From Terriglobia bacterium (GTDB lineage Bacteria > Acidobacteriota > Terriglobia > Acidiferrales > UBA7541), in assembly GCA_020072785.1 (NCBI GenBank), contig JAIQGG010000001.1:186001-250000 (forward strand): 64,000 nt of DNA. Direction: 5' to 3'. Numbering within the stretch: position 1 is the stretch's first letter; the number at the start of each line of letters is the position of its first letter. The notes under the pieces were generated by a model that ran no database searches, was not told the DNA's origin, and saw only the letters and a list, made by a program, of their open reading frames with translations. The position numbers were made by a program, and so were the translations under genes. Positions 1 to 64,000 of this stretch are shown piece after piece.

Positions 1-305
1 AGGCTCCCGACATGCCCGTGGATTTCCGCCCAGCCGGCGGTGGGGCGGGTAATGCGCGAGAGGATCTTCAGCAGCGTGGTCTTGCCGGAGCCGTTGCGCC
101 CGATCAGACCCAGGACTTCCCCCTGTCGCACTTCCAGGCTCACGTCCTGGAGCGCCCAAAAGGTCTCCTGCGGGGCATGGCGAAACAGCCGCAGCGGGGA
201 GCGCAGCGTGCGCGTCAGCACTTCGCGGAGCTGCAGCGCCTCTTCGCGCTGGCCGATGCGGTAGCGTTTGCTCAGTTCGTGTGCGCGAATGACCACGTCG
301 CTCAT
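1..305 (-). CDS. ABC transporter ATP-binding protein, polysaccharide export type (partial, 5' part only)
   Basis: Reads off the left edge, so only the first 101 codons are visible. The start is the ATG at 305-303 (MSDVVIRAHELSKRYRIG). A Walker A motif, GRNGSGKTTLLK, lies near residues 76-87, where polysaccharide or O-antigen ABC exporter ATPases (Wzt/TagH type) have it. The stretch before it, with an inserted helix before 'LQDVSLEVRQGE', also fits that group. It lies 47 bases downstream of the ABC-2 permease on the same strand, so the two probably form one inner-membrane exporter driven by ATP hydrolysis. The signature motif, Walker B and any C-terminal glycan-binding domain are outside the window, so the Wzt assignment is by position and N-terminal sequence. 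Confidence 0.9.
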   Translation of the reverse strand, partial: MSDVVIRAHELSKRYRIGQREEALQLREVLTRTLRSPLRLFRHAPQETFWALQDVSLEVRQGEVLGLIGRNGSGKTTLLKILSRITRPTAGWAEIHGHVGS

Positions 306-352
306 CGCGCGGTCCGTTTCCCGGGGCGAAATGTTTTCAGCGGCATCACGGT

Positions 353-1222
353 TCAGACCAGGTCCGCCACGGTGCCTTCCATGCGCTGGAAGAAGAGCAT
401 CCCGCCCACCAGGACCACCAGCACCATCCCCGCGGAGGCCACCAGGAGCACACCTGGCGCCTGCCCGTGCCCCGTCAGCGCCCAGCGGAATCCTTCGATC
501 ACGCCGGTCATGGGGTTGAGGCCGTAGAGCCAGCGCCAGCGCTGCGGCACGAGGCTGCCGGGGTAAGCCACCGGCGAAGCCAGCATCCAGAACTGCATCA
601 GAAAAGGCATCACATAACGCACGTCGCGATAGAGCGCGTTCAGCGCGGAGAGCCATAGGCCCACGCCCAGCGCCGTGGCCACCGCCAGCAGCAGCAGCAA
701 GGGCAGGTACAGCGCGGCAAAACCCGGACGCTGCCCATAGCCCAGGGTCACGGCAACCAGCACCAGGAAACCGATGGCGAAGTCCACCAGCCCGGAAAGG
801 ACCGCGGACATGGGCAGAATCAGGCGCGGGAAGTAGACCTTGGTGATGACCCGCTGATTTTCCACCACGATGTTGGTGGCGCTCAGCAACGCGGTGGAGA
901 AGTAGGTCCAGGGCACCAGGGCCGCGAAATAGAAGACCGGATAAGGCAGGCCCTGGGAGGGCAGCTTGGCCAGGTGCCCGAAGAACAGCGTGAAGACCAC
1001 CATGGTCAGCAGCGGCTGGAGTACCACCCAGGCCACGCCGATGACCGTCTGCTTGTAGCGGATTTTGACGTCGCGCCAGACGAAGAAATAGAGCAATTCC
1101 CGGTACTCCCAGATCTCGCGCAGACGCACTTCCAGCCAGCCGCGCGGCGGGGTGATGCGGTAGAGCGGCGCCGCCGCGGCGGCAGTTTCAACACCCATAG
1201 CGTTTGTGCTGAGGGAAGCCAT
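353..1222 (-). CDS. ABC-2 type transporter permease, polysaccharide export (Wzm/TagG-like)
   Basis: A 289-residue inner-membrane protein with about six hydrophobic segments, the size of ABC-2 permeases that export O-antigen or teichoic-type polymers. The N-terminal cytoplasmic part has the family pattern 'YRELLYFFVWRDVKIRYKQT' followed by a first helix 'GVAWVVLQPLLTMVVFTLFF'. Later features are 'NRVITKVYFPRLILP'-type sequence and the 'NPMTGVIEGFRWAL' segment typical of the family. The C-terminus ends 'FFQRMEGTVADLV', also characteristic. It precedes the ATPase gene by 47 bases. The start is uncertain: an internal Met at residue 9 is an alternative and neither has a clear ribosome-binding site. 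Confidence 0.92.
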   Translation of the reverse strand: MASLSTNAMGVETAAAAAPLYRITPPRGWLEVRLREIWEYRELLYFFVWRDVKIRYKQTVIGVAWVVLQPLLTMVVFTLFFGHLAKLPSQGLPYPVFYFAALVPWTYFSTALLSATNIVVENQRVITKVYFPRLILPMSAVLSGLVDFAIGFLVLVAVTLGYGQRPGFAALYLPLLLLLAVATALGVGLWLSALNALYRDVRYVMPFLMQFWMLASPVAYPGSLVPQRWRWLYGLNPMTGVIEGFRWALTGHGQAPGVLLVASAGMVLVVLVGGMLFFQRMEGTVADLV

Positions 1223-1367
1223 GCAATTTTCGCATTCTCCGATGGAATGCCCCGCACCATTCTAGCCGAACCCTGCGGCCCGGCACATCGATTCCTGGTT
1301 GCTTATTCCTCCACGGAGCTTTCCGGTTTCTGCAGTCCCTCCCGCGCTGCGCCCTGTGCGGGAGGAC

Positions 1368-2846
1368 TCAGTGGTGGCCTGGCGGCTGGCTTTCCATCAG
1401 TTCGATGTTCTTCCGCTCTATGCTCTGCATCATCGCGCTGCGGCGGAACAGATAGGTGCGCATATCGCCGCCCAGTTGCCGCGGTACGGCCACAAACTGG
1501 TTGTGCACCATTTTGCTCCAGGAGATGGGGCCGTGCGCCGGCACCAGTTGGGTGCCCCACTGATAGATGAACCCCAGATTCCACACGATGAACAGGGCGA
1601 TGGCGGCGCTCGCTGCCCCCAGCGCCGCTCGCTCCCGGGACCACGCCGCCGCGAGCGTCTCCAGCAGTGCCGCCAGCCCTACGATGAACAGTGGCGTAAG
1701 GGAGACAAAGAAGCGGTTGCCGTAGGAGGAGAGTCCGTTCCAGGTGGGATAGCAGGCGATGAAGAGATAGTACGCCCCGGCTGCGGCCAGCAGCGCGCCC
1801 CCCACCCGCGGCTGCCGCAGGGCGAACACCACCAGCCCCGCGCAGGCCAGCAGAAGTACCGGGGTCCAGGAAAAAAGCCCGTGATTGGCGGAAAAGAGGA
1901 CGGCCAGCAGTGCCGGTGAGCGCCACAGCCAGTGGCTCAGCGGGATATACCCGGATTCAAAGGGATTTCCGTAGATGATCTGGCGCGTGAGAAACGTCGG
2001 GAGGAGACAGAGAAGAGTGACCGCGCTGAATGCGACATGCCGGCCCAGGAGTTGTCCCGCGCCCCGCCACTTCGCCGCTGGTGCGCGCAGCCGCCGCGCA
2101 TATTCCCGCAGGGCCTCGACGCCGGGCGCTGCCAGTAGCAGCGCGTTCGGGTAGTAGACATTCAGCATCAGCCCCGCCAGAGCCCCCAGCAGAAGCCATT
2201 GCCCCAGCGTGCGCTCGCCGGAGGTTTTGTCCCAGTAAAAAAGGAGCAGGGCCACACAGAAAGCGGAGTGCGCGTGCGACCAGGAGGGATTGAAGTACAT
2301 GTAAACGGGCAGCGAGCTGGCCCCCCAGATGCCGATGGTCGCCAGCAGCGCCCAGCGCCAGTGCACGTACTTCACCGCCAGCCGGAACGAGAGCAGTAGC
2401 CCCAGGAAACCGTACAACGCCGTTCCCAGGGCCATGGCCCAACGGTAGGGAGCGGAGAAGCCGTCCGCGGCCACCGCCGAGCCCAGCGCGCGCGCCGCCA
2501 GCACGCCCGCGTGGGCGAGCAGCAGGAAGGGGCTCCAGAGTATCGCCGGGCCGGGGGTGAAGTGGTTGTCCAGATGGCCGGTGGAGGTGACCAAGGCTTG
2601 CCGGATCCGGCCGTTTTCATCCACGCGCGGCTCACGGAAGCTGGCATTGGCCCGCAGGTAGTCGTTCGTGAAATCGAGACGATGCTCGATCAGCGGTGCC
2701 CGGGCGAATGCGTAATAGCCCACGCCATCGCCCCGCACAAGGGGATTCATCAGGGGCAGCGAAAGCAGGAAGAATAAGACGAGGATTTTTTCAGAAGACC
2801 GCGCACGGTCCTTGCCTGACAGGTCCCCAGGTGCCGGCACCGGCAT
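1368..2846 (-). CDS. Polytopic membrane protein of the polysaccharide cluster (glycosyltransferase-like, function unknown)
   Basis: About 492 residues with roughly ten hydrophobic segments. Near the N-terminus, 'MNPLVRGDGVGYYAFARAPL' places an acidic residue in the first loop after helix 1, as in GT-C-type membrane glycosyltransferases using lipid-linked sugars; that similarity is only topological and I do not recognise a named family. Other visible pieces are 'LDFTNDYLRAN' and 'HFTPGPAILWSPFLL'. An in-frame TTG lies six bases upstream of the chosen ATG. Its position between an epimerase and the exporter permease suggests a role in assembling or modifying the exported glycan. A gap of 145 bases separates it from the permease gene. 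Confidence 0.8.
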   Translation of the reverse strand: MPVPAPGDLSGKDRARSSEKILVLFFLLSLPLMNPLVRGDGVGYYAFARAPLIEHRLDFTNDYLRANASFREPRVDENGRIRQALVTSTGHLDNHFTPGPAILWSPFLLLAHAGVLAARALGSAVAADGFSAPYRWAMALGTALYGFLGLLLSFRLAVKYVHWRWALLATIGIWGASSLPVYMYFNPSWSHAHSAFCVALLLFYWDKTSGERTLGQWLLLGALAGLMLNVYYPNALLLAAPGVEALREYARRLRAPAAKWRGAGQLLGRHVAFSAVTLLCLLPTFLTRQIIYGNPFESGYIPLSHWLWRSPALLAVLFSANHGLFSWTPVLLLACAGLVVFALRQPRVGGALLAAAGAYYLFIACYPTWNGLSSYGNRFFVSLTPLFIVGLAALLETLAAAWSRERAALGAASAAIALFIVWNLGFIYQWGTQLVPAHGPISWSKMVHNQFVAVPRQLGGDMRTYLFRRSAMMQSIERKNIELMESQPPGHH

Positions 2847-3025
2847 TCTCAACGGGCAGCTTCCTGCACGGCGGCGAGAGCGCTCCGCCGTTCCAATCGG
2901 GGCCCGGCCAGAAACGGCTCGTTAGCAACAGGCACCAGAACCGAAAGTGTTTTTCCGGCCTTCACAAGAAATTACCTATCTCCCGCTTCAGGGTTAGTGC
3001 CTCTGTCCGCAGAGCCACCCGCTGC

Positions 3026-4033
3026 TCAGCGGGCGGTGCTGGCCACCGTGCGCGGCGCAGCCGTGACTCCGTGCTTTTCCCGGAAGTACGTGCTCACCCG
3101 GTCCACGATTTCGCTCAGGGGCGTCTGCGGCCGGAATCCGGTGAGGGCGTGGAGCTTGTCCACACACGGCACGCGCCGCTGCATGTCTTCAAAACCCGGC
3201 TCGTAAGCCTGTTCGTAGGGAACGTAGACGATATCGGAACGGCTCTGCGTGCGTTCCTTCACCACCTGCGCCAGGCCCTCGATGGTGATCTCCTCGGTGT
3301 TGCCGATGTTCACGACCTCCCCGATGGCCCGCTCGCAATCCATCAGCCGGATCAGCCCCCCGACCGTGTCGCGCACGTCGCAGAAGCAGCGCGACTGCTT
3401 GCCCGACCCGTAGACGGTGATCGGCTTGTGCTCCAGCGCCTGGTTCACGAAGTTCGGCAGCACCATCCCGTAGCGCCCGGTCTGGCGCGGCCCCACGGTA
3501 TTGAACAGCCGCACCACGATCACCGGCAGCTTTTTCTCTTTCCAGTAGGCCAGGGCCAGGAATTCATCCAGGGCCTTGGACGCCGCGTAGCTCCACCGCC
3601 CCTTCGTCGTCGGTCCCAGGACCAGGTCGGCATCTTCGTGGAACGGCACCTGGGTGTTCTTGCCGTAGACTTCGGAGGTCGAGGCGGTGAGCACCAGCTT
3701 GCGCTTCTTGTGCGCTGCTTCCAGGATCAATTGCGTGCCGTTGACGTTGGTCTCGATCGTGCGCACCGGACTTTCCACAATCAGGCGCACACCCACTGCC
3801 GCCGCCAGGTGCACCACGACGTCGGCGTCATCCACCAGCTCCGCCAGGACCTGTTTGTTCTCGATCGAATCGAGATGGTATTGCAAGCGCTCGAAGCTCT
3901 TCAGGTGCCGGATGTTCTCCATGCTGCCCGTGGACAGGTTGTCCAGCAGCACGACGGAATCGCCGCGCTCCAGGAGTTTCTCCGCCAGGTGCGAACCAAT
4001 AAAGCCAGCACCTCCGGTTATCAGGTAGCGCAC
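3026..4033 (-). CDS. NAD-dependent epimerase/dehydratase (extended SDR, sugar-nucleotide type)
   Basis: A 335-residue extended short-chain dehydrogenase/reductase. The NAD-binding glycine motif GGAGFIGSH is at residues 7-15. 'DNLSTGS' after strand 2, the 'HLAA' segment and the catalytic Tyr149-x-x-x-Lys153 (YAASK) follow. The best family fits are UDP-glucose 4-epimerase (GalE-like) and UDP-glucuronate decarboxylase; 'ASTSEVYGKN' and 'RLFNTVGPRQTGRYGMVLP' resemble the decarboxylase and related group. It would supply a nucleotide sugar for the glycan made by this cluster. The start is 9 bases downstream of the tyrosine-kinase stop, indicating one transcript. The exact substrate cannot be read from sequence. 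Confidence 0.93.
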   Translation of the reverse strand: MRYLITGGAGFIGSHLAEKLLERGDSVVLLDNLSTGSMENIRHLKSFERLQYHLDSIENKQVLAELVDDADVVVHLAAAVGVRLIVESPVRTIETNVNGTQLILEAAHKKRKLVLTASTSEVYGKNTQVPFHEDADLVLGPTTKGRWSYAASKALDEFLALAYWKEKKLPVIVVRLFNTVGPRQTGRYGMVLPNFVNQALEHKPITVYGSGKQSRCFCDVRDTVGGLIRLMDCERAIGEVVNIGNTEEITIEGLAQVVKERTQSRSDIVYVPYEQAYEPGFEDMQRRVPCVDKLHALTGFRPQTPLSEIVDRVSTYFREKHGVTAAPRTVASTAR

Positions 4034-4042
4034 AAATCCTCC

Positions 4043-6388
4043 TTAGAGAGCCTGGGAATCATCGTCCAGCGAGTGGCGGTGCGAGCCATGTGGAGCGAAC
4101 GGGGTGTTTTCCGAGGCATCCTTGCTTCCGTTCTCCTGCCCGTAGCCGTAAGAATAGGGGTAGTAGCGATAGGAGTAGTAGTAATCGGGTGCGCTGGCAT
4201 CCACGGCGTTCAGAACCACGCCGAGAATCCGGCATTTCACGCTGTAGAGCAGGTCCCGCGTGCGCGTGAAGGCCCCCTTGGGCGTCTCCCCGCTGCGTAC
4301 CACCAGCAGCACCCCGTCCGCGAGCACGGAAAGGATCACCGCGTCCGTTACGGCCATGACCGGCGGTGTGTCAATGACGATGAATTTGTACTTTTTCCGC
4401 AATTCGACGATGGCTTCCGCCATCTTGCGCGAGGAGAGCAGGTCGGCCGGATTGGGGGGCAGCGGGCCGGTGGGAATGGCCAGGAGATTCTCGATGCTGG
4501 GGTGTTGCACGGTCACCAGATCCAGGCTGGAAACCCCCGCCAGGTAGGAACTGAGCCCCGCGTACTTGCCGTCTGCCAGATTGAGGACGCGTCCCACGCC
4601 GGGTTTGCGCAGGTCGGCGTCCACCAGCACGGTCTTGTCTCCCAGTTGCGCCAGGGTCACCGCCAGGTTGGCCGCCGCCGTGGTTTTTCCTTCGCGGGGC
4701 AGCGCGCTGGTGACCATGATCACCTGCGGTGGTTTTCCGGCCTGCGAGAGCAGCAGCGCCGTGCGCAACGCGCGGAAAGCCTCCGACGTCTGCGACTTCG
4801 GCAGGTGGTGCGAGACCAGTTCGATATGCGGCTGGTTCACGCTCCCCGCCCCTCCCGCTAGCAGGCGCATGCCGCGGCCGTTTCCGTTGGAGCTCGCAAA
4901 CGACGGCACGACCGCGAGCGACGGCAGCCGCGCCAGCATCTCAATGTCATCCGGCGACTTCACGGTATTGTCCAAATATTCCCGCGTCAGGGCCAGCCCG
5001 ATGCCCCCGACCAGTCCCACCAGAATGGAGAGCGCAATATTGCGCGTCTTGGAGGGGCGCGCCGGCGTGGCGGGAATCATCGCCGGATCCACAATCCGGA
5101 TGTTCGAGGAACGCAGTCCCGCGGATATGCTCGCCTCTTTCAGCTTGGTCAGCAGGCCCTCGTAGAGCTGCTTGTTGGCCTCGGCTTCGCGCCGCAGGAT
5201 ATTATACTGCACCAGGCGCTCGGCCTGCTGGTTGGCCTCCGCCTTCTGCTTGTCCAGGGCCTCGTTCAGGAGCAGTTCCCGTTGGCGCGCCGTGCGGTAT
5301 TCACTTTCGATCCGGTTGAAGATGTTTTTCTTTTCCGTCTCCAGCAGTTGGTCGTATTCCTTGAGCTGCGCGCGCAGGCGCTGCACCCGCGGAAAATTCG
5401 GGCCGTACTGGTTCAGGGCCCCCGTGTAGTCGGTGTAGGCCTGCGTGCGCTGCTTCTGGAGGTCCCCCATGGCCGAGTTGTCTTGGGCCTGGGGCAGCGC
5501 GCCGAAGCTCCCGGTTTGCGCCAACTGGTAGAGCGCTTCCTTCTTCATGCGGTCGCTCTGCGCTTCGGTCAGCTCTTTGTTGATGTCCCCCAGGCGCTGC
5601 GTGGCGATGCTCTGCTTGTCATCCAGGGTCCAGATGGAGTTCTCGCGCTCGTAGGCGATGCGCGCGTCTTCCGACTTCTCCACTTTGATGCGCAGTTCGC
5701 TGAGCTGGTCGGAAAGCCAGCCGGAAGCCTGCGTCGTGGCCTCGTAGCGGCTGCGGAAATTCTGCTCGATGAAATTTTCCAGATGCGCATTGAGGATGCG
5801 CGCTGCCAGCTCCGGATCGGTGGATTCGTACGCCACGTCCAGCAACTGGCTGTTAATCACCCGCTTTACGCTCAGCCCGGCCAGAAACGCGGCCAGCTCC
5901 GGAGGGCGCTTCTGATTGGCCAGGCTGCCGCTGCGGATGGCCTCGGACACCTTGCCCGAGGGGGAAAGCGCCGGGTTCCCCCCCAGGTTTAGGTTGCGGA
6001 TGGTTTGCAGCGCCAGCGTCTCGCTGGTTAGAATCTTGGACTGCGTCTCGATGTAATTGTCCTGATCGATCATGGCCGCATAGGGGTCGCCGCCCTGGAA
6101 TCCCAGGGAGTTCGGGTTTTCCCGGTCAATCTCGATGCGCGCGGTGGCGATGTACACCGGCGACATGCGGAACGTCGCGATCGACACCAGCGTCACTACG
6201 GCCAGCAAAAACGAGAGAATCAGCCACTGATGCTTCCGCAGAATCATCACGTAGTCGTACAGGTGCGGTTCGCGGGGCAGCAGGTCCAGGGTCGGCATGC
6301 GCGCGGGCAGCGGGAGAATCTCCACGGCGCCATTCGTGCCGTTCAGTCCGTTCTCCAGGGGCACCAACTTCTGGTTTTCGTCCATCAT
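4043..6388 (-). CDS. Polysaccharide co-polymerase/tyrosine autokinase (Wzc/BY-kinase type)
   Basis: A 781-residue fused chain-length regulator and bacterial tyrosine kinase. The first transmembrane helix is at about residues 54-73, a periplasmic Wzz-type region with long coiled coil follows, and the second helix is at about 450-468. The cytoplasmic kinase has a Walker A loop (ALPREGKTT, about 562-570), Walker A' (VLVDADLRKP, about 588-597) and Walker B (FIVIDTPP, about 669-676). The tail has a tyrosine cluster (YYYSYRYYPYSYGYG, about 736-750), the usual autophosphorylation site. Such proteins control polymer length and export with a Wza-type outer-membrane channel, and the Wza-like gene ends five bases upstream on the same strand. 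Confidence 0.95.
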   Translation of the reverse strand: MMDENQKLVPLENGLNGTNGAVEILPLPARMPTLDLLPREPHLYDYVMILRKHQWLILSFLLAVVTLVSIATFRMSPVYIATARIEIDRENPNSLGFQGGDPYAAMIDQDNYIETQSKILTSETLALQTIRNLNLGGNPALSPSGKVSEAIRSGSLANQKRPPELAAFLAGLSVKRVINSQLLDVAYESTDPELAARILNAHLENFIEQNFRSRYEATTQASGWLSDQLSELRIKVEKSEDARIAYERENSIWTLDDKQSIATQRLGDINKELTEAQSDRMKKEALYQLAQTGSFGALPQAQDNSAMGDLQKQRTQAYTDYTGALNQYGPNFPRVQRLRAQLKEYDQLLETEKKNIFNRIESEYRTARQRELLLNEALDKQKAEANQQAERLVQYNILRREAEANKQLYEGLLTKLKEASISAGLRSSNIRIVDPAMIPATPARPSKTRNIALSILVGLVGGIGLALTREYLDNTVKSPDDIEMLARLPSLAVVPSFASSNGNGRGMRLLAGGAGSVNQPHIELVSHHLPKSQTSEAFRALRTALLLSQAGKPPQVIMVTSALPREGKTTAAANLAVTLAQLGDKTVLVDADLRKPGVGRVLNLADGKYAGLSSYLAGVSSLDLVTVQHPSIENLLAIPTGPLPPNPADLLSSRKMAEAIVELRKKYKFIVIDTPPVMAVTDAVILSVLADGVLLVVRSGETPKGAFTRTRDLLYSVKCRILGVVLNAVDASAPDYYYSYRYYPYSYGYGQENGSKDASENTPFAPHGSHRHSLDDDSQAL

Positions 6389-6393
6389 TCTCC

Positions 6394-7599
6394 CTAATGA
6401 GTCACACGGAGAATGGCTGCGGCCGCACCGATTCCCAGCGCGACTTGCGCCAGGCGGAAGGCCGCGCGTTTCCCGTTGCTTTCGGGCACGTACAGAATGT
6501 CGTTGGGCAGGAGCGTCACATCCTCATCCTGCCGCTGCATGATCTTCTTCAGGTGCACGACCATCTCCCGCTGCTGTCCCGTCTGGTCTTTGCGGAGTAT
6601 GACCGCGGAATCCGCCTTGGCGGTGCTCTCCAAGCCCCCGGCGAGGGACAGGATCTTGAGCGTGCTCATCTGCGTGCGGTCGCCCGCCAGGACGAATCCC
6701 CCGGGATGCCCCACCGCGCCGATTACGTAGACGATGCCCCCGTGCGGCACCGTAACCACATCCCCGCCCTGCAGCAACAGGTTCTCTTTCTGGTCCCCGG
6801 ATTCCAGCAGGTTGTTGAGGTTGATCGTCAAGGTCAGCGGTGCCCCCTGGGCGGTAAGATCCTCTACCGGCGCAGGATCCTTGGCGGCTTCCGCGCCCGC
6901 TGCAGTGGGCGCGCTTGGCGATACCGGCTTCGCGGCCACCGCCGCACCCTCTGCTGCGGGATCTGTGCCCGCCGTGGGTCCGCTCTCCGGCTGGGATGTC
7001 GCCGGCGGCGCCGAATTCACCCCTGCTGCCGGAACATCCTCGTCCGCCGTGTTTTCCGGCGAGATCGGGTGGGCCGTGCGGGTCACGATCACCACACTGC
7101 CCGCATCCGCCGCGATCCCGCCCGCCTCGGCGAGCGCTTCCACCAGCGTGACCTCATGGTCGGCCTGAAAGACCGTGGGGTGCATGACTGCCCCCGTGAC
7201 CGTGATCGGCTTGCTCTTTTTCTCTTTCACCGAGACGCTGACCTGGGGGTGCGTGATGAGGCCGTTGGCCTCCAGTACTTCCGCGATCTTCTGTTCCGCT
7301 TGGAGTTCCGTCAGCCCGGAAACATGCAGGCGCACGGGAAGCAAGGGCAGGGTGATCGTGCCCGTCTGGCTGACACGCACATCGCGCGTCAGTTCCTGCA
7401 CGTCGAACACTTCCACCGACACGAGATCGCCATTGCCGATTACGTAGTCGCGCTTGACGCTCTGGGCCGCGGCGGAAAAAGCGCGGAGGCGTTCGTTGGT
7501 CTGTTCCGATGTCTCCAGGCCAGATTGCTGGGCCCGGCTCGCCGGGCCGCAGGCGAGAATCGCCAGCAAGCAGAGCAATAGCCTCTGCATTCCAGTCAT
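6394..7599 (-). CDS. Polysaccharide export protein, Wza-like (poly-export plus SLBB domains)
   Basis: About 401 residues from the ATG at 7599, which gives a clean signal peptide (MTGMQRLLLCLLAILACGPASRAQ). Upstream in-frame ATGs at 7674 and 7650 would add a polar extension, and the first overlaps a TATAAT box, so they are unlikely. The mature protein begins with the poly-export domain ('DYVIGNGDLVSVEVFDVQEL', then 'SQTGTITLPLLP'). Two soluble SLBB-type parts follow, separated by a roughly 80-residue Pro/Ala/Thr-rich insert at about residues 180-260. A C-terminal hydrophobic helix 'LAQVALGIGAAAAILRV' could be the outer-membrane anchor. It should form the export channel partner of the adjacent tyrosine kinase. 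Confidence 0.9.
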   Translation of the reverse strand: MTGMQRLLLCLLAILACGPASRAQQSGLETSEQTNERLRAFSAAAQSVKRDYVIGNGDLVSVEVFDVQELTRDVRVSQTGTITLPLLPVRLHVSGLTELQAEQKIAEVLEANGLITHPQVSVSVKEKKSKPITVTGAVMHPTVFQADHEVTLVEALAEAGGIAADAGSVVIVTRTAHPISPENTADEDVPAAGVNSAPPATSQPESGPTAGTDPAAEGAAVAAKPVSPSAPTAAGAEAAKDPAPVEDLTAQGAPLTLTINLNNLLESGDQKENLLLQGGDVVTVPHGGIVYVIGAVGHPGGFVLAGDRTQMSTLKILSLAGGLESTAKADSAVILRKDQTGQQREMVVHLKKIMQRQDEDVTLLPNDILYVPESNGKRAAFRLAQVALGIGAAAAILRVTH

Positions 7600-7672
7600 C
7601 GGGATGCGGTAAATAAACTTCTCCCGCGCACCCAGGGTAGCTGGCTGCATCAGAGTAGATGACCCCCGGCCC

Positions 7673-7703
7673 ATTATACAGAGAACCGCCGTGTGGGAAT
7701 CAA
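7673..7703 (-). promoter_or_regulatory. Candidate promoter for the Wza-Wzc part of the polysaccharide cluster
   Basis: On the minus strand a perfect TATAAT lies at 7678-7673, with TTGATT at 7703-7698 and a 19-base spacer. It sits at the end of the O-antigen ligase gene and about 75 bases before the preferred export-protein start. The spacer is longer than the ideal 17, so this is only a candidate. It could allow the export genes to be transcribed apart from the ligase and TPR genes. Confidence 0.35.
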
Positions 7704-8941
7704 CGAGTTGCGGGAGAGGGACGGGGCGAGGGAAGGATTCCCGCCGTCGCCAGGTAGGCCAGCAGCAGGAATAGCAAGGCGTTTGATGGAATATGCAGAT
7801 TGAAATCGACCAGGCTGTGCACCAGGATGCCCACGCAGCCCACCAGTCCTCCCGTTTGCAGCGCTGCCGCCGCGGAGTTCTCCTGTTTCAGCAGCCGCCG
7901 CAGCCCGCGCACCAGCAGCAACGACAGAAACAACCCGCAGCAGAGCCCGCCGAGGATCCCCGTTTCCGCAAGGACCTCGAGATAATCGTTGTGCGCGTGG
8001 TCCACGACCTTTCCGTCGTAAAGCGTGTCGTACTTCGGGAATATGCTCTGCAGCGTTCCCAGGCCCGTGCCGGCCAGCGGGTAGTCCAGGAAGATGCGCC
8101 ACGTGTCCCGGGTCATGGAGACCCGCTTGTCCGAATTCAGTTCCAGCGTCTGCAGCGACGCGAAGCGCTGCAGCGCTTCTTGCACGCCCACCCAGGAAAC
8201 CAGCAACAGCGCCAGCAGCAGCACCAGTCCCCCCGCCAGGGCGTGCTTACCCCCGCTGCGCCGCAGCCGCAGCAGCAGCGCCAGCACCACCAGCTCCACA
8301 AGAAAGGAGATGATTCCGCCTCGCGACGCCGACAGCAACAGCGCCACGATTGGCAGCAACGTGAGCAGCCCCACCATCATCCAGCGTTCCCGCCGCACTT
8401 TCCCGAAAACCAGCGGCGTCAACCCCACGGGGATCACCATCTCCATCAGGCCCGCAAAGTGGTTGCGGTTCACGTACGGCCCGAAGGGAATGCCCCCGTA
8501 GCGCATCTCCCGGAACCAGTACAGTTTTCCATTGAAGGTCAGATGCTGCAGAATCCCGAAGACCGCTACCGCGAATCCCATGGCCATCACGAACCAGACG
8601 AATCCCCGCCAGTCGGCCAGCGTGTGATACGCCTGTCCGGCCACGAACAACAGAATCGCATAGGCCAGCAGGAGCTGCACTTCCATCCGGGTGCGATAGG
8701 CGTACACCGTGGTGTGCAAAAGTATCTGGCCCACCCCTACTCCCGCGAGCAGCACCAGCGGCGGCAGCAGCGGGGGAATGTGCAGTTCTTCTTCCTTGCA
8801 GAAGAGCGAGCCCAGCGCCCAGGTCAGGAAAAGAACGCTGGCGCCGATTTCCAGGACGGCCGCCGACCACTCCTCGACGGCTCCATGCGTGAGCACCGCA
8901 AAAGTCAGCAGCGAACAGATGCCCACGCGCAGAAATTTCAC
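7700..8941 (-). CDS. O-antigen ligase family protein (Wzy_C domain)
   Basis: A 413-residue membrane protein with about ten to twelve hydrophobic segments and a large periplasmic loop. The loop carries 'MRYGGIPFGPYVNRNHFAGLMEM', a form of the 'NHFAG' pattern seen in the Wzy_C family, and later 'GTGLGTLQSIFPKYD' and 'DHAHNDYLEVLAETG', whose 'HxHNxxLE'-like motif is diagnostic. Family members either ligate polymer to lipid A core or act as polymerases, and sequence alone does not separate the two. The start codon overlaps the stop of the upstream TPR gene as ATGA (8938-8941), so translation is probably coupled. Confidence 0.92.
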   Translation of the reverse strand: MKFLRVGICSLLTFAVLTHGAVEEWSAAVLEIGASVLFLTWALGSLFCKEEELHIPPLLPPLVLLAGVGVGQILLHTTVYAYRTRMEVQLLLAYAILLFVAGQAYHTLADWRGFVWFVMAMGFAVAVFGILQHLTFNGKLYWFREMRYGGIPFGPYVNRNHFAGLMEMVIPVGLTPLVFGKVRRERWMMVGLLTLLPIVALLLSASRGGIISFLVELVVLALLLRLRRSGGKHALAGGLVLLLALLLVSWVGVQEALQRFASLQTLELNSDKRVSMTRDTWRIFLDYPLAGTGLGTLQSIFPKYDTLYDGKVVDHAHNDYLEVLAETGILGGLCCGLFLSLLLVRGLRRLLKQENSAAAALQTGGLVGCVGILVHSLVDFNLHIPSNALLFLLLAYLATAGILPSPRPSPATR

Positions 8942-10272
8942 GGCCGTTCCTTTGGCGCGGGTTCCGCGGGGCTCGCGGCGGAGGCCGCCGCGGGTGGCGC
9001 GCTCTCTGGTGTCAGCGTGAGGTCATCTACCCACACCGTTCCGGAAATCTGGTTGTCCAGTTTCTGGCTGGCGGCCCGCCCCAGGCACACCTGCGCGAGG
9101 TGCACGTCCTTGCCGGCCGTCCAGGGCACGGTCAGCCGCGTCCACGGCTGCGTTTCGCGCATATCCGCGCTCATCGCCGGGGGATTGCCGGGAAACTCCG
9201 GGGTCCGCACAATAATGTAAACACCCCGGTCGGTAGTGACCGATTTGGTGCGCATCCAGGCCGCGAGCTGATACGCCGTTTCCGGCGCCACGGCCACGAA
9301 CTGGCAGACATTTTCGAACTGCACGTTTTGCCTGCCGTCGAAATGAATGCGCAGCGCGCGGTTTCCCGAATGCCGCACCTCGCTGTCGAAGTCCGTCTGC
9401 GCACCGTGCGCCGCTTGCACGCGCCACGCAAATCCGCCGCTCACTCCCGTTTCGAAGCCCCCGTCCCAGATCAGCGACTTCGCGGGATCGTCGGGGCGGG
9501 GAATGCCGGCAAAACCCAGCGCCTGCGTCCACACCTCGTGCGCCTCCGCCACCTGGCGCTTGGCCAGCAAGGCATCCACAAAGACGTTTACCTGCTTGAG
9601 CTCCAGCTTCGGCTGTAGCCCGGCCAGGCGGCGCCACACCTCTAGCGCTGCGTCCGTCTCCCACTGCTTCGCGAACACTTCGATCACGCTGAGATAGACC
9701 TGCGGCGAGGCCGGCAGGACCTGATCCAGGAGAACCCGGATGTCCGGCTTGGCCCGCCAGCAGACCGAGATGGCCTCGGCTGCGCGCCCCGGCTCCTCCG
9801 CCAGGCTGCGCCGAATCTCCGCGAAAGCCGCGTCCGTCTCCCCCTGGCGCAGCAGAAAATTTCCGTAGCGCCACGCCACGTCCGCGGACACCGGATAATT
9901 CGCGCGCGCCTCGAGAAACGCCGCGCGCGCCTGCGATATTTCACTGTTCAATTCATAGGATTTCCCTAGATCCATCCAAATATCGGCCGAATGCGGATTA
10001 ACGTGCGCTGCATGAACAAAATAGTTGATGGCGCGTGAAAGATCAGGATGATCAGCATTCAGTCGCCAATAGAGCCCGAGATTATACCAATTGGCTGCGT
10101 TGTCTGGTTCGAGTCGAGCTGCCCGCTCCAAATCTTCGAGCCGCTCGGACCCTGCATAAAATTCTGCAACTCCACTCCGCAAACTATAGGAACAAAACGT
10201 CAGGGAGAGAAGGAGAGTTCCAATAAATATGCAACACCGCGCTCCGTAAGTGCTGATGCGAAATACCGCCAT
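8938..10272 (-). CDS. TPR protein with C-terminal carbohydrate-binding-like domain
   Basis: A 444-residue protein starting with a likely membrane anchor (about residues 13-30). TPR-like helices follow: 'LERAARLEPDNAANWYNLGLY', 'AINYFVHAAHVNPHSADIWM', 'ARAAFLEARANYPVSADVAW' and others to about residue 280. The last 160 residues have beta-sandwich character: 'WDGGFETGVSGGFAWRV', 'RALRIHFDGRQNVQFENVCQ', 'LAAWMRTKSV' and 'VWVDDLTL' are typical of CBM4/9-like carbohydrate-binding modules. The tail is Pro/Ala-rich. It precedes the ligase gene with a 4-base stop-start overlap, so it may scaffold or sense the glycan. I see no catalytic motif. This may be the first gene of the cluster. Confidence 0.85.
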   Translation of the reverse strand: MAVFRISTYGARCCIFIGTLLLSLTFCSYSLRSGVAEFYAGSERLEDLERAARLEPDNAANWYNLGLYWRLNADHPDLSRAINYFVHAAHVNPHSADIWMDLGKSYELNSEISQARAAFLEARANYPVSADVAWRYGNFLLRQGETDAAFAEIRRSLAEEPGRAAEAISVCWRAKPDIRVLLDQVLPASPQVYLSVIEVFAKQWETDAALEVWRRLAGLQPKLELKQVNVFVDALLAKRQVAEAHEVWTQALGFAGIPRPDDPAKSLIWDGGFETGVSGGFAWRVQAAHGAQTDFDSEVRHSGNRALRIHFDGRQNVQFENVCQFVAVAPETAYQLAAWMRTKSVTTDRGVYIIVRTPEFPGNPPAMSADMRETQPWTRLTVPWTAGKDVHLAQVCLGRAASQKLDNQISGTVWVDDLTLTPESAPPAAASAASPAEPAPKERP

Positions 10273-10327
10273 GCACAGAATCTGCTACGAAACCAGGAAA
10301 CCTTGCAAGATAATTCATTTAGCTATG

Positions 10328-10948
10328 TTACAGCCCTGTATTCCGGGTGTCTGTCGTTTGGCGCAGAACTTCAACCTTCGAGGCGGGCACATTGCCCACC
10401 AGTTTCTCTGCCGGGACCGATTTTACTGGAGCGGACCCGTGGCTTAAATCGATCGCGACCGCTGCACCGTTGAATCCGATTGTAATTGCTGGGAAAGCCC
10501 ACCAGCCCCATGTATCACCTCGGCGATCGCGCTTCCACTTTTGCGAGAAGTAAAACCCCGCTAGTGTCGGTGCCAACTTGATTAAGTAGATACGCGCGCG
10601 GGATGGATGTCTTCCGAAGAACGGATTCGACTCAACGCAAGTTGGATTGTGAGAACAGTGAGAAGTCAACTCCGCGTCTATAACCATTAACGCAATACCC
10701 GTTCCCCATGCCATCCAGAACTTCTTTCCGAGCTTTCCCCGAGCTGCTGGACGCGGCGGCCCATCTTCAAACGGTTTCTGTCGCCGAGCCTGCAAGTCCG
10801 CTTGATGCTGAACCTTCTGGTCAATTGTGGATGAAAGGTTTAAGGAATATGCTGAATTTGTTTCGGAGCTTACAGTCTGCGCCTGGGCCTGGAAGGCTTC
10901 AATGGAAGCCGACACGATTAGAACTGCCACAAAATATTTGGCAAACAT
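10328..10948 (-). CDS. Hypothetical secreted/membrane protein
   Basis: A 206-residue protein of unrecognised family. The start has a good ribosome-binding site (GGGGAGGG ending five bases before ATG). A signal peptide is likely (MFAKYFVAVLIVSASIEAFQAQAQ). After a polar region to about residue 75 come two or three hydrophobic segments: 'FWMAWGTGIALMVIDAELT', 'IYLIKLAPTLAGFYF' and 'WGWWAFPAITIGFNGAAVAI'. A CxxxxxxC pair (SHCSHNPTCVESNPFFG) sits between the first two. It lies between the glycan cluster and the AT-rich patch and may mark the cluster's outer edge. The function is unknown. Confidence 0.7.
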   Translation of the reverse strand: MFAKYFVAVLIVSASIEAFQAQAQTVSSETNSAYSLNLSSTIDQKVQHQADLQARRQKPFEDGPPRPAARGKLGKKFWMAWGTGIALMVIDAELTSHCSHNPTCVESNPFFGRHPSRARIYLIKLAPTLAGFYFSQKWKRDRRGDTWGWWAFPAITIGFNGAAVAIDLSHGSAPVKSVPAEKLVGNVPASKVEVLRQTTDTRNTGL

Positions 10949-11229
10949 GCACTCCCTCCCCTAGACTTTTCCTAGAGAGTTGAGTGCGAACTGAGGCGGG
11001 GGAGGTCGGGAAGGGCCAACAATGCAGTTCGCATTCAGCCGACTGGTCGCAGATGACGTTGCATTAATTGTTCCAAAGCGATCTTTTTATTGACTCTTAC
11101 TAAGAAAAGGTCTTATCAGCTGGAGAATCTATCGACTGGAGGGTCTTCAGAACTTGTCAATCCATGCTCTATGCGGAAACTAAAATAGGAATAAGTTCCA
11201 AATCGGTACGTCTACTTGTGCGTTTGGAA

Positions 11230-11919
11230 CTATGGTCTAACCGGACTGAGGAAATCTTGGTGCACCGCTGCGTAAATACCGAGACCTGCAGCCGTTCCAC
11301 CAATCCCAACAAACAAAATTATAGCTTTTCGGCGGGTTCGCCCACCCTTCTTGGGCATGTCCTTGTTTTGATCGGCACCAGCGCCACGGGGTCCCTGGGG
11401 TTCCATCTCTATACGGTATGCCTCTCCAGCGGGAATCTCATAGGTCTCATCGTACACGGAGGCTTGAAGGACACCCGACCTGCAGCCGACGAGCACGACT
11501 GTTGGACTTAAGAAAGTAATTTGTCCACTTGCACTGGCGTTCGACAGGGATTTTATCAGGGCGTCCGAGGCTTGGACATTTATGGAATCACCTTTTTGAG
11601 AAGAGAAACCAAGGGTTCCTGAATTTAATACTGCCAGCGTGCTCGAATCTGATTGCCGCAGTGTTATTGAGCTGTTCTCGGAAAGGTGAAAGTTGGCACC
11701 GACCGCATCGATGAAGGCTTGGCCTGAGGATGAGGTCGAGACCGAATCGCCGCTGAACAGGGTCGTCCCCGGATGGACACCAAGCCCATTAAGAGACGCT
11801 CCCCGAGCGCCTGCGATAGCTCCAACAGACTTAGTAACTGCACTGTAGGCCGGGATGCATGCCAAAAGAAAACAAAGAATCCCAAGATACCAGTTCGACC
11901 TTGCCTCCAGTAACTTCAT
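11230..11919 (-). CDS. FecR-domain protein with C-terminal membrane anchor
   Basis: A 229-residue protein with an N-terminal signal or anchor segment ('WYLGILCFLLACIPAYS'). A FecR-like domain follows at about residues 30-150: 'GAIAGARGASLNGLGVHPGTTLFSGDSVSTSSSGQAFI', 'FHLSENSSITLRQSD' and 'LNSGTLGFSSQKGD'. A basic linker and a second hydrophobic helix near the C-terminus ('AIILFVGIGGTAAGLGIYAAV') come last. There is no FecI-type sigma factor or TonB receptor beside it, so classical FecR signalling is unlikely; this looks like the stand-alone type common in Acidobacteria. The ribosome-binding site AGAGGTGG lies upstream. It sits in the AT-rich patch with an inverted repeat 41 bases upstream. 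Confidence 0.75.
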   Translation of the reverse strand: MKLLEARSNWYLGILCFLLACIPAYSAVTKSVGAIAGARGASLNGLGVHPGTTLFSGDSVSTSSSGQAFIDAVGANFHLSENSSITLRQSDSSTLAVLNSGTLGFSSQKGDSINVQASDALIKSLSNASASGQITFLSPTVVLVGCRSGVLQASVYDETYEIPAGEAYRIEMEPQGPRGAGADQNKDMPKKGGRTRRKAIILFVGIGGTAAGLGIYAAVHQDFLSPVRP

Positions 11920-11960
11920 GGCAGCGCACCACCTCTTGGCAATCTACCACTCTTTTCCGT

Positions 11961-11982
11961 TTGCCAACATTATTGTTGGCAA
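11961..11982. repeat. Perfect 9-bp inverted repeat upstream of the FecR-domain gene (operator candidate)
   Basis: TTGCCAACA and TGTTGGCAA flank the four bases TTAT. The symmetry is exact, the arms are 9 bp and no T-run follows, so it looks more like a dimer binding site than a terminator. It begins 41 bases upstream of the FecR-domain start, within the 350-base region (11920-12269) that separates this gene from the divergent zinc-ribbon gene. The rest of that region is AT-rich and contains a weaker hairpin at 12096-12115. Confidence 0.5.
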
Positions 11983-12157
11983 CCAGACGAAGCAATAATA
12001 CGGCAGTTCTAGTACCTACACAACGGCTATATTAGACTAAGAAAAAAATACTATGGCGAAATAATTTGTGCAAGCCATTTATTGGTCAACAGAATATAAA
12101 CCCTTCGTGGTTTATGGGCGAAGATTCTAACTCACACCCGCCGGCGGACAGCTCACG

Positions 12158-12163
12158 TTGACA
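12158..12163 (+). promoter_or_regulatory. Candidate -35 element upstream of the small zinc-ribbon gene
   Basis: A consensus TTGACA lies about 105 bases before the zinc-ribbon ATG. The hexamer 17 bases further on is only a poor -10 match (TAGGTA), so the promoter call is weak. Confidence 0.25.
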
Positions 12164-12269
12164 CCACCTTGTAGTAGCGATAGGTAACTCTTTGGTTCAA
12201 GACTCACTTTGTCTTGCACATCAGGTGAAATCATTCCGCTAGCATATTAGACGCAAGGGGGGATTTCCT

Positions 12270-12488
12270 ATGGCAAGAAGGCACAATTGTTCAAGATGCG
12301 GAAGCGACGACGTGCATCTCTCTAAGAGAAGAGGCGTATTCGAGGCCCGCATTTTGAATTGGTTTCGTATCCGTCCATATCGCTGCAATGATTGCAGTTA
12401 CCGTTATTATAATTTCACACCCGCAAAGCGAACAAGAACACCCGAACTCTTTAATACGTCCGCATCGACTGAATTTCGACAGATTTGA
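12270..12488 (+). CDS. Small zinc-ribbon protein
   Basis: A 72-residue basic protein. Two cysteine pairs, CSRCGS at residues 7-12 and CNDCS at about 39-43, are the four ligands of a zinc ribbon. Between them lies 'KRRGVFEARILNWFRIRPYR', an aromatic/basic stretch of the kind seen in small acidobacterial zinc-ribbon proteins. A purine-rich ribosome-binding site (AAGGGGGGA) stands before the ATG. The function is unknown; nucleic-acid binding is possible from the charge but is not shown. It lies in the AT-rich patch, divergent from the FecR-domain gene. Confidence 0.7.
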   Translation: MARRHNCSRCGSDDVHLSKRRGVFEARILNWFRIRPYRCNDCSYRYYNFTPAKRTRTPELFNTSASTEFRQI

Positions 12489-12551
12489 GCAGTGGGCAAG
12501 TTCGAGATCTGGCCGTGTCCTCAATGCGAACTGGGTCCAATATTATAGCAT

Positions 12552-12570
12552 CCTAATAATATTTATTAGG
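12552..12570. repeat. AT-rich 8-bp inverted repeat
   Basis: CCTAATAA and TTATTAGG flank TAT, downstream of the zinc-ribbon gene. There is no T-run, so a terminator role is doubtful. It is the second perfect short palindrome of this AT-rich patch. Confidence 0.4.
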
Positions 12571-12650
12571 AAATACTTGCCACATCTAAGTAGCTGATAT
12601 ATAAATAACACCCCGCGCTTTTATCGCCTACCTAGGAGTGTGTCAAGCAA

Positions 12651-12866
12651 ATGGTCACTTTAGTCAAAGAACATCGGTATATCGCATATACCCACGTCGA
12701 TACCCTCGTCCTCAGAATTGAGGAGTTTGTCTCAGGTCCTGTACGGTGGCCAGACCAGTATAGACTTAAGATGCCGGCAACGGCCGACCGACCGGCAAAA
12801 ACATTCTATGGAAGCACTTCCCACGAGGTAGCGGAAAAAGGGGGTCAGTTTATTCAGGCCACGTGA
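12651..12866 (+). CDS. Hypothetical small protein
   Basis: A 71-residue ORF starting MVTLVKEHRYIAYTH and ending GGQFIQAT. An AGGAG lies 12 bases upstream of the ATG, somewhat far. The C-terminal 'KTFYGSTSHEVAEKGGQFI' resembles the end of small proteins in which a trailing helix packs on a sheet, but I do not recognise a family. It is preceded by an AT-rich region and followed by about 200 bases without a clear gene. It could be a real orphan gene or a chance ORF; AT-rich DNA gives few long chance ORFs, which slightly favours it. Confidence 0.4.
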   Translation: MVTLVKEHRYIAYTHVDTLVLRIEEFVSGPVRWPDQYRLKMPATADRPAKTFYGSTSHEVAEKGGQFIQAT

Positions 12867-13072
12867 AGCTTAAGAGATGCGCCTCCAGGTGGCCGGGGGG
12901 CCACGGCGTGAAATCGCGCACCATGAAAATCGCCAATTAAATGACGCCATTGACAATTGAACAATTAACAAGTAGATTTTCCCAGCATTTACTACGGTCG
13001 GCCCTCTGTTTTAGTCAAAACCACGCTTCGGAATTTGTTTTTCTATTCCAGGCGAATTGCGAAGAGGTCGCT

Positions 13073-13549
13073 ATGCCTCCCTATGCAATCTGTTCAGACC
13101 CGAACTGTCCATTCGTGTTCGATATGCAAGAAGAGAAGGAAGGTAATACCAGGGTGCCACCAGCGACGTGTCCCAAGTGCGTGTCGCTGGTGGTCTTCCA
13201 CTGCCCCTTGTGCCATTTGGCTATCTTCCACGAGCCACCTGAGCAAGACCCGCGATGCGAATTTTGCAGAGCACGCCTCAGACAATGGTCACTCCGAGGG
13301 ATGGCGGGCTCGGTGCAAGCTAGCACTCACGGAAAACAGCACAGTCTGTTCTTAAGCGATGAGACGGAAGCCCGGTTGGTGGGTAGGCCAGACCTAAACC
13401 TGCGATCCGTTAGGCTGCCGCGGAAACACTACTGCCAGCCTTTACTTTCCGGGAGAGGCGCTGTAGGCGTCTTCCGCGCCCCGCCCGCGGCGGCGCACGT
13501 CGATTCCCAGGCGCTTGATCTTCTGGTTCAGCGTCGAAAGCGGGATTAG
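13073..13549 (+). CDS. Cysteine-rich zinc-ribbon-like hypothetical protein
   Basis: A 158-residue protein from the ATG at 13073, chosen because GAAGAGG stands six bases before it; the frame is open 132 bases further upstream. Cysteine pairs occur as CSDPNC (residues 7-12), CPKC (about 33-36), CPLC (about 44-47) and CEFC (about 63-66), enough for two zinc-binding knuckles. The part after residue 70 has no visible domain, and its last 108 bases overlap the end of the sigma-54 regulator gene on the opposite strand. That tail may be read-through after loss of an earlier stop. The function is unknown. Confidence 0.55.
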   Translation: MPPYAICSDPNCPFVFDMQEEKEGNTRVPPATCPKCVSLVVFHCPLCHLAIFHEPPEQDPRCEFCRARLRQWSLRGMAGSVQASTHGKQHSLFLSDETEARLVGRPDLNLRSVRLPRKHYCQPLLSGRGAVGVFRAPPAAAHVDSQALDLLVQRRKRD

Positions 13550-14917
13550 GAAGCGCTCCGCCGCTTCGGTCTGGTTCCAGCCGGAGCGCTCCAGCATGTC
13601 CACGATGATGCGCCGCTCGATCTCGTCCATGATCTGAAACAGTGAGGGCCGCGCGCTGTCCGCCCCGGTCCGCGCCCCCGGCTCCCCCGGCAGCGGCGGT
13701 AGAAATTCCGAAAGCTGCAGGCGCACTCCGCGCACGATCTCCTTGCTGCGCAGCGAGTCCGGGAGCAACTCCACGTCCATCTTTTCCTGCGTCGAGAGCA
13801 CTACCGCGCGCTCCACCACGTTTTCCAGCTCGCGCACGTTGCCCGGCCAGTCGTAGTCCATCATCAGCTTCAGCGCCCCGGCGCTGAACTGCCGCGGCGG
13901 CTTGCCGTTTTCCTGGCAGTAGCGCTGCAGAAAGTGCACCAGCAGCAGCGGCACGTCTTCGCGCCGCTCGCGCAGCGCCGGCAGCTGCAAATGGATCACG
14001 TTCAGGCGGTGATAGAGGTCCTCGCGGAAACGCCCTTCGCGCACCAGCGTCAGCAGGTCCACATTGGACGCCGCCAAGATGCGCACGTCCACCTTGATCT
14101 GCTCCGTTCCGCCCAGGCGCATGAACTCCCGCTCCTGGATCACGCGCAGCAGCTTGGCCTGCGTCTCCGGGCTGATGGTGGCGATTTCGTCGAAAAAGAT
14201 GGTGCCCTGGTCGGCTACTTCGAAAAGGCCCTTCTTGGAGGCCACCGCGCTGGTAAATGCTCCGCGCACATGCCCGAACAGCTGCGATTCCAGCAGGTCC
14301 GCCGGGATGGAGCCGGTGTTCACCGGAACGAAGGCCTTGTCCGCGCGCGGCGAGGCCGAGTGAATCGCTTTGGCGATCAGCTCCTTGCCCGTCCCGCTCT
14401 CTCCGCTGATCAGCACCGTGGAGCGCGCCGCCGCCACCTGGGTCACCAGGTCCAGCAGCGTCAGCATTCTCTCGCTCTTGCCGATGATGTTGGGGAAATT
14501 GAAGCGCTGCTTCAGCGCCCGCTTCAACTGCAGGTTTTCTTCGCGCAGCTTCTGCGATTCCACCGCTTGCGCCACCTGCGCCAGCAGCTCGTCGTTGGAC
14601 CACGGCTTGGTGATGTAGTCCTGCGCGCCGCTCTTGAAGGCCTGCCGCGCCATGTCGATCGAGCCGTACGCGGTGATCAGCACCACTGCGAGGTGGGCAT
14701 CCCGCCGGCGGATCTCGCGCAGCAGCTCCAGGCCGTTGCGGTCCGGCAGGCTCACGTCCAGCAGCAGCAGGTCGTAGGGTTGCTCTTCCAGCTTGGCCAG
14801 CCCCGCGGCGCCCGTTTCTGCGCTGCTCACGCGGTAGCCTTCCGACGTCAGCAGCAGCTCCAGGCCCTCGCGGATCTCCGACTCGTCGTCCACTACCAGG
14901 ATCGAGCCCTTAGACAT
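13442..14917 (-). CDS. Sigma-54-dependent response regulator (NtrC family)
   Basis: A 491-residue three-domain regulator. The receiver domain (about 1-120) has the acidic pair Asp10-Asp11 and phosphoacceptor Asp54 (LLLLDVSLPDRNG). The AAA+ domain has Walker A GESGTGKE at 172-179, the sigma-54 contact loop as GAFTSA at 219-224 instead of the usual GAFTGA, and Walker B GTIFFDEI at 238-245. The C-terminal Fis-type helix-turn-helix is near residues 435-475 ('IIVDMLERSGWNQTEAAERF'). It should activate sigma-54 promoters when phosphorylated by the adjacent histidine kinase, whose gene overlaps this start by 8 bases. The Gly-to-Ser change in the contact loop is unusual. Confidence 0.95.
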   Translation of the reverse strand: MSKGSILVVDDESEIREGLELLLTSEGYRVSSAETGAAGLAKLEEQPYDLLLLDVSLPDRNGLELLREIRRRDAHLAVVLITAYGSIDMARQAFKSGAQDYITKPWSNDELLAQVAQAVESQKLREENLQLKRALKQRFNFPNIIGKSERMLTLLDLVTQVAAARSTVLISGESGTGKELIAKAIHSASPRADKAFVPVNTGSIPADLLESQLFGHVRGAFTSAVASKKGLFEVADQGTIFFDEIATISPETQAKLLRVIQEREFMRLGGTEQIKVDVRILAASNVDLLTLVREGRFREDLYHRLNVIHLQLPALRERREDVPLLLVHFLQRYCQENGKPPRQFSAGALKLMMDYDWPGNVRELENVVERAVVLSTQEKMDVELLPDSLRSKEIVRGVRLQLSEFLPPLPGEPGARTGADSARPSLFQIMDEIERRIIVDMLERSGWNQTEAAERFLIPLSTLNQKIKRLGIDVRRRGRGAEDAYSASPGK

Positions 14918-17804
14918 GCACCGGCTTTCTCGCTGCGGGGAACTCCAGGTGGAAGGATGTGCCCTTGCCGGGCGTGGAGCGCACGTCGATCTTTCCCGAA
15001 TGTTCCTTGATGATTCCGTAACTCACCGAAAGCCCCAGCCCCGTTCCCCGCCCGTTGACCTTGGTGGTGAAGAACGGATCGAAGATGCGGTGGATGTGTT
15101 CGCGGGAGATTCCCGCTCCGGTATCCGCCACTTCGATCTCCACGCTCCCGTTGTGCGCCATGGTGCGCACTTCCAGCATGCCCCCCTCGGGCATGGCATC
15201 TTTGGCGTTGAGGAACAGGTTCAGAAAGACCTGCTGCAGCTTGTTCGACGAGCCGTGCACCGCGGGCAGCGCCTCTCCCAGGTGCCGCACCACCTGCACC
15301 CGGGACGTCTTCAGCGGATGGGCCACCAGCGACAGCGTCTCCTCCACCACCCGGTTGACGTCCACTTCCGCGAACTCCGCCGCTCCCGTGCGCGAAAAAT
15401 TCAGCAGGTTGTTCACGATCTCGCTGGCCCGGAACGTCTGCTTCACGATCTTCTCGATGAGTCCCTGCCGCGGGTCGCCCGCGGGCATCTGCTTGGCCAG
15501 CATCTGGATGTAGTTGGAGATCACCGCCAGTGGAGTGTTCACCTCGTGCGCCACACCCGCCGCCAGCAGCCCCAGCGAGGTCAGCTTCTCCGTCTGCGTC
15601 ATCTGCCCTTCCATGCGTTCGCGCACGGTCACGTCGTCAAACAGCAGCAACCGCCCGATATGCTCGCCGGATTTGCTCACCAGTGGCGTGATCGAGACGT
15701 TCAAGGTCAGGGAACGCCCACGGTGCTGCAGCCGGTGCTTGTAGATCCCGCTGACCTGCTCGTCGCCCGCCCGCGCCAGAATCTCCGCCGCCAGCTCCGC
15801 CGGCAGCAGCGCCGCCAGGGGTTGCCCCAGGGCCTCCTGCCGCGGCACCCCGAAGAGTTGCTCCATGCGCGTGTTCCACGATTCGACGCTGCCCTCCAGA
15901 TCCACCGCCAGCACCCCGACGTTCAGCGACTCCACGATGTTCTCGCTGAAGTCCTTCAGGCGCGCGATCTCCAGGGCCTTCTGCTCCAGCGAACTGTAGA
16001 GCTGCGCGTTGTCCAGGGCCACCGCCAGATAACCCGCGATGGTCTGCACCAGTTCCACGTCGTCGCTGGAGAGGAAATCGCCGTCCACCGTCTTCCCCAG
16101 CCCCAGCACCGCCACGGTGTGCTCGCGGATGCGGCAGGGCACGTAGTAGTTCAGGTCCAGCTGCTCCAGCGTGCGCCGCACCCGCTCCGGCACATCCCGC
16201 GCGCTACGGGGCGACTCGAAAAAGAGCGCCCCGCGCGCGAACTCGGGCCGGGCCGGCTCGAGAAAGCTGAGATCCAAGGTTTCCGAAAAACGCAGGCCCT
16301 GCGAGCGCGCCAGACGCATCTGCCCCGGCTGCACCGCGTCTTCCACGAAGATCGCCAGGCGGTCCACCAGCAGGGTCTGCGACACGCGGTCCATCACCGA
16401 GCCCAGCATGGGCTCCACGCGCACCTCGTTGGTCAGTGTCCGTCCGAATTCGATCAGCGTGCGCCGGTAATCCAGCCGGTCGCGGTAGAAGAAGCGGTCC
16501 AGGCGCGCCTGCGTCCAGTCCCGGAACGGCTGGAACAGGAACGCCGCCATCACGATGGCGATGACCTCTCCGGCTACCCCCGGGGTGATCTGCGTGCGGA
16601 AGATCCACCCGATCAACCCGATCAGGCCGAAATAGGCCGCCACCACCCCCGCCGTCGCCGCCGTGTAGGCCAGGCCGCGCTTGAAGATGATGTCCACGTC
16701 CATCAACCGGTAGCGGATGATGGCGTAGCCGAAGCACAGCGGAATCAGCACCAGGCTCAGCGCCGAAAATTTCATCCACGGGCGCAGGGCCGCGTCGAAG
16801 ACAAATGGTGTGATGTAGAACAGGGTGAAGGGCAGGCTGCCGATCAGCGTGCCGCCGGTCAGCCACTTCAGCTGCTGGCGCAGCACGCCGGCGGGCGCTT
16901 CCCGGTAGCTGCGGTGAAACACCAGCCCCGCCCCCAGAAACGCCAGCGCCAGGTAGGCCAACTCGATCTTGTCCAGAACCAGGCGCGCTCCCAGCCAGGG
17001 GATGAACCCCAGTGCGTTGATGGCCACGCTGATGTGCGCGCCCAGCAGCAGGGCCGGCACGATATACGCCAGCGCCACCACGCGCACCGGCGAGGGTACG
17101 TAGGACAGCAGCCGGTCCAGCAATCGCAGCGGCAGCGCCAGCAGCGACTTCCCGGTGACCGGGCCCAGGCGCACTTCCCGCTGGTCCGGAAAGACCAGCG
17201 CGAAATGCAGCAGCAGCGCCGGCGCCAGCAGCCGCCCGGCGATGCTCGACCAGTACACTTCCCAGTCGAACGCGTCCAGTTTCCCGCTGAAGTGGAACGA
17301 ATACAGGATGAAAGAGACCAGGCAGAAAATGTAGAAGTGCACGGCGCGGGGCGCGTTCCATCGGCGCACGAAGATGAACAGCCCGATGAACAGGTACAGC
17401 AGGCCCACGAAGCGCAGAGAAGCTTCGATGGAGGCCGGCTTCTCTGCCGGCGCGGTCACCAGCCGGGTTTCATACTCCTCGCCACTGCGCTCCAGCCGGT
17501 AGCGCACCTGGGTCCACAGCCCCGCGCGCCACAGCCGCTTGGTCACCTGCACGGCCTTGCCGATGCCCACGCCCTCGATGGAGACCAGACGGTCTCCGGC
17601 GTGGATCCCCGCGCTCGCCCCGGGAGAATTTGCCGCCACCTGCCAGGCTTCCACGCCCCGCTCGGTGTCCAGCCAGGTCACCCCATCATCCGGGGTCTCG
17701 AAACGCGCCCGCTGGTTGAAGTTCAGGGCGGCAAAGATCATCGCCGCCAGCGTCACCACCGCCAGCAGCACTGCCCCCAGGCTCACTCGCAGGTTCTGCT
17801 TCAT
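14910..17804 (-). CDS. Membrane sensor histidine kinase with PDZ-like, GAF and PAS domains
   Basis: A 964-residue sensor kinase. After a first helix (about 7-28) comes a PDZ-like segment with 'VAANSPGASAGIHAGDRLVSIEGV' (about 54-78), then a multi-helix membrane region to about residue 420. 'RYRLMDVDIIFKRG' leads into more helices, then a GAF-like domain (about 450-600) and a PAS domain ('SENIVESLNVGVLAVDLEGSV'). The HisKA phosphoacceptor is His753 in GVAHEVNTPL. The ATPase domain shows the N box (about 862-871), DTGAGI (894-899) and GTGLGLS (920-926). It pairs with the overlapping sigma-54 regulator. What it senses is unknown; the PDZ-like part is probably periplasmic. Confidence 0.93.
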   Translation of the reverse strand: MKQNLRVSLGAVLLAVVTLAAMIFAALNFNQRARFETPDDGVTWLDTERGVEAWQVAANSPGASAGIHAGDRLVSIEGVGIGKAVQVTKRLWRAGLWTQVRYRLERSGEEYETRLVTAPAEKPASIEASLRFVGLLYLFIGLFIFVRRWNAPRAVHFYIFCLVSFILYSFHFSGKLDAFDWEVYWSSIAGRLLAPALLLHFALVFPDQREVRLGPVTGKSLLALPLRLLDRLLSYVPSPVRVVALAYIVPALLLGAHISVAINALGFIPWLGARLVLDKIELAYLALAFLGAGLVFHRSYREAPAGVLRQQLKWLTGGTLIGSLPFTLFYITPFVFDAALRPWMKFSALSLVLIPLCFGYAIIRYRLMDVDIIFKRGLAYTAATAGVVAAYFGLIGLIGWIFRTQITPGVAGEVIAIVMAAFLFQPFRDWTQARLDRFFYRDRLDYRRTLIEFGRTLTNEVRVEPMLGSVMDRVSQTLLVDRLAIFVEDAVQPGQMRLARSQGLRFSETLDLSFLEPARPEFARGALFFESPRSARDVPERVRRTLEQLDLNYYVPCRIREHTVAVLGLGKTVDGDFLSSDDVELVQTIAGYLAVALDNAQLYSSLEQKALEIARLKDFSENIVESLNVGVLAVDLEGSVESWNTRMEQLFGVPRQEALGQPLAALLPAELAAEILARAGDEQVSGIYKHRLQHRGRSLTLNVSITPLVSKSGEHIGRLLLFDDVTVRERMEGQMTQTEKLTSLGLLAAGVAHEVNTPLAVISNYIQMLAKQMPAGDPRQGLIEKIVKQTFRASEIVNNLLNFSRTGAAEFAEVDVNRVVEETLSLVAHPLKTSRVQVVRHLGEALPAVHGSSNKLQQVFLNLFLNAKDAMPEGGMLEVRTMAHNGSVEIEVADTGAGISREHIHRIFDPFFTTKVNGRGTGLGLSVSYGIIKEHSGKIDVRSTPGKGTSFHLEFPAARKPVHV

Positions 17805-17993
17805 TGCTCGTACGGAACCGCTCCGTCCCCGCTATCCTTATAGGCGAGCAACTCCAGTTCCATCATTTGGTAGGTGGGCCTCAAGCAAATACCCCTGTTT
17901 TCAAGTAATTGAAGGCAGGCAGGGGATCTTGGCCTGGAATTATCCGCTTTCTGGTAGGTGCCATACAACTTTCCAAAGCCCCGCTCTTCAACT

Positions 17994-19736
17994 TCAGAAT
18001 TGGACACTCACGCCGCCGCGGAAGCTACGGAACACCGGCACCACCACCACGCTGCCATCCCGCCCGCTCATCGGTACGTATCCTTGGGCCAGCAGGTTCT
18101 GGCACTCGGCCAGAGCCTCCCAGTGGCCCGGTGCAAACTTGGGCAGGGCTTGGCGCACGTTTATGTGCAGGTAGGGATCGTTCTGGAAGAGGGTCTCGCC
18201 GAAGCTGTCCGGCCGGGAGAGAATCCTTCCGCTGATCCACTTGTAGCCCGCGTTCACTTGCGTCCCCAGCCAGGGCACCCGGGTCTTGATGTCGGCGGAA
18301 AGCGTGTGCCGCTGCCGCGTGCGCAGCGCCTCGCGGAACTCCGCGCCGGGCTGTTCGTCCGGCGCCAGCGCGCCCGCAAAACCATAGACCACGGTGAGTT
18401 CGGTGTTCTCTCCCGCCTTCTCGCGCACCGCTAGCCGCGTGCCCCACGCGCTGGACGCACCCCCGTCGGTTGCCAAACCGTTGGAGAAAAAGTCGTGCAG
18501 GAAATTCTCACTGGCCAGGTCGCTGCCCCGCCCGAACAGCGCCACATGGCGGTTGTCGTCGTGGAACGCCGCGATCTGCAGGCTGCCCCGCGCGCCGAGT
18601 TTGCGCTGCGCCGATAGCTCTTCGTGCCAGCCGCCTTCCAGCACCGGACGCCCGTTGCGCCACAGCAGCGCCGGAAACGTATCCAGCTGGTCGAGCACGG
18701 AAACCAGCGCCGCGTTGCGGTCCTCCTCTCCGCTCGACGCCAGCGAAGGAACGCCGGGCTGCCCCGCGAATACCAGCGCCGCGCGCCAGTCCTCGTTCAC
18801 CCGCACATCCACTTCCGTACGCGGGCGCAGCGAGGAAGCCGCCATTCCCAGTCCCACCAGAACATACTCCGCGCCGTAGCGCACAGCCACGCGGTCGCCC
18901 AGGGCCACCAACCCGCTCTGATCCAGGCGCACCCCGCGGAACGTCGGCCCATCCGGCCCCAGCCGCGCTTCGCGCAGCACCAGCGTCGTCTGCGGCCCGG
19001 TCTCTGCCGAGCCCGTGGGCCGCCAGATCGCCGCTAGGCCTCCTGCCGGCGCCCGCTCGTAACTCATCTGCCCGGCCAACAGCAGTTTGCCGGTTGCCCC
19101 GATCCTTTGCTCGTAGGCAAACGCCGTCCCCGCCGCATCCGCCAGATTCGAAATCGAACCGGGGCGCCGCGCCCCGCTGGTCAACTCCAGGCGGGCGTGC
19201 GGCAGCTCCGGAGTGCCGCCATTCGCGCCGTGCTGCCCCGCACTTCCGTTCTCGTCCATCCATTGCAGCACCGGCCGCATGGCCGCCGACGAGCGCAGCA
19301 CCCATTTCCAGTCATCAGCATCCGAGGTCGTGGCGGGCTGGCGGCGCAGGCGGTCCAGCGAGGCAAACATCGATTCCAGCTCGATGCGCACCAGCGTGGT
19401 CAGTTGGGCGGTGACGCGGACGTGCTGTTCCACGGTGGGCAGATATCCGGCCAGCGTCACGCGTACCGTATACAGCCCCGGAGCGAAGCGTTCGCCCCGG
19501 AAAATTCCCTGCATGTTGGTGAGGTATTCTGCGGAAGACGCAAGGCCCGTCCCTTCCGGGACGATCTGGACGGTTGCGCCCATCTGCGGCGTTCCGGCCG
19601 TGTCGCGTACCACTCCCGCGACCTTGCCGGAAACGGGTTTTGTCTGCGCCCCCGCGGCCACGCAGAACAGCGACAGCAGCGCCGCGCTCAGGATCAGGGC
19701 CCCCGGGATGGTCGTCCGGTGCCGTCCGTTTTTCAC
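17994..19736 (-). CDS. Carboxypeptidase-regulatory-domain outer-membrane-type protein
   Basis: A 580-residue secreted protein with signal peptide (ALILSAALLSLFCVAAGAQ, about residues 13-31). A carboxypeptidase-regulatory-like beta-sandwich covers about 35-120: 'GKVAGVVRDTAGTPQMGATV', 'GIFRGERFAPGLYTVRVTLAGY'. The remainder alternates polar and aromatic residues as in outer-membrane barrels and ends 'FRGGVSVQF' with a C-terminal phenylalanine, the usual barrel-assembly signal. It is shorter than full Oar-type receptors and I see no plug domain. It follows the GWxTD gene by six bases, so the two are probably co-transcribed. Confidence 0.8.
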   Translation of the reverse strand: MKNGRHRTTIPGALILSAALLSLFCVAAGAQTKPVSGKVAGVVRDTAGTPQMGATVQIVPEGTGLASSAEYLTNMQGIFRGERFAPGLYTVRVTLAGYLPTVEQHVRVTAQLTTLVRIELESMFASLDRLRRQPATTSDADDWKWVLRSSAAMRPVLQWMDENGSAGQHGANGGTPELPHARLELTSGARRPGSISNLADAAGTAFAYEQRIGATGKLLLAGQMSYERAPAGGLAAIWRPTGSAETGPQTTLVLREARLGPDGPTFRGVRLDQSGLVALGDRVAVRYGAEYVLVGLGMAASSLRPRTEVDVRVNEDWRAALVFAGQPGVPSLASSGEEDRNAALVSVLDQLDTFPALLWRNGRPVLEGGWHEELSAQRKLGARGSLQIAAFHDDNRHVALFGRGSDLASENFLHDFFSNGLATDGGASSAWGTRLAVREKAGENTELTVVYGFAGALAPDEQPGAEFREALRTRQRHTLSADIKTRVPWLGTQVNAGYKWISGRILSRPDSFGETLFQNDPYLHINVRQALPKFAPGHWEALAECQNLLAQGYVPMSGRDGSVVVVPVFRSFRGGVSVQF

Positions 19737-19742
19737 GACGTT

Positions 19743-21428
<1,686 letters not shown>

Positions 21429-21839
21429 AAAGACACCTCTACCCATAGGAGTACGAATTCTAACCGCATGGCAAGCCCACGTCAATCAAGGAATCCCCTT
21501 CATTATCTGCAACTTGCCCCCGATTTTCTTTAGAGGCCCGCCGCGCCGCGCGGGTTGCCTCGCCCCACACTTCCCCCGCGCCAACGGACAGCCTGCACAC
21601 CCTGGCCTTCCGGGCAGGTTGGCTCCCAGCGAGTGGCCCTCGATAAGAGCGCAGGCCGCCCGGGACGGTGCCGTTTTATCACTCTAGGGTGACGTATGAC
21701 AGTGGTATCCTCACCGTGCCTGCGCGGAACGAAATGCGCTCCGAAGAATGCGCCACCCGCCAGTGATTTGGGCCGAGCAATGGCATCTGCTGCCTTTCAA
21801 GATCAATTGAAAAAACACTGTAAATAAAAGGAATTAACT

Positions 21840-22295
21840 ATGAGTGGCAAACTTGGCAGAGTGCTCCTAGTCACGCTCATCTGCTTGTGGAACTGGGCTT
21901 CCGGCGACGCCTGGGGAGAGAAGGTGTGCCTATGCCAGTTTGTGGCACCAAGGTATTCTCCGATAGCTCGCGCGGCACGGATTCAAGGCACCGTCAGGCT
22001 GACGGTGGATGTCGGCCCACAGGGGGAGCCCGTAAGTGTTAGTGTCGTCGAAGGGGACCCGATATTGGCCGAGGCTGCCGCACAGGCTCTTAGGAATTGG
22101 AAATTCTGCCCTCCCCCGGAAGCACGAGAGAATCAGCATTTGACCATCACGGTTCAATTTAAGCTAGACGGAAAAAGCACCAACGATTGGGCACCTACAG
22201 ATGTGACCTTTCGTCCGCCTGCCACAGTGGAGGTGGTGGCTCCGCCTGCTATAGGACAGGTCGCGCCTCCGGATGTCGTGATTCCGAAGCCTTGA
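21840..22295 (+). CDS. TonB C-terminal-domain protein (energy-transducer-like)
   Basis: A 151-residue protein with a signal peptide or anchor ('VLLVTLICLWNWASGDAWG'). The TonB C-terminal domain is at about residues 35-110: 'APRYSPIARAARIQGTVRLTVDVGPQGEPVSVSVVEGDPILAEAAAQALRNWKF', where the 'A-x-x-G-x-V' and 'A-L-x-x-W-x-F' patterns are typical. The tail is Pro/Val-rich. An AAGGA ribosome-binding site is seven bases upstream. It lacks the long periplasm-spanning linker of a working TonB, so it may be a stand-alone periplasmic domain. About 410 bases separate it from the divergent GWxTD gene; I see no clear promoter in them. Confidence 0.8.
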   Translation: MSGKLGRVLLVTLICLWNWASGDAWGEKVCLCQFVAPRYSPIARAARIQGTVRLTVDVGPQGEPVSVSVVEGDPILAEAAAQALRNWKFCPPPEARENQHLTITVQFKLDGKSTNDWAPTDVTFRPPATVEVVAPPAIGQVAPPDVVIPKP

Positions 22296-22447
22296 GGGTG
22301 TTTCCGTCCGATTAGATGACGGCGTCGGCTCCTTCGACCGAGTAGACTTGCTAGCTGTACGACGACCAAGGCTCGGAAGAGAGGAGCCGAAGGCGGGTGG
22401 CAGCCCCTTGATGAGTTGGCAAGGACTGGGTACCGTCCGCGAAAAGG

Positions 22448-23815
22448 GTGCGGTTTTGTCTTTCACCCGGCAGCGCTGCAGCGCAAACATTCACTTACGA
22501 TCCCTTCGGCAATCTCAACAAATCCGGCAGCCCCAACAGCTTCCTGCCCACTTATTCGCCATCCACCAATCGCATGACCTCCCTCCCTGGAAATTTCACC
22601 CCGACCTACGACGCTAACGGGAACGTCACTAACGACAGCAGTCACATCTACACCTGGGACGCGGACGGCAATTCTGTCACGCTTGACAGCGTCGGATTGA
22701 CCTTCGATGCCTTCGACCGCATGGTGGAACAGAACCGCTCCGGCGTCTATACTCAGATCGTCTATGCCCCCACGGGAGAAAAGCTGGCGCTGATGAATGG
22801 CCAGACGTTGCAGAAGGCTTTCGTGCCCCTGCCCGGCGGCGGCTCCGCTGTGTACACCAGCACGGGCCTCAGCTACTACCGCCATCCCGATTGGCTGGGG
22901 AGTTCGCGCTTGGCCTCGACGCCCACACGCACGGTCTATTCCACCACAGCCTACGCGCCGTTTGGCGAGCCCTATGCACAGTCCGGCACCGCCGACCTTT
23001 CCTTCACCGGCCAGAACCAGGACACCGCTGGCGGCTCCTACGACTTCCTCGCCCGCGAATACGCCATCCAGGGCCGCTGGCCGTCGCCCGATCCAATGGG
23101 AGGCAATATCGGGAATCCACAGTCCTTGAATCGCTATGCGTATGTGATGAATAATCCGCTCGCACTGGTTGATCCGTTGGGGCTGGCGTCTTGCACGCGT
23201 GATGACACCTGCGACGATAAGTATGACCGCTACCACCAATTCAGTGACGCGGTTGGCACCGGGAATTGTCTCCTGAACTTCATGCCCGCCCCCTGCCAGG
23301 TGGCCAATTATTATCTACAGACTGGATTAGGCTACATAGACTTCGGACCTGATTGGAAGTTCAAAGGCAACCTTGCCTACGGAACCAATTGCTATGTCGG
23401 CGTCATTGTGGATGCGGCATTTTGTTTAGGTGATTATCCGACTCCTAATCCGGGTGGGCAGGGCAGTACTCTTTGGTTGCAAACGAAGGTTTTCTTCCAA
23501 GCATGGGGAAGAGAAATGAAAAAGGAAACGTTCCAGCCTGGTGGATGTGCCTATTTGTTCGGCACGACATTCGTTGGAGGAGGGGAGGCAGCAGGTCCTG
23601 GACCAGTCGACGTAGGGAAGGCAGCTACGGACAGCATGAAGATTGGCTACGTTGCGGAGAAAGGTTTAGCGGTGCCAATGAGATCCTCCATTTTTAGGAG
23701 TATCACCCGATTGGGGGAGATGTTCGATGGACTTGCAGCGGCAGATTTCTTTGTTACTTCTGTAGAATCAACAGTAACCGAGATAAAGGCTGCAGTCTCT
23801 GGTGAGTGCAAATGA
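22448..23815 (+). CDS. RHS-repeat core fragment with variable C-terminal domain (N-terminally truncated)
   Basis: A 455-codon frame whose coding similarity begins abruptly at residue 13 (TFTYDPFGNLNKSG); the first dozen codons from a GTG look non-native and have no usable ribosome-binding site. RHS/YD repeats ('YDANGNVTNDSSHIYTWDADGN') and the conserved core ('FTGQNQDTAGGSYDFLAREY', 'GRWPSPDPMG', 'LNRYAYVMNNPLALVDPLGL') run to residue 246. After the DPLGL boundary come 209 residues of unrelated, cysteine-bearing, lower-GC sequence, the usual place for a toxin domain. Full RHS proteins exceed 1000 residues, so this is a displaced 3' cassette or a decayed gene. The stop overlaps the next start (ATGA). 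Confidence 0.75.
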   Translation: MRFCLSPGSAAAQTFTYDPFGNLNKSGSPNSFLPTYSPSTNRMTSLPGNFTPTYDANGNVTNDSSHIYTWDADGNSVTLDSVGLTFDAFDRMVEQNRSGVYTQIVYAPTGEKLALMNGQTLQKAFVPLPGGGSAVYTSTGLSYYRHPDWLGSSRLASTPTRTVYSTTAYAPFGEPYAQSGTADLSFTGQNQDTAGGSYDFLAREYAIQGRWPSPDPMGGNIGNPQSLNRYAYVMNNPLALVDPLGLASCTRDDTCDDKYDRYHQFSDAVGTGNCLLNFMPAPCQVANYYLQTGLGYIDFGPDWKFKGNLAYGTNCYVGVIVDAAFCLGDYPTPNPGGQGSTLWLQTKVFFQAWGREMKKETFQPGGCAYLFGTTFVGGGEAAGPGPVDVGKAATDSMKIGYVAEKGLAVPMRSSIFRSITRLGEMFDGLAAADFFVTSVESTVTEIKAAVSGECK

Positions 23816-24177
23816 AACAGCACAAAATCCGTGACGCGATGATCTATGCGGGAGTGAGCATCCTCGTCATGGCAGGAATCATTCTGTGGGCACTGTACGT
23901 ACCTGCTAACTCGGGCATTTCAGCAAAAATACTTCGTCTAACGGTCGCGACGGCCATATTGTACGGATATATCGTTCGGTGGTACTGGAAGATGCGCAAT
24001 AGTATCAGATTTTGGCTTATCATCTCAGGATTTATCGTACTGCATTTATTTTCTTTTCAAATTATCTTGCGGAACATGCAAAACATACCTCTTTTTTGGT
24101 TCATCCTGCCATGCTTATTTGAAGGTGGTTTGATTATGTTAGTACTTAATTTTATTCTTCACGTCTCTCCTCCCTAG
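23812..24177 (+). CDS. Small four-helix membrane protein, candidate partner of the RHS C-terminal domain
   Basis: A 121-residue protein that is almost entirely membrane: hydrophobic segments at about residues 9-29, 38-57, 65-85 and 90-115, with short basic loops (RWYWKMRNSIR). The ATG at 23812 overlaps the TGA of the RHS gene, giving coupled translation. The coding is AT-rich like the RHS tail and unlike the flanks. In RHS loci the gene directly after the variable C-terminus is usually the immunity gene, so that role is inferred from position; I do not recognise the family. A membrane immunity protein would suit a toxin acting at or through the inner membrane. Confidence 0.6.
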   Translation: MKQHKIRDAMIYAGVSILVMAGIILWALYVPANSGISAKILRLTVATAILYGYIVRWYWKMRNSIRFWLIISGFIVLHLFSFQIILRNMQNIPLFWFILPCLFEGGLIMLVLNFILHVSPP

Positions 24178-24340
24178 CCAGAGATCTTTGTTTCGAATTG
24201 ATGGCCGTAACCTCATTCGAATGCCCCGCCTCCCCCCCGGCCATTTCCCCCCAATCCCTTCTTGAAGCGCATGTACTACTGTGCTAACATGTGCCGTGAG
24301 TACGCAGCAGCCACCCCGCGCGCCGCACCCCTCGCCCGCT

Positions 24341-24444
24341 AACCCTTGCAGAATCTGCAGTTCCGAAAAATCCGTCCGCAACCCCTGTAGAATCTGCAGT
24401 TACAAATCATTAGACTTAAAGTCCTTTATCATCTGCACTTACAG
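24341..24444. repeat. Three degenerate direct repeats in a gene-free stretch
   Basis: The gene-free stretch 24178-24538 contains two close copies of a roughly 24-base unit (AACCC-T-GCAGAATCTGCAGTT type) at 24341-24364 and 24380-24403. A third, weaker copy (CATCTGCACTTACAG) lies at 24430-24444. The first two contain the palindrome CTGCAG with AGAAT before it. The remainder of the stretch is low-complexity and GC-skewed; no gene or promoter is visible. It may be a remnant of a dispersed element flanking the RHS cassette. Confidence 0.5.
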
Positions 24445-24538
24445 AAAACACCGGGGGGTGGGGGTCATTCTGTTAACTTCGCGCCCTCAAAACCGGGCTG
24501 GGGCGTACCGATCGGTGAGCAATGCGGGAGCAGGAGGG

Positions 24539-24826
24539 CTACTGCAGGCGGTGCGGGCGGCCGTCCGTGCCTACCAGGGTGTCGAAAATCGCCAGGACGT
24601 GGCGGCGGTATTCGATCATGCGCGTGAAGAGGTCGCGCAGCTCCGGCTGGCGCTCGGCCTCGCGATGCCACTTGGCCAGCACCACGGGCGGCACGGAGAT
24701 GTCCCGCCGCAGCTCTTCCGGGGAATGCCCGCGCAGAAACAGCCCGTAGAAAAAGGCCGCTTCGCGCTGCGGGAGATCGAAATCCAGCAGCATTTCCGGG
24801 GGCACGATTTGGAGCTGTGTGGCCAT
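24539..24826 (-). CDS. Small conserved-looking protein with helix-turn-helix-like character
   Basis: A 95-residue protein from the ATG at 24826 (MATQLQIVPPEMLLDF). The visible core is 'LPQREAAFFYGLFLRGHSPEELRRDISVPPVVLAKWHREA', in which 'SPEELRRDISVPPVVLAKW' has the helix-turn-helix spacing of sigma-region-4 or resolvase-type domains; the C-terminus is helical ('MIEYRRHVLAIFDTLVG'). No ribosome-binding site is obvious. The frame stays open 219 bases further upstream, but that extension is low-complexity and unlikely to be coding. Function is unknown; DNA binding is a guess from the pattern. It is divergent from the CYCHC-motif gene, sharing a 230-base upstream region. Confidence 0.6.
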   Translation of the reverse strand: MATQLQIVPPEMLLDFDLPQREAAFFYGLFLRGHSPEELRRDISVPPVVLAKWHREAERQPELRDLFTRMIEYRRHVLAIFDTLVGTDGRPHRLQ

Positions 24827-25058
24827 AAAGAAAAAGCAGTTTACCGAAATCCATCGCCGCGTCAAGTAGTACCCCCGTACGGGTGCCCTCTTGCGCATCC
24901 CGCCCCGCCCGGGAGAGGGCCGGGAACCCGGCCGATGGCCTTCGCGCGGCAACGTCCGCTGACGTCCCCGAACCTTGGCGGCACGCTCCGCAACACTGGA
25001 AGCTGGAAATTTCGCCGTGGTGGCCGTAAAGTAGGGCTGCAGCATGGAGGTTAATCCG

Positions 25059-25526
25059 ATGCGTGTGATGCGAACTTTCCTCGGCGGTACGATCCTGCTG
25101 GCGTCCGGGCTGGGGCTGTTGCTCCTGCCGCCAGGCGCCGCCTCCGGCTCCCCGCAGGAGCCCGGCGCCGTGCCCGCGCATCACCGCCAGCCGCCCCAGG
25201 GCCCGCTCCCGGCCACGCTCAGCCCCGCGCAGTTCAACGATCCGGTGGTGAAAAACGCTTACGCCGCCGCCGCGCGCATCAAGAAAACCCTCTACCAGCA
25301 GCCCTGCTATTGCCACTGCGACCGCAGCGTCGGCCACGGCAGCCTGCTCGATTGCTACGTCTCCCAGCACGCTTCCGGCTGCGACATCTGCATACGCGAA
25401 ACTTTTTACGCCTCCGAGCAGCAGCGCAAGGGCAAGACTGCGGCGCAGATCCGCGCCGGCATCATCCACGGTGACTGGGAAAGAATGGACATCTCCCGCT
25501 ACGATACCTATCCCCCCGCCAAATAA
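25059..25526 (+). CDS. Secreted CYCHC-motif protein (PCYCGC-like family)
   Basis: A 155-residue protein. The ATG at 25059 is chosen because GGAGG stands eight bases upstream; an in-frame ATG at 25044 overlaps that site. A signal peptide (TFLGGTILLASGLGLLLLPPGAASG) is followed by a Pro-rich linker. The core has 'QQPCYCHCDRSVGHGSLLDCY' and 'SGCDICIRE': the PCYCxC arrangement plus later cysteines suggests metal or heme/copper-type binding, as proposed for PCYCGC lipoproteins. I see no lipobox cysteine. A terminator-like hairpin follows about 45 bases after the stop. Confidence 0.75.
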   Translation: MRVMRTFLGGTILLASGLGLLLLPPGAASGSPQEPGAVPAHHRQPPQGPLPATLSPAQFNDPVVKNAYAAAARIKKTLYQQPCYCHCDRSVGHGSLLDCYVSQHASGCDICIRETFYASEQQRKGKTAAQIRAGIIHGDWERMDISRYDTYPPAK

Positions 25527-25570
25527 AAAAGGCCGCGAAAATGGCGTGGCCAAAATGCCAGGGAAGCAAA

Positions 25571-25605
25571 AAAGGCGCCCTACCGAGGGCGCCTTTCTCG
25601 TTTTT
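25571..25605 (+). terminator. Rho-independent terminator after the CYCHC-motif gene
   Basis: A 10-bp stem (AAAGGCGCCC/GGGCGCCTTT) with loop TACCGA is followed by CTCGTTTTT. It lies between two convergent genes. The A-run upstream (GCAAAAAAGG) may let it work from the other side as well. Confidence 0.85.
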
Positions 25606-25628
25606 GCACGATTGCAACAACCAGCGGC

Positions 25629-26156
25629 TTAAGCGCCGCCTAGTTTGGCTTGGAGGTCCTGAAACAGGCTCTGCAGCAGGACCTGGTCGTATCCCAGGAA
25701 ATCGGCTCTCATCACGCCCCTGCCATCTACGTTCGTCACTTCGCCGGAAACCTGCAGGCGGACTTTCTCGACACTCGCCGGCACGGGCGGATTCGCCTTG
25801 GGATCGCCAGGCGTCGAGACGAGCTTGATGCTGATCTGTACTTTGTAGACCCAGTTCGTGTTCATCGTGACGATTTTCGAGTTCGGGAGGGTCCGGAAAT
25901 ATCCCGAGTCCTTATCCATCGTCGCGATGTCGAAGTTGTGTTCGAGGACCGTGTTGACAGCCGTCTGCCAGACCTTGTCGTAGTTTTTTTGGAAGTCTGC
26001 GCGAACCGGCAGTTCGCGCCAGACGGGTTCGCCGGTCACGAAACGCGCCTCCAGCACTTTCGGAACCTTTTTGTAAGAGCCGAAAAGCTGAGCGGATACA
26101 GTGGATGACGTCAACACGAGCACGGCCAGCACGGCCAGCAACCGTCGAATATTCAT
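25629..26156 (-). CDS. Secreted protein, BamC-like domain (hypothetical)
   Basis: A 175-residue protein from the ATG at 26156, with AGGAG seven bases upstream; an in-frame ATG at 26243 lacks these signs. The signal peptide is MNIRRLLAVLAVLVLTSSTVSA. The body has 'YDKVWQTAVNTVLEHNFDIATMDKDSGYFRTLP', resembling the helix-grip domain of BamC/NlpB-like lipoproteins in which a bulky protein is assembled at the outer membrane, then a beta-rich 'VYKVQISIKLVST...VRLQVSGEVTNVDG'. There is no lipobox cysteine. The 315 bases upstream (26157-26471) show no other gene; I see nothing specific there. Confidence 0.65.
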   Translation of the reverse strand: MNIRRLLAVLAVLVLTSSTVSAQLFGSYKKVPKVLEARFVTGEPVWRELPVRADFQKNYDKVWQTAVNTVLEHNFDIATMDKDSGYFRTLPNSKIVTMNTNWVYKVQISIKLVSTPGDPKANPPVPASVEKVRLQVSGEVTNVDGRGVMRADFLGYDQVLLQSLFQDLQAKLGGA

Positions 26157-26471
26157 AGCGATTCTCCTGTCTGCTGCGGGCCGCGCATGCGACATGCGCG
26201 GCGCAATATAAATCCAAGTCTGATTGTGCCAGTTTGAGTCCAACCTCGAATTTCAAAACGGGGAGGCGATGGCCTAATTGACACCCCATTAATTTGATTG
26301 GGCCCGAATTTCAGAGTTTAGAATCGCAAAGCTGGCCAGCATACTCCATAGTACGAGCGAACTACGCATGTCCAAACCACCAAGTGTGAGTTCGGGCACA
26401 AATTCACAACCAAGCTGGAGCCGCTAAAATACAAGGATGAATCCTGGCCAGAAAAATTAAGTTGAGGATGC

Positions 26472-26843
26472 TCAGCGGCCGCCGCGCAGGTAGGCGTCCG
26501 TGCCGCTCAGCCAGTCCTCGCGCGGGGGCATGAAGATGTCCAGGTCCACGGTCTCTTCCACGGCCCAGGCCTCGTGCGGCATGTTCGGGGGAATGGCCAG
26601 CACCTCGCCGGCGTGCACCACGATCTCCTTGCCGTCGATGGCGAACTTCAGCGCGCCCTCCAGGATGTAGGTGAGCTGCTCGTTGTGGTGCTGATGCAGC
26701 GGCACGTGCGCGCCCTTCTTCAGCAGCACGCGCGCCATCATCATCTTGTCGCCGACGATCATCTGCCGGTCGATCAGGGGATTTAGGTGCTCACGCTTGA
26801 TGTCGTCCCACTTGAGGTACTTCAGCACGGCCGGTGCGCTCAT
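26472..26843 (-). CDS. Cupin-domain protein
   Basis: A 123-residue single-domain cupin. Motif 1 is 'HVPLHQHHNEQLTYILEG' (about residues 46-63, with His ligands and Glu) and motif 2 is 'GEVLAIPPNMPHEAWA' (about 79-94, with the last His). These metal-binding residues are intact. The start ATG overlaps the stop of the amidohydrolase gene (ATGA at 26840-26843), so the pair is translationally coupled. A small cupin beside a metal-dependent hydrolase might be an isomerase or dioxygenase acting on the same substrate, but that is a guess. Confidence 0.85.
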   Translation of the reverse strand: MSAPAVLKYLKWDDIKREHLNPLIDRQMIVGDKMMMARVLLKKGAHVPLHQHHNEQLTYILEGALKFAIDGKEIVVHAGEVLAIPPNMPHEAWAVEETVDLDIFMPPREDWLSGTDAYLRGGR

Positions 26844-28174
26844 TTCAGGTCTCCATAGAGTTTCGCTGCGTTGTCGTGCAGGTACAGATGCGCCAGTTCC
26901 AGCGCGCGTGTTTCCGTAATGGCGCCTTCGCTCACCAGCTCCGCCAGCGCCGCGGCCAGCGCGGTGCGCGCCGAGCGCACCGCCAGCCAGAAGGTTTCCT
27001 CCGCGCCCACGGCGTCGTTGAACGGAAAGGCGTCCGAAGCGAACATGATCTTCTCCGGGTAGAGCGAGATCCACTGCTTCAGAATCGTTTTCAGCTCCGA
27101 GGGGTAGACGTAGTAGCCCATCAGCGAGGAGTCGGTATACACGTTCTTGGCCGCGGTCAGCCAGATCATGTCCAGCGTGTAGGGATACCCGCCGTGGATG
27201 AGCACGAAGTTCACGTTCTTGTAGCGCGGGTCGCGCAGCACGTTTTCCAGGTTCAGCGGATGCCCCTGGCGCAGGCTGAAGTAATCGCCGATGCCTACCG
27301 CGCTGTGGAAGTGCACCGGCAATTTCAATTTCCCGGCTTCGTCCAGCAGCACGCGGAAAATGTAGTCCTGAAAAAGCGTGTACTCCTTGGCCGCGGGCAC
27401 CCCGCCCGTCCGGTAGCGCGCATAGATCTGCGCGGCCTGCTCGCGCGGCGGGTCCTCGAAATGCAGCGAGCGGAAATAGGCGGCTTCGAACTTCATGGCC
27501 ACGCCGCCGCGCTTCTGGTTCTCCGCCACCGTGCGCCGCACGAACTCCTCATAGCCGGCGAGATCCGCGGGCAGCGCCGCGACGTTCTCCTGCTTCCTGT
27601 AGCGCTGCAGCATCTTCTCCTGCAGCGGGATGTACACGCCCATGTCGCCATTCTTCCCGGCCTGGTCGCGGTTATCGAAGGGATAGAGGAAGGAATCCAC
27701 GAAGAAGACCCAGTGGAAGCGCTTGGGATCGAGATAGGGAGCCAGCGCCACGCGATTGGCCAGGCAGATTTGCACGCCCACCTTGTCCAGGATGCTGTCG
27801 AAGTAGGCCGTGCCGCCTTCCTTCTCCCAGGCCTTCTTCTTGTCGATCAGCCATTGGGCATGCGCGGGCTTGAAATCGTCGTAGGGGTAGCCGAAGAGCG
27901 CTTTGGCCGCCGCCACAAATTCCGGATTGGTGTCACGCAGGCGCAGCACCGTGCTTTCCTCCGGCGGCGAGGCCATGGCGTCCATGTCCATGTCGTCGGG
28001 GAAGGTGGCGTGCGAATGGTTGTCGTAAATGGGAATCTGGTCGATCTTCTTGAGCAGGCGCTCGTAGATCACCGGCATGTCCGGGCCCGCGAAAGGTTTG
28101 GCTTGTGCCACGGCCGGGGAGGCAGCAGCGAAGAAGAGAACTGCGCACAGCAGCAGGTGAATCATTTGTTTCAT
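26840..28174 (-). CDS. Amidohydrolase-2 family protein, secreted
   Basis: A 444-residue protein from the ATG at 28174, which has GAGGTG seven bases upstream. It carries a signal peptide (MKQMIHLLLCAVLFFAAASPAVA). The TIM-barrel metal site is suggested by 'IYDNHSHATFP' (His-x-His near residue 50), 'LPVHFHSAVG' near 270, 'FVLIHGGYP' near 305 and 'IMFASDAFP' near 365, the pattern of the amidohydrolase-2 family (glucuronate isomerase, decarboxylase-like). It should act in the periplasm. The substrate is unknown. It overlaps the cupin gene and may form a two-gene unit. Confidence 0.85.
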   Translation of the reverse strand: MKQMIHLLLCAVLFFAAASPAVAQAKPFAGPDMPVIYERLLKKIDQIPIYDNHSHATFPDDMDMDAMASPPEESTVLRLRDTNPEFVAAAKALFGYPYDDFKPAHAQWLIDKKKAWEKEGGTAYFDSILDKVGVQICLANRVALAPYLDPKRFHWVFFVDSFLYPFDNRDQAGKNGDMGVYIPLQEKMLQRYRKQENVAALPADLAGYEEFVRRTVAENQKRGGVAMKFEAAYFRSLHFEDPPREQAAQIYARYRTGGVPAAKEYTLFQDYIFRVLLDEAGKLKLPVHFHSAVGIGDYFSLRQGHPLNLENVLRDPRYKNVNFVLIHGGYPYTLDMIWLTAAKNVYTDSSLMGYYVYPSELKTILKQWISLYPEKIMFASDAFPFNDAVGAEETFWLAVRSARTALAAALAELVSEGAITETRALELAHLYLHDNAAKLYGDLK

Positions 28175-28295
28175 TTTTGTGCACCTCACCGAAACAAACA
28201 GTTATTCCACACCGCAGCGAGTTTGTCGAGGCCGCAAAACACAATGCGCGGCGGCCACGCCGAGGCGGAAATCCTTCCGGCAATCGAAAGCCCGC

Positions 28296-29480
28296 CTACC
28301 GCGCCACTGCGGCGCGCCAGCGCGCGGAGACGCGTTCGATCCGCTCCAGCGCTTCCTCCAGCAGATTCCGCGCGCTCACCAGCGAAAAGCGCAGGTACTC
28401 CGCGCCCCCGGCGCCAAACGCCGCTCCGGCAATCCCCGCCACGCCGCCCTCTTCCAGCAGCAGCGCCGCCACCTGCTCGGCCGCGAGCCCAGTGTCCGCG
28501 ACATTCACCCAGGCGTAAAACGCGCCGTCGGGCGCGAGACAGCGGAAGCCCGGGATGCGGTTGAGTCCGGCCACGAAGAGGTCGCGCCGCTTGCGGTACT
28601 CCGCGACCATGGCGTCCACGGCGTTGCTCGGGTCGCGCAGCGCCTCGATGGCCGCCACCTGCGTGAACTCCGCCGCGCACGTAAACGTGTTCAGCACCAG
28701 CATGTCCAGCGCGTCCACCACCGCCACCGGGGCTACCGCGTAGCCCAGCCGCCAGCCGGTCATCGCGAAGCTCTTCGAGAATCCGTCGATGATCACCGTG
28801 CGCTCGGCCATCCCCGGCAGCGACGCGATCGAGCGATACTCCCCGCGGAAGAGAATCCGCGCGTAAATTTCATCGGCGATCACCCACAGGTCGTGCCGCG
28901 CCGCCAGCTCCGCGATTCCCGCGAGCGCGGCATCGCTGTACACCGTTCCGGTGGGATTATTCGGCGAATTGAAGATCAGCAGGCGCGTTTTCGCCGTGAT
29001 TTTCCCGGCGATTTCCGCGAGATCCGGCTGAAAGCGGTTCTTCTCGATCAGGTGAAACGCCACCGGCGTCGCGTCCAGGCCCCGCGTGAACGACGGATAG
29101 ATCGGGAAGCTCGGATCGGGGTAGAGCACTTCGTCGCCCGGCTCAATCAGCGCCATCATCGCCAGCGCCAGGGCCATCTTGCAGCCGGGAGCGACGAGCA
29201 CCTCCTGCGGCGTCACCTGCAGCCGCCGCGTCCGCCCCAGATAGTCGGCCACGGCTTCGCGCAGCGCCGGCACGCCGCGCGTCGAGCAGTAGCGGTCGCG
29301 GCCCGCGGCCACGGCGGCGCGCACCGCGTCCACCACCGGGGCCGCCGGATGAAAATCCGGCTCGCCCAGCTCGAGATGAATGATCGAGCGGCCCTGCCGC
29401 TCCAGTTCCTTGGCGCGCGTATAGACGGCCAGTGCGCCCTCTCCGGTCAGTTGGGAAATGCGTGAGGCGATGTGTCTCAT
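28296..29480 (-). CDS. PLP-dependent aminotransferase (class I/II fold)
   Basis: A 394-residue cytoplasmic enzyme. Family marks are 'ELGEPDFHPA' (about 37-46), 'RYCSTRGVPALREAVADYL' (about 63-81), 'FNSPNNPTGTVYS' (about 170-182), 'IADEIYARILF' (about 201-211) and the pyridoxal-binding Lys236 in DGFSKSFAMTGWRLGYA. This places it among AspC-like aminotransferases for aspartate, aromatic or related amino acids; substrate range is not readable. It is separated by about 120 bases from the amidohydrolase gene downstream and has no clear operon partner. A tiny 30-codon frame at 29500-29592 just upstream is not convincing. Confidence 0.92.
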   Translation of the reverse strand: MRHIASRISQLTGEGALAVYTRAKELERQGRSIIHLELGEPDFHPAAPVVDAVRAAVAAGRDRYCSTRGVPALREAVADYLGRTRRLQVTPQEVLVAPGCKMALALAMMALIEPGDEVLYPDPSFPIYPSFTRGLDATPVAFHLIEKNRFQPDLAEIAGKITAKTRLLIFNSPNNPTGTVYSDAALAGIAELAARHDLWVIADEIYARILFRGEYRSIASLPGMAERTVIIDGFSKSFAMTGWRLGYAVAPVAVVDALDMLVLNTFTCAAEFTQVAAIEALRDPSNAVDAMVAEYRKRRDLFVAGLNRIPGFRCLAPDGAFYAWVNVADTGLAAEQVAALLLEEGGVAGIAGAAFGAGGAEYLRFSLVSARNLLEEALERIERVSARWRAAVAR

Positions 29481-29640
29481 AGTCGGTTTTCCGATGCTAT
29501 CACTCCGCCGCGGGCAGCGCGCCGTACACCGCGGCGATCTCCGCCATCACCACAGCGCGCTCGAGCAGCCGGACCCGGGATGTTTCGCTCATGGGAAAGC
29601 TTCCGTGGGGAGATTTTTCAGCCCGTAAATGTTGCCCGCA

Positions 29641-29676
29641 AAAAACGCAGGGGCACGAACATTCGTGCCCCTGCGG
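29641..29676 (-). terminator. Rho-independent terminator of the Oar-like receptor gene
   Basis: On the minus strand a perfect 14-bp stem (CGCAGGGGCACGAA with its complement) and a two-base loop are followed directly by TTTTTT. It starts 23 bases after the receptor stop. The stem sequence resembles a dispersed hairpin found in related genomes, an inference from memory. Confidence 0.85.
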
Positions 29677-29698
29677 ATGCAGGATGGTCGCCGCCGCG

Positions 29699-32600
29699 TT
29701 AGAACGCCCAGCGCAGCGAGAACTGGATCAGCCGCGGCGTGCCCTTGGCCGTGGTGATCTGCCCGAAGTTGGCCTTGCTCTCCACGTCGGTGAAAGTCGG
29801 GTTCGAGAAGTTCACGTGGTTCCAGATGTTGAAGAAATCGGCCGTGAACCGGATGGTCTGCCGCTCGCCGATCTTGAAATTCTTGATCAGCGAGAAGTCC
29901 CAGTTCTGCTGGCGCGGACCGCGGTAGATATTCCTTCCGAGATTGCCAAAGTCCGTGGTGCAGAAGTTGGAGTTCGGAAAGATGGTCGGATCGAGCTGAT
30001 TCGGATCGCACTGCGCCGGATAGAGCGGCAGCGCCTTACTGAAGTTGTTGAAGTCCACATAGCCGCCTAGCCGCGCGTGCACATCGCCGGATGTGTAACC
30101 CTGCGAGATGCTCCCGCCGGACGCCAAACTGGCTCCGAGGAGCGGCGTGCTGCCCAGCCCGAGGAAGCCTGAGCCTGCGCCGGAATCGAAAATGGAGAAT
30201 GGCGTGCCGGATTGGAAGATGGTGATGCCGCTGATGGACCAATTGGCCAGCACCGCGCGCTTCCAGCCTTCCTCCTTCTCGAAGAACGGCAGGTCATAGA
30301 CGTAGCTGACCACCAGGCGGTGCTTGCGGTCGAAATCGGAAAGCCCGCGCGAGGCGTTGATGTTGCTCTGGTCGTTGTACGCGGTATTGAACGCCGTGTT
30401 GCCCGTGGAAGTGGCGTCGGTGGATTTCGACCAGGTGTAGGCGGACTGGAAATAGCCGCGCGCCCAGCGCCGCGACACCGTCGCTTGCAACGCATGATAG
30501 TGCGAGTAGGCGTCGTTGGCGAAGAGCTGGTAGCCGGAGTAGCCGTTGAGGCCCGGCGTAGGCGTCCGCGCCACGGCGTTGGCGAAGGTGTTCGCGGTGA
30601 TCTGGTAGGTGTTGTTGAAGGCGTCGGTGACGACGACGGGATTGGCCACCGAGGCGCGCCGCGACTGGATGCCGTCGCGCGTCTCGCGGAGATGCACGGC
30701 GTGCGTGCCGATGTAGCCGACCTCCAGCACCCACTGTTTCCCGAGCGAGCGTTGAATCGTGAGGTTCCACTGCTGCGTGCTGGGCACCTTGAAATCCCGA
30801 GGCACTTCCAGAGCGAAGATGAGATCCGATTGGACACCGGGTCCGCTGCACTGGTAGATCCCGGCCTGGGTGGTGTCGTTCCCCGGAAAGCCCTGGAGAG
30901 TGGACAAACAAGGGATGTAGGCGGGATTAATGACGCCTGCGGGCGGCAGGCCGTTGGGGTTGGACCCGATGGCCGCGCACCACGGATTCTCCGGCGCGGG
31001 ATTCGAGGGCGAGCACGGCGCAAAGAAGTTGGTCAGGCTGAGCGGCCCCGCCGCGTTGAAGAAGACGATCGGCAGAAGCGGCGATTGGAAGCTGAGCTGG
31101 TCGATCACGCCGACATCCTCGCGAGCGTAGTAGATGCCGTAGCCGCCGCGCACCGTCGTGGTATGGCGGTTCAGGACGTCCCACGCCAAGCCGAAGCGCG
31201 GCCCGAATCCCGTCGCGATCTGGTTGCGGAAGGTGGAGGAAGTGGCGTTGCCCGTGAAGCCGGCCACGCCGAGCGAACCCGCGCAGCTCGGATAGACCCA
31301 GGGATATTGCCCCTGCTGCGTCAGACGCGATTCCACGTTGCCGATGTGGCAGGCATCATCGTGAAACGCCCCGAAAAATTCCGTGCGCATGCCCAGGTTT
31401 AGCGTGAGGTCGCGCCGCACTTTCCAGTCGTCCTGCGCGAAAAGCGAGAAGTTCTTCTGTCTGTATTTGTGGTCGAAAACGCCGCCGCCCCCGAAGCTGA
31501 AGTCCGGCATGCCGAGCAAAAACTTCTGGAAATCGGTCAGCCCGGGGGTGCTGACGAAGAAAAGCTGGCCGTTGAAGACCTGGGGGAACAGCTTGTCCAG
31601 GTTGACGAGAGAGAGGTCGCCGCCGAAGCGGAGGACGTGGGCACCATGCACCCAGGACAAGTTGTCCACGAAGTTGTAGTTGTTCTGTTCCGCGAACTGG
31701 TCGGCCATGGGTGTCGGCCCGATCTGGTAGCCGGAGCTGGCCAAGGTGAACTTGTAGATGCTGTCGGTGATGTTGCTCATGGGCCGGTTGATGCCCAGGT
31801 CCGCCGCCGTAACCGGCGGCTCATTGATGGAGCTGTTGTTGATGTGCACCAGGCCGAATCGAAACTCGTTTACCAGGGTCGCGGAAAACAGGTGCGTTTC
31901 CGCGACGCTGAGGAAGCGATCCTTGACCGGAAGAAAATAGGGGAAGTTGAGGTCCGTGCCGCTGATGCTGCCGCCCAGAGAAGCCTGCAGCCCGCCGGCC
32001 CCGAAGGGCACGTTCTGCTCCGAATTCGAGAAGAAGAAGCGCGTGGCAATCTTGTCCGCGCCGCCGCGGAACTCCCGGTCCCAGTTCGCGGTGAACTGAT
32101 TGTCGCTGTATTTTCCGGGACGGCTGACGGCAAACGCCCCGGTCGCCGGATCGCCGCTGGGAATCAGGTAACCGTTCGAGGTTCCCCCGAATTGGTCGCT
32201 CTTGAAGTTGAGCAGGGCGACCGCGACCGGGTCCAGTGCAACACTCGGATCACCGAAAAACACATTCGCCAGGTTGCCCATCGAGCGGTCCGCAGGCAGA
32301 ACCGGAATCGTCGTGCTGATCAGGGTTCCCGGCGAAAGTCCGCTGCGCTGCCGCGTGCCCTGGTAATTGAAGAAAAAGAAGCCCAACTTCTCCGTGCCCA
32401 CCGGGCCGCCGAGGCTCACGCCAAAGATGTTCTGCTTCAGCACCGGGCGCGGATTACCTCCGGCATTCTGGAAGAACTCGTTGGCGTTCAGTTTGTCATT
32501 GCGGAAAAATTCGTACACGTCGCCGTGGAAATCCTTGCTGCCGGACTTCAGGATGGCGTTGACGTTGCCGCCGCCGTTGCGGCCCTGGCTGGCGTCGTAC

Positions 32601-33298
32601 AGCGACGTCTGCACTTTGAACTCCTGGATGACGTCAGGGTTAGGCAGCGGCGTGTTGGTCAGCTCCGCGACGTTATAGTCCGTCGCGGTGATCCCTTCGA
32701 TCAGGTAGTTGTTGTTGTCCTCGCGCTGGCCGTTCACGATGATGCGCACGTCGCCGCGCCCGAGCTGCCCGGAGGCGTTCAGGTCGCTCTGTGCGCCGCC
32801 GGAAAGCGTCAGCAGTTGCTGGAAGTTCTGCGTAGCCAGCGGCAGAGTGCGCACCGTCGCCGAGCCGATAGACTCGCCCGTCGTCGCGCTGGTCGTGTTG
32901 ATGGTCATCACTTCCGCGGTGATCTCCACCTTTTCGGTCACGCTGCCGGCCTTGAGCGCGATCGTGAGCGACGTCGTCTCGGTGACCCGCACTTCGATGT
33001 TGGAGACCGTGGCTTCGGCAAAGCCCGTTTTGTTGACGACGATCCGGTACGTCCCGGGCGGCAGCAGGGTCATGGTGATCGTGCCGTCCGCGCCCGTCTG
33101 CACTTTGCGAGCCACCATATCGGTGCGCACGTCGATCACCTGCACATCGGCAGCGGCAACCCACCCGCCGCTCGAATCCACCACGCTCAGATTGATTGCG
33201 CCGGTGGCGCCGCCCTGTCCGTAAGCGCGCACTCCGGCCAGCGATACGGCCATCACCAACAGTGAAACCAGCAGCAAAGATTTCAACGTGACTCGCAT
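29699..33298 (-). CDS. TonB-dependent receptor, Oar-like
   Basis: A 1199-residue outer-membrane protein. The signal peptide (LLLVSLLVMAVSLAGVRAYG) is followed by a carboxypeptidase-regulatory domain at about 30-115 ('GAINLSVVDSSGGWVAAADV', 'LPPGTYRIVVNKTGFAEATV'). A plug region follows at about 120-245 ('RTLPLATQNFQQLLTLSGG', 'IIVNGQREDNNNYLIEGI'). The remainder is a barrel with 'NFSLFAQDDWKVRRDLTLNLGMRTEFFG' and ends 'FSLRWAF' with an aromatic residue. GAGG stands five bases before the start. Oar-like receptors import or export large substrates with TonB energy; the substrate is not evident. It is divergent from the large FecR-domain gene 323 bases away; I see no clear promoter in that gap. 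Confidence 0.95.
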   Translation of the reverse strand: MRVTLKSLLLVSLLVMAVSLAGVRAYGQGGATGAINLSVVDSSGGWVAAADVQVIDVRTDMVARKVQTGADGTITMTLLPPGTYRIVVNKTGFAEATVSNIEVRVTETTSLTIALKAGSVTEKVEITAEVMTINTTSATTGESIGSATVRTLPLATQNFQQLLTLSGGAQSDLNASGQLGRGDVRIIVNGQREDNNNYLIEGITATDYNVAELTNTPLPNPDVIQEFKVQTSLYDASQGRNGGGNVNAILKSGSKDFHGDVYEFFRNDKLNANEFFQNAGGNPRPVLKQNIFGVSLGGPVGTEKLGFFFFNYQGTRQRSGLSPGTLISTTIPVLPADRSMGNLANVFFGDPSVALDPVAVALLNFKSDQFGGTSNGYLIPSGDPATGAFAVSRPGKYSDNQFTANWDREFRGGADKIATRFFFSNSEQNVPFGAGGLQASLGGSISGTDLNFPYFLPVKDRFLSVAETHLFSATLVNEFRFGLVHINNSSINEPPVTAADLGINRPMSNITDSIYKFTLASSGYQIGPTPMADQFAEQNNYNFVDNLSWVHGAHVLRFGGDLSLVNLDKLFPQVFNGQLFFVSTPGLTDFQKFLLGMPDFSFGGGGVFDHKYRQKNFSLFAQDDWKVRRDLTLNLGMRTEFFGAFHDDACHIGNVESRLTQQGQYPWVYPSCAGSLGVAGFTGNATSSTFRNQIATGFGPRFGLAWDVLNRHTTTVRGGYGIYYAREDVGVIDQLSFQSPLLPIVFFNAAGPLSLTNFFAPCSPSNPAPENPWCAAIGSNPNGLPPAGVINPAYIPCLSTLQGFPGNDTTQAGIYQCSGPGVQSDLIFALEVPRDFKVPSTQQWNLTIQRSLGKQWVLEVGYIGTHAVHLRETRDGIQSRRASVANPVVVTDAFNNTYQITANTFANAVARTPTPGLNGYSGYQLFANDAYSHYHALQATVSRRWARGYFQSAYTWSKSTDATSTGNTAFNTAYNDQSNINASRGLSDFDRKHRLVVSYVYDLPFFEKEEGWKRAVLANWSISGITIFQSGTPFSIFDSGAGSGFLGLGSTPLLGASLASGGSISQGYTSGDVHARLGGYVDFNNFSKALPLYPAQCDPNQLDPTIFPNSNFCTTDFGNLGRNIYRGPRQQNWDFSLIKNFKIGERQTIRFTADFFNIWNHVNFSNPTFTDVESKANFGQITTAKGTPRLIQFSLRWAF

Positions 33299-33621
33299 AT
33301 GTACCTCGTTTGGTTTTCTCTCGAAGTGAACAATACACCCGTGCCCTGGATGAACCCGCCGATTAAGAAGCGCAATCTTTCCGGAATCTGCTGCGGGAAC
33401 CCCTGTGCTAATCCCTATGAAACTAACGTTTCAATCCCATCCTGTCAAGAATTCCGTGCTCCTTTTCACGGGCGGCCGCGAAGCGGCCGATGGGGCGGGC
33501 TGGCCATTACGGGCTGCGCCGGGCCGCGCGCCCTTTCTCTGCTTGACGCCGCAGGCCCGCGGCGCGACCATTTCATCTATCCAGCAGCTGGCTGGGCAGC
33601 GTCCCCTCCTGGAGGTGGACC

Positions 33622-35244
33622 ATGAAGTCCCGCTCGGTTTTTTCGTTTTTGGCGCTCGGCGCGCTGCTCCTGCTCTCCGCTGCCGCCCGCCCCGCCGCGG
33701 CCCATCCCAGCCACGCGCGCATCGTGCGCCTGAGCCTGGTGCAGGGCGATGTGCGCTTCACGCGCTCTGCCCAGAAGAACGATCCCCTGGCCGATCAGAA
33801 CCTGGCCTGGGAATCGGCCATCGCCAATCTGCCCATCCGCCAGGGCTACGTGCTTTCCACCGCGCACGGCCGCGCCGAAGTCGAATTTGAAAACGGCGCC
33901 ACTGCCTATCTCGACGAGAATACCGTCGTCGAATTCTACGATCTTTCCCTGGACGACGACGGCGCGCGCACCACCCGCCTGATCCTCCGCCAGGGCAGCG
34001 CTTCCTTCTACGTCAATCCGGCCCGCGGCGACCTCTTCAGCGTTACCGGCGGAGACTTCACCGCCCAGGCCGGAGCCCGCGCCGCCTTCCGCATGGACAA
34101 CTACGACGACGGCAGCACCATCGGCGTCGAGAAGGGCCGCGTCACCGTCCTCGCCAAATCCCAGACCACCGCCCTCGAAAAGGGCCAGAGCCTGAGCCTG
34201 CGCGCCGGCGACGACGCCCGCGCCAGCATCGGCAGGCTCCCCGCCGGCGATGCCTTCGACCAGTGGGTCTCCGCACGCTCGGAGAGCGTCACCTCCGCCT
34301 CCAATTCCGCGCTGCAATACGTCAGCTCGCCCTACTACTCCTCCGGCTTCGCCGATCTCTACACCTACGGCTCCTTTATTTCGTACTCCGGCTATGGCAA
34401 TTGCTGGCGGCCGTTCGGCATGGGCCTGGGCTGGTCGCCCTTCAGCAGCGGCCAGTGGGTCTTGGATGCCTCTCAGGGCTGGAGCTGGGTGAGCTTCGAG
34501 CCCTGGGGCTGGCTGCCCTATCACTTCGGGAGCTGGGTTTTCTCTCCGGCCTACGGCTGGCTGTGGGTGCCGGGAGGTTTCGGCACGGGCACGCTGAACT
34601 ACTGGCGGCCAGCGACGGCGGTGTGGGTGCGCTCGGGCAACAGCGTCGGCGTGGTGCCCGTGCATCCCCTGGACACGCACGGAAAAACTCCCGTCAATCT
34701 CGCGCAGGCCGGGATTTCGCCCTCCGGCAGCGGCGCGGGCGACAAGTGGAAAGTGCTGAAAGCGCCGCCGCCGGGGGCCCTGGCCTCCAGCCTGGCGGCA
34801 ACCGCGCCGCCTGTGCGCCTCACGCGGGTACTGCTCACGGGCACCTCCGGCGTGCGCGCGGTGAGCATGGACCGCGTTTCCTCCATCGTCTTTGATCCGC
34901 GCGAGCACCGCTTCGTCAATGCGGCGAATTCGCCGGCGGACTCCGCAACCGGCTTCGCCAGCCCTGCCGGCGCTGTTGCAGCCGGGGCCGGGGCCACAGC
35001 GGCCTCCGGCGCGGCACCCCGTGGCGCAGCGCGAACGACAATGCGCTTCGACCAGCCCCGCAGGACTACTCCGCCGGCCGCGCGAACCTTCACTCCGCCA
35101 CCGGCTCGCAGCTATGCGCCGCCAACCCCATCGCGGTCCGCGTCCACACCGCGCGGCCCCTCGCCGCGCTCCGGGCCTTCGTTCGGGACGCGTTCCGCGC
35201 CTTCCTATGCGCCGCGCTCCGCGCCTCCTCCCCGTCCGCACTGA
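33622..35244 (+). CDS. Large FecR-domain secreted protein (DUF6600-like)
   Basis: A 540-residue protein with GGAGG six bases before the start and a signal peptide (VFSFLALGALLLLSAAARPAAA). The FecR-like domain is at about 35-190 ('RIVRLSLVQGDVRFTRS', 'HGRAEVEFENGATAYLDENTVVEFYD', 'RQGSASFYVNPARGD'). A Trp/Tyr/Gly-rich middle (about 255-330) carries repeats such as 'GWSWVSFEPWGWLPYHFGSW' and 'SPAYGWLWVPG', typical of DUF6600-type surface proteins. The Pro/Arg/Ser-rich tail looks disordered and cell-surface exposed. There is no sigma-factor neighbour. It is divergent from the Oar-like receptor, but a functional link is only suggested by position. Confidence 0.85.
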   Translation: MKSRSVFSFLALGALLLLSAAARPAAAHPSHARIVRLSLVQGDVRFTRSAQKNDPLADQNLAWESAIANLPIRQGYVLSTAHGRAEVEFENGATAYLDENTVVEFYDLSLDDDGARTTRLILRQGSASFYVNPARGDLFSVTGGDFTAQAGARAAFRMDNYDDGSTIGVEKGRVTVLAKSQTTALEKGQSLSLRAGDDARASIGRLPAGDAFDQWVSARSESVTSASNSALQYVSSPYYSSGFADLYTYGSFISYSGYGNCWRPFGMGLGWSPFSSGQWVLDASQGWSWVSFEPWGWLPYHFGSWVFSPAYGWLWVPGGFGTGTLNYWRPATAVWVRSGNSVGVVPVHPLDTHGKTPVNLAQAGISPSGSGAGDKWKVLKAPPPGALASSLAATAPPVRLTRVLLTGTSGVRAVSMDRVSSIVFDPREHRFVNAANSPADSATGFASPAGAVAAGAGATAASGAAPRGAARTTMRFDQPRRTTPPAARTFTPPPARSYAPPTPSRSASTPRGPSPRSGPSFGTRSAPSYAPRSAPPPRPH

Positions 35245-35270
35245 CCTGCGGCAGCCCTCTGCAAAACAAC

Positions 35271-35304
35271 AGCGGCTCCGCACCCCGGAGCCGCTTCTGT
35301 TTTT
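35271..35304 (+). terminator. Rho-independent terminator of the large FecR-domain gene
   Basis: A 10-bp stem (AGCGGCTCCG/CGGAGCCGCT) with loop CACCC is followed by TCTGTTTTT, 27 bases after the stop. Confidence 0.85.
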
Positions 35305-35372
35305 CTTGATGGGATCGAGCCCTGATGAAATTTTCCTGAGCTGGGTGGCCCCGGCAGCGCGGGCAGCCCCCG

Positions 35373-36179
35373 CTACCCGAAAATCATCCCCGCGTAGCCC
35401 ACCACCGCGCTGCGGTCGCCGCCGGCCTCCGCTGATGTCGCATAACGCACCAGCTCTGCGCGCGCCGCTTCCAGGGCGCCCAGCGCCGTCAGCATGGCCA
35501 CCGCCGGACCCAGCCCGCACATCGAAATCTCTTCCCGGATGCACACCTCGAACAGCCCGCGCGCATCCCGGGCCAGCAGCCGCTCCACCGCCTTCCCGTC
35601 CTTCACCCGCGTGGTGGCGTCGTCTTCGTAGTGATTCAGGTCCGAGGTCGCCACCAGCAGCGTCTCCGGCTCCGCCGCCAGCACCCGCCCCAGCCCCTCC
35701 CCGATCTGCGCCCATTCCTCGAAACGCAGCGTCCCCAGCGCGACCGGCACAAAGGAAAACTCCGGCGCCAGCACCTGCAGAAACGGCAGTTGCACTTCCA
35801 GCGAATGCTCGCTGCGGTGCGCCACTTCGTCCTCGCGCAGCAGCGGGCAGGCCTCGCGCAGCGCCGCCGCCAGCGCCGCATCCAGGGGCGCGTCGCCCAG
35901 CGGCGTGCGCCACGCCCCGCTCGAGAGGATCGCGGCGTTCGCTCCCCGCGGCTGGTGGCGCACGCCGAGAATCACCATGCGCCGCGGCAGCTCGATCCGC
36001 GCATACACCGCCCCCGCCACCGCCCCGGAATAGAGGTAGCCGGCGTGCGGCACCAGGCACGCGCGCACCCGCGCGCGCTCCACGTTCGGCTCGGCCACGG
36101 CGGAGTGCCGCACGAGTCTTCTCAGTTCCTCAGCTTGGGAGGGATAAAAGCGTCCGGCTACGGCAGGCAGGCGAAGCAT
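35373..36179 (-). CDS. amrB: AmmeMemoRadiSam system protein B (MEMO1 family)
   Basis: A 268-residue MEMO1-family protein. Characteristic pieces are 'MLRLPAVAGRFYP' at the start, 'CLVPHAGYLYSGAVAGAVY' (about 41-59), 'VILGVRHQPRGANAA' (about 70-84), 'EHSLEVQLPFLQVL' (about 122-135), 'ATSDLNHYEDD' (about 177-187) and 'CGLGPAVAMLTAL' (about 218-230). In many bacteria this family occurs with AmrA and a radical-SAM protein; neither is in the window. The usual 'HxGY' metal-site residues are present. It sits upstream of small secreted proteins on the same strand, though these are read before it. Confidence 0.9.
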   Translation of the reverse strand: MLRLPAVAGRFYPSQAEELRRLVRHSAVAEPNVERARVRACLVPHAGYLYSGAVAGAVYARIELPRRMVILGVRHQPRGANAAILSSGAWRTPLGDAPLDAALAAALREACPLLREDEVAHRSEHSLEVQLPFLQVLAPEFSFVPVALGTLRFEEWAQIGEGLGRVLAAEPETLLVATSDLNHYEDDATTRVKDGKAVERLLARDARGLFEVCIREEISMCGLGPAVAMLTALGALEAARAELVRYATSAEAGGDRSAVVGYAGMIFG

Positions 36180-36195
36180 GATGGCGCCCCGCGCT

Positions 36196-36585
36196 TCAGA
36201 TGGGCTTCGACGGTTTTCCCTTGATCTTGACGGCTTGCTGGGTCACCGGGTCGAACACGATGGTCACTTTGTCCCCGTACTGGTAGCCGCCGCGCTCGAT
36301 GATCTGCGTCATCTTTGCGGAAAGTTGCTGCGAGAGCGGGAAGGTGCGGATGGCCAGTTCGTTTTCGATGCCGCGCACGGTGATTTGCGCAGCGTTGGCG
36401 TGCATCACCGTTCCCTGAAATTTGGCGTATTGCCCTTTGCTTTTTTCCGGCTTGCTCTTGATGACGATCGGTTTGTCCAGCGGAACCGATTGCTGCGCCG
36501 CGGCCGGCAGCAACGGCAGGAGCGCCGCCAGCAGCAGCGCGCCAACTCCCCGCCGCCATACGCCGCCTTGTATGCGCTGTTTCAT
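36196..36585 (-). CDS. Hypothetical secreted protein
   Basis: A 129-residue protein with a signal peptide (GVGALLLAALLPLLPAAAQ, about 13-31). The mature part is beta-rich: 'FQGTVMHANAAQITVRGIENELAIRTFPLSQQL' and 'GGYQYGDKVTIVFDPVTQQAVKIKGKPS', with the flavour of a small OB- or barrel-like domain. No family is recognised. The ATG overlaps the stop of the upstream gene (ATGA at 36582-36585), so the two are co-translated, and the amrB start follows 16 bases after its stop. Confidence 0.7.
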   Translation of the reverse strand: MKQRIQGGVWRRGVGALLLAALLPLLPAAAQQSVPLDKPIVIKSKPEKSKGQYAKFQGTVMHANAAQITVRGIENELAIRTFPLSQQLSAKMTQIIERGGYQYGDKVTIVFDPVTQQAVKIKGKPSKPI

Positions 36586-36935
36586 TCTTGGTCGTCCACG
36601 GCAATCCGCAGGGACTTGAGGAAACGCACGTCCTGCGGCGTCATAGCCAGCTTGGCAGGCACGCGGCGGTCCCGCTCCTCATCCAGCGCCTCGTGGTCTA
36701 CTTGAATGCGCAGGGATTCCAGGAAGCGCTTGTCCTGGTTGGTCAGCTCCGGCTCCGGCGCCCCGGCCTCACGCCGCGCCAGACCGATGGTGGCATCCAG
36801 CTTCAGAATGATGTCGTAGCCGTGCGCGCGCACTCCGGCGATCGCTCCGGTAATGCGATCGGATTCGCTCACCGTGTCGTTGATCGCGTGCCCCAGCTCG
36901 CGCAGGAGGTTTTTCAGGTGATCGTCAAGTTGCAA
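36582..36935 (-). CDS. Hypothetical protein with TTG start
   Basis: A 117-residue protein. The frame is open to 37151, but the upstream part is cysteine/arginine-rich and non-coding in appearance. A TTG at 36935 has AGGAG exactly eight bases upstream (36948-36944) and is the best start, giving (M)QLDDHLKNLLRELGHAIND. The sequence is strongly helical ('AINDTVSESDRITGAIAGVRAHGYDIILKLDATIGL'). Two short repeats, 'LTNQDKRFLESLRIQVD' and 'MTPQDVRFLKSLRIAVD', lie near the end. No family recognised. It is coupled to the secreted protein downstream. Confidence 0.65.
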   Translation of the reverse strand: MQLDDHLKNLLRELGHAINDTVSESDRITGAIAGVRAHGYDIILKLDATIGLARREAGAPEPELTNQDKRFLESLRIQVDHEALDEERDRRVPAKLAMTPQDVRFLKSLRIAVDDQE

Positions 36936-37123
36936 GGTTGGCTCTCCTGGTACCCTAACGGCAATTCTAGAACTGCACTCCTTTGGATTCAAGAGTACTG
37001 CTTGCGCGTTGTCTCCAAAGGCGCATGACAGGCACTTCCCCCGGGAACAGGCTGCCCGCCCCGTAACCCGCATTTCTCGTGCGCCAGCCGCGCTGGCTCT
37101 CCGCGCCGCCGTCCGTTTTGCGT

Positions 37124-37129
37124 TAAGAT
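37124..37129 (+). promoter_or_regulatory. Candidate -10 box giving a leaderless transcript
   Basis: TAAGAT lies only six bases before the GTG start of the next gene, so transcription would begin at or next to the start codon. There is no ribosome-binding site, consistent with a leaderless mRNA. No good -35 was seen. Confidence 0.3.
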
Positions 37130-37135
37130 GCTCTC

Positions 37136-37387
37136 GTGGCCACTCTGGCATCTGCGGCGCCCGCGCGCGAAGGCGGTTTTCGACGCCTGGGGCGGGTTCT
37201 GCGCCAGCTCTTTCACGAGATGACCGGAGCGGTCTTCGGAGTCCTGGCGCTGGGCTGGGCCAACGCCACGCTGCGCTCCTGGACCCACGATGTGGCCCGC
37301 TGGCTGCTGGCCACGGCCGTGGCCGTGACCCTGCTCATGGTCTTTTTTTCCTGGAGCTCGTTCCGCCGCGCCCGCCGCATCCGCTAG
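37136..37387 (+). CDS. Small membrane protein
   Basis: An 83-residue protein from a GTG start with no Shine-Dalgarno sequence. Two hydrophobic segments, 'MTGAVFGVLALGWANATL' and 'LLATAVAVTLLMVFFSW', are flanked by basic ends (FRRARRIR). It lies 24 bases before the methylmalonyl-CoA mutase start and is probably on the same transcript. The function is unknown. Confidence 0.6.
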   Translation: MATLASAAPAREGGFRRLGRVLRQLFHEMTGAVFGVLALGWANATLRSWTHDVARWLLATAVAVTLLMVFFSWSSFRRARRIR

Positions 37388-37411
37388 GCGAATTGCGAGT
37401 TGCGCACTCTT

Positions 37412-39037
37412 ATGGCTGACACCAAAGCACCGGCCCGCGAATCCAAGGAGCGCAAGCCGCGCTTCACCACGCTCTCCGGCCTCCCCGTGGAGCGCCTCTA
37501 CACCCCGGAGAGTCTGCCCGCCTGGGATCCCGAGGAAGCTCTCGGCTATCCCGGCGAATTCCCCTACACCCGCGGCATCTATCCAACCATGTACCGCGGC
37601 CGCCTCTGGACCATGCGCCAGTACGCCGGCTTCGGCACCGCCGCCGAATCCAACCGCCGCTACCGCTACCTCCTGAGCAAGGGCCAGGCCGGCCTGTCCG
37701 TGGCCTTCGATCTCCCCACGCAGATCGGCATGGATTCTGACGCCCCCCTGGCCCACGGCGAAGTCGGCAAAGTCGGCGTGGCCATCGACTCCCTCGAGGA
37801 CATGGAGACCCTCTTCGACGGCATTCCGCTCGAAAAAGTCTCCACCTCGATGACCATCAATGCCAGCGCCGCGATTCTCCTGTGTTTGTACGTCGCCGTG
37901 GCCAGGAAGCAGGGCGCCAGCCCCCAGAAACTCACCGGCACCATCCAGAATGACATCCTCAAGGAGTACATCGCCCGCGGCACCTACATCTATCCGGTGC
38001 GCCCGGCGATGCGCATCGTCACCGACATTTTCGCCTGGTGCCGCCGCGAGCTGCCCAAGTGGAACACCATCTCCATCTCCGGCTACCACATCCGCGAGGC
38101 CGGCTCCACCGCCGTGCAGGAAGTGGCCTTCACCCTCGCCGACGCTATCGCCTACGTGCAGGCGGCTCTCGACGCCGGCCTGGCCGTGGATGAATTCGCC
38201 CCGCAGCTCTCGTTCTTTTTCAACGCCCACAACGATCTGCTCGAAGAGATCGCCAAATACCGTGCCGCGCGCCGCCTGTGGGCCAGGATCATGCGCGAGC
38301 GCTTTGCCGCGCGCGACCCGCGCTCGCTGCTCCTGCGTTTCCACGCGCAGACCGCCGGCTCCTCGCTCACCGCGCAGCAGCCGGAAAACAACATCGTCCG
38401 CGTGGCCATCCAGGCGCTGGCCGCGGTTCTCGGCGGTTGCCAGTCGCTGCACACCAATTCGCTCGACGAAGCGCTGGCCCTGCCCACCGAGGATTCCGCG
38501 CTCATCGCCCTGCGCACCCAGCAGATCCTGGCCCACGAAACCGGCGTCGCCAATACCGCGGACCCCGTCGCCGGTTCCTACGCCATCGAGCGCCTCACCG
38601 ACGAAATCGAAGCCGGCGCGCTGGCCTACATCGAAAAGATCGGCGCCATGGGAGGAATGTTGCGGGCCATCGAGGCCGGCTTCGTGCAAGGCGAAATCCA
38701 GAAGGCCGCCTACGACTACCAGCAGGCCGTCGAGCGCAAAGAGCAGATCGTCGTCGGCGTCAACGATTTCGTCGCCGCCGAAGAGCGCCCCATCCCCATC
38801 CTGAAGGTCGCTCCGGAGCTGGAACGCGAGCAGGTGGCCCGCCTCCGCGCCGTGCGCGCCCGCCGCGACGCCGGCAAAGTCCAGGCTGCGCTCGGCGAGC
38901 TCACCCGCCGCGCCACCGGCGCCGAAAACCTGCTCCCCGCCATCCTCGCTGCCGTCGAAAGCTACGCCACCGTCGGCGAAATCTCCGACACTCTCCGCCG
39001 CGTCTTCGGCGAATACCGCGAATCCGTCGTCATCTGA
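37412..39037 (+). CDS. Methylmalonyl-CoA mutase large subunit (catalytic domain only)
   Basis: A 541-residue mutase catalytic domain. Visible marks are '[27 protein letters not shown]' (about 45-72), '[23 protein letters not shown]' (about 87-110), '[20 protein letters not shown]' (about 173-193), '[13 protein letters not shown]' (about 222-234) and '[15 protein letters not shown]' (about 349-363). It interconverts methylmalonyl-CoA and succinyl-CoA with adenosylcobalamin in propionate and odd-chain metabolism. The C-terminal B12-binding domain of single-chain mutases is absent, so a separate small subunit must exist outside this window. An upstream in-frame start at 37400 is less likely. Confidence 0.93.
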
Positions 39038-39134
39038 TTGCCCGTCGCGGTTCTCCTGACTGGTTTTTCACGGGCCACGGAACGCGAGTCACGAGCATCC
39101 CCGCCTGTAGTATCCTTGCCCTCAACGGCCGCAT

Positions 39135-39710
39135 ATGAAGCTGGTTCTTGCTTCCGCCTCGCCCCGCCGCGCGGAGATCCTCCGCGACGCCGGCTTCCAT
39201 TTCCACATGCTCTCTTCCGCCGTGGACGAAACGCCCATCCCCGGCGAATCCCCGCACGACATGGTCCTGCGCCTCGCCACGGCCAAAGCCGAGCTGGTTG
39301 CCGCGCGCGCCATCGGCCCGGCCATTGTCATCGCCGCGGACACCGTGGTCGAAATCGAGGGCCGCATCCTCGGCAAGCCCCGCTCCACCGACGACGCCCG
39401 TGCCATGCTCGAGCAGCTCTCCGGCCGCGCCCACGCCGTGCACACCGCCATCACCCTGATTCGCCTTCCCGACGCCGAGCGGCGCTCCGCCGTCGAAACC
39501 ACCCGGGTCACCGTCGCGCACCTTGCGCCCGAAGTCATCAGCCGGTATCTGGCCAGCGGCGAGCCCTTTGACAAGGCTGGCGCCTACGCCATCCAGGGCC
39601 GCGCCGGCCGCTACATTCCGCGCATCGAGGGCTGCTACTTCAACGTCGTGGGTCTGCCCCTGGCCCGCCTCTGCCAGCTCCTCCACGAACTCGGCTGGAA
39701 CGAAGAATAG
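39135..39710 (+). CDS. maf: Maf family nucleoside triphosphate pyrophosphatase
   Basis: A 191-residue Maf protein with the N-terminal signature 'LVLASASPRRAEILRDAG' (about 3-20), 'VDETPIPGESP', 'VIAADTVVEIEGRILGKP' (about 65-82) and 'YAIQGRAGRYIPRIEGCYFNVVGLPL' (about 148-173). The conserved Ser-Pro-Arg-Arg and Asp-Thr residues are intact. It hydrolyses non-canonical or modified nucleoside triphosphates to the monophosphate and acts in the cytoplasm. It follows the mutase by about 100 bases on the same strand and converges on tatA. Confidence 0.93.
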   Translation: MKLVLASASPRRAEILRDAGFHFHMLSSAVDETPIPGESPHDMVLRLATAKAELVAARAIGPAIVIAADTVVEIEGRILGKPRSTDDARAMLEQLSGRAHAVHTAITLIRLPDAERRSAVETTRVTVAHLAPEVISRYLASGEPFDKAGAYAIQGRAGRYIPRIEGCYFNVVGLPLARLCQLLHELGWNEE

Positions 39711-39720
39711 CGGCGCTAAA

Positions 39721-39752
39721 AATAAAAAGGGCGGCCACACAGGGCCGCCCTT
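39721..39752 (-). terminator. Rho-independent terminator of tatA
   Basis: On the minus strand a 10-bp stem (AAGGGCGGCC/GGCCGCCCTT) with six-base loop is followed by TTTATT. It starts 36 bases after the tatA stop. On the plus strand no T-run follows, so it serves mainly the minus strand. Confidence 0.8.
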
Positions 39753-39787
39753 GCAAATTCTTGCGCAGGCCAATCCGCGCTGCGCCG

Positions 39788-39994
39788 CTACTTCTTCTCT
39801 TCTGCCGGCTTTTCCGCCGGAGGCGCCGGAGCCGCAGGAGGCGGCGTCGGTTGCGAGGTCCCCGCCATGCCTTCCTTGAAGCTGCGGATGCCCTCGCCGA
39901 GCCCGCGCATCACTTCGGGGATCCGCCGCCCGCCGAAGAAAATCAGCACGATGGCCAGCACGATCAGCCAGTGAAAAATACTAAACTCACCCAT
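39788..39994 (-). CDS. tatA: Sec-independent translocase TatA/TatE family protein
   Basis: A 68-residue protein with one N-terminal transmembrane helix ('[16 protein letters not shown]'), the family hinge '[24 protein letters not shown]' as an amphipathic helix, and a short Pro/Ala/Lys-rich cytoplasmic tail. The FGG-x-x-x-P motif is intact. It would form the pore-like part of the twin-arginine protein export system; TatB and TatC are not in the window. It lies 116 bases downstream of selB on the same strand. Confidence 0.92.
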
Positions 39995-40033
39995 GGACTA
40001 CCTCCGTGCGCCCTTACCGCTAACGAGTACGTT

Positions 40034-40048
40034 GACCACTTCGCGGTC
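40034..40048. repeat. REP-like extragenic palindrome, copy 1
   Basis: GACCACTTCGCGGTC, one arm with a single mismatch. It lies between tatA and selB, followed by CACAC. Confidence 0.65.
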
Positions 40049-40110
40049 ACACATACTTTGTACCCTATCCCAGGACGCGATTTGCGGCAAGCGCTCGCCG
40101 CCCTTTCACC

Positions 40111-42036
40111 TTACAGGATAACACGCTCGTCCCCCGCGCGCCGAGTCACTCCTTGGCGGTCCAGGTATTCCAGCAGGGGGATAGCGTATTTCCGGCTGAT
40201 CCCCGCCAGCTCCTTGAACACCGGCACCGTGATGCGTGCCCCGCGCGTCTTCTGAAAATGGCGCAGCCGCGCGCGCAGCTCCCCCAGCGCGTCGCGGTGG
40301 AACACCAGTTCCGCCGTCACCCGTACCAGCCGCTGCTCGCGCAGCAGGATTTGCAGCAGCTTTTCCGCGCGCCGCGCATCCACCGCCAGCTTGCCCAGCA
40401 CCTCTTTCACCGACGGCGCCGCCAGCCCCGCGGCTGCAAAGGCCGCCTCGATCTGCTCCTTGGCCCGCGCTTCCTCCGGCTGCAGCGCAATCTCCGTCCC
40501 CGCGCGCTTCACGAGCTCGCCCGCCAGCTCGATCTTGCGCCGCTGCGCCAGCTCCTCCAGCGCCGCGCGAAACGTCTCCGCGCGCACCCGCCGCCCGGCC
40601 TTGGCCCGCAGATCTTCCCGCGCCATCCCCGGCAGCAGCGGATTCTCCTTGTGGAATTTCTCCACCCGCGCCAGGAGATCCGCGCACAGCTGCTCGAACA
40701 CTTTTCCCGGCACCACCACCGCCGGCTGCTCGCTCACCCGCCGCAGCTCTCCCGCGGCCGCCAGCTTGGCCGCCTCGGCCTGCACTTCGCGGTCCTGCCA
40801 GCCCGTCCGCGCCACCGCTTCCGCGAGCGGCAGCCCCGCCGGCACGCGCTCCGCCATGGCCGCGAGAATCTCCGCCGCGTTGCCCCGCTCCAGCATCTCC
40901 AGAAATTTTTCCCGCGGGCTTTCTTTGCGCTGCGGCCGCGCCGCCAGCGGATCGAGCACCGCGCCGCCGCCGATGGTCACCACCGGAGAGAACTGCCGCA
41001 GGATGAAGCGGTCGCCGCGCAGCGCCAGCAGCTCGTCCTGCAGACGCAGTTGCGCAAACGCCGCTTCGCCTGGCTTCAACTCCGTGCGCCCGTAGAGATG
41101 CACCTCGGCAATCGTCTCCGCCGTGCCCTGATGAAAATGCACCCGCGCGCGGTTTTTCAGCTTTGGCGCCGAGGCCAGCAGCTCGATCCGCGCATCCAGC
41201 CGCTGCGTCGCCCGGAACAGCCCCGGCGCCGCCAGCACCATCCCGCGCCGCACTGCCGCATGCTCGATTCCCGCCAGATTCACCGCGGTGCGCTGCCCGG
41301 CCAAGGCGCGCTCCGCGGTCCGGCCCCCGGACTGCACCCCGCGCACGCGCAGCCGCTCCCCGCCGGGAAACAGCTCCACCTCCTCGCCCGCCGCCACGCT
41401 GCCCGAGATCAGCGTTCCCGTCACCACCGTGCCGAAGCCTTTGACCGCAAAGGCGCGGTCGATGGGCAGACGGAAATGCCGCGCGGCGTCCTTCCCCGGC
41501 ACGCGCTGCGCTTCCTCCACCAGCGCCCGCTTCAGCTCCGCCAGCCCCGCGCCGGTCTTCGCGCTCACCGCCACGACCGGCGCGTTTTCCAGAAACGACC
41601 CGCGCAGAAATTCCGCCACTTCCAGCCGCACCAGGTCCAGAAATTCCGGCTCCACCAGGTCGCTCTTGGTCAGCGCCACCACTCCGCGCTGCACGCCCAG
41701 CAGCCGGCAGATGTCGAAATGCTCGCGCGTCTGGGGCTTGATGGATTCGTCCGCCGCGATCACCAGCAGCACCAGGTCCACCCCCGCCGCGCCCGCCAGC
41801 ATGTTGCGCACGAAGCGCTCGTGCCCCGGCACGTCCACCAGGCCGAAGCGCACCCCGCCTTCTTCCAGAAAGGCGAAGCCCAGGTCGATCGTGATGCCGC
41901 GGCGCTTCTCTTCCTCCAGGCGGTCGGGATTCGTCCCCGTCAGCGCTTCCACCAGCGACGATTTGCCGTGGTCGATGTGCCCAGCCGTGCCTACGATGAC
42001 GCTTTTTCCGGATGCCGTTGTGCCCGGCGGATTCAT
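40111..42036 (-). CDS. selB: Selenocysteine-specific elongation factor SelB
   Basis: A 641-residue translation factor. The GTPase domain has G1 '[12 protein letters not shown]' (about 16-27), '[12 protein letters not shown]', G3 '[13 protein letters not shown]' and G4 'TKSDLVE'. EF-Tu-like domains 2 and 3 follow ('[18 protein letters not shown]', '[18 protein letters not shown]', '[13 protein letters not shown]'). The last 270 residues are the winged-helix region that binds the SECIS RNA hairpin ('[32 protein letters not shown]' at the end). It delivers Sec-tRNA to in-frame UGA. SelA, SelD, tRNA-Sec and a selenoprotein are not seen in the window. The start is 143 bases after the pyrF stop. 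Confidence 0.95.
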
Positions 42037-42082
42037 GAATTACAGGATGCAGCGAGTTGCCGGGCAGGGTCAATCAGAGATC

Positions 42083-42097
42083 AATCGCTTCGCGGTT
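42083..42097. repeat. REP-like extragenic palindrome, copy 2
   Basis: AATCGCTTCGCGGTT, in the pyrF-selB gap. Same core with a variant outer arm. Confidence 0.6.
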
Positions 42098-42108
42098 GTG
42101 CGTGGATC

Positions 42109-42123
42109 GACCGCTTCGCGGTC
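42109..42123. repeat. REP-like extragenic palindrome, copy 3
   Basis: GACCGCTTCGCGGTC, perfect six-base arms, 11 bases after copy 2 in direct orientation, so the two form a doublet. Confidence 0.7.
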
Positions 42124-42179
42124 GTGCATGAAAAGGAAGGGCGAGAAGGAAGGAACGGAGGAGAACCAGGCAAAGTGCT

Positions 42180-42920
42180 TCAGGCGGCGTCGATCTCCTG
42201 CAGGATGGCCTGCACCGCGGCGCGCGGATCCGCGGCCGCAATAATCGGCCGCCCCACCACGATGTAGTCGGCGCCGGCCCGGATCGCTTCGGCGGGCGTT
42301 GCCGTGCGCGCCTGGTCGTCGCGCTTCCGCCCAGCCCCCGGCTCTTTCGGCCGCACTCCCGGCGTGACGATCAGAAAATCGCTCCCGCAGGCTTTGCGAA
42401 TGGCGCGCACTTCCCTGGGCGACGCTACCACGCCGTCCACCCCGGCCTTGCGAGCCAGCCGCGCCAGTTTCAACACGCGGTCCGGCGGCGGCCCGGCAAT
42501 CCCCGCCTCGCGCATCGCTTTGTGGTCCATGCTCGTCAGAATGGTTACCGCCAGCAGCCGCGGCCGGTCCGCATCCAGCGGCTGCGTCGCGCGGATGGCC
42601 TGCGCCGCCGCCGCCATCATCGCTCGCCCGCCCAGCGCGTGCACGTTTACCAATTGCAGCCCGGGCAGCCCCGTGGCCGCCAGTACCGCTCCCGCCACCG
42701 TATTCGGAATATCGTGGAATTTCAGGTCCAGGAAGATGCCCGTCCCCAGCGCCGCCACCTTGTTCAGCACGCTGGGTCCCTCTGCCGTGAACAGCTGGCT
42801 GCCGATTTTGAACATTCCGACGACATCGGCAACTTTTTCGGCCAAACGCAGGGCGGGAACGACGGAATCGAAGTCGAGGGCGACGATCAGACGGCTGCGC
42901 GGCTGGGTCTCGAGGTTCAC
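42180..42920 (-). CDS. pyrF: Orotidine 5'-phosphate decarboxylase
   Basis: A 246-residue TIM-barrel enzyme catalysing the last step to UMP. It has 'LIVALDFDS' at the first strand, the catalytic '[11 protein letters not shown]' at about residues 64-74 with Lys67, Asp65 and Asp70, 'VTILTSMDH', 'GVVASPREV' and 'IVTPGVRP' (phosphate-binding). This matches group 1 PyrF at normal length. The ATG overlaps the rlpA stop as ATGA (42917-42920), so translation is probably coupled to it. Confidence 0.95.
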
Positions 42921-43339
42921 CGTTGCGGCAGTGCCATTAGCTCCAGACGTACCTGGCTTACTCCGGGATGAATCAACCCAATCTTGCGGGCTACCGCATA
43001 GGATACATCAATTTCCCGCCCTTCCTGATAGGGACCTCGATCATTGATGCGCACCAGCTCGAAACTCCCGGTGCGCACATTGACCACCCGCAACACCGCC
43101 CCGAAGGGTAGCGTGGGGTGGGCGGCGGTCAGGGCCTCACAGTCAAACTTTTCGCCATTGGCCGTCTTCCGGCCATCAAACTCCTGGCCGTACCAGCTGG
43201 CGTTCCCAACCCAAACCCTGATCGGCTTGACGGGTTCGCTCTGTCGGGCGACGAGAGGGGCCTCCATGGCCACTGGGATCAAGAACATCAGCGGTACCCA
43301 ACGGAATGCGGCCCATATAAAGAAAAGTGGATGTCTCAT
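42917..43339 (-). CDS. rlpA: RlpA-like septal lytic transglycosylase (double-psi barrel)
   Basis: A 140-residue protein from the ATG at 43339, with a signal or anchor segment ('FFIWAAFRWVPLMFLIPVAME'). The double-psi beta-barrel has 'GNASWYGQEFDGRKTANGEKFD' and 'LPFGAVLRVVNVRTGSFELVRINDRGPY', including the family's Asp and 'NDRGP'. It lacks the C-terminal SPOR domain found in E. coli RlpA. It probably acts on peptidoglycan in the periplasm. It is placed between pyrD and pyrF and overlaps pyrF by four bases, an odd location for a cell-wall gene. Confidence 0.85.
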   Translation of the reverse strand: MRHPLFFIWAAFRWVPLMFLIPVAMEAPLVARQSEPVKPIRVWVGNASWYGQEFDGRKTANGEKFDCEALTAAHPTLPFGAVLRVVNVRTGSFELVRINDRGPYQEGREIDVSYAVARKIGLIHPGVSQVRLELMALPQR

Positions 43340-43396
43340 AGTGTGTTGTTTGGGGGATTTGATTCCAAAAAACAATAGCACCCAAAAACCATTATG

Positions 43397-44335
43397 TCAA
43401 CCATTTTCTGCCCTAAATTTTCCTCGTATCTCATTACAACTACACACTTTAGCTTCGAAAAGTGCCCTCTCCAGATCCCCCCTTATCCTCTCACTGGCCT
43501 TCGGGTCAGCAAAACTGGCCGTTCCGACCTGTACTGCCGTAGCCCCCACAACCATGTAATCCAGCACATCTTCGGCGGTTTCGATGCCTCCAAGCCCCAG
43601 GATGGGGAGAGTGCAGGCCTTGCTGACCTCCCAAACCAGCCTCAGGGTGATGGGCTTGATCGCCGGACCGGATAGCCCCCCGGTCGGGTTCCCCAGTCGG
43701 GACCTTCCCGTCCGGTAGTCCACGGCCATGGCCGGGTAGGTGTTGGCCACTGTCAGAGCGTCCGCCCCGGCCTCCTGGGCCGCCCGGGCGATGGCCCCGA
43801 TGTCCGTCACCAGGGGGGAAAGCTTGACCCACAGAGGGCGCTTGACAGCCGCCTTCCGCGCCGCCCCCACAACTTCCGCCACCAGCCCCGGGTCGCTCCC
43901 GAACTGCATACCCCCCTTCTTGACGTTGGGGCAGGAGATGTTCAGCTCATAGCCGGCCAGGCCCTCGGCATCCTCCAGGACGCGGATCACGTCCACGTAT
44001 TCGTCCATTGTGTAGCCGAAGACGTTGGCGATCACCGCGGTGTCGAACTGGCGCAGCGCCGGCAATTTCTCCGCGACGAACGCGCGCACCCCCACGTTCT
44101 GCAGCCCGACCGCGTTCAGCATCCCCGACGCGGTTTCACACAGCCGGGGCGCCGGGGCCCCCGCGATGGGCTCCCGGGAAATGCCTTTGACGACCAAGCC
44201 GCCGAGACGATGGAGATCCACCAGGTGGGAAAATTCGAGGCCGTAACCGAAGGTGCCGCTCGCTGCGAGAATAGGATTCCGCAGGCGCAACGCGCCGACT
44301 TGTACGCTCAGGTCGACTGCTGCCGTGACGCTCAC
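43397..44335 (-). CDS. pyrD: Dihydroorotate dehydrogenase, class 1B-like
   Basis: A 312-residue FMN enzyme converting dihydroorotate to orotate. It has 'NPILAASGTFGYGLEF' (about 20-35), the 'NISCPNVKKGG' segment with catalytic Cys135, 'WVKLSPLVTDIGAIA' and 'GGLSGPAIKPITL'. 'ILGLGGIETAEDVLDYMVVGATAVQVGT' binds the FMN phosphate near the C-terminus. A cysteine base marks class 1, and the length and 'GREPxxG'-like loop fit class 1B, which works with an iron-sulfur partner PyrK; no pyrK is in the window. The C-terminal tail is short and unusual ('CSCNEIRGK'). Confidence 0.93.
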   Translation of the reverse strand: MSVTAAVDLSVQVGALRLRNPILAASGTFGYGLEFSHLVDLHRLGGLVVKGISREPIAGAPAPRLCETASGMLNAVGLQNVGVRAFVAEKLPALRQFDTAVIANVFGYTMDEYVDVIRVLEDAEGLAGYELNISCPNVKKGGMQFGSDPGLVAEVVGAARKAAVKRPLWVKLSPLVTDIGAIARAAQEAGADALTVANTYPAMAVDYRTGRSRLGNPTGGLSGPAIKPITLRLVWEVSKACTLPILGLGGIETAEDVLDYMVVGATAVQVGTASFADPKASERIRGDLERALFEAKVCSCNEIRGKFRAENG

Positions 44336-44404
44336 TTCGCCGGAAGTGTAGCACGAAGCCGAAACGCCGCACGCGGTTTCTTGCGCAAAATCTTGCAGCG
44401 GGCC

Positions 44405-46165
44405 TCAGTGTGGCGCGGGCTTCTCTGTTGCTGCGGATTGCAACGCGTCTGCGAGCATGTGGCCGTCGCGCGGCGCCAGCGTAATTCCGCACAGGGCCGC
44501 CAGCGTCGGCGCGATGTCCGCCGGCGTCGCTCCCTTCCAGTATTCGCCCGGACGGATCCCGAAGCCCATCAGGAGAATTGGCACGCGCTGGTCGTAGAGA
44601 TACGGCGTGCCGTGCACCGTTCCGTAGCGCCGCGCCGCTCCCGCCGCTGTGTAGTCCATTGCCCAGTACGGCTTCGGCACCAGAAAGAGGTCTCCGCTGC
44701 GCCCCGCGAAATAACTTGCCGCCAGCGCGTTGCGCACCGGACTCGCGCTCGCCGGACGGTCCTGCAGCTCCTCCGCGCGGTACACGCGCGCCACGCCCGG
44801 TATCTGCTCCAGCGCTTGCAGCACCGCCTGCAGCGCCGCCGGGTCGCTCTTCAGCCGCTCATACACGCCCGGCGCGAAATAGATTTCGCTGCCCGCGCTG
44901 GCCAGCACCGGCTTCGGGTAGTGGAACGGCTCCAGCGCTTTCTCGATGTGCGGCGCAACCTCCGCCACTTTCAGCCAGCCCGCGTCCGCTCCCGTCCACG
45001 CCATGTCCTCGGGAATGGGCACCACGCCATGGTCCGCGCTCAAGGCCACCACGTAGTTGCCGCGCCCCACCTTCTTGTCCAGGTGCGTGAACAGCGCCCC
45101 CAGCGTGCCGTCCAGCCGCGCCAGCACGTCCTGCACCTCGTGGCTGCGCGGCCCGAACGCATGCCCCGCGTAGTCCAGCGCCGAGAAGCTCACCCCCAGA
45201 AAATCCGTGCCCCCGCGCTGCCCCAGTCCCAGCGCATCCACCGCCTGCTCCGCCAGCCGCCCCAGATAGGCATCCGAAAACGGGCTGGTCTGCCATTGCT
45301 GATAGAACGCCCGGTCCGGTTCCGCCCCGCCATCCTTCCCGCGTAGCGCGTGCGGCAAGGCCGCGCCCCAACCTTGCGGCGGCACCGCCCCGGTGGCTTT
45401 CTCGTCGTAGAGATACGCCGCCGCGGGCAGCAGCGCCGCCCAGGTCTTCCCGTAATCTTCTTTCACCGGATGCGCCTCCGCGTATTTCTCCACGAACGGC
45501 GCCGCGCCATACACGTTGGAAGTGGTCCAGGCCCCGGCGCCGCCGTCAAACCAGGTCACCGCGTCCCCGCGGTGCCCGGCGAGGTCGATGGCCGCCCGCG
45601 CCTTCAGTGAAAACGTCACCACCCGCGTCGCCCCGCCGCTCTGGAAGCGCAGCTCCTCCGCAAACGACGGCACGGCCAGCCGCCACCCGCTGTCCCCGCC
45701 CTTCACGGCGATCCCCGCATAGCCGGTATTCTTCGCCCGGGGATCCGCCGTGCACGTCACCTCCTGCGCCCCGTCGCGGTCCCACCATTCGTTGGCCACC
45801 ATCCCGTGCATCGCCGGAAACGCCCCGGTGGAGATCGTTGCGTGCCCCACGCAGGTCTCCGTGGCCGCGTAGGGGTAGGCCGCGGCGCGGAACCACGCGC
45901 CCTCCTTCACCAGCCGCTTCAGCCCCCCCGTCCACTGTCCCTGGAACTTTTCCACGTAGTCCCCGCGCATCTGGTCCACCACCAGCAGCACCACAAGCTT
46001 CGGCCGCGCGGCGGCCTGGCGCACCACTGCGGCTCGGGGGCGCGCGCTGGGAGCCGCCGCAGCTGCTTGCGGCTTGGTCTGCGCCCCCGCGCCTCCTGCT
46101 GTCAGCGCCAGCAGCGCCGCCAGCCCGCACGCGATCTGCCTCAAATTTCCGTTTTGCCGCACCAT
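44405..46165 (-). CDS. Alkaline phosphatase family protein (PafA-like)
   Basis: A 586-residue secreted protein from the ATG at 46165, with AGAGG five bases upstream and signal peptide (QIACGLAALLALTAGGAGA); a longer frame to 46297 lacks these. It has 'VVDQMRGDYVEKF' (first metal Asp), 'ATETCVGHATISTGAFPAMHG' with the Thr nucleophile typical of PafA-type phosphatases, 'GVSFSALDYAGHAFGP' and 'VALSADHGVVP' for the remaining metal ligands. It should release phosphate from esters in the periplasm. It lies 69 bases upstream of pyrD on the same strand and may share its transcript. Confidence 0.88.
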   Translation of the reverse strand: MVRQNGNLRQIACGLAALLALTAGGAGAQTKPQAAAAAPSARPRAAVVRQAAARPKLVVLLVVDQMRGDYVEKFQGQWTGGLKRLVKEGAWFRAAAYPYAATETCVGHATISTGAFPAMHGMVANEWWDRDGAQEVTCTADPRAKNTGYAGIAVKGGDSGWRLAVPSFAEELRFQSGGATRVVTFSLKARAAIDLAGHRGDAVTWFDGGAGAWTTSNVYGAAPFVEKYAEAHPVKEDYGKTWAALLPAAAYLYDEKATGAVPPQGWGAALPHALRGKDGGAEPDRAFYQQWQTSPFSDAYLGRLAEQAVDALGLGQRGGTDFLGVSFSALDYAGHAFGPRSHEVQDVLARLDGTLGALFTHLDKKVGRGNYVVALSADHGVVPIPEDMAWTGADAGWLKVAEVAPHIEKALEPFHYPKPVLASAGSEIYFAPGVYERLKSDPAALQAVLQALEQIPGVARVYRAEELQDRPASASPVRNALAASYFAGRSGDLFLVPKPYWAMDYTAAGAARRYGTVHGTPYLYDQRVPILLMGFGIRPGEYWKGATPADIAPTLAALCGITLAPRDGHMLADALQSAATEKPAPH

Positions 46166-46183
46166 GCGCACCTCTATTTCTGT

Positions 46184-46198
46184 GACCGCAAAGCGGTC
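46184..46198. repeat. REP-like extragenic palindrome, copy 4
   Basis: GACCGCAAAGCGGTC, in the gap between the divergent phosphatase and pyrR genes. Confidence 0.7.
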
Positions 46199-46298
46199 AA
46201 CGCTTTGCACTTCGCCGCGCAGTCTACCACGCCAATATGAATGTTCGGTTTCAGCAGGATAGCCAGGAATGCCGGTCCCCCACCCCCCTCCCGCCACT

Positions 46299-46309
46299 TA
46301 TGCTAAAAT
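46299..46309 (+). promoter_or_regulatory. Candidate -10 region of pyrR
   Basis: TATGCTAAAAT contains TAAAAT at 46304-46309, ten bases before the pyrR ATG at 46319. If used, the transcript would have a leader of only a few bases, leaving no room for the usual PyrR-bound attenuator. No ribosome-binding site is visible. Confidence 0.4.
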
Positions 46310-46318
46310 CCCGCCAGC

Positions 46319-46867
46319 ATGCCGCTCATCGAAAAAGCCCAGTTGATGTCCGCTCCGGAAATCGACCGGACGCTCCATCGCCTGGCCCATGAGATCGTCG
46401 AGAAAAGCGGCGGCACCAAGCACCTCGCGCTCATCGGCATCCGCCGCCGCGGCGTGCCCCTGGCCCAGCGCATCGCCCACGCCATGCGCGGCATTGACGG
46501 CGTCGAAGTCCCCGTCGGCACCCTGGACATCACCCTGTACCGCGACGATCTTTCCAAGGTCGCCCCGCAGGCCGTCCTGCACTCCTCGGACATCCCCTTT
46601 TCCGTCGACGACAAGGACGTCGTCCTCGTGGACGATGTGCTCTACACCGGCCGCACCGTGCGCGCCGCCATGAACGGCCTCTTCGATCTCGGCCGCCCGC
46701 GCCGCATCCGCCTCTGCGTGCTCATCGACCGCGGCCACCGCGAGATGCCCATCGAAGCCAGCTTCGTCGGCCGCGTCGTGCAGACCAGCGACACCGAGAT
46801 TATCGAAGTCCGCCTGCGGGAGATCGACAAGGAAGACCGCGTGGTTCTCGTGGACCGTACGGGGTAG
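46319..46867 (+). CDS. pyrR: Bifunctional pyr operon regulator/uracil phosphoribosyltransferase
   Basis: A 182-residue PyrR. It has 'ALIGIRRRGVPLAQRIA' (about 37-53), 'VGTLDITLYRDDL' (about 67-79), the PRPP loop 'VVLVDDVLYTGRTVRAAM' (about 100-117) and 'RIRLCVLIDRGHREMPIEASFVG' (about 131-153), all as in the PyrR family. It binds pyr mRNA in a UMP-dependent way in Bacillus and Mycobacterium and can convert uracil to UMP. It is the first gene of pyrR-pyrB-pyrC, followed 35 bases later by pyrB. Confidence 0.95.
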   Translation: MPLIEKAQLMSAPEIDRTLHRLAHEIVEKSGGTKHLALIGIRRRGVPLAQRIAHAMRGIDGVEVPVGTLDITLYRDDLSKVAPQAVLHSSDIPFSVDDKDVVLVDDVLYTGRTVRAAMNGLFDLGRPRRIRLCVLIDRGHREMPIEASFVGRVVQTSDTEIIEVRLREIDKEDRVVLVDRTG

Positions 46868-46882
46868 GACATTGCCACGAAG

Positions 46883-46900
46883 ATCGCCCGAGTGAGGAGG
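46883..46900 (+). promoter_or_regulatory. Possible PyrR-binding-like RNA element overlapping the pyrB ribosome-binding site
   Basis: In the 35-base pyrR-pyrB gap, ATCGCCCGAGTGAGGAGG resembles the known PyrR RNA consensus (ARUCCNGNGAGGYU) except for an extra base, and its end is the pyrB purine-rich ribosome-binding site. If real, bound PyrR would block pyrB translation. The match is loose. Confidence 0.3.
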
Positions 46901-46902
46901 AT

Positions 46903-47916
46903 GTGACGCACCGCTTCCGTGATCTGCTGGCCCTCGAACCGCTCACCGCGGCGGAACTCTCCTTTCTATTGGAACAAAGCAGGCCCTTCCAGGAAATTCA
47001 GCGCCACCCCCTGAAAAAACTGGCTACCCTGCGCGGCAAAACCGTGGCCCTGGCCTTCTTCGAAAATTCCACGCGCACCCGCATCAGTTTCGGCACCGCC
47101 GCCTCGCGTCTCGGCGCGGACACCATGAACCTCCAGGCCGAAGCCTCCAGCGTGAAAAAGGGCGAGTCGCTGCTGGACACCGTGCACACCCTTGACGCCA
47201 TGAAGCCCGATTGCCTGGTCATGCGCCACGCCGCCTCCGGCGCTCCGGAGTTCGTCGCCCGCCACCTCGACATCCCGGTCATCAACGCCGGCGACGGCAC
47301 CCACGAGCATCCCTCCCAGGGCCTGCTCGACGCCCTCACCATCCGCGACCGCAAGGGCGGCATCGAAAATCTTAACGTCACCATCCTCGGCGACATCCAG
47401 CACAGCCGCGTCGCCCGCTCCAACATCCACCTGCTCGGAAAATTCGGCTGCCGCTTCACCCTCTGCGGCCCCGCCATGTGGGTCCCCAAGGAACTGGAAA
47501 AGATCGGCCCGCCCGGCGCGGTCATCCGCTGCACCGCGCGCATGGACGAGGCCCTCGAGGGCGCCGACGTCATCCTGGTTCTCCGCGTGCAGTCCGAGCG
47601 CCTGCACGAGCCGGCTCTGCCCCTCGACGACTACGTCCTCCTCTATCAGCTCAACGCCGAACGCCTGCGCCGCGCCAAAAAAGACGCCATCGTCCTGCAC
47701 CCCGGCCCCATGAACCGCGGCATCGAAATCTCGCCGGAAGTCGCCGACGGGCCGCAGTCCTGCGTCCTCGAGCAGGTCACCAATGGCCTCGCTGTGCGCA
47801 TGGCCATCCTCTATCTCCTCATCGGCACCGCGGGAGAAGAGGCGCCGCAGACCACGGAATCTTCCGGGGAAAAAGCTCCCGCAAAGGCCAGGGAATCCAC
47901 GCATGCTTCTGATTAA
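46903..47916 (+). CDS. pyrB: Aspartate carbamoyltransferase catalytic subunit
   Basis: A 337-residue enzyme joining carbamoyl phosphate and aspartate. It has the phosphate loop 'AFFENSTRTRISF' (about 51-63), 'SSVKKGESLLDTVHTL', 'VINAGDGTHEHPSQGLLDALTI' (about 126-147) and 'HPGPMNRGIEIS' (about 266-277). The GTG start at 46903 is taken because no better in-frame start exists; GAGGAGG is unusually close, but GTGAGG is at a normal distance. The tail is long and Lys/Glu/Ala-rich compared with the usual enzyme. Its last 14 bases overlap pyrC. Confidence 0.94.
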   Translation: MTHRFRDLLALEPLTAAELSFLLEQSRPFQEIQRHPLKKLATLRGKTVALAFFENSTRTRISFGTAASRLGADTMNLQAEASSVKKGESLLDTVHTLDAMKPDCLVMRHAASGAPEFVARHLDIPVINAGDGTHEHPSQGLLDALTIRDRKGGIENLNVTILGDIQHSRVARSNIHLLGKFGCRFTLCGPAMWVPKELEKIGPPGAVIRCTARMDEALEGADVILVLRVQSERLHEPALPLDDYVLLYQLNAERLRRAKKDAIVLHPGPMNRGIEISPEVADGPQSCVLEQVTNGLAVRMAILYLLIGTAGEEAPQTTESSGEKAPAKARESTHASD

Positions 47917-49177
47917 GAACGGCCGCGTCCTCGACCCGGCCAGCAAGACCGACGCGCCTCTCGACATTCTTCTCGATGGCGAGCGCATCGCCCAGCTCGC
48001 CCCCGCCGGCAAGGTTGCCGCGCCGCAGGGCTGCGAAGTTCTCGACGCCGCCGGCCTCGTCGCCGCCCCCGGCTTCCTCGACATTCACGTGCATCTCCGC
48101 GAGCCCGGCCAGGAATCCTCGGAAACCATCGAGACCGGCACGCGCTCCGCCGCCCGCGGCGGCTTCACCGCCGTCTGCTGCATGCCCAACACCCGGCCCG
48201 TCAACGACAACGCTTCCGTCACCCGCTTCATCCTGGACCGCGCCAAAGCCGCCGCCAGTGTCCGCGTCTGGCCCATCGGCGCCGCCTCCCTCGGCAGCAA
48301 GGGCGAAGCCATCGCCGAAATCGCGGCCATGAAAGAAGCCGGCATCGTCGCCGTCAGCGACGACGGCAAGCCCATCGCCACCGGCATGCTCACCCGCCAG
48401 GTCCTGGACTACTGCCGCTCGCTCGATCTTCCCGTCATCGAGCACGCCGAAGACGTTTCCCTCGCCGCCGGCGCCGTCATGCGCGAGGGCGTCACCTCCA
48501 CGCGTCTCGGCCTGCGCGGCATGCCCGCCGCCGCCGAATCCGTCTGCGTCGCTCGCGACGTCCAGCTCGCCGAGCTCACCGGCGCGCGCCTGCACATCGC
48601 CCATCTCTCCGCCAAAGCCTCTCTCGAACAGGTCCGCTGGGCCAAGCAGCGCGGCCTGCAAGTCACCTGCGAGGTCACCCCGCACCACTTCACGCTCATT
48701 GACGAAGATGTGCGTTACGACTCGCGCTTCAAGATGAACCCGCCGCTGGCCGCCCGCGAAGACCGCGAAGCCTTGCTGGCCGGCCTCGCCGACGGTACCG
48801 TGGATGCCATCGCCACCGACCACGCCCCCCACGAGCCCGCTCTCAAGGACGTGGAGTTCGACAAAGCCCCCTTCGGCATCCTCGGCTTCGAAACCGCCCT
48901 CGCTCTGGCCCTCGAGCAGCTCGTGCACTCCGGGCGCATCTCTCTGATGCGTATGGTCGAGCTCTTCACCACCGGCCCGGCCCGCGTCCTCGGCATCCAG
49001 CGCAAGCTGGCTCCCGGCGAGCCCGCCGACCTCACGATTTTTTCCACCGGCCATCCCTGGACCTACAACGTCAACGACTCCCCCAGCAAATCCCGCAACT
49101 CCCCCTTCGACGGGCGTGCCTTCCAGGGCGCGCCCATGGCCACCATCGTCGCCGGCCGCGTGGTTTATAAAAGATAG
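47903..49177 (+). CDS. pyrC: Dihydroorotase
   Basis: A 424-residue amidohydrolase making dihydroorotate. Start ATG at 47903 (MLLIKNGRVLDPAS), overlapping pyrB by 14 bases. Zinc ligands are visible in 'FLDIHVHLREPGQ' (His62, His64), 'DLPVIEHAEDVSL' and 'ARLHIAHLSAK', with catalytic Asp in 'DAIATDHAPHEPALK'. It is of the longer class-I PyrC/PyrX type, close to catalytically active versions. It ends before a long inverted repeat and converges on thiD. Confidence 0.95.
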   Translation: MLLIKNGRVLDPASKTDAPLDILLDGERIAQLAPAGKVAAPQGCEVLDAAGLVAAPGFLDIHVHLREPGQESSETIETGTRSAARGGFTAVCCMPNTRPVNDNASVTRFILDRAKAAASVRVWPIGAASLGSKGEAIAEIAAMKEAGIVAVSDDGKPIATGMLTRQVLDYCRSLDLPVIEHAEDVSLAAGAVMREGVTSTRLGLRGMPAAAESVCVARDVQLAELTGARLHIAHLSAKASLEQVRWAKQRGLQVTCEVTPHHFTLIDEDVRYDSRFKMNPPLAAREDREALLAGLADGTVDAIATDHAPHEPALKDVEFDKAPFGILGFETALALALEQLVHSGRISLMRMVELFTTGPARVLGIQRKLAPGEPADLTIFSTGHPWTYNVNDSPSKSRNSPFDGRAFQGAPMATIVAGRVVYKR

Positions 49178-49180
49178 GAA

Positions 49181-49260
49181 AGCCACAGAGACACGGAGGG
49201 GAGAAGAGAGAAAGATTTTCGATCTTTCTCTTTTCTCAGTGTCTCCGTGCCTCTGTGGCT
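49181..49260. repeat. 80-base imperfect inverted repeat, probable terminator between pyrC and thiD
   Basis: The outer arms AGCCACAGAG and CTCTGTGGCT are perfect; the inner part stays largely complementary down to a loop at about 49215-49222. It starts just after pyrC and precedes the thiD stop. The CCACAGAGACACGGAG-type sequence resembles a hairpin scattered in many environmental genomes (from memory). Confidence 0.8.
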
Positions 49261-49276
49261 AATCTTCTGTATGCGT

Positions 49277-49291
49277 GATCGCGAAGCGGTC
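49277..49291. repeat. REP-like extragenic palindrome, copy 5
   Basis: GATCGCGAAGCGGTC, one mismatch, 16 bases after the long inverted repeat and 8 bases before the thiD stop. Confidence 0.65.
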
Positions 49292-49298
49292 AACTTTC

Positions 49299-50177
49299 TT
49301 AGTGCGCGGCGGGTTCGGCGGCGGGATGGATCCCGTGCTGCGGCACTTCGTGCAACCCGCGCGCGGGCGGCTCGATCTTCAGCCGGTAGAAATGGTCCAG
49401 CGGCAGGCGCCCCTTGCCCACCGCGTAGCTCTTCTCGATCGCTTTGGTGACGTAGGCCTTCGCCAGCATCGCCGCTTCCGAGAGCGGCCGCCCCGCCGCC
49501 AGTTGCGCGGCCAGCGCCGAAGCGAACGTGCAGCCCGTCCCGTGCGTGTTCTCGATCCTCACCCGGTCGCTGCCCAGCGTCACCACCTCGTTGCCGTCGA
49601 ACAGCACGTCCACCGGACGCTCCATGTGCCCGCCCTTGATGATCACCGCGCGCGCTCCCATCTCCACGATCTTGCGCGCCGCCGCTTCCATGTCCGCAAG
49701 CTCCTTGATCGCCAGCCCCGTCAGGATCTCCGCCTCCGCCACGTTCGGCGTCACCACGCTGGCCCGCTTCATCAGCTCCGTCGCGATGTACTTGACCCCG
49801 CCCGCGTCCAGCAGTTCCGTCCCCGTCGAGGACTTCATCAGCGGGTCCAGCACCACGTGCGCGAAATTGTGCGCATCCAGAAACTCCCCCACCACCACGG
49901 CGTTCCCGCGGTTGCCCAGCATTCCGATCTTCACCGCGGCGATCTCCACGTCCTTGGCGAGCACCTCCAGCTGCGCGCGCAGCGTCGCCGCCGGCGTGTT
50001 GTGCACGTCCTCCACGGTCTGCGTGTTCTGCACCGTCAGCGCGGTGATCGCCGCCACCCCGTAACACCCGTGCGCCGCGAACGTCTTCAGGTCCGCCGCT
50101 GTCCCCGCCCCGCAGCTCGGATCAAACCCGGCGATGCTCAGCAGTATCGGTGGCGCGGCATTCGTTGGGTTGCTCAT
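49299..50177 (-). CDS. thiD: Hydroxymethylpyrimidine/phosphomethylpyrimidine kinase
   Basis: A 292-residue ribokinase-fold enzyme of thiamine synthesis. The ATG at 50177 (MSNPTNAAPPILLSIAG) is preferred over an in-frame start at 50264. It has 'GFDPSCGAGTAADLKTFAAHGCYGVAAITALTVQNT' (about 17-52), 'VKIGMLGN', 'VVLDPLMKSSTGTELL' and the phosphate-binding 'NTHGTGCTFASALAAQLA' (about 210-227). It phosphorylates HMP and HMP-P. The C-terminal extension past residue 265, ending 'HPAAEPAAH', is longer than typical. The 351 bases upstream hold no other gene and no recognisable riboswitch. Confidence 0.92.
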   Translation of the reverse strand: MSNPTNAAPPILLSIAGFDPSCGAGTAADLKTFAAHGCYGVAAITALTVQNTQTVEDVHNTPAATLRAQLEVLAKDVEIAAVKIGMLGNRGNAVVVGEFLDAHNFAHVVLDPLMKSSTGTELLDAGGVKYIATELMKRASVVTPNVAEAEILTGLAIKELADMEAAARKIVEMGARAVIIKGGHMERPVDVLFDGNEVVTLGSDRVRIENTHGTGCTFASALAAQLAAGRPLSEAAMLAKAYVTKAIEKSYAVGKGRLPLDHFYRLKIEPPARGLHEVPQHGIHPAAEPAAH

Positions 50178-50466
50178 CGTCTTGTCGGTCGTCCCTCGTG
50201 CAGCAAGAGTGTTCCTGTTCTCTTCTTCCCGCCCTCGCCCCGCCAAGCGAAAAGTGCCGGACACGCTCCGCGCGCGGAACGCACCGGCACTCGCGAATGT
50301 ACGCGCACTCTTTTCTTCAACGCAACAAAAAAGTGAAGAAGAATTCAGCTCCTGCGTTCTCCCAAATCATCCTCGGACTCCTCTGCGCAGCTCCGGCTGG
50401 TCCTCCGCGAAATTCCGAGGCGTCCTGCCGGCGGCTTTTCCCCGCACAGGCCTGCCGGCGGCTGCA

Positions 50467-50498
50467 CAAAAACAAAAACGCCGCCCGGAAGGCGGCGT
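50467..50498 (-). terminator. Rho-independent terminator of gdhA
   Basis: On the minus strand an 8-bp stem (ACGCCGCC/GGCGGCGT) with five-base loop is followed by TTTTTGTTTTT. It begins 31 bases after the gdhA stop. Confidence 0.85.
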
Positions 50499-50528
50499 CT
50501 TTCCAGATCCCGATACGCGCTCAGCCGC

Positions 50529-51851
50529 TCACGGGAACAGCCCGCGCACCAGCGTGGCCTCCGCCACGCGTCCCACCGCCAGGATCATGGCTCCGGCGCG
50601 CGGCGGCACGTGATGCTTGCGCATCGTCTCCACCATTTCCGTGAATGCCCGCGTCATGGTCTTCTGCAGCCGCGCGTCCACTTCCTCCGCGTCCCAGATC
50701 AGCCCCTGCTGGTTCTGCACCCACTCGAAGTAGCTCACCGCCACCCCGCCGGCGTTGGCCAGGATATCCGGCAGGACGGTGATCCCGCGCCGCACCAGCA
50801 CTTCGTCGGCGTGCGGCGTGGTCGGCCCGTTGGCCGCTTCGGCCACGATGCGCGCTTTCACCTGGTCGGCGTTGTGCAGCGTCAGCACCCCTTCCAGCGC
50901 CGCCGGCACCAGGATGTCGCACTTCAGCGTCAGCAGATCGTCATTGGAGATGCGCGAAGCTCCGGGCATGCCCACCACCGTTCCCGAGCGTTCCTTGTAG
51001 CGGATGGCCTTCAGGGGGTCGATCCCGCGCGGATTGGCCACCCCGCCGCGCGTGTCGCTGATGGCCACGATGCGCGCCTTCTTCTCCGCGAACAGCCGCG
51101 CCGCCGCCGATCCCACGTTCCCGAAGCCCTGAATCGCTACGCTGGCCCCGCGCAGCGGGATCTTCTTCAGCTTGCAGGCCTCTTCCACCACGCACAGCAG
51201 CCCGCGCGCCGTTGCATCGGTGCGCCCCGCCGAGCCTCCCACCGATAGCGGCTTGCCGGTCACCACGCCCGGCGCCGCATGCCCCACGGTCATGGCATAG
51301 GTATCCATGATCCACGCCATGGTCTGCGCGTCCGTGTACATGTCCGGCGCAGGAATATCCTGATCCGGCCCGATGATTGGAAAAATCTCGCTGGCGTAGC
51401 GCCGCGTCATGCGCTCCAGTTCGCTCTTGGACATGCGCTTGGGGTCGCAGATCACTCCGCCCTTGGCGCCCCCGAACGGCACGTTCACCGCCGCCGTCTT
51501 CCACGTCATCCACGCCGCCAGCGCCTTCACTTCGTCCAGCGTCACGTTGGGGTGGTAGCGGATGCCGCCCTTGCCCGGCCCCCGCGCCACATTGTGCTGC
51601 ACCCGGTAGCCCGTCAGCACTTTCACCTGCCCGTTGTCCATCTTCGTCGGCACGGACACTTCCAGCACGCGCTTCGGCGTGCGCAGGATCTGGCGCAGGC
51701 TGGGATCCAGCTTCAGAAACTCCGCGGCCATGTCGAACTGAATCTGCGCGATGCGGAATGGATTCAACTCTTCGCGCGGGGCGATGCGTGGCACGATCGG
51801 TGCGATCCCCGCGGGGCGCAACGGGGCTGTGGACTTGGGAACCGTGGCCAT
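50529..51851 (-). CDS. gdhA: Glutamate dehydrogenase (Glu/Leu/Phe/Val dehydrogenase family)
   Basis: A 440-residue enzyme interconverting glutamate and 2-oxoglutarate plus ammonia. It has 'GYRVQHNVARGPGKGGIRYHP' (about 81-101), the catalytic-lysine segment 'VPFGGAKGGVICDP' (about 123-136) and 'DIPAPDMYTDAQTMAWIMD' (about 163-181). The Rossmann motif 'IQGFGNVGSAAARLFAEK' (about 241-258) and 'EAANGPTTPHADEVL' (about 341-355) follow. Cofactor preference is not readable. A good ribosome-binding site (GGAAAGGA) is upstream. It has its own terminator and is downstream of a small YHS-type gene on the same strand. Confidence 0.94.
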   Translation of the reverse strand: MATVPKSTAPLRPAGIAPIVPRIAPREELNPFRIAQIQFDMAAEFLKLDPSLRQILRTPKRVLEVSVPTKMDNGQVKVLTGYRVQHNVARGPGKGGIRYHPNVTLDEVKALAAWMTWKTAAVNVPFGGAKGGVICDPKRMSKSELERMTRRYASEIFPIIGPDQDIPAPDMYTDAQTMAWIMDTYAMTVGHAAPGVVTGKPLSVGGSAGRTDATARGLLCVVEEACKLKKIPLRGASVAIQGFGNVGSAAARLFAEKKARIVAISDTRGGVANPRGIDPLKAIRYKERSGTVVGMPGASRISNDDLLTLKCDILVPAALEGVLTLHNADQVKARIVAEAANGPTTPHADEVLVRRGITVLPDILANAGGVAVSYFEWVQNQQGLIWDAEEVDARLQKTMTRAFTEMVETMRKHHVPPRAGAMILAVGRVAEATLVRGLFP

Positions 51852-51891
51852 CAGTGTCGTTCCTTTCCTTTATCCGGCGTTCGTCCGCCGT

Positions 51892-52188
51892 CTAACCATT
51901 CGCCGCGTAGCGCTGGGAACTGGCATACTCCTGCCGGCACTTTTCCGAGCAGAAATACAGCGTGTTCCCCCCTGCGCGCAGCGGGAATGCGATCTCTTCC
52001 GAAACGTGGGTCCCGCAGAGCGGATCGCGCTGCAACCGCCTTGCGACCTCGCCCCGTCCGCGATTGGCCCCGGCGCGTGGTGTGGCTCCCCGCAGCAGCC
52101 AGGCCACGGCGCGGCGCAACAGCGCCACGCTCCAGGACACTACCAGCAACCAGAACAAGAACCGCATCACACGCGCAAGGAAGTTCAT
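51892..52188 (-). CDS. Small membrane protein with YHS/TRASH-type metal-binding motif
   Basis: A 98-residue protein with an N-terminal helix ('FLFWLLVVSWSVALL'). A C-terminal segment 'RDPLCGTHVSEEIAFPLRAGGNTLYFCSEKCRQEY' (about 54-88) matches the YHS or TRASH pattern: one Cys, then a Cys-x-x-x-Cys pair with aromatic residues, likely binding a metal ion. It lies 40 bases upstream of gdhA on the same strand. The function is unknown; metal sensing or handling is plausible. Confidence 0.75.
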   Translation of the reverse strand: MNFLARVMRFLFWLLVVSWSVALLRRAVAWLLRGATPRAGANRGRGEVARRLQRDPLCGTHVSEEIAFPLRAGGNTLYFCSEKCRQEYASSQRYAANG

Positions 52189-52230
52189 GGGAATGTCGTT
52201 CGCCCCCGCGGCCGGTTCATTACTCTCTGT

Positions 52231-52245
52231 AACCGCGAAGCGGTC
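52231..52245. repeat. REP-like extragenic palindrome, copy 6
   Basis: AACCGCGAAGCGGTC, in the gap upstream of the YHS gene (52189-52488). The gap otherwise holds nothing recognisable. Confidence 0.65.
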
Positions 52246-52257
52246 AATTGCAAGTGT

Positions 52258-52272
52258 GACCGCAAAGCGGTC
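52258..52272. repeat. REP-like extragenic palindrome, copy 7
   Basis: GACCGCAAAGCGGTC, perfect arms, 12 bases after copy 6 in direct orientation, a second doublet. Confidence 0.7.
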
Positions 52273-52488
52273 AACCTGCGGCTAGTTGCCCCGCCGGCAG
52301 CGGTGAGCGAAGTGTATGCAACGGGAAAAAGGAGTGTCAAACGAAAACGTGCAAATTCAATAGGTTGCGCGACGGAAAGGGTACGCTAGAGGGACCTTTT
52401 TAGGCCTCTTTTCAGATCCTAACAATCACATTATAAATGGGTTATGCAAGAAATACGCTGGCCCGTACGTCGCCTCCGCCTAAGGGCT

Positions 52489-53766
52489 CTAAATCACCGC
52501 CGGAATCCGTTCAATCCCCATATACGGGCGTAAGACCTCCGGAATCACGATGGACCCGTCGGCCTGCTGGTAGTTTTCCACCACCGCGATCCACGTGCGT
52601 CCCACGGCCAGCCCCGAGCCGTTCAGCGTGTGCACGAACTCGCTTTTTCCGCCGCCCTTGGGCTTGTAGCGGATGCCCGCGCGCCGCGCCTGGAACGCCT
52701 CGCAGTTCGAGCACGACGAAATCTCGCGGAATTCCCTGCTCGACGGCAACCACACTTCGATGTCGTAGGTCTTGGCCGAGGCAAACCCCATGTCCCCGGA
52801 GCACAGCAGCACGGTGCGGTAGTGCAGCCCCAGCTTCTGCAGAATCGTCTCCGCGTTGCGCACCAGCGCTTCGTGTTCCTCGTAGCTTTTCTCCGGCTGC
52901 GTGAACTTGAACAGCTCCACCTTCTGGAACTGGTGCTGCCGCAGGATCCCGCGGGTGTCCTTGCCCGCCGCGCCGGCTTCCGAGCGGAAGCAGGACGTCC
53001 AGGCGGTCACGCGGATGGGCAGTTGCTCCTCGGGCAGGGTCTCGTCGCGGTATAGGTTGTGCAGCTCCACTTCCGAAGTCGGCGTCAGCCAGTAATCGGT
53101 ATCCTGCAGCTTGAAGAGTTCCGCGGCAAACTTCGGCAGTTGCCCCGCGGCCATCAGCGACGCCGTATTCACCACAAACGGCGGCAGGATCTCCGTGTAG
53201 CCGTGCTCCCGCGTATGCACGTCCAGGAAGAAATTAGCCAGCGCCCGCTCCAGCCGCGCTCCCCAGCCCTTGTATACCGCAAAGCGCGCCCCGGTCATCT
53301 TCGTCGCCGCCGGCAGGTCCAGAATCCCCGCGCGCTCGCCCACTTCCCAGTGCGGCCGCGGCGAGAAATCGAACTTCGGCGCGCTGCCCCAGCGCCGCAC
53401 TTCCTGGTTGTCCGCCGCGCTCGTTCCCGCCGGCACCGAGCTGTGCGGCACGTTGGGTATCGTCAGCAGCAGCTCGCGTTGCGTGGCGTCCAGATTGGTG
53501 ATCCGCTCGTCCGCCTGCTTGATGCGCTCGGAGACCACCTTCATCTCCGCGATCCGCGCGTCCGCGTTCTGCTTGTCCTTCTTCAACCGCGCAATCTCTT
53601 CGCTGGCCTTGTTGCGCTGCGCCTTCAGCTGCTCCGTCGCGGTGATCAGCTCGCGCCGCTCGCGGTCCAGTCCCCGGAACCCTTCGAGGTCCAGCGTGAT
53701 CCCGCGGCGCTTCGCCATCTCCGCGTACAGGTCCAGATGTTCCCGGAAATAACTCAGATCATGCAT
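52489..53766 (-). CDS. serS: Seryl-tRNA synthetase
   Basis: A 425-residue class II synthetase from the ATG at 53766 ([17 protein letters not shown]). The N-terminal coiled-coil arm that contacts tRNA is at about 25-110 ('[27 protein letters not shown]'). Then come '[24 protein letters not shown]', motif 2 '[32 protein letters not shown]' (about 258-289) and motif 3 '[22 protein letters not shown]' (about 378-399). It charges tRNA-Ser and, with SelB in the same genome, would also charge tRNA-Sec. An earlier in-frame start (53787) is less likely. The upstream 800 bases contain no gene. Confidence 0.95.
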
Positions 53767-54028
53767 GGTCCTAGGAGAATACCGCAAAGCGCTTGGCCGT
53801 TGTAGCGCCGGGCGAAACCTGCTTCGACCGCGGGGGGAGCTGGGCGCGGAAAATGTCCACAGGGACCAAGGTACTACTCAAAAGTACTCCCGCGAATGAA
53901 CCACCGGGACTATAGCCCGCGCAAGGGCCCTCAAGCAGAATCATCTCGTGATCGGAAGCTGAGCGAGCCCGCAAGGGCGCGCCGGCGCCGGTCATGAATC
54001 AGGATACCCTCCATCACCCCACGCCCCG

Positions 54029-54059
54029 AGCGGCCGGCACCCCCACCGGCCGCTCTTTT
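54029..54059 (+). terminator. Terminator-like hairpin in the gene-free stretch 53767-54568
   Basis: A 10-bp stem (GAGCGGCCGG/CCGGCCGCTC) with loop CACCCCC is followed by TTTT. No plus-strand gene ends here, so it may end an unannotated small transcript. The stretch 53767-54568 shows no other convincing gene. Confidence 0.5.
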
Positions 54060-54177
54060 CTTGGCCCCACACCCTGGCCACCTTCGCGCACTACCTCCGT
54101 TCGATGGTCCAGCCTTCTTGGTCCGAGATGAGGAATCAGGCAGGCAGGCGCCGGGACCGCAAAAGCCCCGGGAAATG

Positions 54178-54207
54178 AAAAAGGGGGCCGGTGCGGGCCC
54201 CCTTTTT
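54178..54207. terminator. Bidirectional terminator-like hairpin
   Basis: A 12-bp stem made of AAAAAGGGGGCC and its complement ending in TTTTT, with loop GGTGCG. It is symmetric and could end transcripts from both sides, for example the TonB-domain gene on minus and a small plus-strand RNA. Confidence 0.65.
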
Positions 54208-54568
54208 AGCTCTTGGTCCCCAGAACCGCGATCCAGTCGAGGTCGGATGCGGCCACCCCGGGAAGCCAATCTTATGTTAGTTGTCGCTAAAGAAGTGCAA
54301 GCCGCATGCCACTATCACGGGGAACACTGGGAAAACGCAACTCACTGAATATGCACGGCATAAGGATTTCTCAGGCGCTATTTTCTGGCCCTAGGCACTT
54401 CCAATATACAAATTCTCACAGACTTCTCTCATCTGGCTCCATTCTTTGGGAGAAACAGCTCCGCAAGGCGGAAGGAAAACCTTGACTGTCCTCCTCGGCG
54501 GAACACCGAGCAGCCAGAACTGTCGGAAAAGCTGCGTCCGGAGGAGCACCCATGGGCCCTGCTTACCT

Positions 54569-55480
54569 CTAGTAATTGAGCGAAAAAATCACATCAATTG
54601 TCGTTTCCACTTCCACCGGCTGGCCTTCGAGGAGCGTTGGCGAATAGCGCCACTGCCGCACTGCCCGCATCGCCTCCTGGGCTAGAGAACAGTAGCCCGT
54701 TGCCACACGTAACATGTGGATGGACCCGTCCTTGCCGATGATGGCGAAGAGCTTCACCGTGCCCTGCAGGCGTTCCCGCCGCGCTTTCTCGGGGTACAGC
54801 GGCTGGATGCGCTGCAGGATCTTCGCCGCTGTTGCATTTCCGCCCATGCGAATCCGCTTTTCCTCAGTTTCGCTCGAAACCTTCTTTCGTGTGTCAGAAA
54901 ACGATTCCGGGGGATGCAGGTTCCCGGCAAAGCGGAACCCGCCTTCCACGTAAACGATGGCCCACATGCGATAAAACCGTTCCCCCTTGAAAAATCGCAG
55001 CTCATACAGCGGCACCGCCTTCTGGCGCATCACCATCACCGGATAGATGAGCTCTCCTGCGTCGTCGTCGCAGGAAGCTTCGTGCTTCCGTGCCACCACG
55101 GACGTGGCTTTCTTCTCCCCCATCTTGCGAAACATCCCGCTGAGATCCCCCTCCAGCCGCAGCCGGCCTTGCTGATACTCCTGGAACATCGGCCCGCCGT
55201 CCTCGCCAAACGTCTCTCGATACCATTCTTCCGGTACCGGCTGCGCCAGGCTGCTCACCAGCGCGCCGTACTGCGCGGCGTCTCCGTCCTTGGCGGCGCG
55301 GAAAATATCCTTCACCAGTTTTTCCAGTCCCCCCGCGTTGTCCGGATAGCTGGGCAACGCTGCGGTGGCTGCCGGAGCGCTCGCCGCGGCCGCTTGCGCG
55401 CGCAATTCCACGCACGACGCCGCGAGCAGCACGCCCAGCAGCAGAAACACACTTCTCTTAGTGAGGAAACTGTTTAACAC
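54569..55480 (-). CDS. Secreted protein with C-terminal TonB domain
   Basis: A 303-residue protein with signal peptide (VFLLLGVLLAASCVELRA). The middle (about 50-200) is a globular domain of unrecognised family ('LEKLVKDIFRAAKDGDAAQYGALVSSL', 'RFYRMWAIVYVEGGFRFAGNLHPPE'). The C-terminal TonB domain is at about 215-300: 'ILQRIQPLYPEKARRERLQGTVKLFAIIGKDGSIHMLRVATGYCSLAQEAMRAVRQWRYSPTLLEGQPVEVETTIDVIF', with the family's Tyr-Pro, Gly-x-V and Arg-x-W-x-Tyr pattern. It lacks a membrane-spanning linker, so it is unlikely to be a standard energy transducer. It is 48 bases upstream of no gene; glmM lies on the same strand 48 bases before it. Confidence 0.8.
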   Translation of the reverse strand: MLNSFLTKRSVFLLLGVLLAASCVELRAQAAAASAPAATAALPSYPDNAGGLEKLVKDIFRAAKDGDAAQYGALVSSLAQPVPEEWYRETFGEDGGPMFQEYQQGRLRLEGDLSGMFRKMGEKKATSVVARKHEASCDDDAGELIYPVMVMRQKAVPLYELRFFKGERFYRMWAIVYVEGGFRFAGNLHPPESFSDTRKKVSSETEEKRIRMGGNATAAKILQRIQPLYPEKARRERLQGTVKLFAIIGKDGSIHMLRVATGYCSLAQEAMRAVRQWRYSPTLLEGQPVEVETTIDVIFSLNY

Positions 55481-55528
55481 CCCGCTATGTTATGCAGAAA
55501 GACACTGCAGGCAAGCAAAAAGTGCGGC

Positions 55529-56872
55529 TCAGGCCCCGATGGCCGCGCGCAGCGCCGCGGCCACCCGCTCGCTGTAGCGCTTCACGTCCGCTTCGTGTTC
55601 CGCTTCGACCATCACCCGGGCCAGCGGTTCCGTGCCCGAGTAGCGCAGCACGATGCGCCCGTTTTCTCCCAGGGCTTTCTGCGCTTCGTCCAGCGCCCGC
55701 GCCACTTCCGGCAGCGACTCCAGCGGCGGCTTCGTGCGCACCTTCACGTTCACGATCTTCTGCGGATACTCCTTCAGCCCCGCCACCAGCGCCTCCAGCG
55801 GGCCGTGCAGCGCCACCAGCGAAGCCATCTTCACCGCCGTCAGCAGGCCGTCGCCCGCCGGCGAATCCTCCAGAAAGATCACGTGCCCGGACTGCTCCCC
55901 GCCCAGCACGCTCCCGCTGCGCAGCATCTCTTCCAGCACGTAGCGGTCGCCCACGTCCGTGCGCGCCAGCGCGATGCCCTCCGCCGCCAGCACGCGCTCC
56001 AGGCCCAGGTTGGTCATCGAGGTGCCCACGACGCGCGGGCCCTTCAGCCGCCCCTGCGCCTTCAGGTAGCGCGCCGCCGCCAGCAGCACGCCGTCGCCGT
56101 TCACCACCTGCCCCCCCGCGGTGACAAACAGCGCGCGGTCCGCATCCCCGTCAAAAGCCATGCCCAGCGCCGCGCGCTCCGCCACCACGCGCTGCTGCAA
56201 GCCCTCCAGATGCAGCGACCCGCAGCCCGCGTTGATGTTGCGCCCGTCCGGCGCCACATTCATCGTCACCACCTCCGCGCCCAGCGCTCGGAACAGCTCC
56301 GGCCCCAGCCGGTAGGCCGCGCCGTGCGCGCCATCCAGTACCACCCGCAGCCCCGCCAGCTTGGCCCCCGGCAGCGCGCAGCCGCGGAGAAATTTCAGGT
56401 AGTCCGCATCCAGCGTTTCGTCGGCCGCCAGCTGCGGCGGATTCGCGGGCGCCGCCGCGCCGCGCAGGCGCAGAATCTCCCCCTCCAGCTCCTCCTCGAA
56501 CGCATCCGGAAATTTCATGCCTGCGTGCGAGAACAGCTTTACGCCGTTGTCGTGGTAGGGATTGTGCGACGCGGAGATCACCACGCCGGCGCGGAAATCT
56601 TCCTGGCGCACCAGGCAGGCCACACCCGGCGTCGTGATCACTCCCGCGAACGCGGTCGTGGCTCCGGCTTCCGCCAGCCCCGCGGCCAGCACGGCCGCGA
56701 TGTGCGGCCCGGATTCCCGCGTATCCATGCCCAGGAGGACGCGCGGCGTATCGTGGTCCTGGCGCAGGGAAGCGCCCAGCGCGCGGCCGGTGGCGTAGAG
56801 CGTGGCGTCGTCCAGCGGCGGTGTTCCGGGGATGCCGCGAATTCCGTCGGTACCGAAGAGTTGTTTGGCCAT
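55529..56872 (-). CDS. glmM: Phosphoglucosamine mutase
   Basis: A 447-residue alpha-phosphohexomutase from the ATG at 56872 (MAKQLFGTDGIRG). Hallmarks are 'FGTDGIRG' (about 6-13), the phosphoserine loop 'VVISASHNPYHDNGVK' with Ser102, the metal loop 'MAFDGDADRALF' (about 236-247) and the phosphate-binding 'VLRYSGTEPLARVMVEA' near the C-terminus. It converts glucosamine-6-phosphate to glucosamine-1-phosphate for UDP-GlcNAc, peptidoglycan and lipopolysaccharide. A frame open to 57172 is only an extension. It diverges from the AI-2E-family transporter. Confidence 0.95.
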   Translation of the reverse strand: MAKQLFGTDGIRGIPGTPPLDDATLYATGRALGASLRQDHDTPRVLLGMDTRESGPHIAAVLAAGLAEAGATTAFAGVITTPGVACLVRQEDFRAGVVISASHNPYHDNGVKLFSHAGMKFPDAFEEELEGEILRLRGAAAPANPPQLAADETLDADYLKFLRGCALPGAKLAGLRVVLDGAHGAAYRLGPELFRALGAEVVTMNVAPDGRNINAGCGSLHLEGLQQRVVAERAALGMAFDGDADRALFVTAGGQVVNGDGVLLAAARYLKAQGRLKGPRVVGTSMTNLGLERVLAAEGIALARTDVGDRYVLEEMLRSGSVLGGEQSGHVIFLEDSPAGDGLLTAVKMASLVALHGPLEALVAGLKEYPQKIVNVKVRTKPPLESLPEVARALDEAQKALGENGRIVLRYSGTEPLARVMVEAEHEADVKRYSERVAAALRAAIGA

Positions 56873-57089
56873 GAGTCCATCGCGGCGAAAGCCTGCACCG
56901 CACGACGCAAAATCACGCGCAAAACGCAGTCTAGCACAGCCCTCCGCGCGGAGTCCGCGCCCCCCGCTCCTGTTCCGCGCCTGGCAATGCCCTGCGCATG
57001 CGCCGGTGTTCCCGTTATCGAAACTGCACGCGCCTCCGCACTCTCCGTGTCCTGCGCTTTGTGCTATTTTGATTCGCAGAGGAGTGTTC

Positions 57090-58163
57090 TTGTCTGCGAG
57101 CAGTCCACGTCCGGATATTGTCCGTTTGGCGGGATCCACCTTCAGCCAGCGCGTCATGGCGGGGGCCATCATCCTGCTCTTCTGCTATTACGCCGCGGGC
57201 GTGGTCATCACCGTCCTGCTTTCCGTGCTCCTCGCCTACTTTCTCGATCCGGCCGTCGAGATGCTCGAACGCCTGCGCCTGCCGCGCACCCTGGGCGCGC
57301 TGCTCATGGTGCTGGTTCTCATCGCCGTCCTCTTCGGCGCCGGCTACGCCATCTGGCTGCGCGCCGCCGATTTCGCCGACAACTGGCCGCGCTACAGCGG
57401 CGTCCTCAGGCAGGCCGCCCGCGCCATTGACAGCCGCATCGAGCGCCTCGAAGGCGGTGTCTCGGAAATCTCCGAGGCCCCGGCTCCGCCGCGGGCGGCT
57501 CCCGCCGTGGCGCAGGGGCCCGGAATCGTGCACACGCTCTTGTTGCGCGGCGCCAATTCGCTCTACGCCCTCTTTCTCGAAGCCACCTTTGTGCCCTTTC
57601 TCGTCTTTTTCATGCTCGCCGCCAAGCGCGAGGTCTGGCACGGCACCCTCCAGCTCTTCCCGCTTTCCCGCCGCACCCAGGTAAAGGAAACCCTCGAGGA
57701 TCTCCGCGAGGTGCTGCGCAGCTACCTCGCCGGCATGACCGTGGTGACCCTGGTGGTCGTCGCCGTCAGCTCGCTCTTCTTCTGGATGATGGGCCTGGAC
57801 TACCCGCTCCTCGCCGGCATCGTCTCCGGCATCTTCAACATGGTGCCCTATCTCGGCGCCGTCCTCGCCTGGGTGCCTCCGATGGTCATCGGCCTGGCCA
57901 AGTGGCACTCGGTCGCACCCTTTTTGCTGATCGCCGGCGTGCTCACCACCTTCCACGTTCTGGCCATCAACCTTCTCGCGCCGGAGCTGGTTGGCCGCCG
58001 CGTGCGCCTCAACGCCGTGGCCATCACCGTTGCGCTCCTTTTCTGGGGCTGGGTGTGGGGCGCCATGGGTCTGGTGCTGGCCATTCCCATCACCGCCACG
58101 CTGCGCGTCATCTGCGACCACACCGAATCGTGGAAGCCCATCGGCCGCTGGCTCAGCGCCTGA
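57090..58163 (+). CDS. AI-2E family transporter (PerM-like membrane protein)
   Basis: A 357-residue protein from a TTG start at 57090, chosen because AGGAG lies exactly five bases upstream; an in-frame GTG at 57084 overlaps that site. About eight hydrophobic segments follow in the family order: two at the N-terminus ('AGAIILLFCYYAAGVVITVLLSVLLAYFLDPAVEMLERL'), then 'LYALFLEATFVPFLVFFML', 'YLAGMTVVTLVVVAVSSLFFWMMGLDYPLLAGIVSGIFNMVPYLGAV' and 'LNAVAITVALLFWGWVWGAMGLVLAIPI'. The 'G-x-x-N-x-x-P-Y-x-G' motif is diagnostic. Substrates vary in this family and none can be assigned. Confidence 0.92.
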   Translation: MSASSPRPDIVRLAGSTFSQRVMAGAIILLFCYYAAGVVITVLLSVLLAYFLDPAVEMLERLRLPRTLGALLMVLVLIAVLFGAGYAIWLRAADFADNWPRYSGVLRQAARAIDSRIERLEGGVSEISEAPAPPRAAPAVAQGPGIVHTLLLRGANSLYALFLEATFVPFLVFFMLAAKREVWHGTLQLFPLSRRTQVKETLEDLREVLRSYLAGMTVVTLVVVAVSSLFFWMMGLDYPLLAGIVSGIFNMVPYLGAVLAWVPPMVIGLAKWHSVAPFLLIAGVLTTFHVLAINLLAPELVGRRVRLNAVAITVALLFWGWVWGAMGLVLAIPITATLRVICDHTESWKPIGRWLSA

Positions 58164-58251
58164 ACCTTTTGCCGGACCGCGCGGCGCCGCGCCTGCCCCC
58201 TTGACAGCCGGCCTCCGCCTTCCCGTCAAGTCCGCACTGCAGAGAGGTCCT

Positions 58252-59205
58252 ATGAAGCGTCATGGATTGCTCATCCTGGTTTTGGCCGCAGCGGCGGCGC
58301 TGTTTTTCTCCCCGGTGGCGCAGGCCTGGGGTTGCAAAGGCCATCAGACCGTCGCCCTGCTGGCGGAGAAGCACCTGACCCCGGCGGCGAAGCAGATGTT
58401 CGTCGCGCTGCTGCAAAACAATCCAGTGGACCCCAAGCTCAAGCGCTTCTGCGGCGGCGAAGCGGCGGACGACTTTGCCGACGCCGCTACCTGGGCCGAC
58501 GACGTGCGCACTCTCCACCCGGAAACCGCCCCTTGGCACTTCCTGGACATTCCCCGCGGCGCGCCCCGCGGCGCGCTGACTCCGTTCTGCGGCGCCGCGG
58601 GCTGCGTGACCCAGGCCATCGAACAGCAGCTCGCCATCCTCAAGGACAAGACGGCCGCTTCCGCGCAGCGCGCCGAGGCGCTGCGCTTTCTCATCCATTT
58701 TGTCGGCGACCTCCATCAGCCGCTGCACACCACGACCAATGGCGATCGCGGTGGAAACTGCGTCCCCATCCGCTATTTTCACAGGATCCCGCACCTGAAC
58801 GGCTCATCCTATGAGCCCAATCTGCATCACCTCTGGGACACGGAAATTCTGGAGCGCCAAGCCGCCGGCGCGGATCCCGCGGAGATCGCCGATTCCCTGG
58901 AAGCCAGCTTTGCCAGCAAGATTCCGAATTGGCAGCAGGCCAGGATGCACCTCGAGGACTGGGCCTGGGAAGGTCACCAGCACGCCGAGGAAACCGCCTA
59001 CGGCGCGCTGGCCAAGAAGATCGCCGTGGAGCCTAACGTCGCCGTCAACACCTGTGCCGACAACCACAATATCGGCGCGCGGATGCTCCACAAGCACATC
59101 GTCGCCGGGCCGACCTATCAGAACCAAGCCGCAGCCGTGGTGGAGGAGAGCCTGGCGCAGGCCGGCATCCGCCTGGCAATGATTCTCAACGAGGCGGCGA
59201 AGTAG
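58252..59205 (+). CDS. S1/P1 nuclease
   Basis: A 317-residue secreted nuclease with GAGAGG four bases before the ATG. The signal peptide ends AQA, making Trp26 the likely first mature residue (WGCKGHQTVALLAEKHL), as in S1/P1 nucleases where the N-terminal Trp binds zinc. Further ligands appear in 'DAATWADDVR', 'WHFLDIP', 'FLIHFVGDLHQPLHTTTNGDRGGN' and 'NLHHLWDTEIL'. It should cleave single-stranded nucleic acid in the periplasm or outside. Its last 20 bases overlap the end of the convergent cytochrome gene. Confidence 0.9.
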   Translation: MKRHGLLILVLAAAAALFFSPVAQAWGCKGHQTVALLAEKHLTPAAKQMFVALLQNNPVDPKLKRFCGGEAADDFADAATWADDVRTLHPETAPWHFLDIPRGAPRGALTPFCGAAGCVTQAIEQQLAILKDKTAASAQRAEALRFLIHFVGDLHQPLHTTTNGDRGGNCVPIRYFHRIPHLNGSSYEPNLHHLWDTEILERQAAGADPAEIADSLEASFASKIPNWQQARMHLEDWAWEGHQHAEETAYGALAKKIAVEPNVAVNTCADNHNIGARMLHKHIVAGPTYQNQAAAVVEESLAQAGIRLAMILNEAAK

Positions 59206-59635
59206 GGCTGGCGTTCGCCGCCGTCCCCAGCGATTGCACATAGCTCACCAGCTGCCAGCGCTGCGCCTCCGGCAGCTTCGACCACACCGGCATTCCGCGG
59301 CGTACCACGCCGTTGGTCAGCACCCAGAACAGCGCGCCGGGCGCCGCCTTCTGCACCGCTTGGGCGCGCAAGCTCGGCGCTTTCGGACTTCCCGCCGCGT
59401 CTTCCCCGTGACATTCCGCGCAATGCCGCTCGAATAATTTCCTTCCCGCGGCGGGCGCTTCGGCGTCGCGCTCCAGCGGGTTTCTGCGGTTGCGCGCCTT
59501 TTCCGGCGCCTGCGCCAGTTCCGCATAGGAAGATTCTTTCTTCGCCTCTCCGCCGCTCTTTTCCTTTTCCTTCTGCGCCAGAGCGGGGCCCAGGAAAAGC
59601 AGCCAAATCCCCAGCGCGATTCCCGCGCTCTTCAT
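59186..59635 (-). CDS. c-type cytochrome, single heme
   Basis: A 149-residue protein from the ATG at 59635 with a signal peptide (IALGIWLLFLGPALA). A charged linker (KEKEKSGGEAKKESS) leads to one cytochrome c domain: heme site 'FERHCAECHGEDAAG' (Cys-x-x-Cys-His, about residues 70-84) and the axial-ligand region 'RRGMPVWSKLPEAQRWQLVSYVQSL' with Met near 116. It should carry electrons in the periplasm. The ATG overlaps the stop of the upstream outer-membrane-type gene (ATGA), so they are coupled. The end overlaps the S1/P1 nuclease gene by 20 bases. Confidence 0.88.
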   Translation of the reverse strand: MKSAGIALGIWLLFLGPALAQKEKEKSGGEAKKESSYAELAQAPEKARNRRNPLERDAEAPAAGRKLFERHCAECHGEDAAGSPKAPSLRAQAVQKAAPGALFWVLTNGVVRRGMPVWSKLPEAQRWQLVSYVQSLGTAANASPTSPPR

Positions 59636-60522
59636 CGCCGCCCTCCCAGCATCCGCCGCATCGCCGCACCGAACCCCGCAAACTCCCGCGAAACGCTCCA
59701 GCGCAGCAGAAACCGCTGGCCGTTCCCGTTCAATCCAAAACCCGGCGAAACGCGCAGCGTCATCCCGCTGGGCAGATTCCACGCCACCACCGGCGCCAGG
59801 TAGTGCGCCGTGTCCCCCAGGCCGAAGCTGTGGCGGTCGCCCAGCCCTCCGTACATCTCCACCCCCGCGACGAAATTCTCCCGGCACAGCGTGCACCGCT
59901 GCGCCGAGGCCTTCAGTGTCAGCGGCCGGCTGACCCCCAGGGCGTAGCCGAACTCCCACGGCGAGTTGTTGATGTTTTTTACCGCCAGCACGTTCTCGGA
60001 GAGGTTCCAGCCCTTCCAATTGCTGGAAAGGATCAGCTTGAGTTCGAATTCCCGCTCGCGTTCCTGCCGCAGCACGCTGTTGCTTTCCGCCTGGTCGGCC
60101 GCGCCGTCATGCCCCACGACCTCCTTCAGGATCTTGTCCGCGCCGTTCACGTTTTCGAACTCTACGTACAGCAGCGGATTGATCCAGTGTTCCCGCCGCA
60201 GCGGGCGGAAGCGGTTCTCCCAGCGGACCCCGGTGAAGATCGTGCTGTCCCGGAAGGTGCTCTGCCCGTCGAGATACAGCTCCGTGGTCCACCACCCGGT
60301 CACCCCGTATTCCAGTTCCCCCCAGTAGGAGACGAAATCGTTGCCCGCGCGCTGCTTGCCGAAAGTCGAATTGACCGCCACTTCCAGGTTCCCCGGCTCT
60401 TCCAGATAGTGATCGTAAGCGACGAAATAGGGGCGTTCCTGCGCGGAGAGCGCAGGTCCGAGCAGGAGCAGGAGGACGAGGGCAGGAAGTGCCCGGAAAA
60501 AAGCGGAGAAATAAGTAGGCAT
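59632..60522 (-). CDS. Secreted beta-barrel-like protein paired with a cytochrome
   Basis: A 296-residue protein from the ATG at 60522 with a signal peptide (FFRALPALVLLLLLGPALSA). The rest has the alternating pattern of an outer-membrane barrel: 'LEVAVNSTFGKQRAGNDFVSYWGELEYGVTGWWTTELYLDGQ', 'HWINPLLYVEFENV', 'EFELKLILSSNWKGWNLSENVLAVKNI', 'FGYALGVSRPLTLK', 'AGVEMYGGLGDRHSF'. It includes one Cys-x-x-Cys (RCTLCREN), unusual for a barrel. No family is recognised. Translational coupling to the cytochrome suggests a shared electron-transfer or redox role, which is an inference. Confidence 0.75.
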   Translation of the reverse strand: MPTYFSAFFRALPALVLLLLLGPALSAQERPYFVAYDHYLEEPGNLEVAVNSTFGKQRAGNDFVSYWGELEYGVTGWWTTELYLDGQSTFRDSTIFTGVRWENRFRPLRREHWINPLLYVEFENVNGADKILKEVVGHDGAADQAESNSVLRQEREREFELKLILSSNWKGWNLSENVLAVKNINNSPWEFGYALGVSRPLTLKASAQRCTLCRENFVAGVEMYGGLGDRHSFGLGDTAHYLAPVVAWNLPSGMTLRVSPGFGLNGNGQRFLLRWSVSREFAGFGAAMRRMLGGRR

Positions 60523-60717
60523 AGGCTCTCTTTGCAAATGGTTTGCAACTGGAAAGACTCTAGCGCACCCTCCTTTCTATTTGCAACTCATTTTCAAGTA
60601 CCCCCCCTTGCCTTTCCCCTCCTCTCGGCCCCATCCTGTGTCTCTCTTCGCTGGCACGAAGAAGACGGGCCGCGCCGCTTTTTTCCTTGGCGCGCGACGC
60701 CATACGGATGGTGCGCC

Positions 60718-61191
60718 ATGAACAACGATTCGCTTCTGCTCCAGCTCCTCGACGAAGCCTATGAAAAGCGCGCCTGGCATGGCCCCAACCTCAAGCAGTC
60801 TCTGCGCGGCGTCACCGTGCAGCAGGCCGCCTGGCGTCCCGCTCCCGCTCGCCACAACATCTGGGAAGAGGCCCTGCACGCCGCCTACTGGAAATACGCC
60901 CTGCGCCGCAGGATCGAGGGCGGCCAGCGCGGCTCGTTCGCGCTGGCAGGCAGCAACTTTTTCCCCCGCCCGGAGCGGGGCCGCTGCACCGAAGCCGCCT
61001 GGCGGGCCGATCGGGAATTGCTGGAAAAAGAACACCGCGCCCTGCGTGCCGTGGTGGTCCGCGCGCTGCGCACCGCCCGCGCCTCCCGCTTCACCCGCCA
61101 GATCCTCGGCATCGCCTTCCACGACATCTACCATGCCGGACAGATTCGTCTCCTGCGCCGCCTGCAACAGCGCCGGAAAAGGGCCGCCTGA
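60718..61191 (+). CDS. DinB-like protein
   Basis: A 157-residue four-helix-bundle protein. The DinB family is indicated by 'LLDEAYEKRAWHGPNLKQSLRGVTVQQAAWRP' near the N-terminus and the C-terminal metal-site motif 'GIAFHDIYHAGQIRLLRRLQ' (about 133-152) with paired His. A further His is in 'RHNIWEEALHAAYW'. Such proteins are metal-dependent enzymes or thiol transferases of varied function. The ATG at 60718 is the first good start; the frame is open far upstream through non-coding sequence. Function is not assignable. Confidence 0.82.
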   Translation: MNNDSLLLQLLDEAYEKRAWHGPNLKQSLRGVTVQQAAWRPAPARHNIWEEALHAAYWKYALRRRIEGGQRGSFALAGSNFFPRPERGRCTEAAWRADRELLEKEHRALRAVVVRALRTARASRFTRQILGIAFHDIYHAGQIRLLRRLQQRRKRAA

Positions 61192-61316
61192 TCCGTCCGC
61201 CGCGCTTCGCGCCACGTTTGCCATCCGTTGACTTGCCCTGCGCCCGCGCCTAAGATGCCCCAGTCGGCGCGCGTTTTCCCTACCCTCGTTGCGCGCAGGC
61301 TCTTGCTGGTGTGGCC

Positions 61317-63905
61317 ATGCTGGGCCCGATGGTTTCGCACTATCGCCTGCTCAATCCGCTCGGCAGCGGCGGGATGGGTGTAGTCTATCGCGCCGAGGAC
61401 ACCACCCTCGGCCGCACCGTCGCCCTCAAGTTCCTCCCCGAGAGTTCTGGCCTGGATGCCCGCAGCCAGGCGCGCTTACGCGAAGAAGCCCGCACGGCTT
61501 CCGCCCTCAATCACCCCAATATTTGCACCATCTTCGAGGTCGGCGAATCCGCCGGCGAGTTTTACATCGCCATGGAATACGTCGAGGGCCGCCCGCTCGC
61601 CGAATCCATCCGTCCCGGCGGGGTGCCCGTGGAGACCGCGCTGCGCTACGCCCGGCAACTGGCCTCCGCGCTGGAGCACGCCCACGCCCGCGGCGTCATT
61701 CACCGCGATCTCAAGCCCCGCAACATCGTCATCACCGCGCAGGGCGACGCCAAGATTCTGGACTTCGGCCTGGCCCGCCGCACCGATCCGGCCGAGTTCG
61801 ACCGCAAGACCCTGGAGATCACCAGCACCGCGGACAACATCGGCGTCGCCGGCACCTTTCCCTACATGGCCCCGGAGCAACTCGGAGGCAAGGACGCCAC
61901 GCCACGCACCGATATCTGGGCCCTCGGCGTAGTCCTCCACGAAATGGTCACCGGCGAGCGCCCCTTCCGCGGGGACAATCTCTTCCGCCTGTGCACCGCC
62001 ATCGTGCGCGATCCCCCGCCCCCCCTCCCGGCGCACGTGCCCCCGGGCCTCGCCGCGGTCATTCATCGCTGCCTGGAAAAGGAGCCGGAGCGCCGCTACC
62101 AGCGTGCGGGAGAAGTGCGCGCGGCCCTCGAAGCCATCACTCCGGAGATTTCTCTGCCGGCTTCCCGCTTCCCGCGCCCGCGTTTTTCCCGCAGCCTGCT
62201 CGCCGCCGCAGGGTTCGCCGCGTTCCTCTTTTTCGCGCTGTTCTTCCTGCGCCCCGCGCTCTTCCGCCCGGCGGCGGCTCCCGCCATGCCCGCGCGCATG
62301 CAGCTCGCCATTCTTCCCCCGGAGAGCAGCGGCAGCGGCGCACCTGAAGCGGCCTTTGACAACGGCCTGGTGGACACGCTGACCTCGCGCCTCGGCGCTC
62401 TCACCGACCGGCATCCCCTCGCGGTGATTCCCGCCAGCGAAATGCGCGCCAAGAAGGTCACCTCCATCGAGGGCGCGGGCAGCGAATTCGGCGTCAACCT
62501 CGTCCTCGTGCTGCACATCCAGCATGCCGCGGAACAGGTGCGCGTCAACTACAGCCTCGTGGATACCCACTCGCGCCAGCAGCTCCGCGGCGCCTCCATC
62601 ACCGCCTCCTCCTCCAATCCCTTTGCCTTGCAGGACCGCGTCGCCGAGAACGTCGTCGAAGCCCTGGCCCTGCAGATCGGCCCTCCCGAACTGGAGGCGC
62701 TGCAGGCCCACGGCACCGCGCAGCCCGCTGCCTACGACTTCTATCTGCAGGGCCGCGGCTACCTGCGCGACATCGGCAAGCGGGAAAGTCTGGAGAGCGC
62801 CATCGCCGTCTTCCAGCGCGCCCTCGAAAAGGATCCGGCCTTCGCCGCCGCCGATGCCGGCCTCGGCGAAGCCTACTGGCGGAAGTTCGAACTGACTCAC
62901 GACACCCGCTGGGTCGGCGAAGCCACCGCCTCCTGCCGGCGCGCCGCCGCCCGCGATCCCACGCTGGCTGTGGCCCACGCCTGTCTCGGACTGGTATTCA
63001 ACGGCACCGGAAAATACGAACAGGCCGCCGCCGAATATCAAACCGCGGCGCGCCTCGCCCCCACCCTCGATGATGCCCACTCCGGCTTGGCCCTGGCCTT
63101 CGAACGCCTGGAGCGCCCCGCGGACGCCGAGAAGGCCTTTCGCGAGGCCATCGCCCTCCAGCCCGCTTACTGGGCCGGCTACAACCGCCTCGGCCATTTC
63201 TTTATGCGCCAGGGCCGTCTCGAGGAGGCCGCGCAGATGTATGCCCAGGTTGTCTCCCTCGTCCCCGACAGCTTCATCGGTTACAGCAATGCCGGGATGA
63301 TCCGTGTCCTCCAGGGCCGCTACGCGGACGCCATCCCGCTCCTCGAGCGTTCCCTGGCCATTCGCCGCACCGGCCCCGCCACTTCCAACCTTGCCACCGC
63401 CTATTTCCAGTTGGCGCGCTACGCCGATGCTGCGCGCTGGTACGAGGAAGCCGCGCGTCTGGACCCGGAGAGCTTCGAGCTCTGGGGCAATCTCGGCGAC
63501 GCCTATTACTGGGCTCCAGGATTGCGCGAGCGGGCCCCCGCCGCGTACCGCAAAGCCGTCGCTCTGGCCGAAAAAGACCGCAAAGTTAATCCCCGCGACG
63601 CCGATACCCTCGGCTACCTGGCCGGCTACTACGCCATGCTTGGGGAACCCCGCCAGGCCCGCGGCCTCATCACCGAAGCCCTGCGCCTCGCCCCGCGCAA
63701 GGGGGAAGTGCTCTACTCCGCCGCGCTCGTCTACGCGCAACTCGGAGAGCTCCCCCGCGCCGTCAGCGCGCTGGAACACGCCGTGGCCGCCGGCTACCCT
63801 GCGGCCACCATCCGCGACACCCCGAATTTCCAGGCCCTGAATGACAATTCGCGATTTACCGCTCTGGTCTCCGCGCCGGAGACCCAGGAAGGAAAAAAAC
63901 CATGA
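61317..63905 (+). CDS. Serine/threonine protein kinase with C-terminal TPR repeats
   Basis: An 862-residue Hanks-type kinase. The kinase domain (about residues 10-275) has a Gly loop 'LGSGGMGVVYRAED', VALK lysine near residue 38, 'HRDLKPRNI' catalytic loop, DFG as 'LDFGLARR' and 'GTFPYMAPEQL'. One transmembrane helix (about 290-315) separates it from an adenylate-cyclase-associated-like region ('VDTLTSRLGALTDRHPLAVIPASEMR') and about ten TPRs to the end ('AIAVFQRALEKDPAFAAADAGLGEAYW' type). A GTG at 61311 and ATGs at 61317 and 61329 are possible starts. The stop overlaps the next gene. Confidence 0.94.
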   Translation: MLGPMVSHYRLLNPLGSGGMGVVYRAEDTTLGRTVALKFLPESSGLDARSQARLREEARTASALNHPNICTIFEVGESAGEFYIAMEYVEGRPLAESIRPGGVPVETALRYARQLASALEHAHARGVIHRDLKPRNIVITAQGDAKILDFGLARRTDPAEFDRKTLEITSTADNIGVAGTFPYMAPEQLGGKDATPRTDIWALGVVLHEMVTGERPFRGDNLFRLCTAIVRDPPPPLPAHVPPGLAAVIHRCLEKEPERRYQRAGEVRAALEAITPEISLPASRFPRPRFSRSLLAAAGFAAFLFFALFFLRPALFRPAAAPAMPARMQLAILPPESSGSGAPEAAFDNGLVDTLTSRLGALTDRHPLAVIPASEMRAKKVTSIEGAGSEFGVNLVLVLHIQHAAEQVRVNYSLVDTHSRQQLRGASITASSSNPFALQDRVAENVVEALALQIGPPELEALQAHGTAQPAAYDFYLQGRGYLRDIGKRESLESAIAVFQRALEKDPAFAAADAGLGEAYWRKFELTHDTRWVGEATASCRRAAARDPTLAVAHACLGLVFNGTGKYEQAAAEYQTAARLAPTLDDAHSGLALAFERLERPADAEKAFREAIALQPAYWAGYNRLGHFFMRQGRLEEAAQMYAQVVSLVPDSFIGYSNAGMIRVLQGRYADAIPLLERSLAIRRTGPATSNLATAYFQLARYADAARWYEEAARLDPESFELWGNLGDAYYWAPGLRERAPAAYRKAVALAEKDRKVNPRDADTLGYLAGYYAMLGEPRQARGLITEALRLAPRKGEVLYSAALVYAQLGELPRAVSALEHAVAAGYPAATIRDTPNFQALNDNSRFTALVSAPETQEGKKP

Positions 63906-64000
63906 AACGTTTCGCCACTATCCCGGCGGCCCTGCCCGGCGCCGCCCTGCTTCTCGCTTCTCTTGTTTTCTTCGCCGCTTGCAAGAAACCGGAGCGCGCC
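63902..64000 (+). CDS. Lipoprotein start (partial)
   Basis: Only 33 codons are in the window: MKRFATIPAALPGAALLLA followed by a lipobox-like FFAAC. AGGAAGGA stands eight bases upstream, and the ATG overlaps the kinase stop as ATGA, so translation is coupled. It runs off the right edge. A membrane-anchored lipoprotein directly after a transmembrane kinase with TPRs may be its partner or substrate. Confidence 0.7.
   Translation, partial: MKRFATIPAALPGAALLLASLVFFAACKKPERA

Follow-up and report, generated by a model that had tools for sequence, protein, structure and literature searches.

Our analysis of the window (the whole stretch of 64,000 nucleotides of Terriglobia DNA considered here) leads us to think it likely that one of its loci is a displaced Rhs polymorphic-toxin cassette, in which a C-terminal (CT) domain of an undescribed family is followed by a translationally coupled membrane immunity gene and which acts in the way we propose below. 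The firmest part of this reading, about which we are confident, is the identification of the two genes as a pair of the toxin/immunity type; its weakest part, to which we lean by a little, is that the toxin may act at the inner membrane by forming pores or by depolarising it. Directly supported are the pairing of CT and membrane gene, their co-conservation, the mobility of the module, the orphan state of the window copy with repeat sequence at both edges and the existence of stand-alone membrane homologs. While the Rhs toxin/immunity design as such is already known, the CT and membrane immunity families are new to the libraries searched. Rival explanations, each weighed where the evidence bears on it, partly overlap with the one we prefer.

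The truncated Rhs open reading frame (ORF; 22448-23815, plus strand) runs over 455 aa from a GTG to a TGA stop (23813-23815) and comprises, all on the plus strand, an N-terminally truncated Rhs core (22479..23185) as defined by TIGR03696 and by alignment to genome G006, a variable linker (23186..23440) without homology to the related locus L034 (see below) and a conserved CT domain of ~120 aa (family A; 23441..23815), a putative toxin with homologs in other Rhs loci. Profile searches matched TIGR03696 (NCBIfam) to residues 169-246 (E 3e-16) and PF05593 (Pfam) to the ORF (E 1.7e-5), and the core shares 68% identity with G006 (residues 7-247). As the original prediction had it, the core appears abruptly and ends with DPLGL (residue 246 of 455), after which 209 variable residues remain, and the TGA overlaps (ATGA) with the start codon (ATG 23812) of a gene for a 121-aa, four-helix membrane protein (23812..24177, plus strand), the putative immunity protein, whose homologs are found directly after CTs elsewhere. 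The AT-richness claimed for both genes stood for the conserved CT domain (50.5% GC) and for the membrane gene (42%) when set against flanking genes (62-66%, GC3 ~0.83), but not for the Rhs core, which at 60% GC (GC3 0.75) is not very AT-rich. Placement between a TonB-like gene and direct repeats was read correctly, with a small TonB_C-domain protein of 151 aa encoded upstream (21840..22295, plus strand; PF03544, E 1.6e-17) and the repeats lying downstream (24345-24470). We see the TonB_C gene as an accessory or hitch-hiker of the island described below; it was rejected as immunity gene for its upstream position and because such genes are directly 3' of Rhs in few loci only. TonB_C-like small genes were seen directly 3' of Rhs CTs in L051 (486-956) and L044 (843-1586).

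Our argument rests on homologous pairing of CT and membrane gene in other genomes rather than on the membrane neighbour alone, which is weak and non-specific evidence because a protein with at least three predicted TM segments follows 12 of the 36 Rhs C-termini in these genomes. When 61 relatives were searched with the Rhs fragment, its second match was to CT residues 331-454 in G001 (L034, PMOV01000064.1; 37% identity, E 1e-18), where an overlapping ATG opens the gene for a protein 29% identical to the membrane protein of the window (E 2e-12). Scanning genome contigs with the single CT query gave zero matches, and the same scan with a two-row CT alignment returned this G001 record as its sole match. 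Profiles built from the first members then identified a CT/membrane pair in G060, which is from another family of the same class, and another in G008, where the CT is more distant, each at a locus retrieved by Rhs core alone. A search of the phylum with the membrane profile alone reached G078, in which the gene sits directly behind a 2005-codon Rhs frame, a complete homolog that the CT profile matches at its C-terminus (E 2.8e-8) and whose N-terminus, judged by eye, is a Sec-like signal sequence. In these four genomes (G001, G060, G008, G078) the homologs of CT and membrane gene lie side by side, mostly with an overlap, behind Rhs cores that are only ~30% identical. So the pair is neither absent nor broken in all relatives, and the notion of a variable-end cassette is sustained by its co-inheritance behind different Rhs cores. 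At the level of individual loci, CT-domain homologs are present in L034, L111, L007, L079 and L081 as well as, more distantly, in L010, and membrane homologs lie directly 3' of the CT in L034, L111, L007 and L010. Using 38 distinct Rhs C-termini and profiles built without G060, G008 or G078, we found membrane family A after CT-A termini in 4/4 cases versus 1/34 for other Rhs CTs (Fisher p 6.8e-5), the one exception being G008, the bearer of the distant CT. Over a small sample, five pairs in all, the divergence of the CT correlates with that of its partner (r 0.80; exact Mantel p of 4/120). In these pairs the CT and the gene after it switch together from one divergent Rhs scaffold to another.

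Co-occurrence with the CT and a start that overlaps the CT stop would also be expected if the membrane protein were a translocation or anchoring partner of Rhs, instead of an immunity protein, and the CT a non-toxic membrane anchor. To our minds this is improbable, as Rhs-less, stand-alone copies of the membrane gene persist in many genomes and different membrane partners accompany the other types of CT, which is the immunity pattern. Toxin-less membrane homologs are located just 3' of aroB in three Acidobacteria genomes (L112, L114, L116), further ones sit after other genes in additional genomes, and G485 has a CT remnant with an open membrane frame alongside. Judged by these gene contexts, the stand-alone homologs appear to follow the pattern expected of an immunity gene and not of a structural partner. 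The genome that the window comes from (G000) carries a second Rhs locus (G000:C1:578900; 5556-7607 of L041, which is G000:C1:575000-584000) with a different CT and, overlapping it, a 192-aa five-TM gene. Beyond this pair, L041 has a further two stubs of CTs with a small membrane gene behind each, one of which shows 61% identity to the partner in a complete G045 pair; the arrangement resembles an immunity array. In L036 (G045:C37:1-17000), several Rhs C-terminal fragments stand in tandem with differing membrane proteins after them, and some of these fragments share conserved last ~20 residues (FFKNYTLPAIKDWGCHE). A superfamily uniting the window CT with those of the second own-genome locus, of G045 and of G474 was considered and rejected, all profile matches being non-significant.

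Neither half of the cassette matches a family in the libraries searched, just as had been suspected: the CT (209 residues) was unmatched in Pfam, NCBIfam and PADLOC, and among PDB chains, where the match of the ORF to Tse5 spans the Rhs core only, and the family of the 121-aa membrane protein was not found in Pfam, NCBIfam, PADLOC or PDB. Nor did CT domain or membrane protein match plasmids, on which, as on phages, Rhs cores do occur. The family-A CT domain of the window has the pattern LWLQTKVFFQ...PGGC...PMRSS...GE...GxC-end; conserved in the CT are PGGC, P(L/M)RSS..R, (G)E and the final GxC. Two conserved cysteines lie near the CT-domain ends, which fits a disulphide-bonded periplasmic protein, and the hydrophobicity peak of the window CT is weak (0.96 vs 1.6-1.8 in G001, G078 and G027). 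Both features would suit a toxin that forms no pore and has its target in the periplasm or cytoplasm, in which case the membrane protein would block import or bind the toxin as it crosses the inner membrane. We hold this to be a minority option, given TM-like stretches in the CTs of some relatives and the failure to find a catalytic motif or an enzymatic family match for the CT in Pfam, NCBIfam or PDB. C-terminal cysteines were dismissed as a mark of membrane-partnered CTs, since the two did not go together in a set of 36 CTs (8/18 vs 7/18, p = 1).

Structure prediction, proposed at the outset for both proteins, served us well for one of them only. Its AlphaFold2 model (pLDDT 84) bears out four helices for the membrane protein, while that of the CT (pLDDT 49) is of unusable confidence and Foldseek results obtained from it were disregarded. 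Residues H78 and E104 are conserved across the membrane family and both are kept in the window copy. An HlyIII identity was rejected at 13.4 bits versus a curated Pfam cut-off of 26.2, and with HlyIII and Bax inhibitor membrane families missing the cut-off, other families match single members only, and weakly. The fold search with the membrane protein went unmatched (best Foldseek E not below 8; VIA Z <4, three chains), which is not evidence for a new fold.

As for the window copy itself, it is a displaced orphan and, we think, probably an undelivered one. It is part of a 2.9-kb island (21627..24539) that the nearest relative, G007, lacks at its orthologous locus; G007 aligns to window 21300-21626 at 86% and to 24540-24897 at 94%, has the same neighbours and carries 23 bp in place of 21627-24539. 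This locus comparison agrees with the displacement that the original prediction had raised, and tblastn of 20 same-genus loci at the island site found no homologs of the three island genes (P0001, P0002, P0003). Alignment to contiguous copies in G000 and G007 further identified sequence on either side of the cassette as the left (22392..22478, plus strand) and right (24209..24480, plus strand) parts of one dispersed intergenic repeat of ~370 bp. The left part includes GTG 22448 together with the ~11 codons that open the ORF, and a terminator-like hairpin remnant; the right part is 80-84% identical to the G000 and G007 copies and includes the direct-repeat patch (24345-24470), whose three units of ~39 bp each belong to the dispersed repeat. 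The two parts are complementary and non-overlapping, and are contiguous in contigs 2, 3 and 4 of G000 (for example, G000:C3:2725-3072) and in G007; therefore the cassette was either inserted into one copy of the repeat or ended up flanked by two incomplete ones. Rhs homology begins at around residue 12 of the annotated 455-aa ORF, so that the claim of Rhs core has to be withdrawn for the first ~11 codons, and because these are dispersed repeat and not Rhs, GTG 22448 is unlikely to be the true start. This explains the abrupt core: the GTG and first codons are repeat sequence and the copy is a displaced orphan, without a credible start or export signal. A full-length Rhs was not found in its own genome (98.9% complete): the search there turned up just two loci with an Rhs core, whose frames are 455 and 442 aa long, and no main rhs gene with which the orphan could recombine.

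Truncation of the core, a start codon within the repeat and the failure to find full-length Rhs in a genome of this completeness are also features one would look for in a decaying pseudogene, that is, an insertion relic in the repeat without present function. Intact frames of 455 and 121 codons and retention by the membrane gene of H78 and E104, the residues conserved in its family, argue against such decay and make it, in our estimate, rather unlikely. What we consider most likely instead is that the displaced cassette survives mainly as an immunity gene, perhaps with a silent toxin reserve.

Features of the ~370-bp repeat are a terminator-like hairpin, a conserved promoter-like TTGAAG-N17-TAACAT and the three 39-bp direct repeats; it matches G000 at about a dozen further places and is present in close relatives, including G007 and G009. 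Next to its left part is an imperfect, REP-like palindrome of ~80 bp (22310..22390; DNA fold -20.6 kcal/mol, z -2.8), which is dispersed with many matches across the genus and is common to L080 (89%) and L083 (81%), near the CT/membrane cassettes there. The repeats gave zero matches in Rfam and were rejected as integron attC sites, visual inspection of the palindrome ends having shown none of the conserved attC core sequences. Copies of the same dispersed repeat as in the window also lie near the CT/membrane cassettes of L041, which has a REP-associated transposase-like ORF (L041 6370-6960, minus strand). That the L041 cassette interrupts the repeat at an identical split point was ruled out, as left and right copies overlap. 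Based on two loci in one genome and suggestive only, there is the doubtful idea that the dispersed intergenic repeats of this genus (the hairpin/39-bp direct-repeat element and the separate REP-like palindrome) preferentially capture Rhs CT/membrane-immunity cassettes, which would be inserted and exchanged there, possibly aided by a REP-associated transposase. If true, the genome would stock immunity genes against membrane toxins apart from any working Rhs gene.

An orphan Rhs-CT/immunity module has been described in Salmonella Typhimurium LT2 (PMC3967940). Like the LT2 rhs orphan, the window locus combines a truncated core, a CT and a linked immunity gene and is devoid of translation-start and export signals (PMC3967940). 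Unlike it, the window cassette is flanked by a dispersed intergenic repeat, comprises families unmatched in the libraries, belongs to the phylum Acidobacteriota and comes from a genome in which no main full-length rhs was found to recombine with. For a membrane-acting CT, tested precedents are Tse5/Tsi5, the pore-forming Rhs effector of Pseudomonas aeruginosa and its immunity protein (PMC9637101, PMC10684867), and the CdiA-CT/CdiI ionophores of CDI, whose C-terminal toxins act on membranes (PMC11630599). With Tse5/Tsi5 the window pair shares the Rhs shell, a CT without an enzymatic motif and an integral membrane (here putative) immunity protein (PMC9637101). There are differences, too: sequence similarity between the window CT and that of Tse5 was not found, Tsi5 has two TM regions and the window partner four helices, and Tse5 is PAAR- and T6SS-delivered whereas the complete relative in G078 instead has a Sec-like signal sequence. 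As with the CDI ionophores, the CT is polymorphic, and CDI immunity proteins are likewise only ~30% identical within a group (PMC11630599). The window CT model also has five helices, albeit at unusable confidence (pLDDT 49), but its scaffold is Rhs and not CdiA, and a VENN motif or identified entry domain is absent.

By analogy with these systems, we infer toxicity of the putative CT toxin, a membrane target and neutralisation by the partner protein. In the mechanism we envisage, the complete homolog, an Rhs shell with a Sec-type signal, would be exported with the CT as its C-terminus, and the CT would be released into a neighbouring cell. There it would insert into or act on the inner membrane, probably forming pores that depolarise it; a resident four-helix protein may bind the CT in the membrane and block it.

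Taken this way, our findings add two unmatched families, a CT and a polytopic-membrane immunity protein, to the Rhs arsenal of Acidobacteriota, which are abundant soil bacteria and whose contact competition appears little studied in the literature on the phylum and on Rhs or polymorphic toxins. The orphan in the window, moreover, suggests how immunity may persist once the gene that delivers the toxin is gone.
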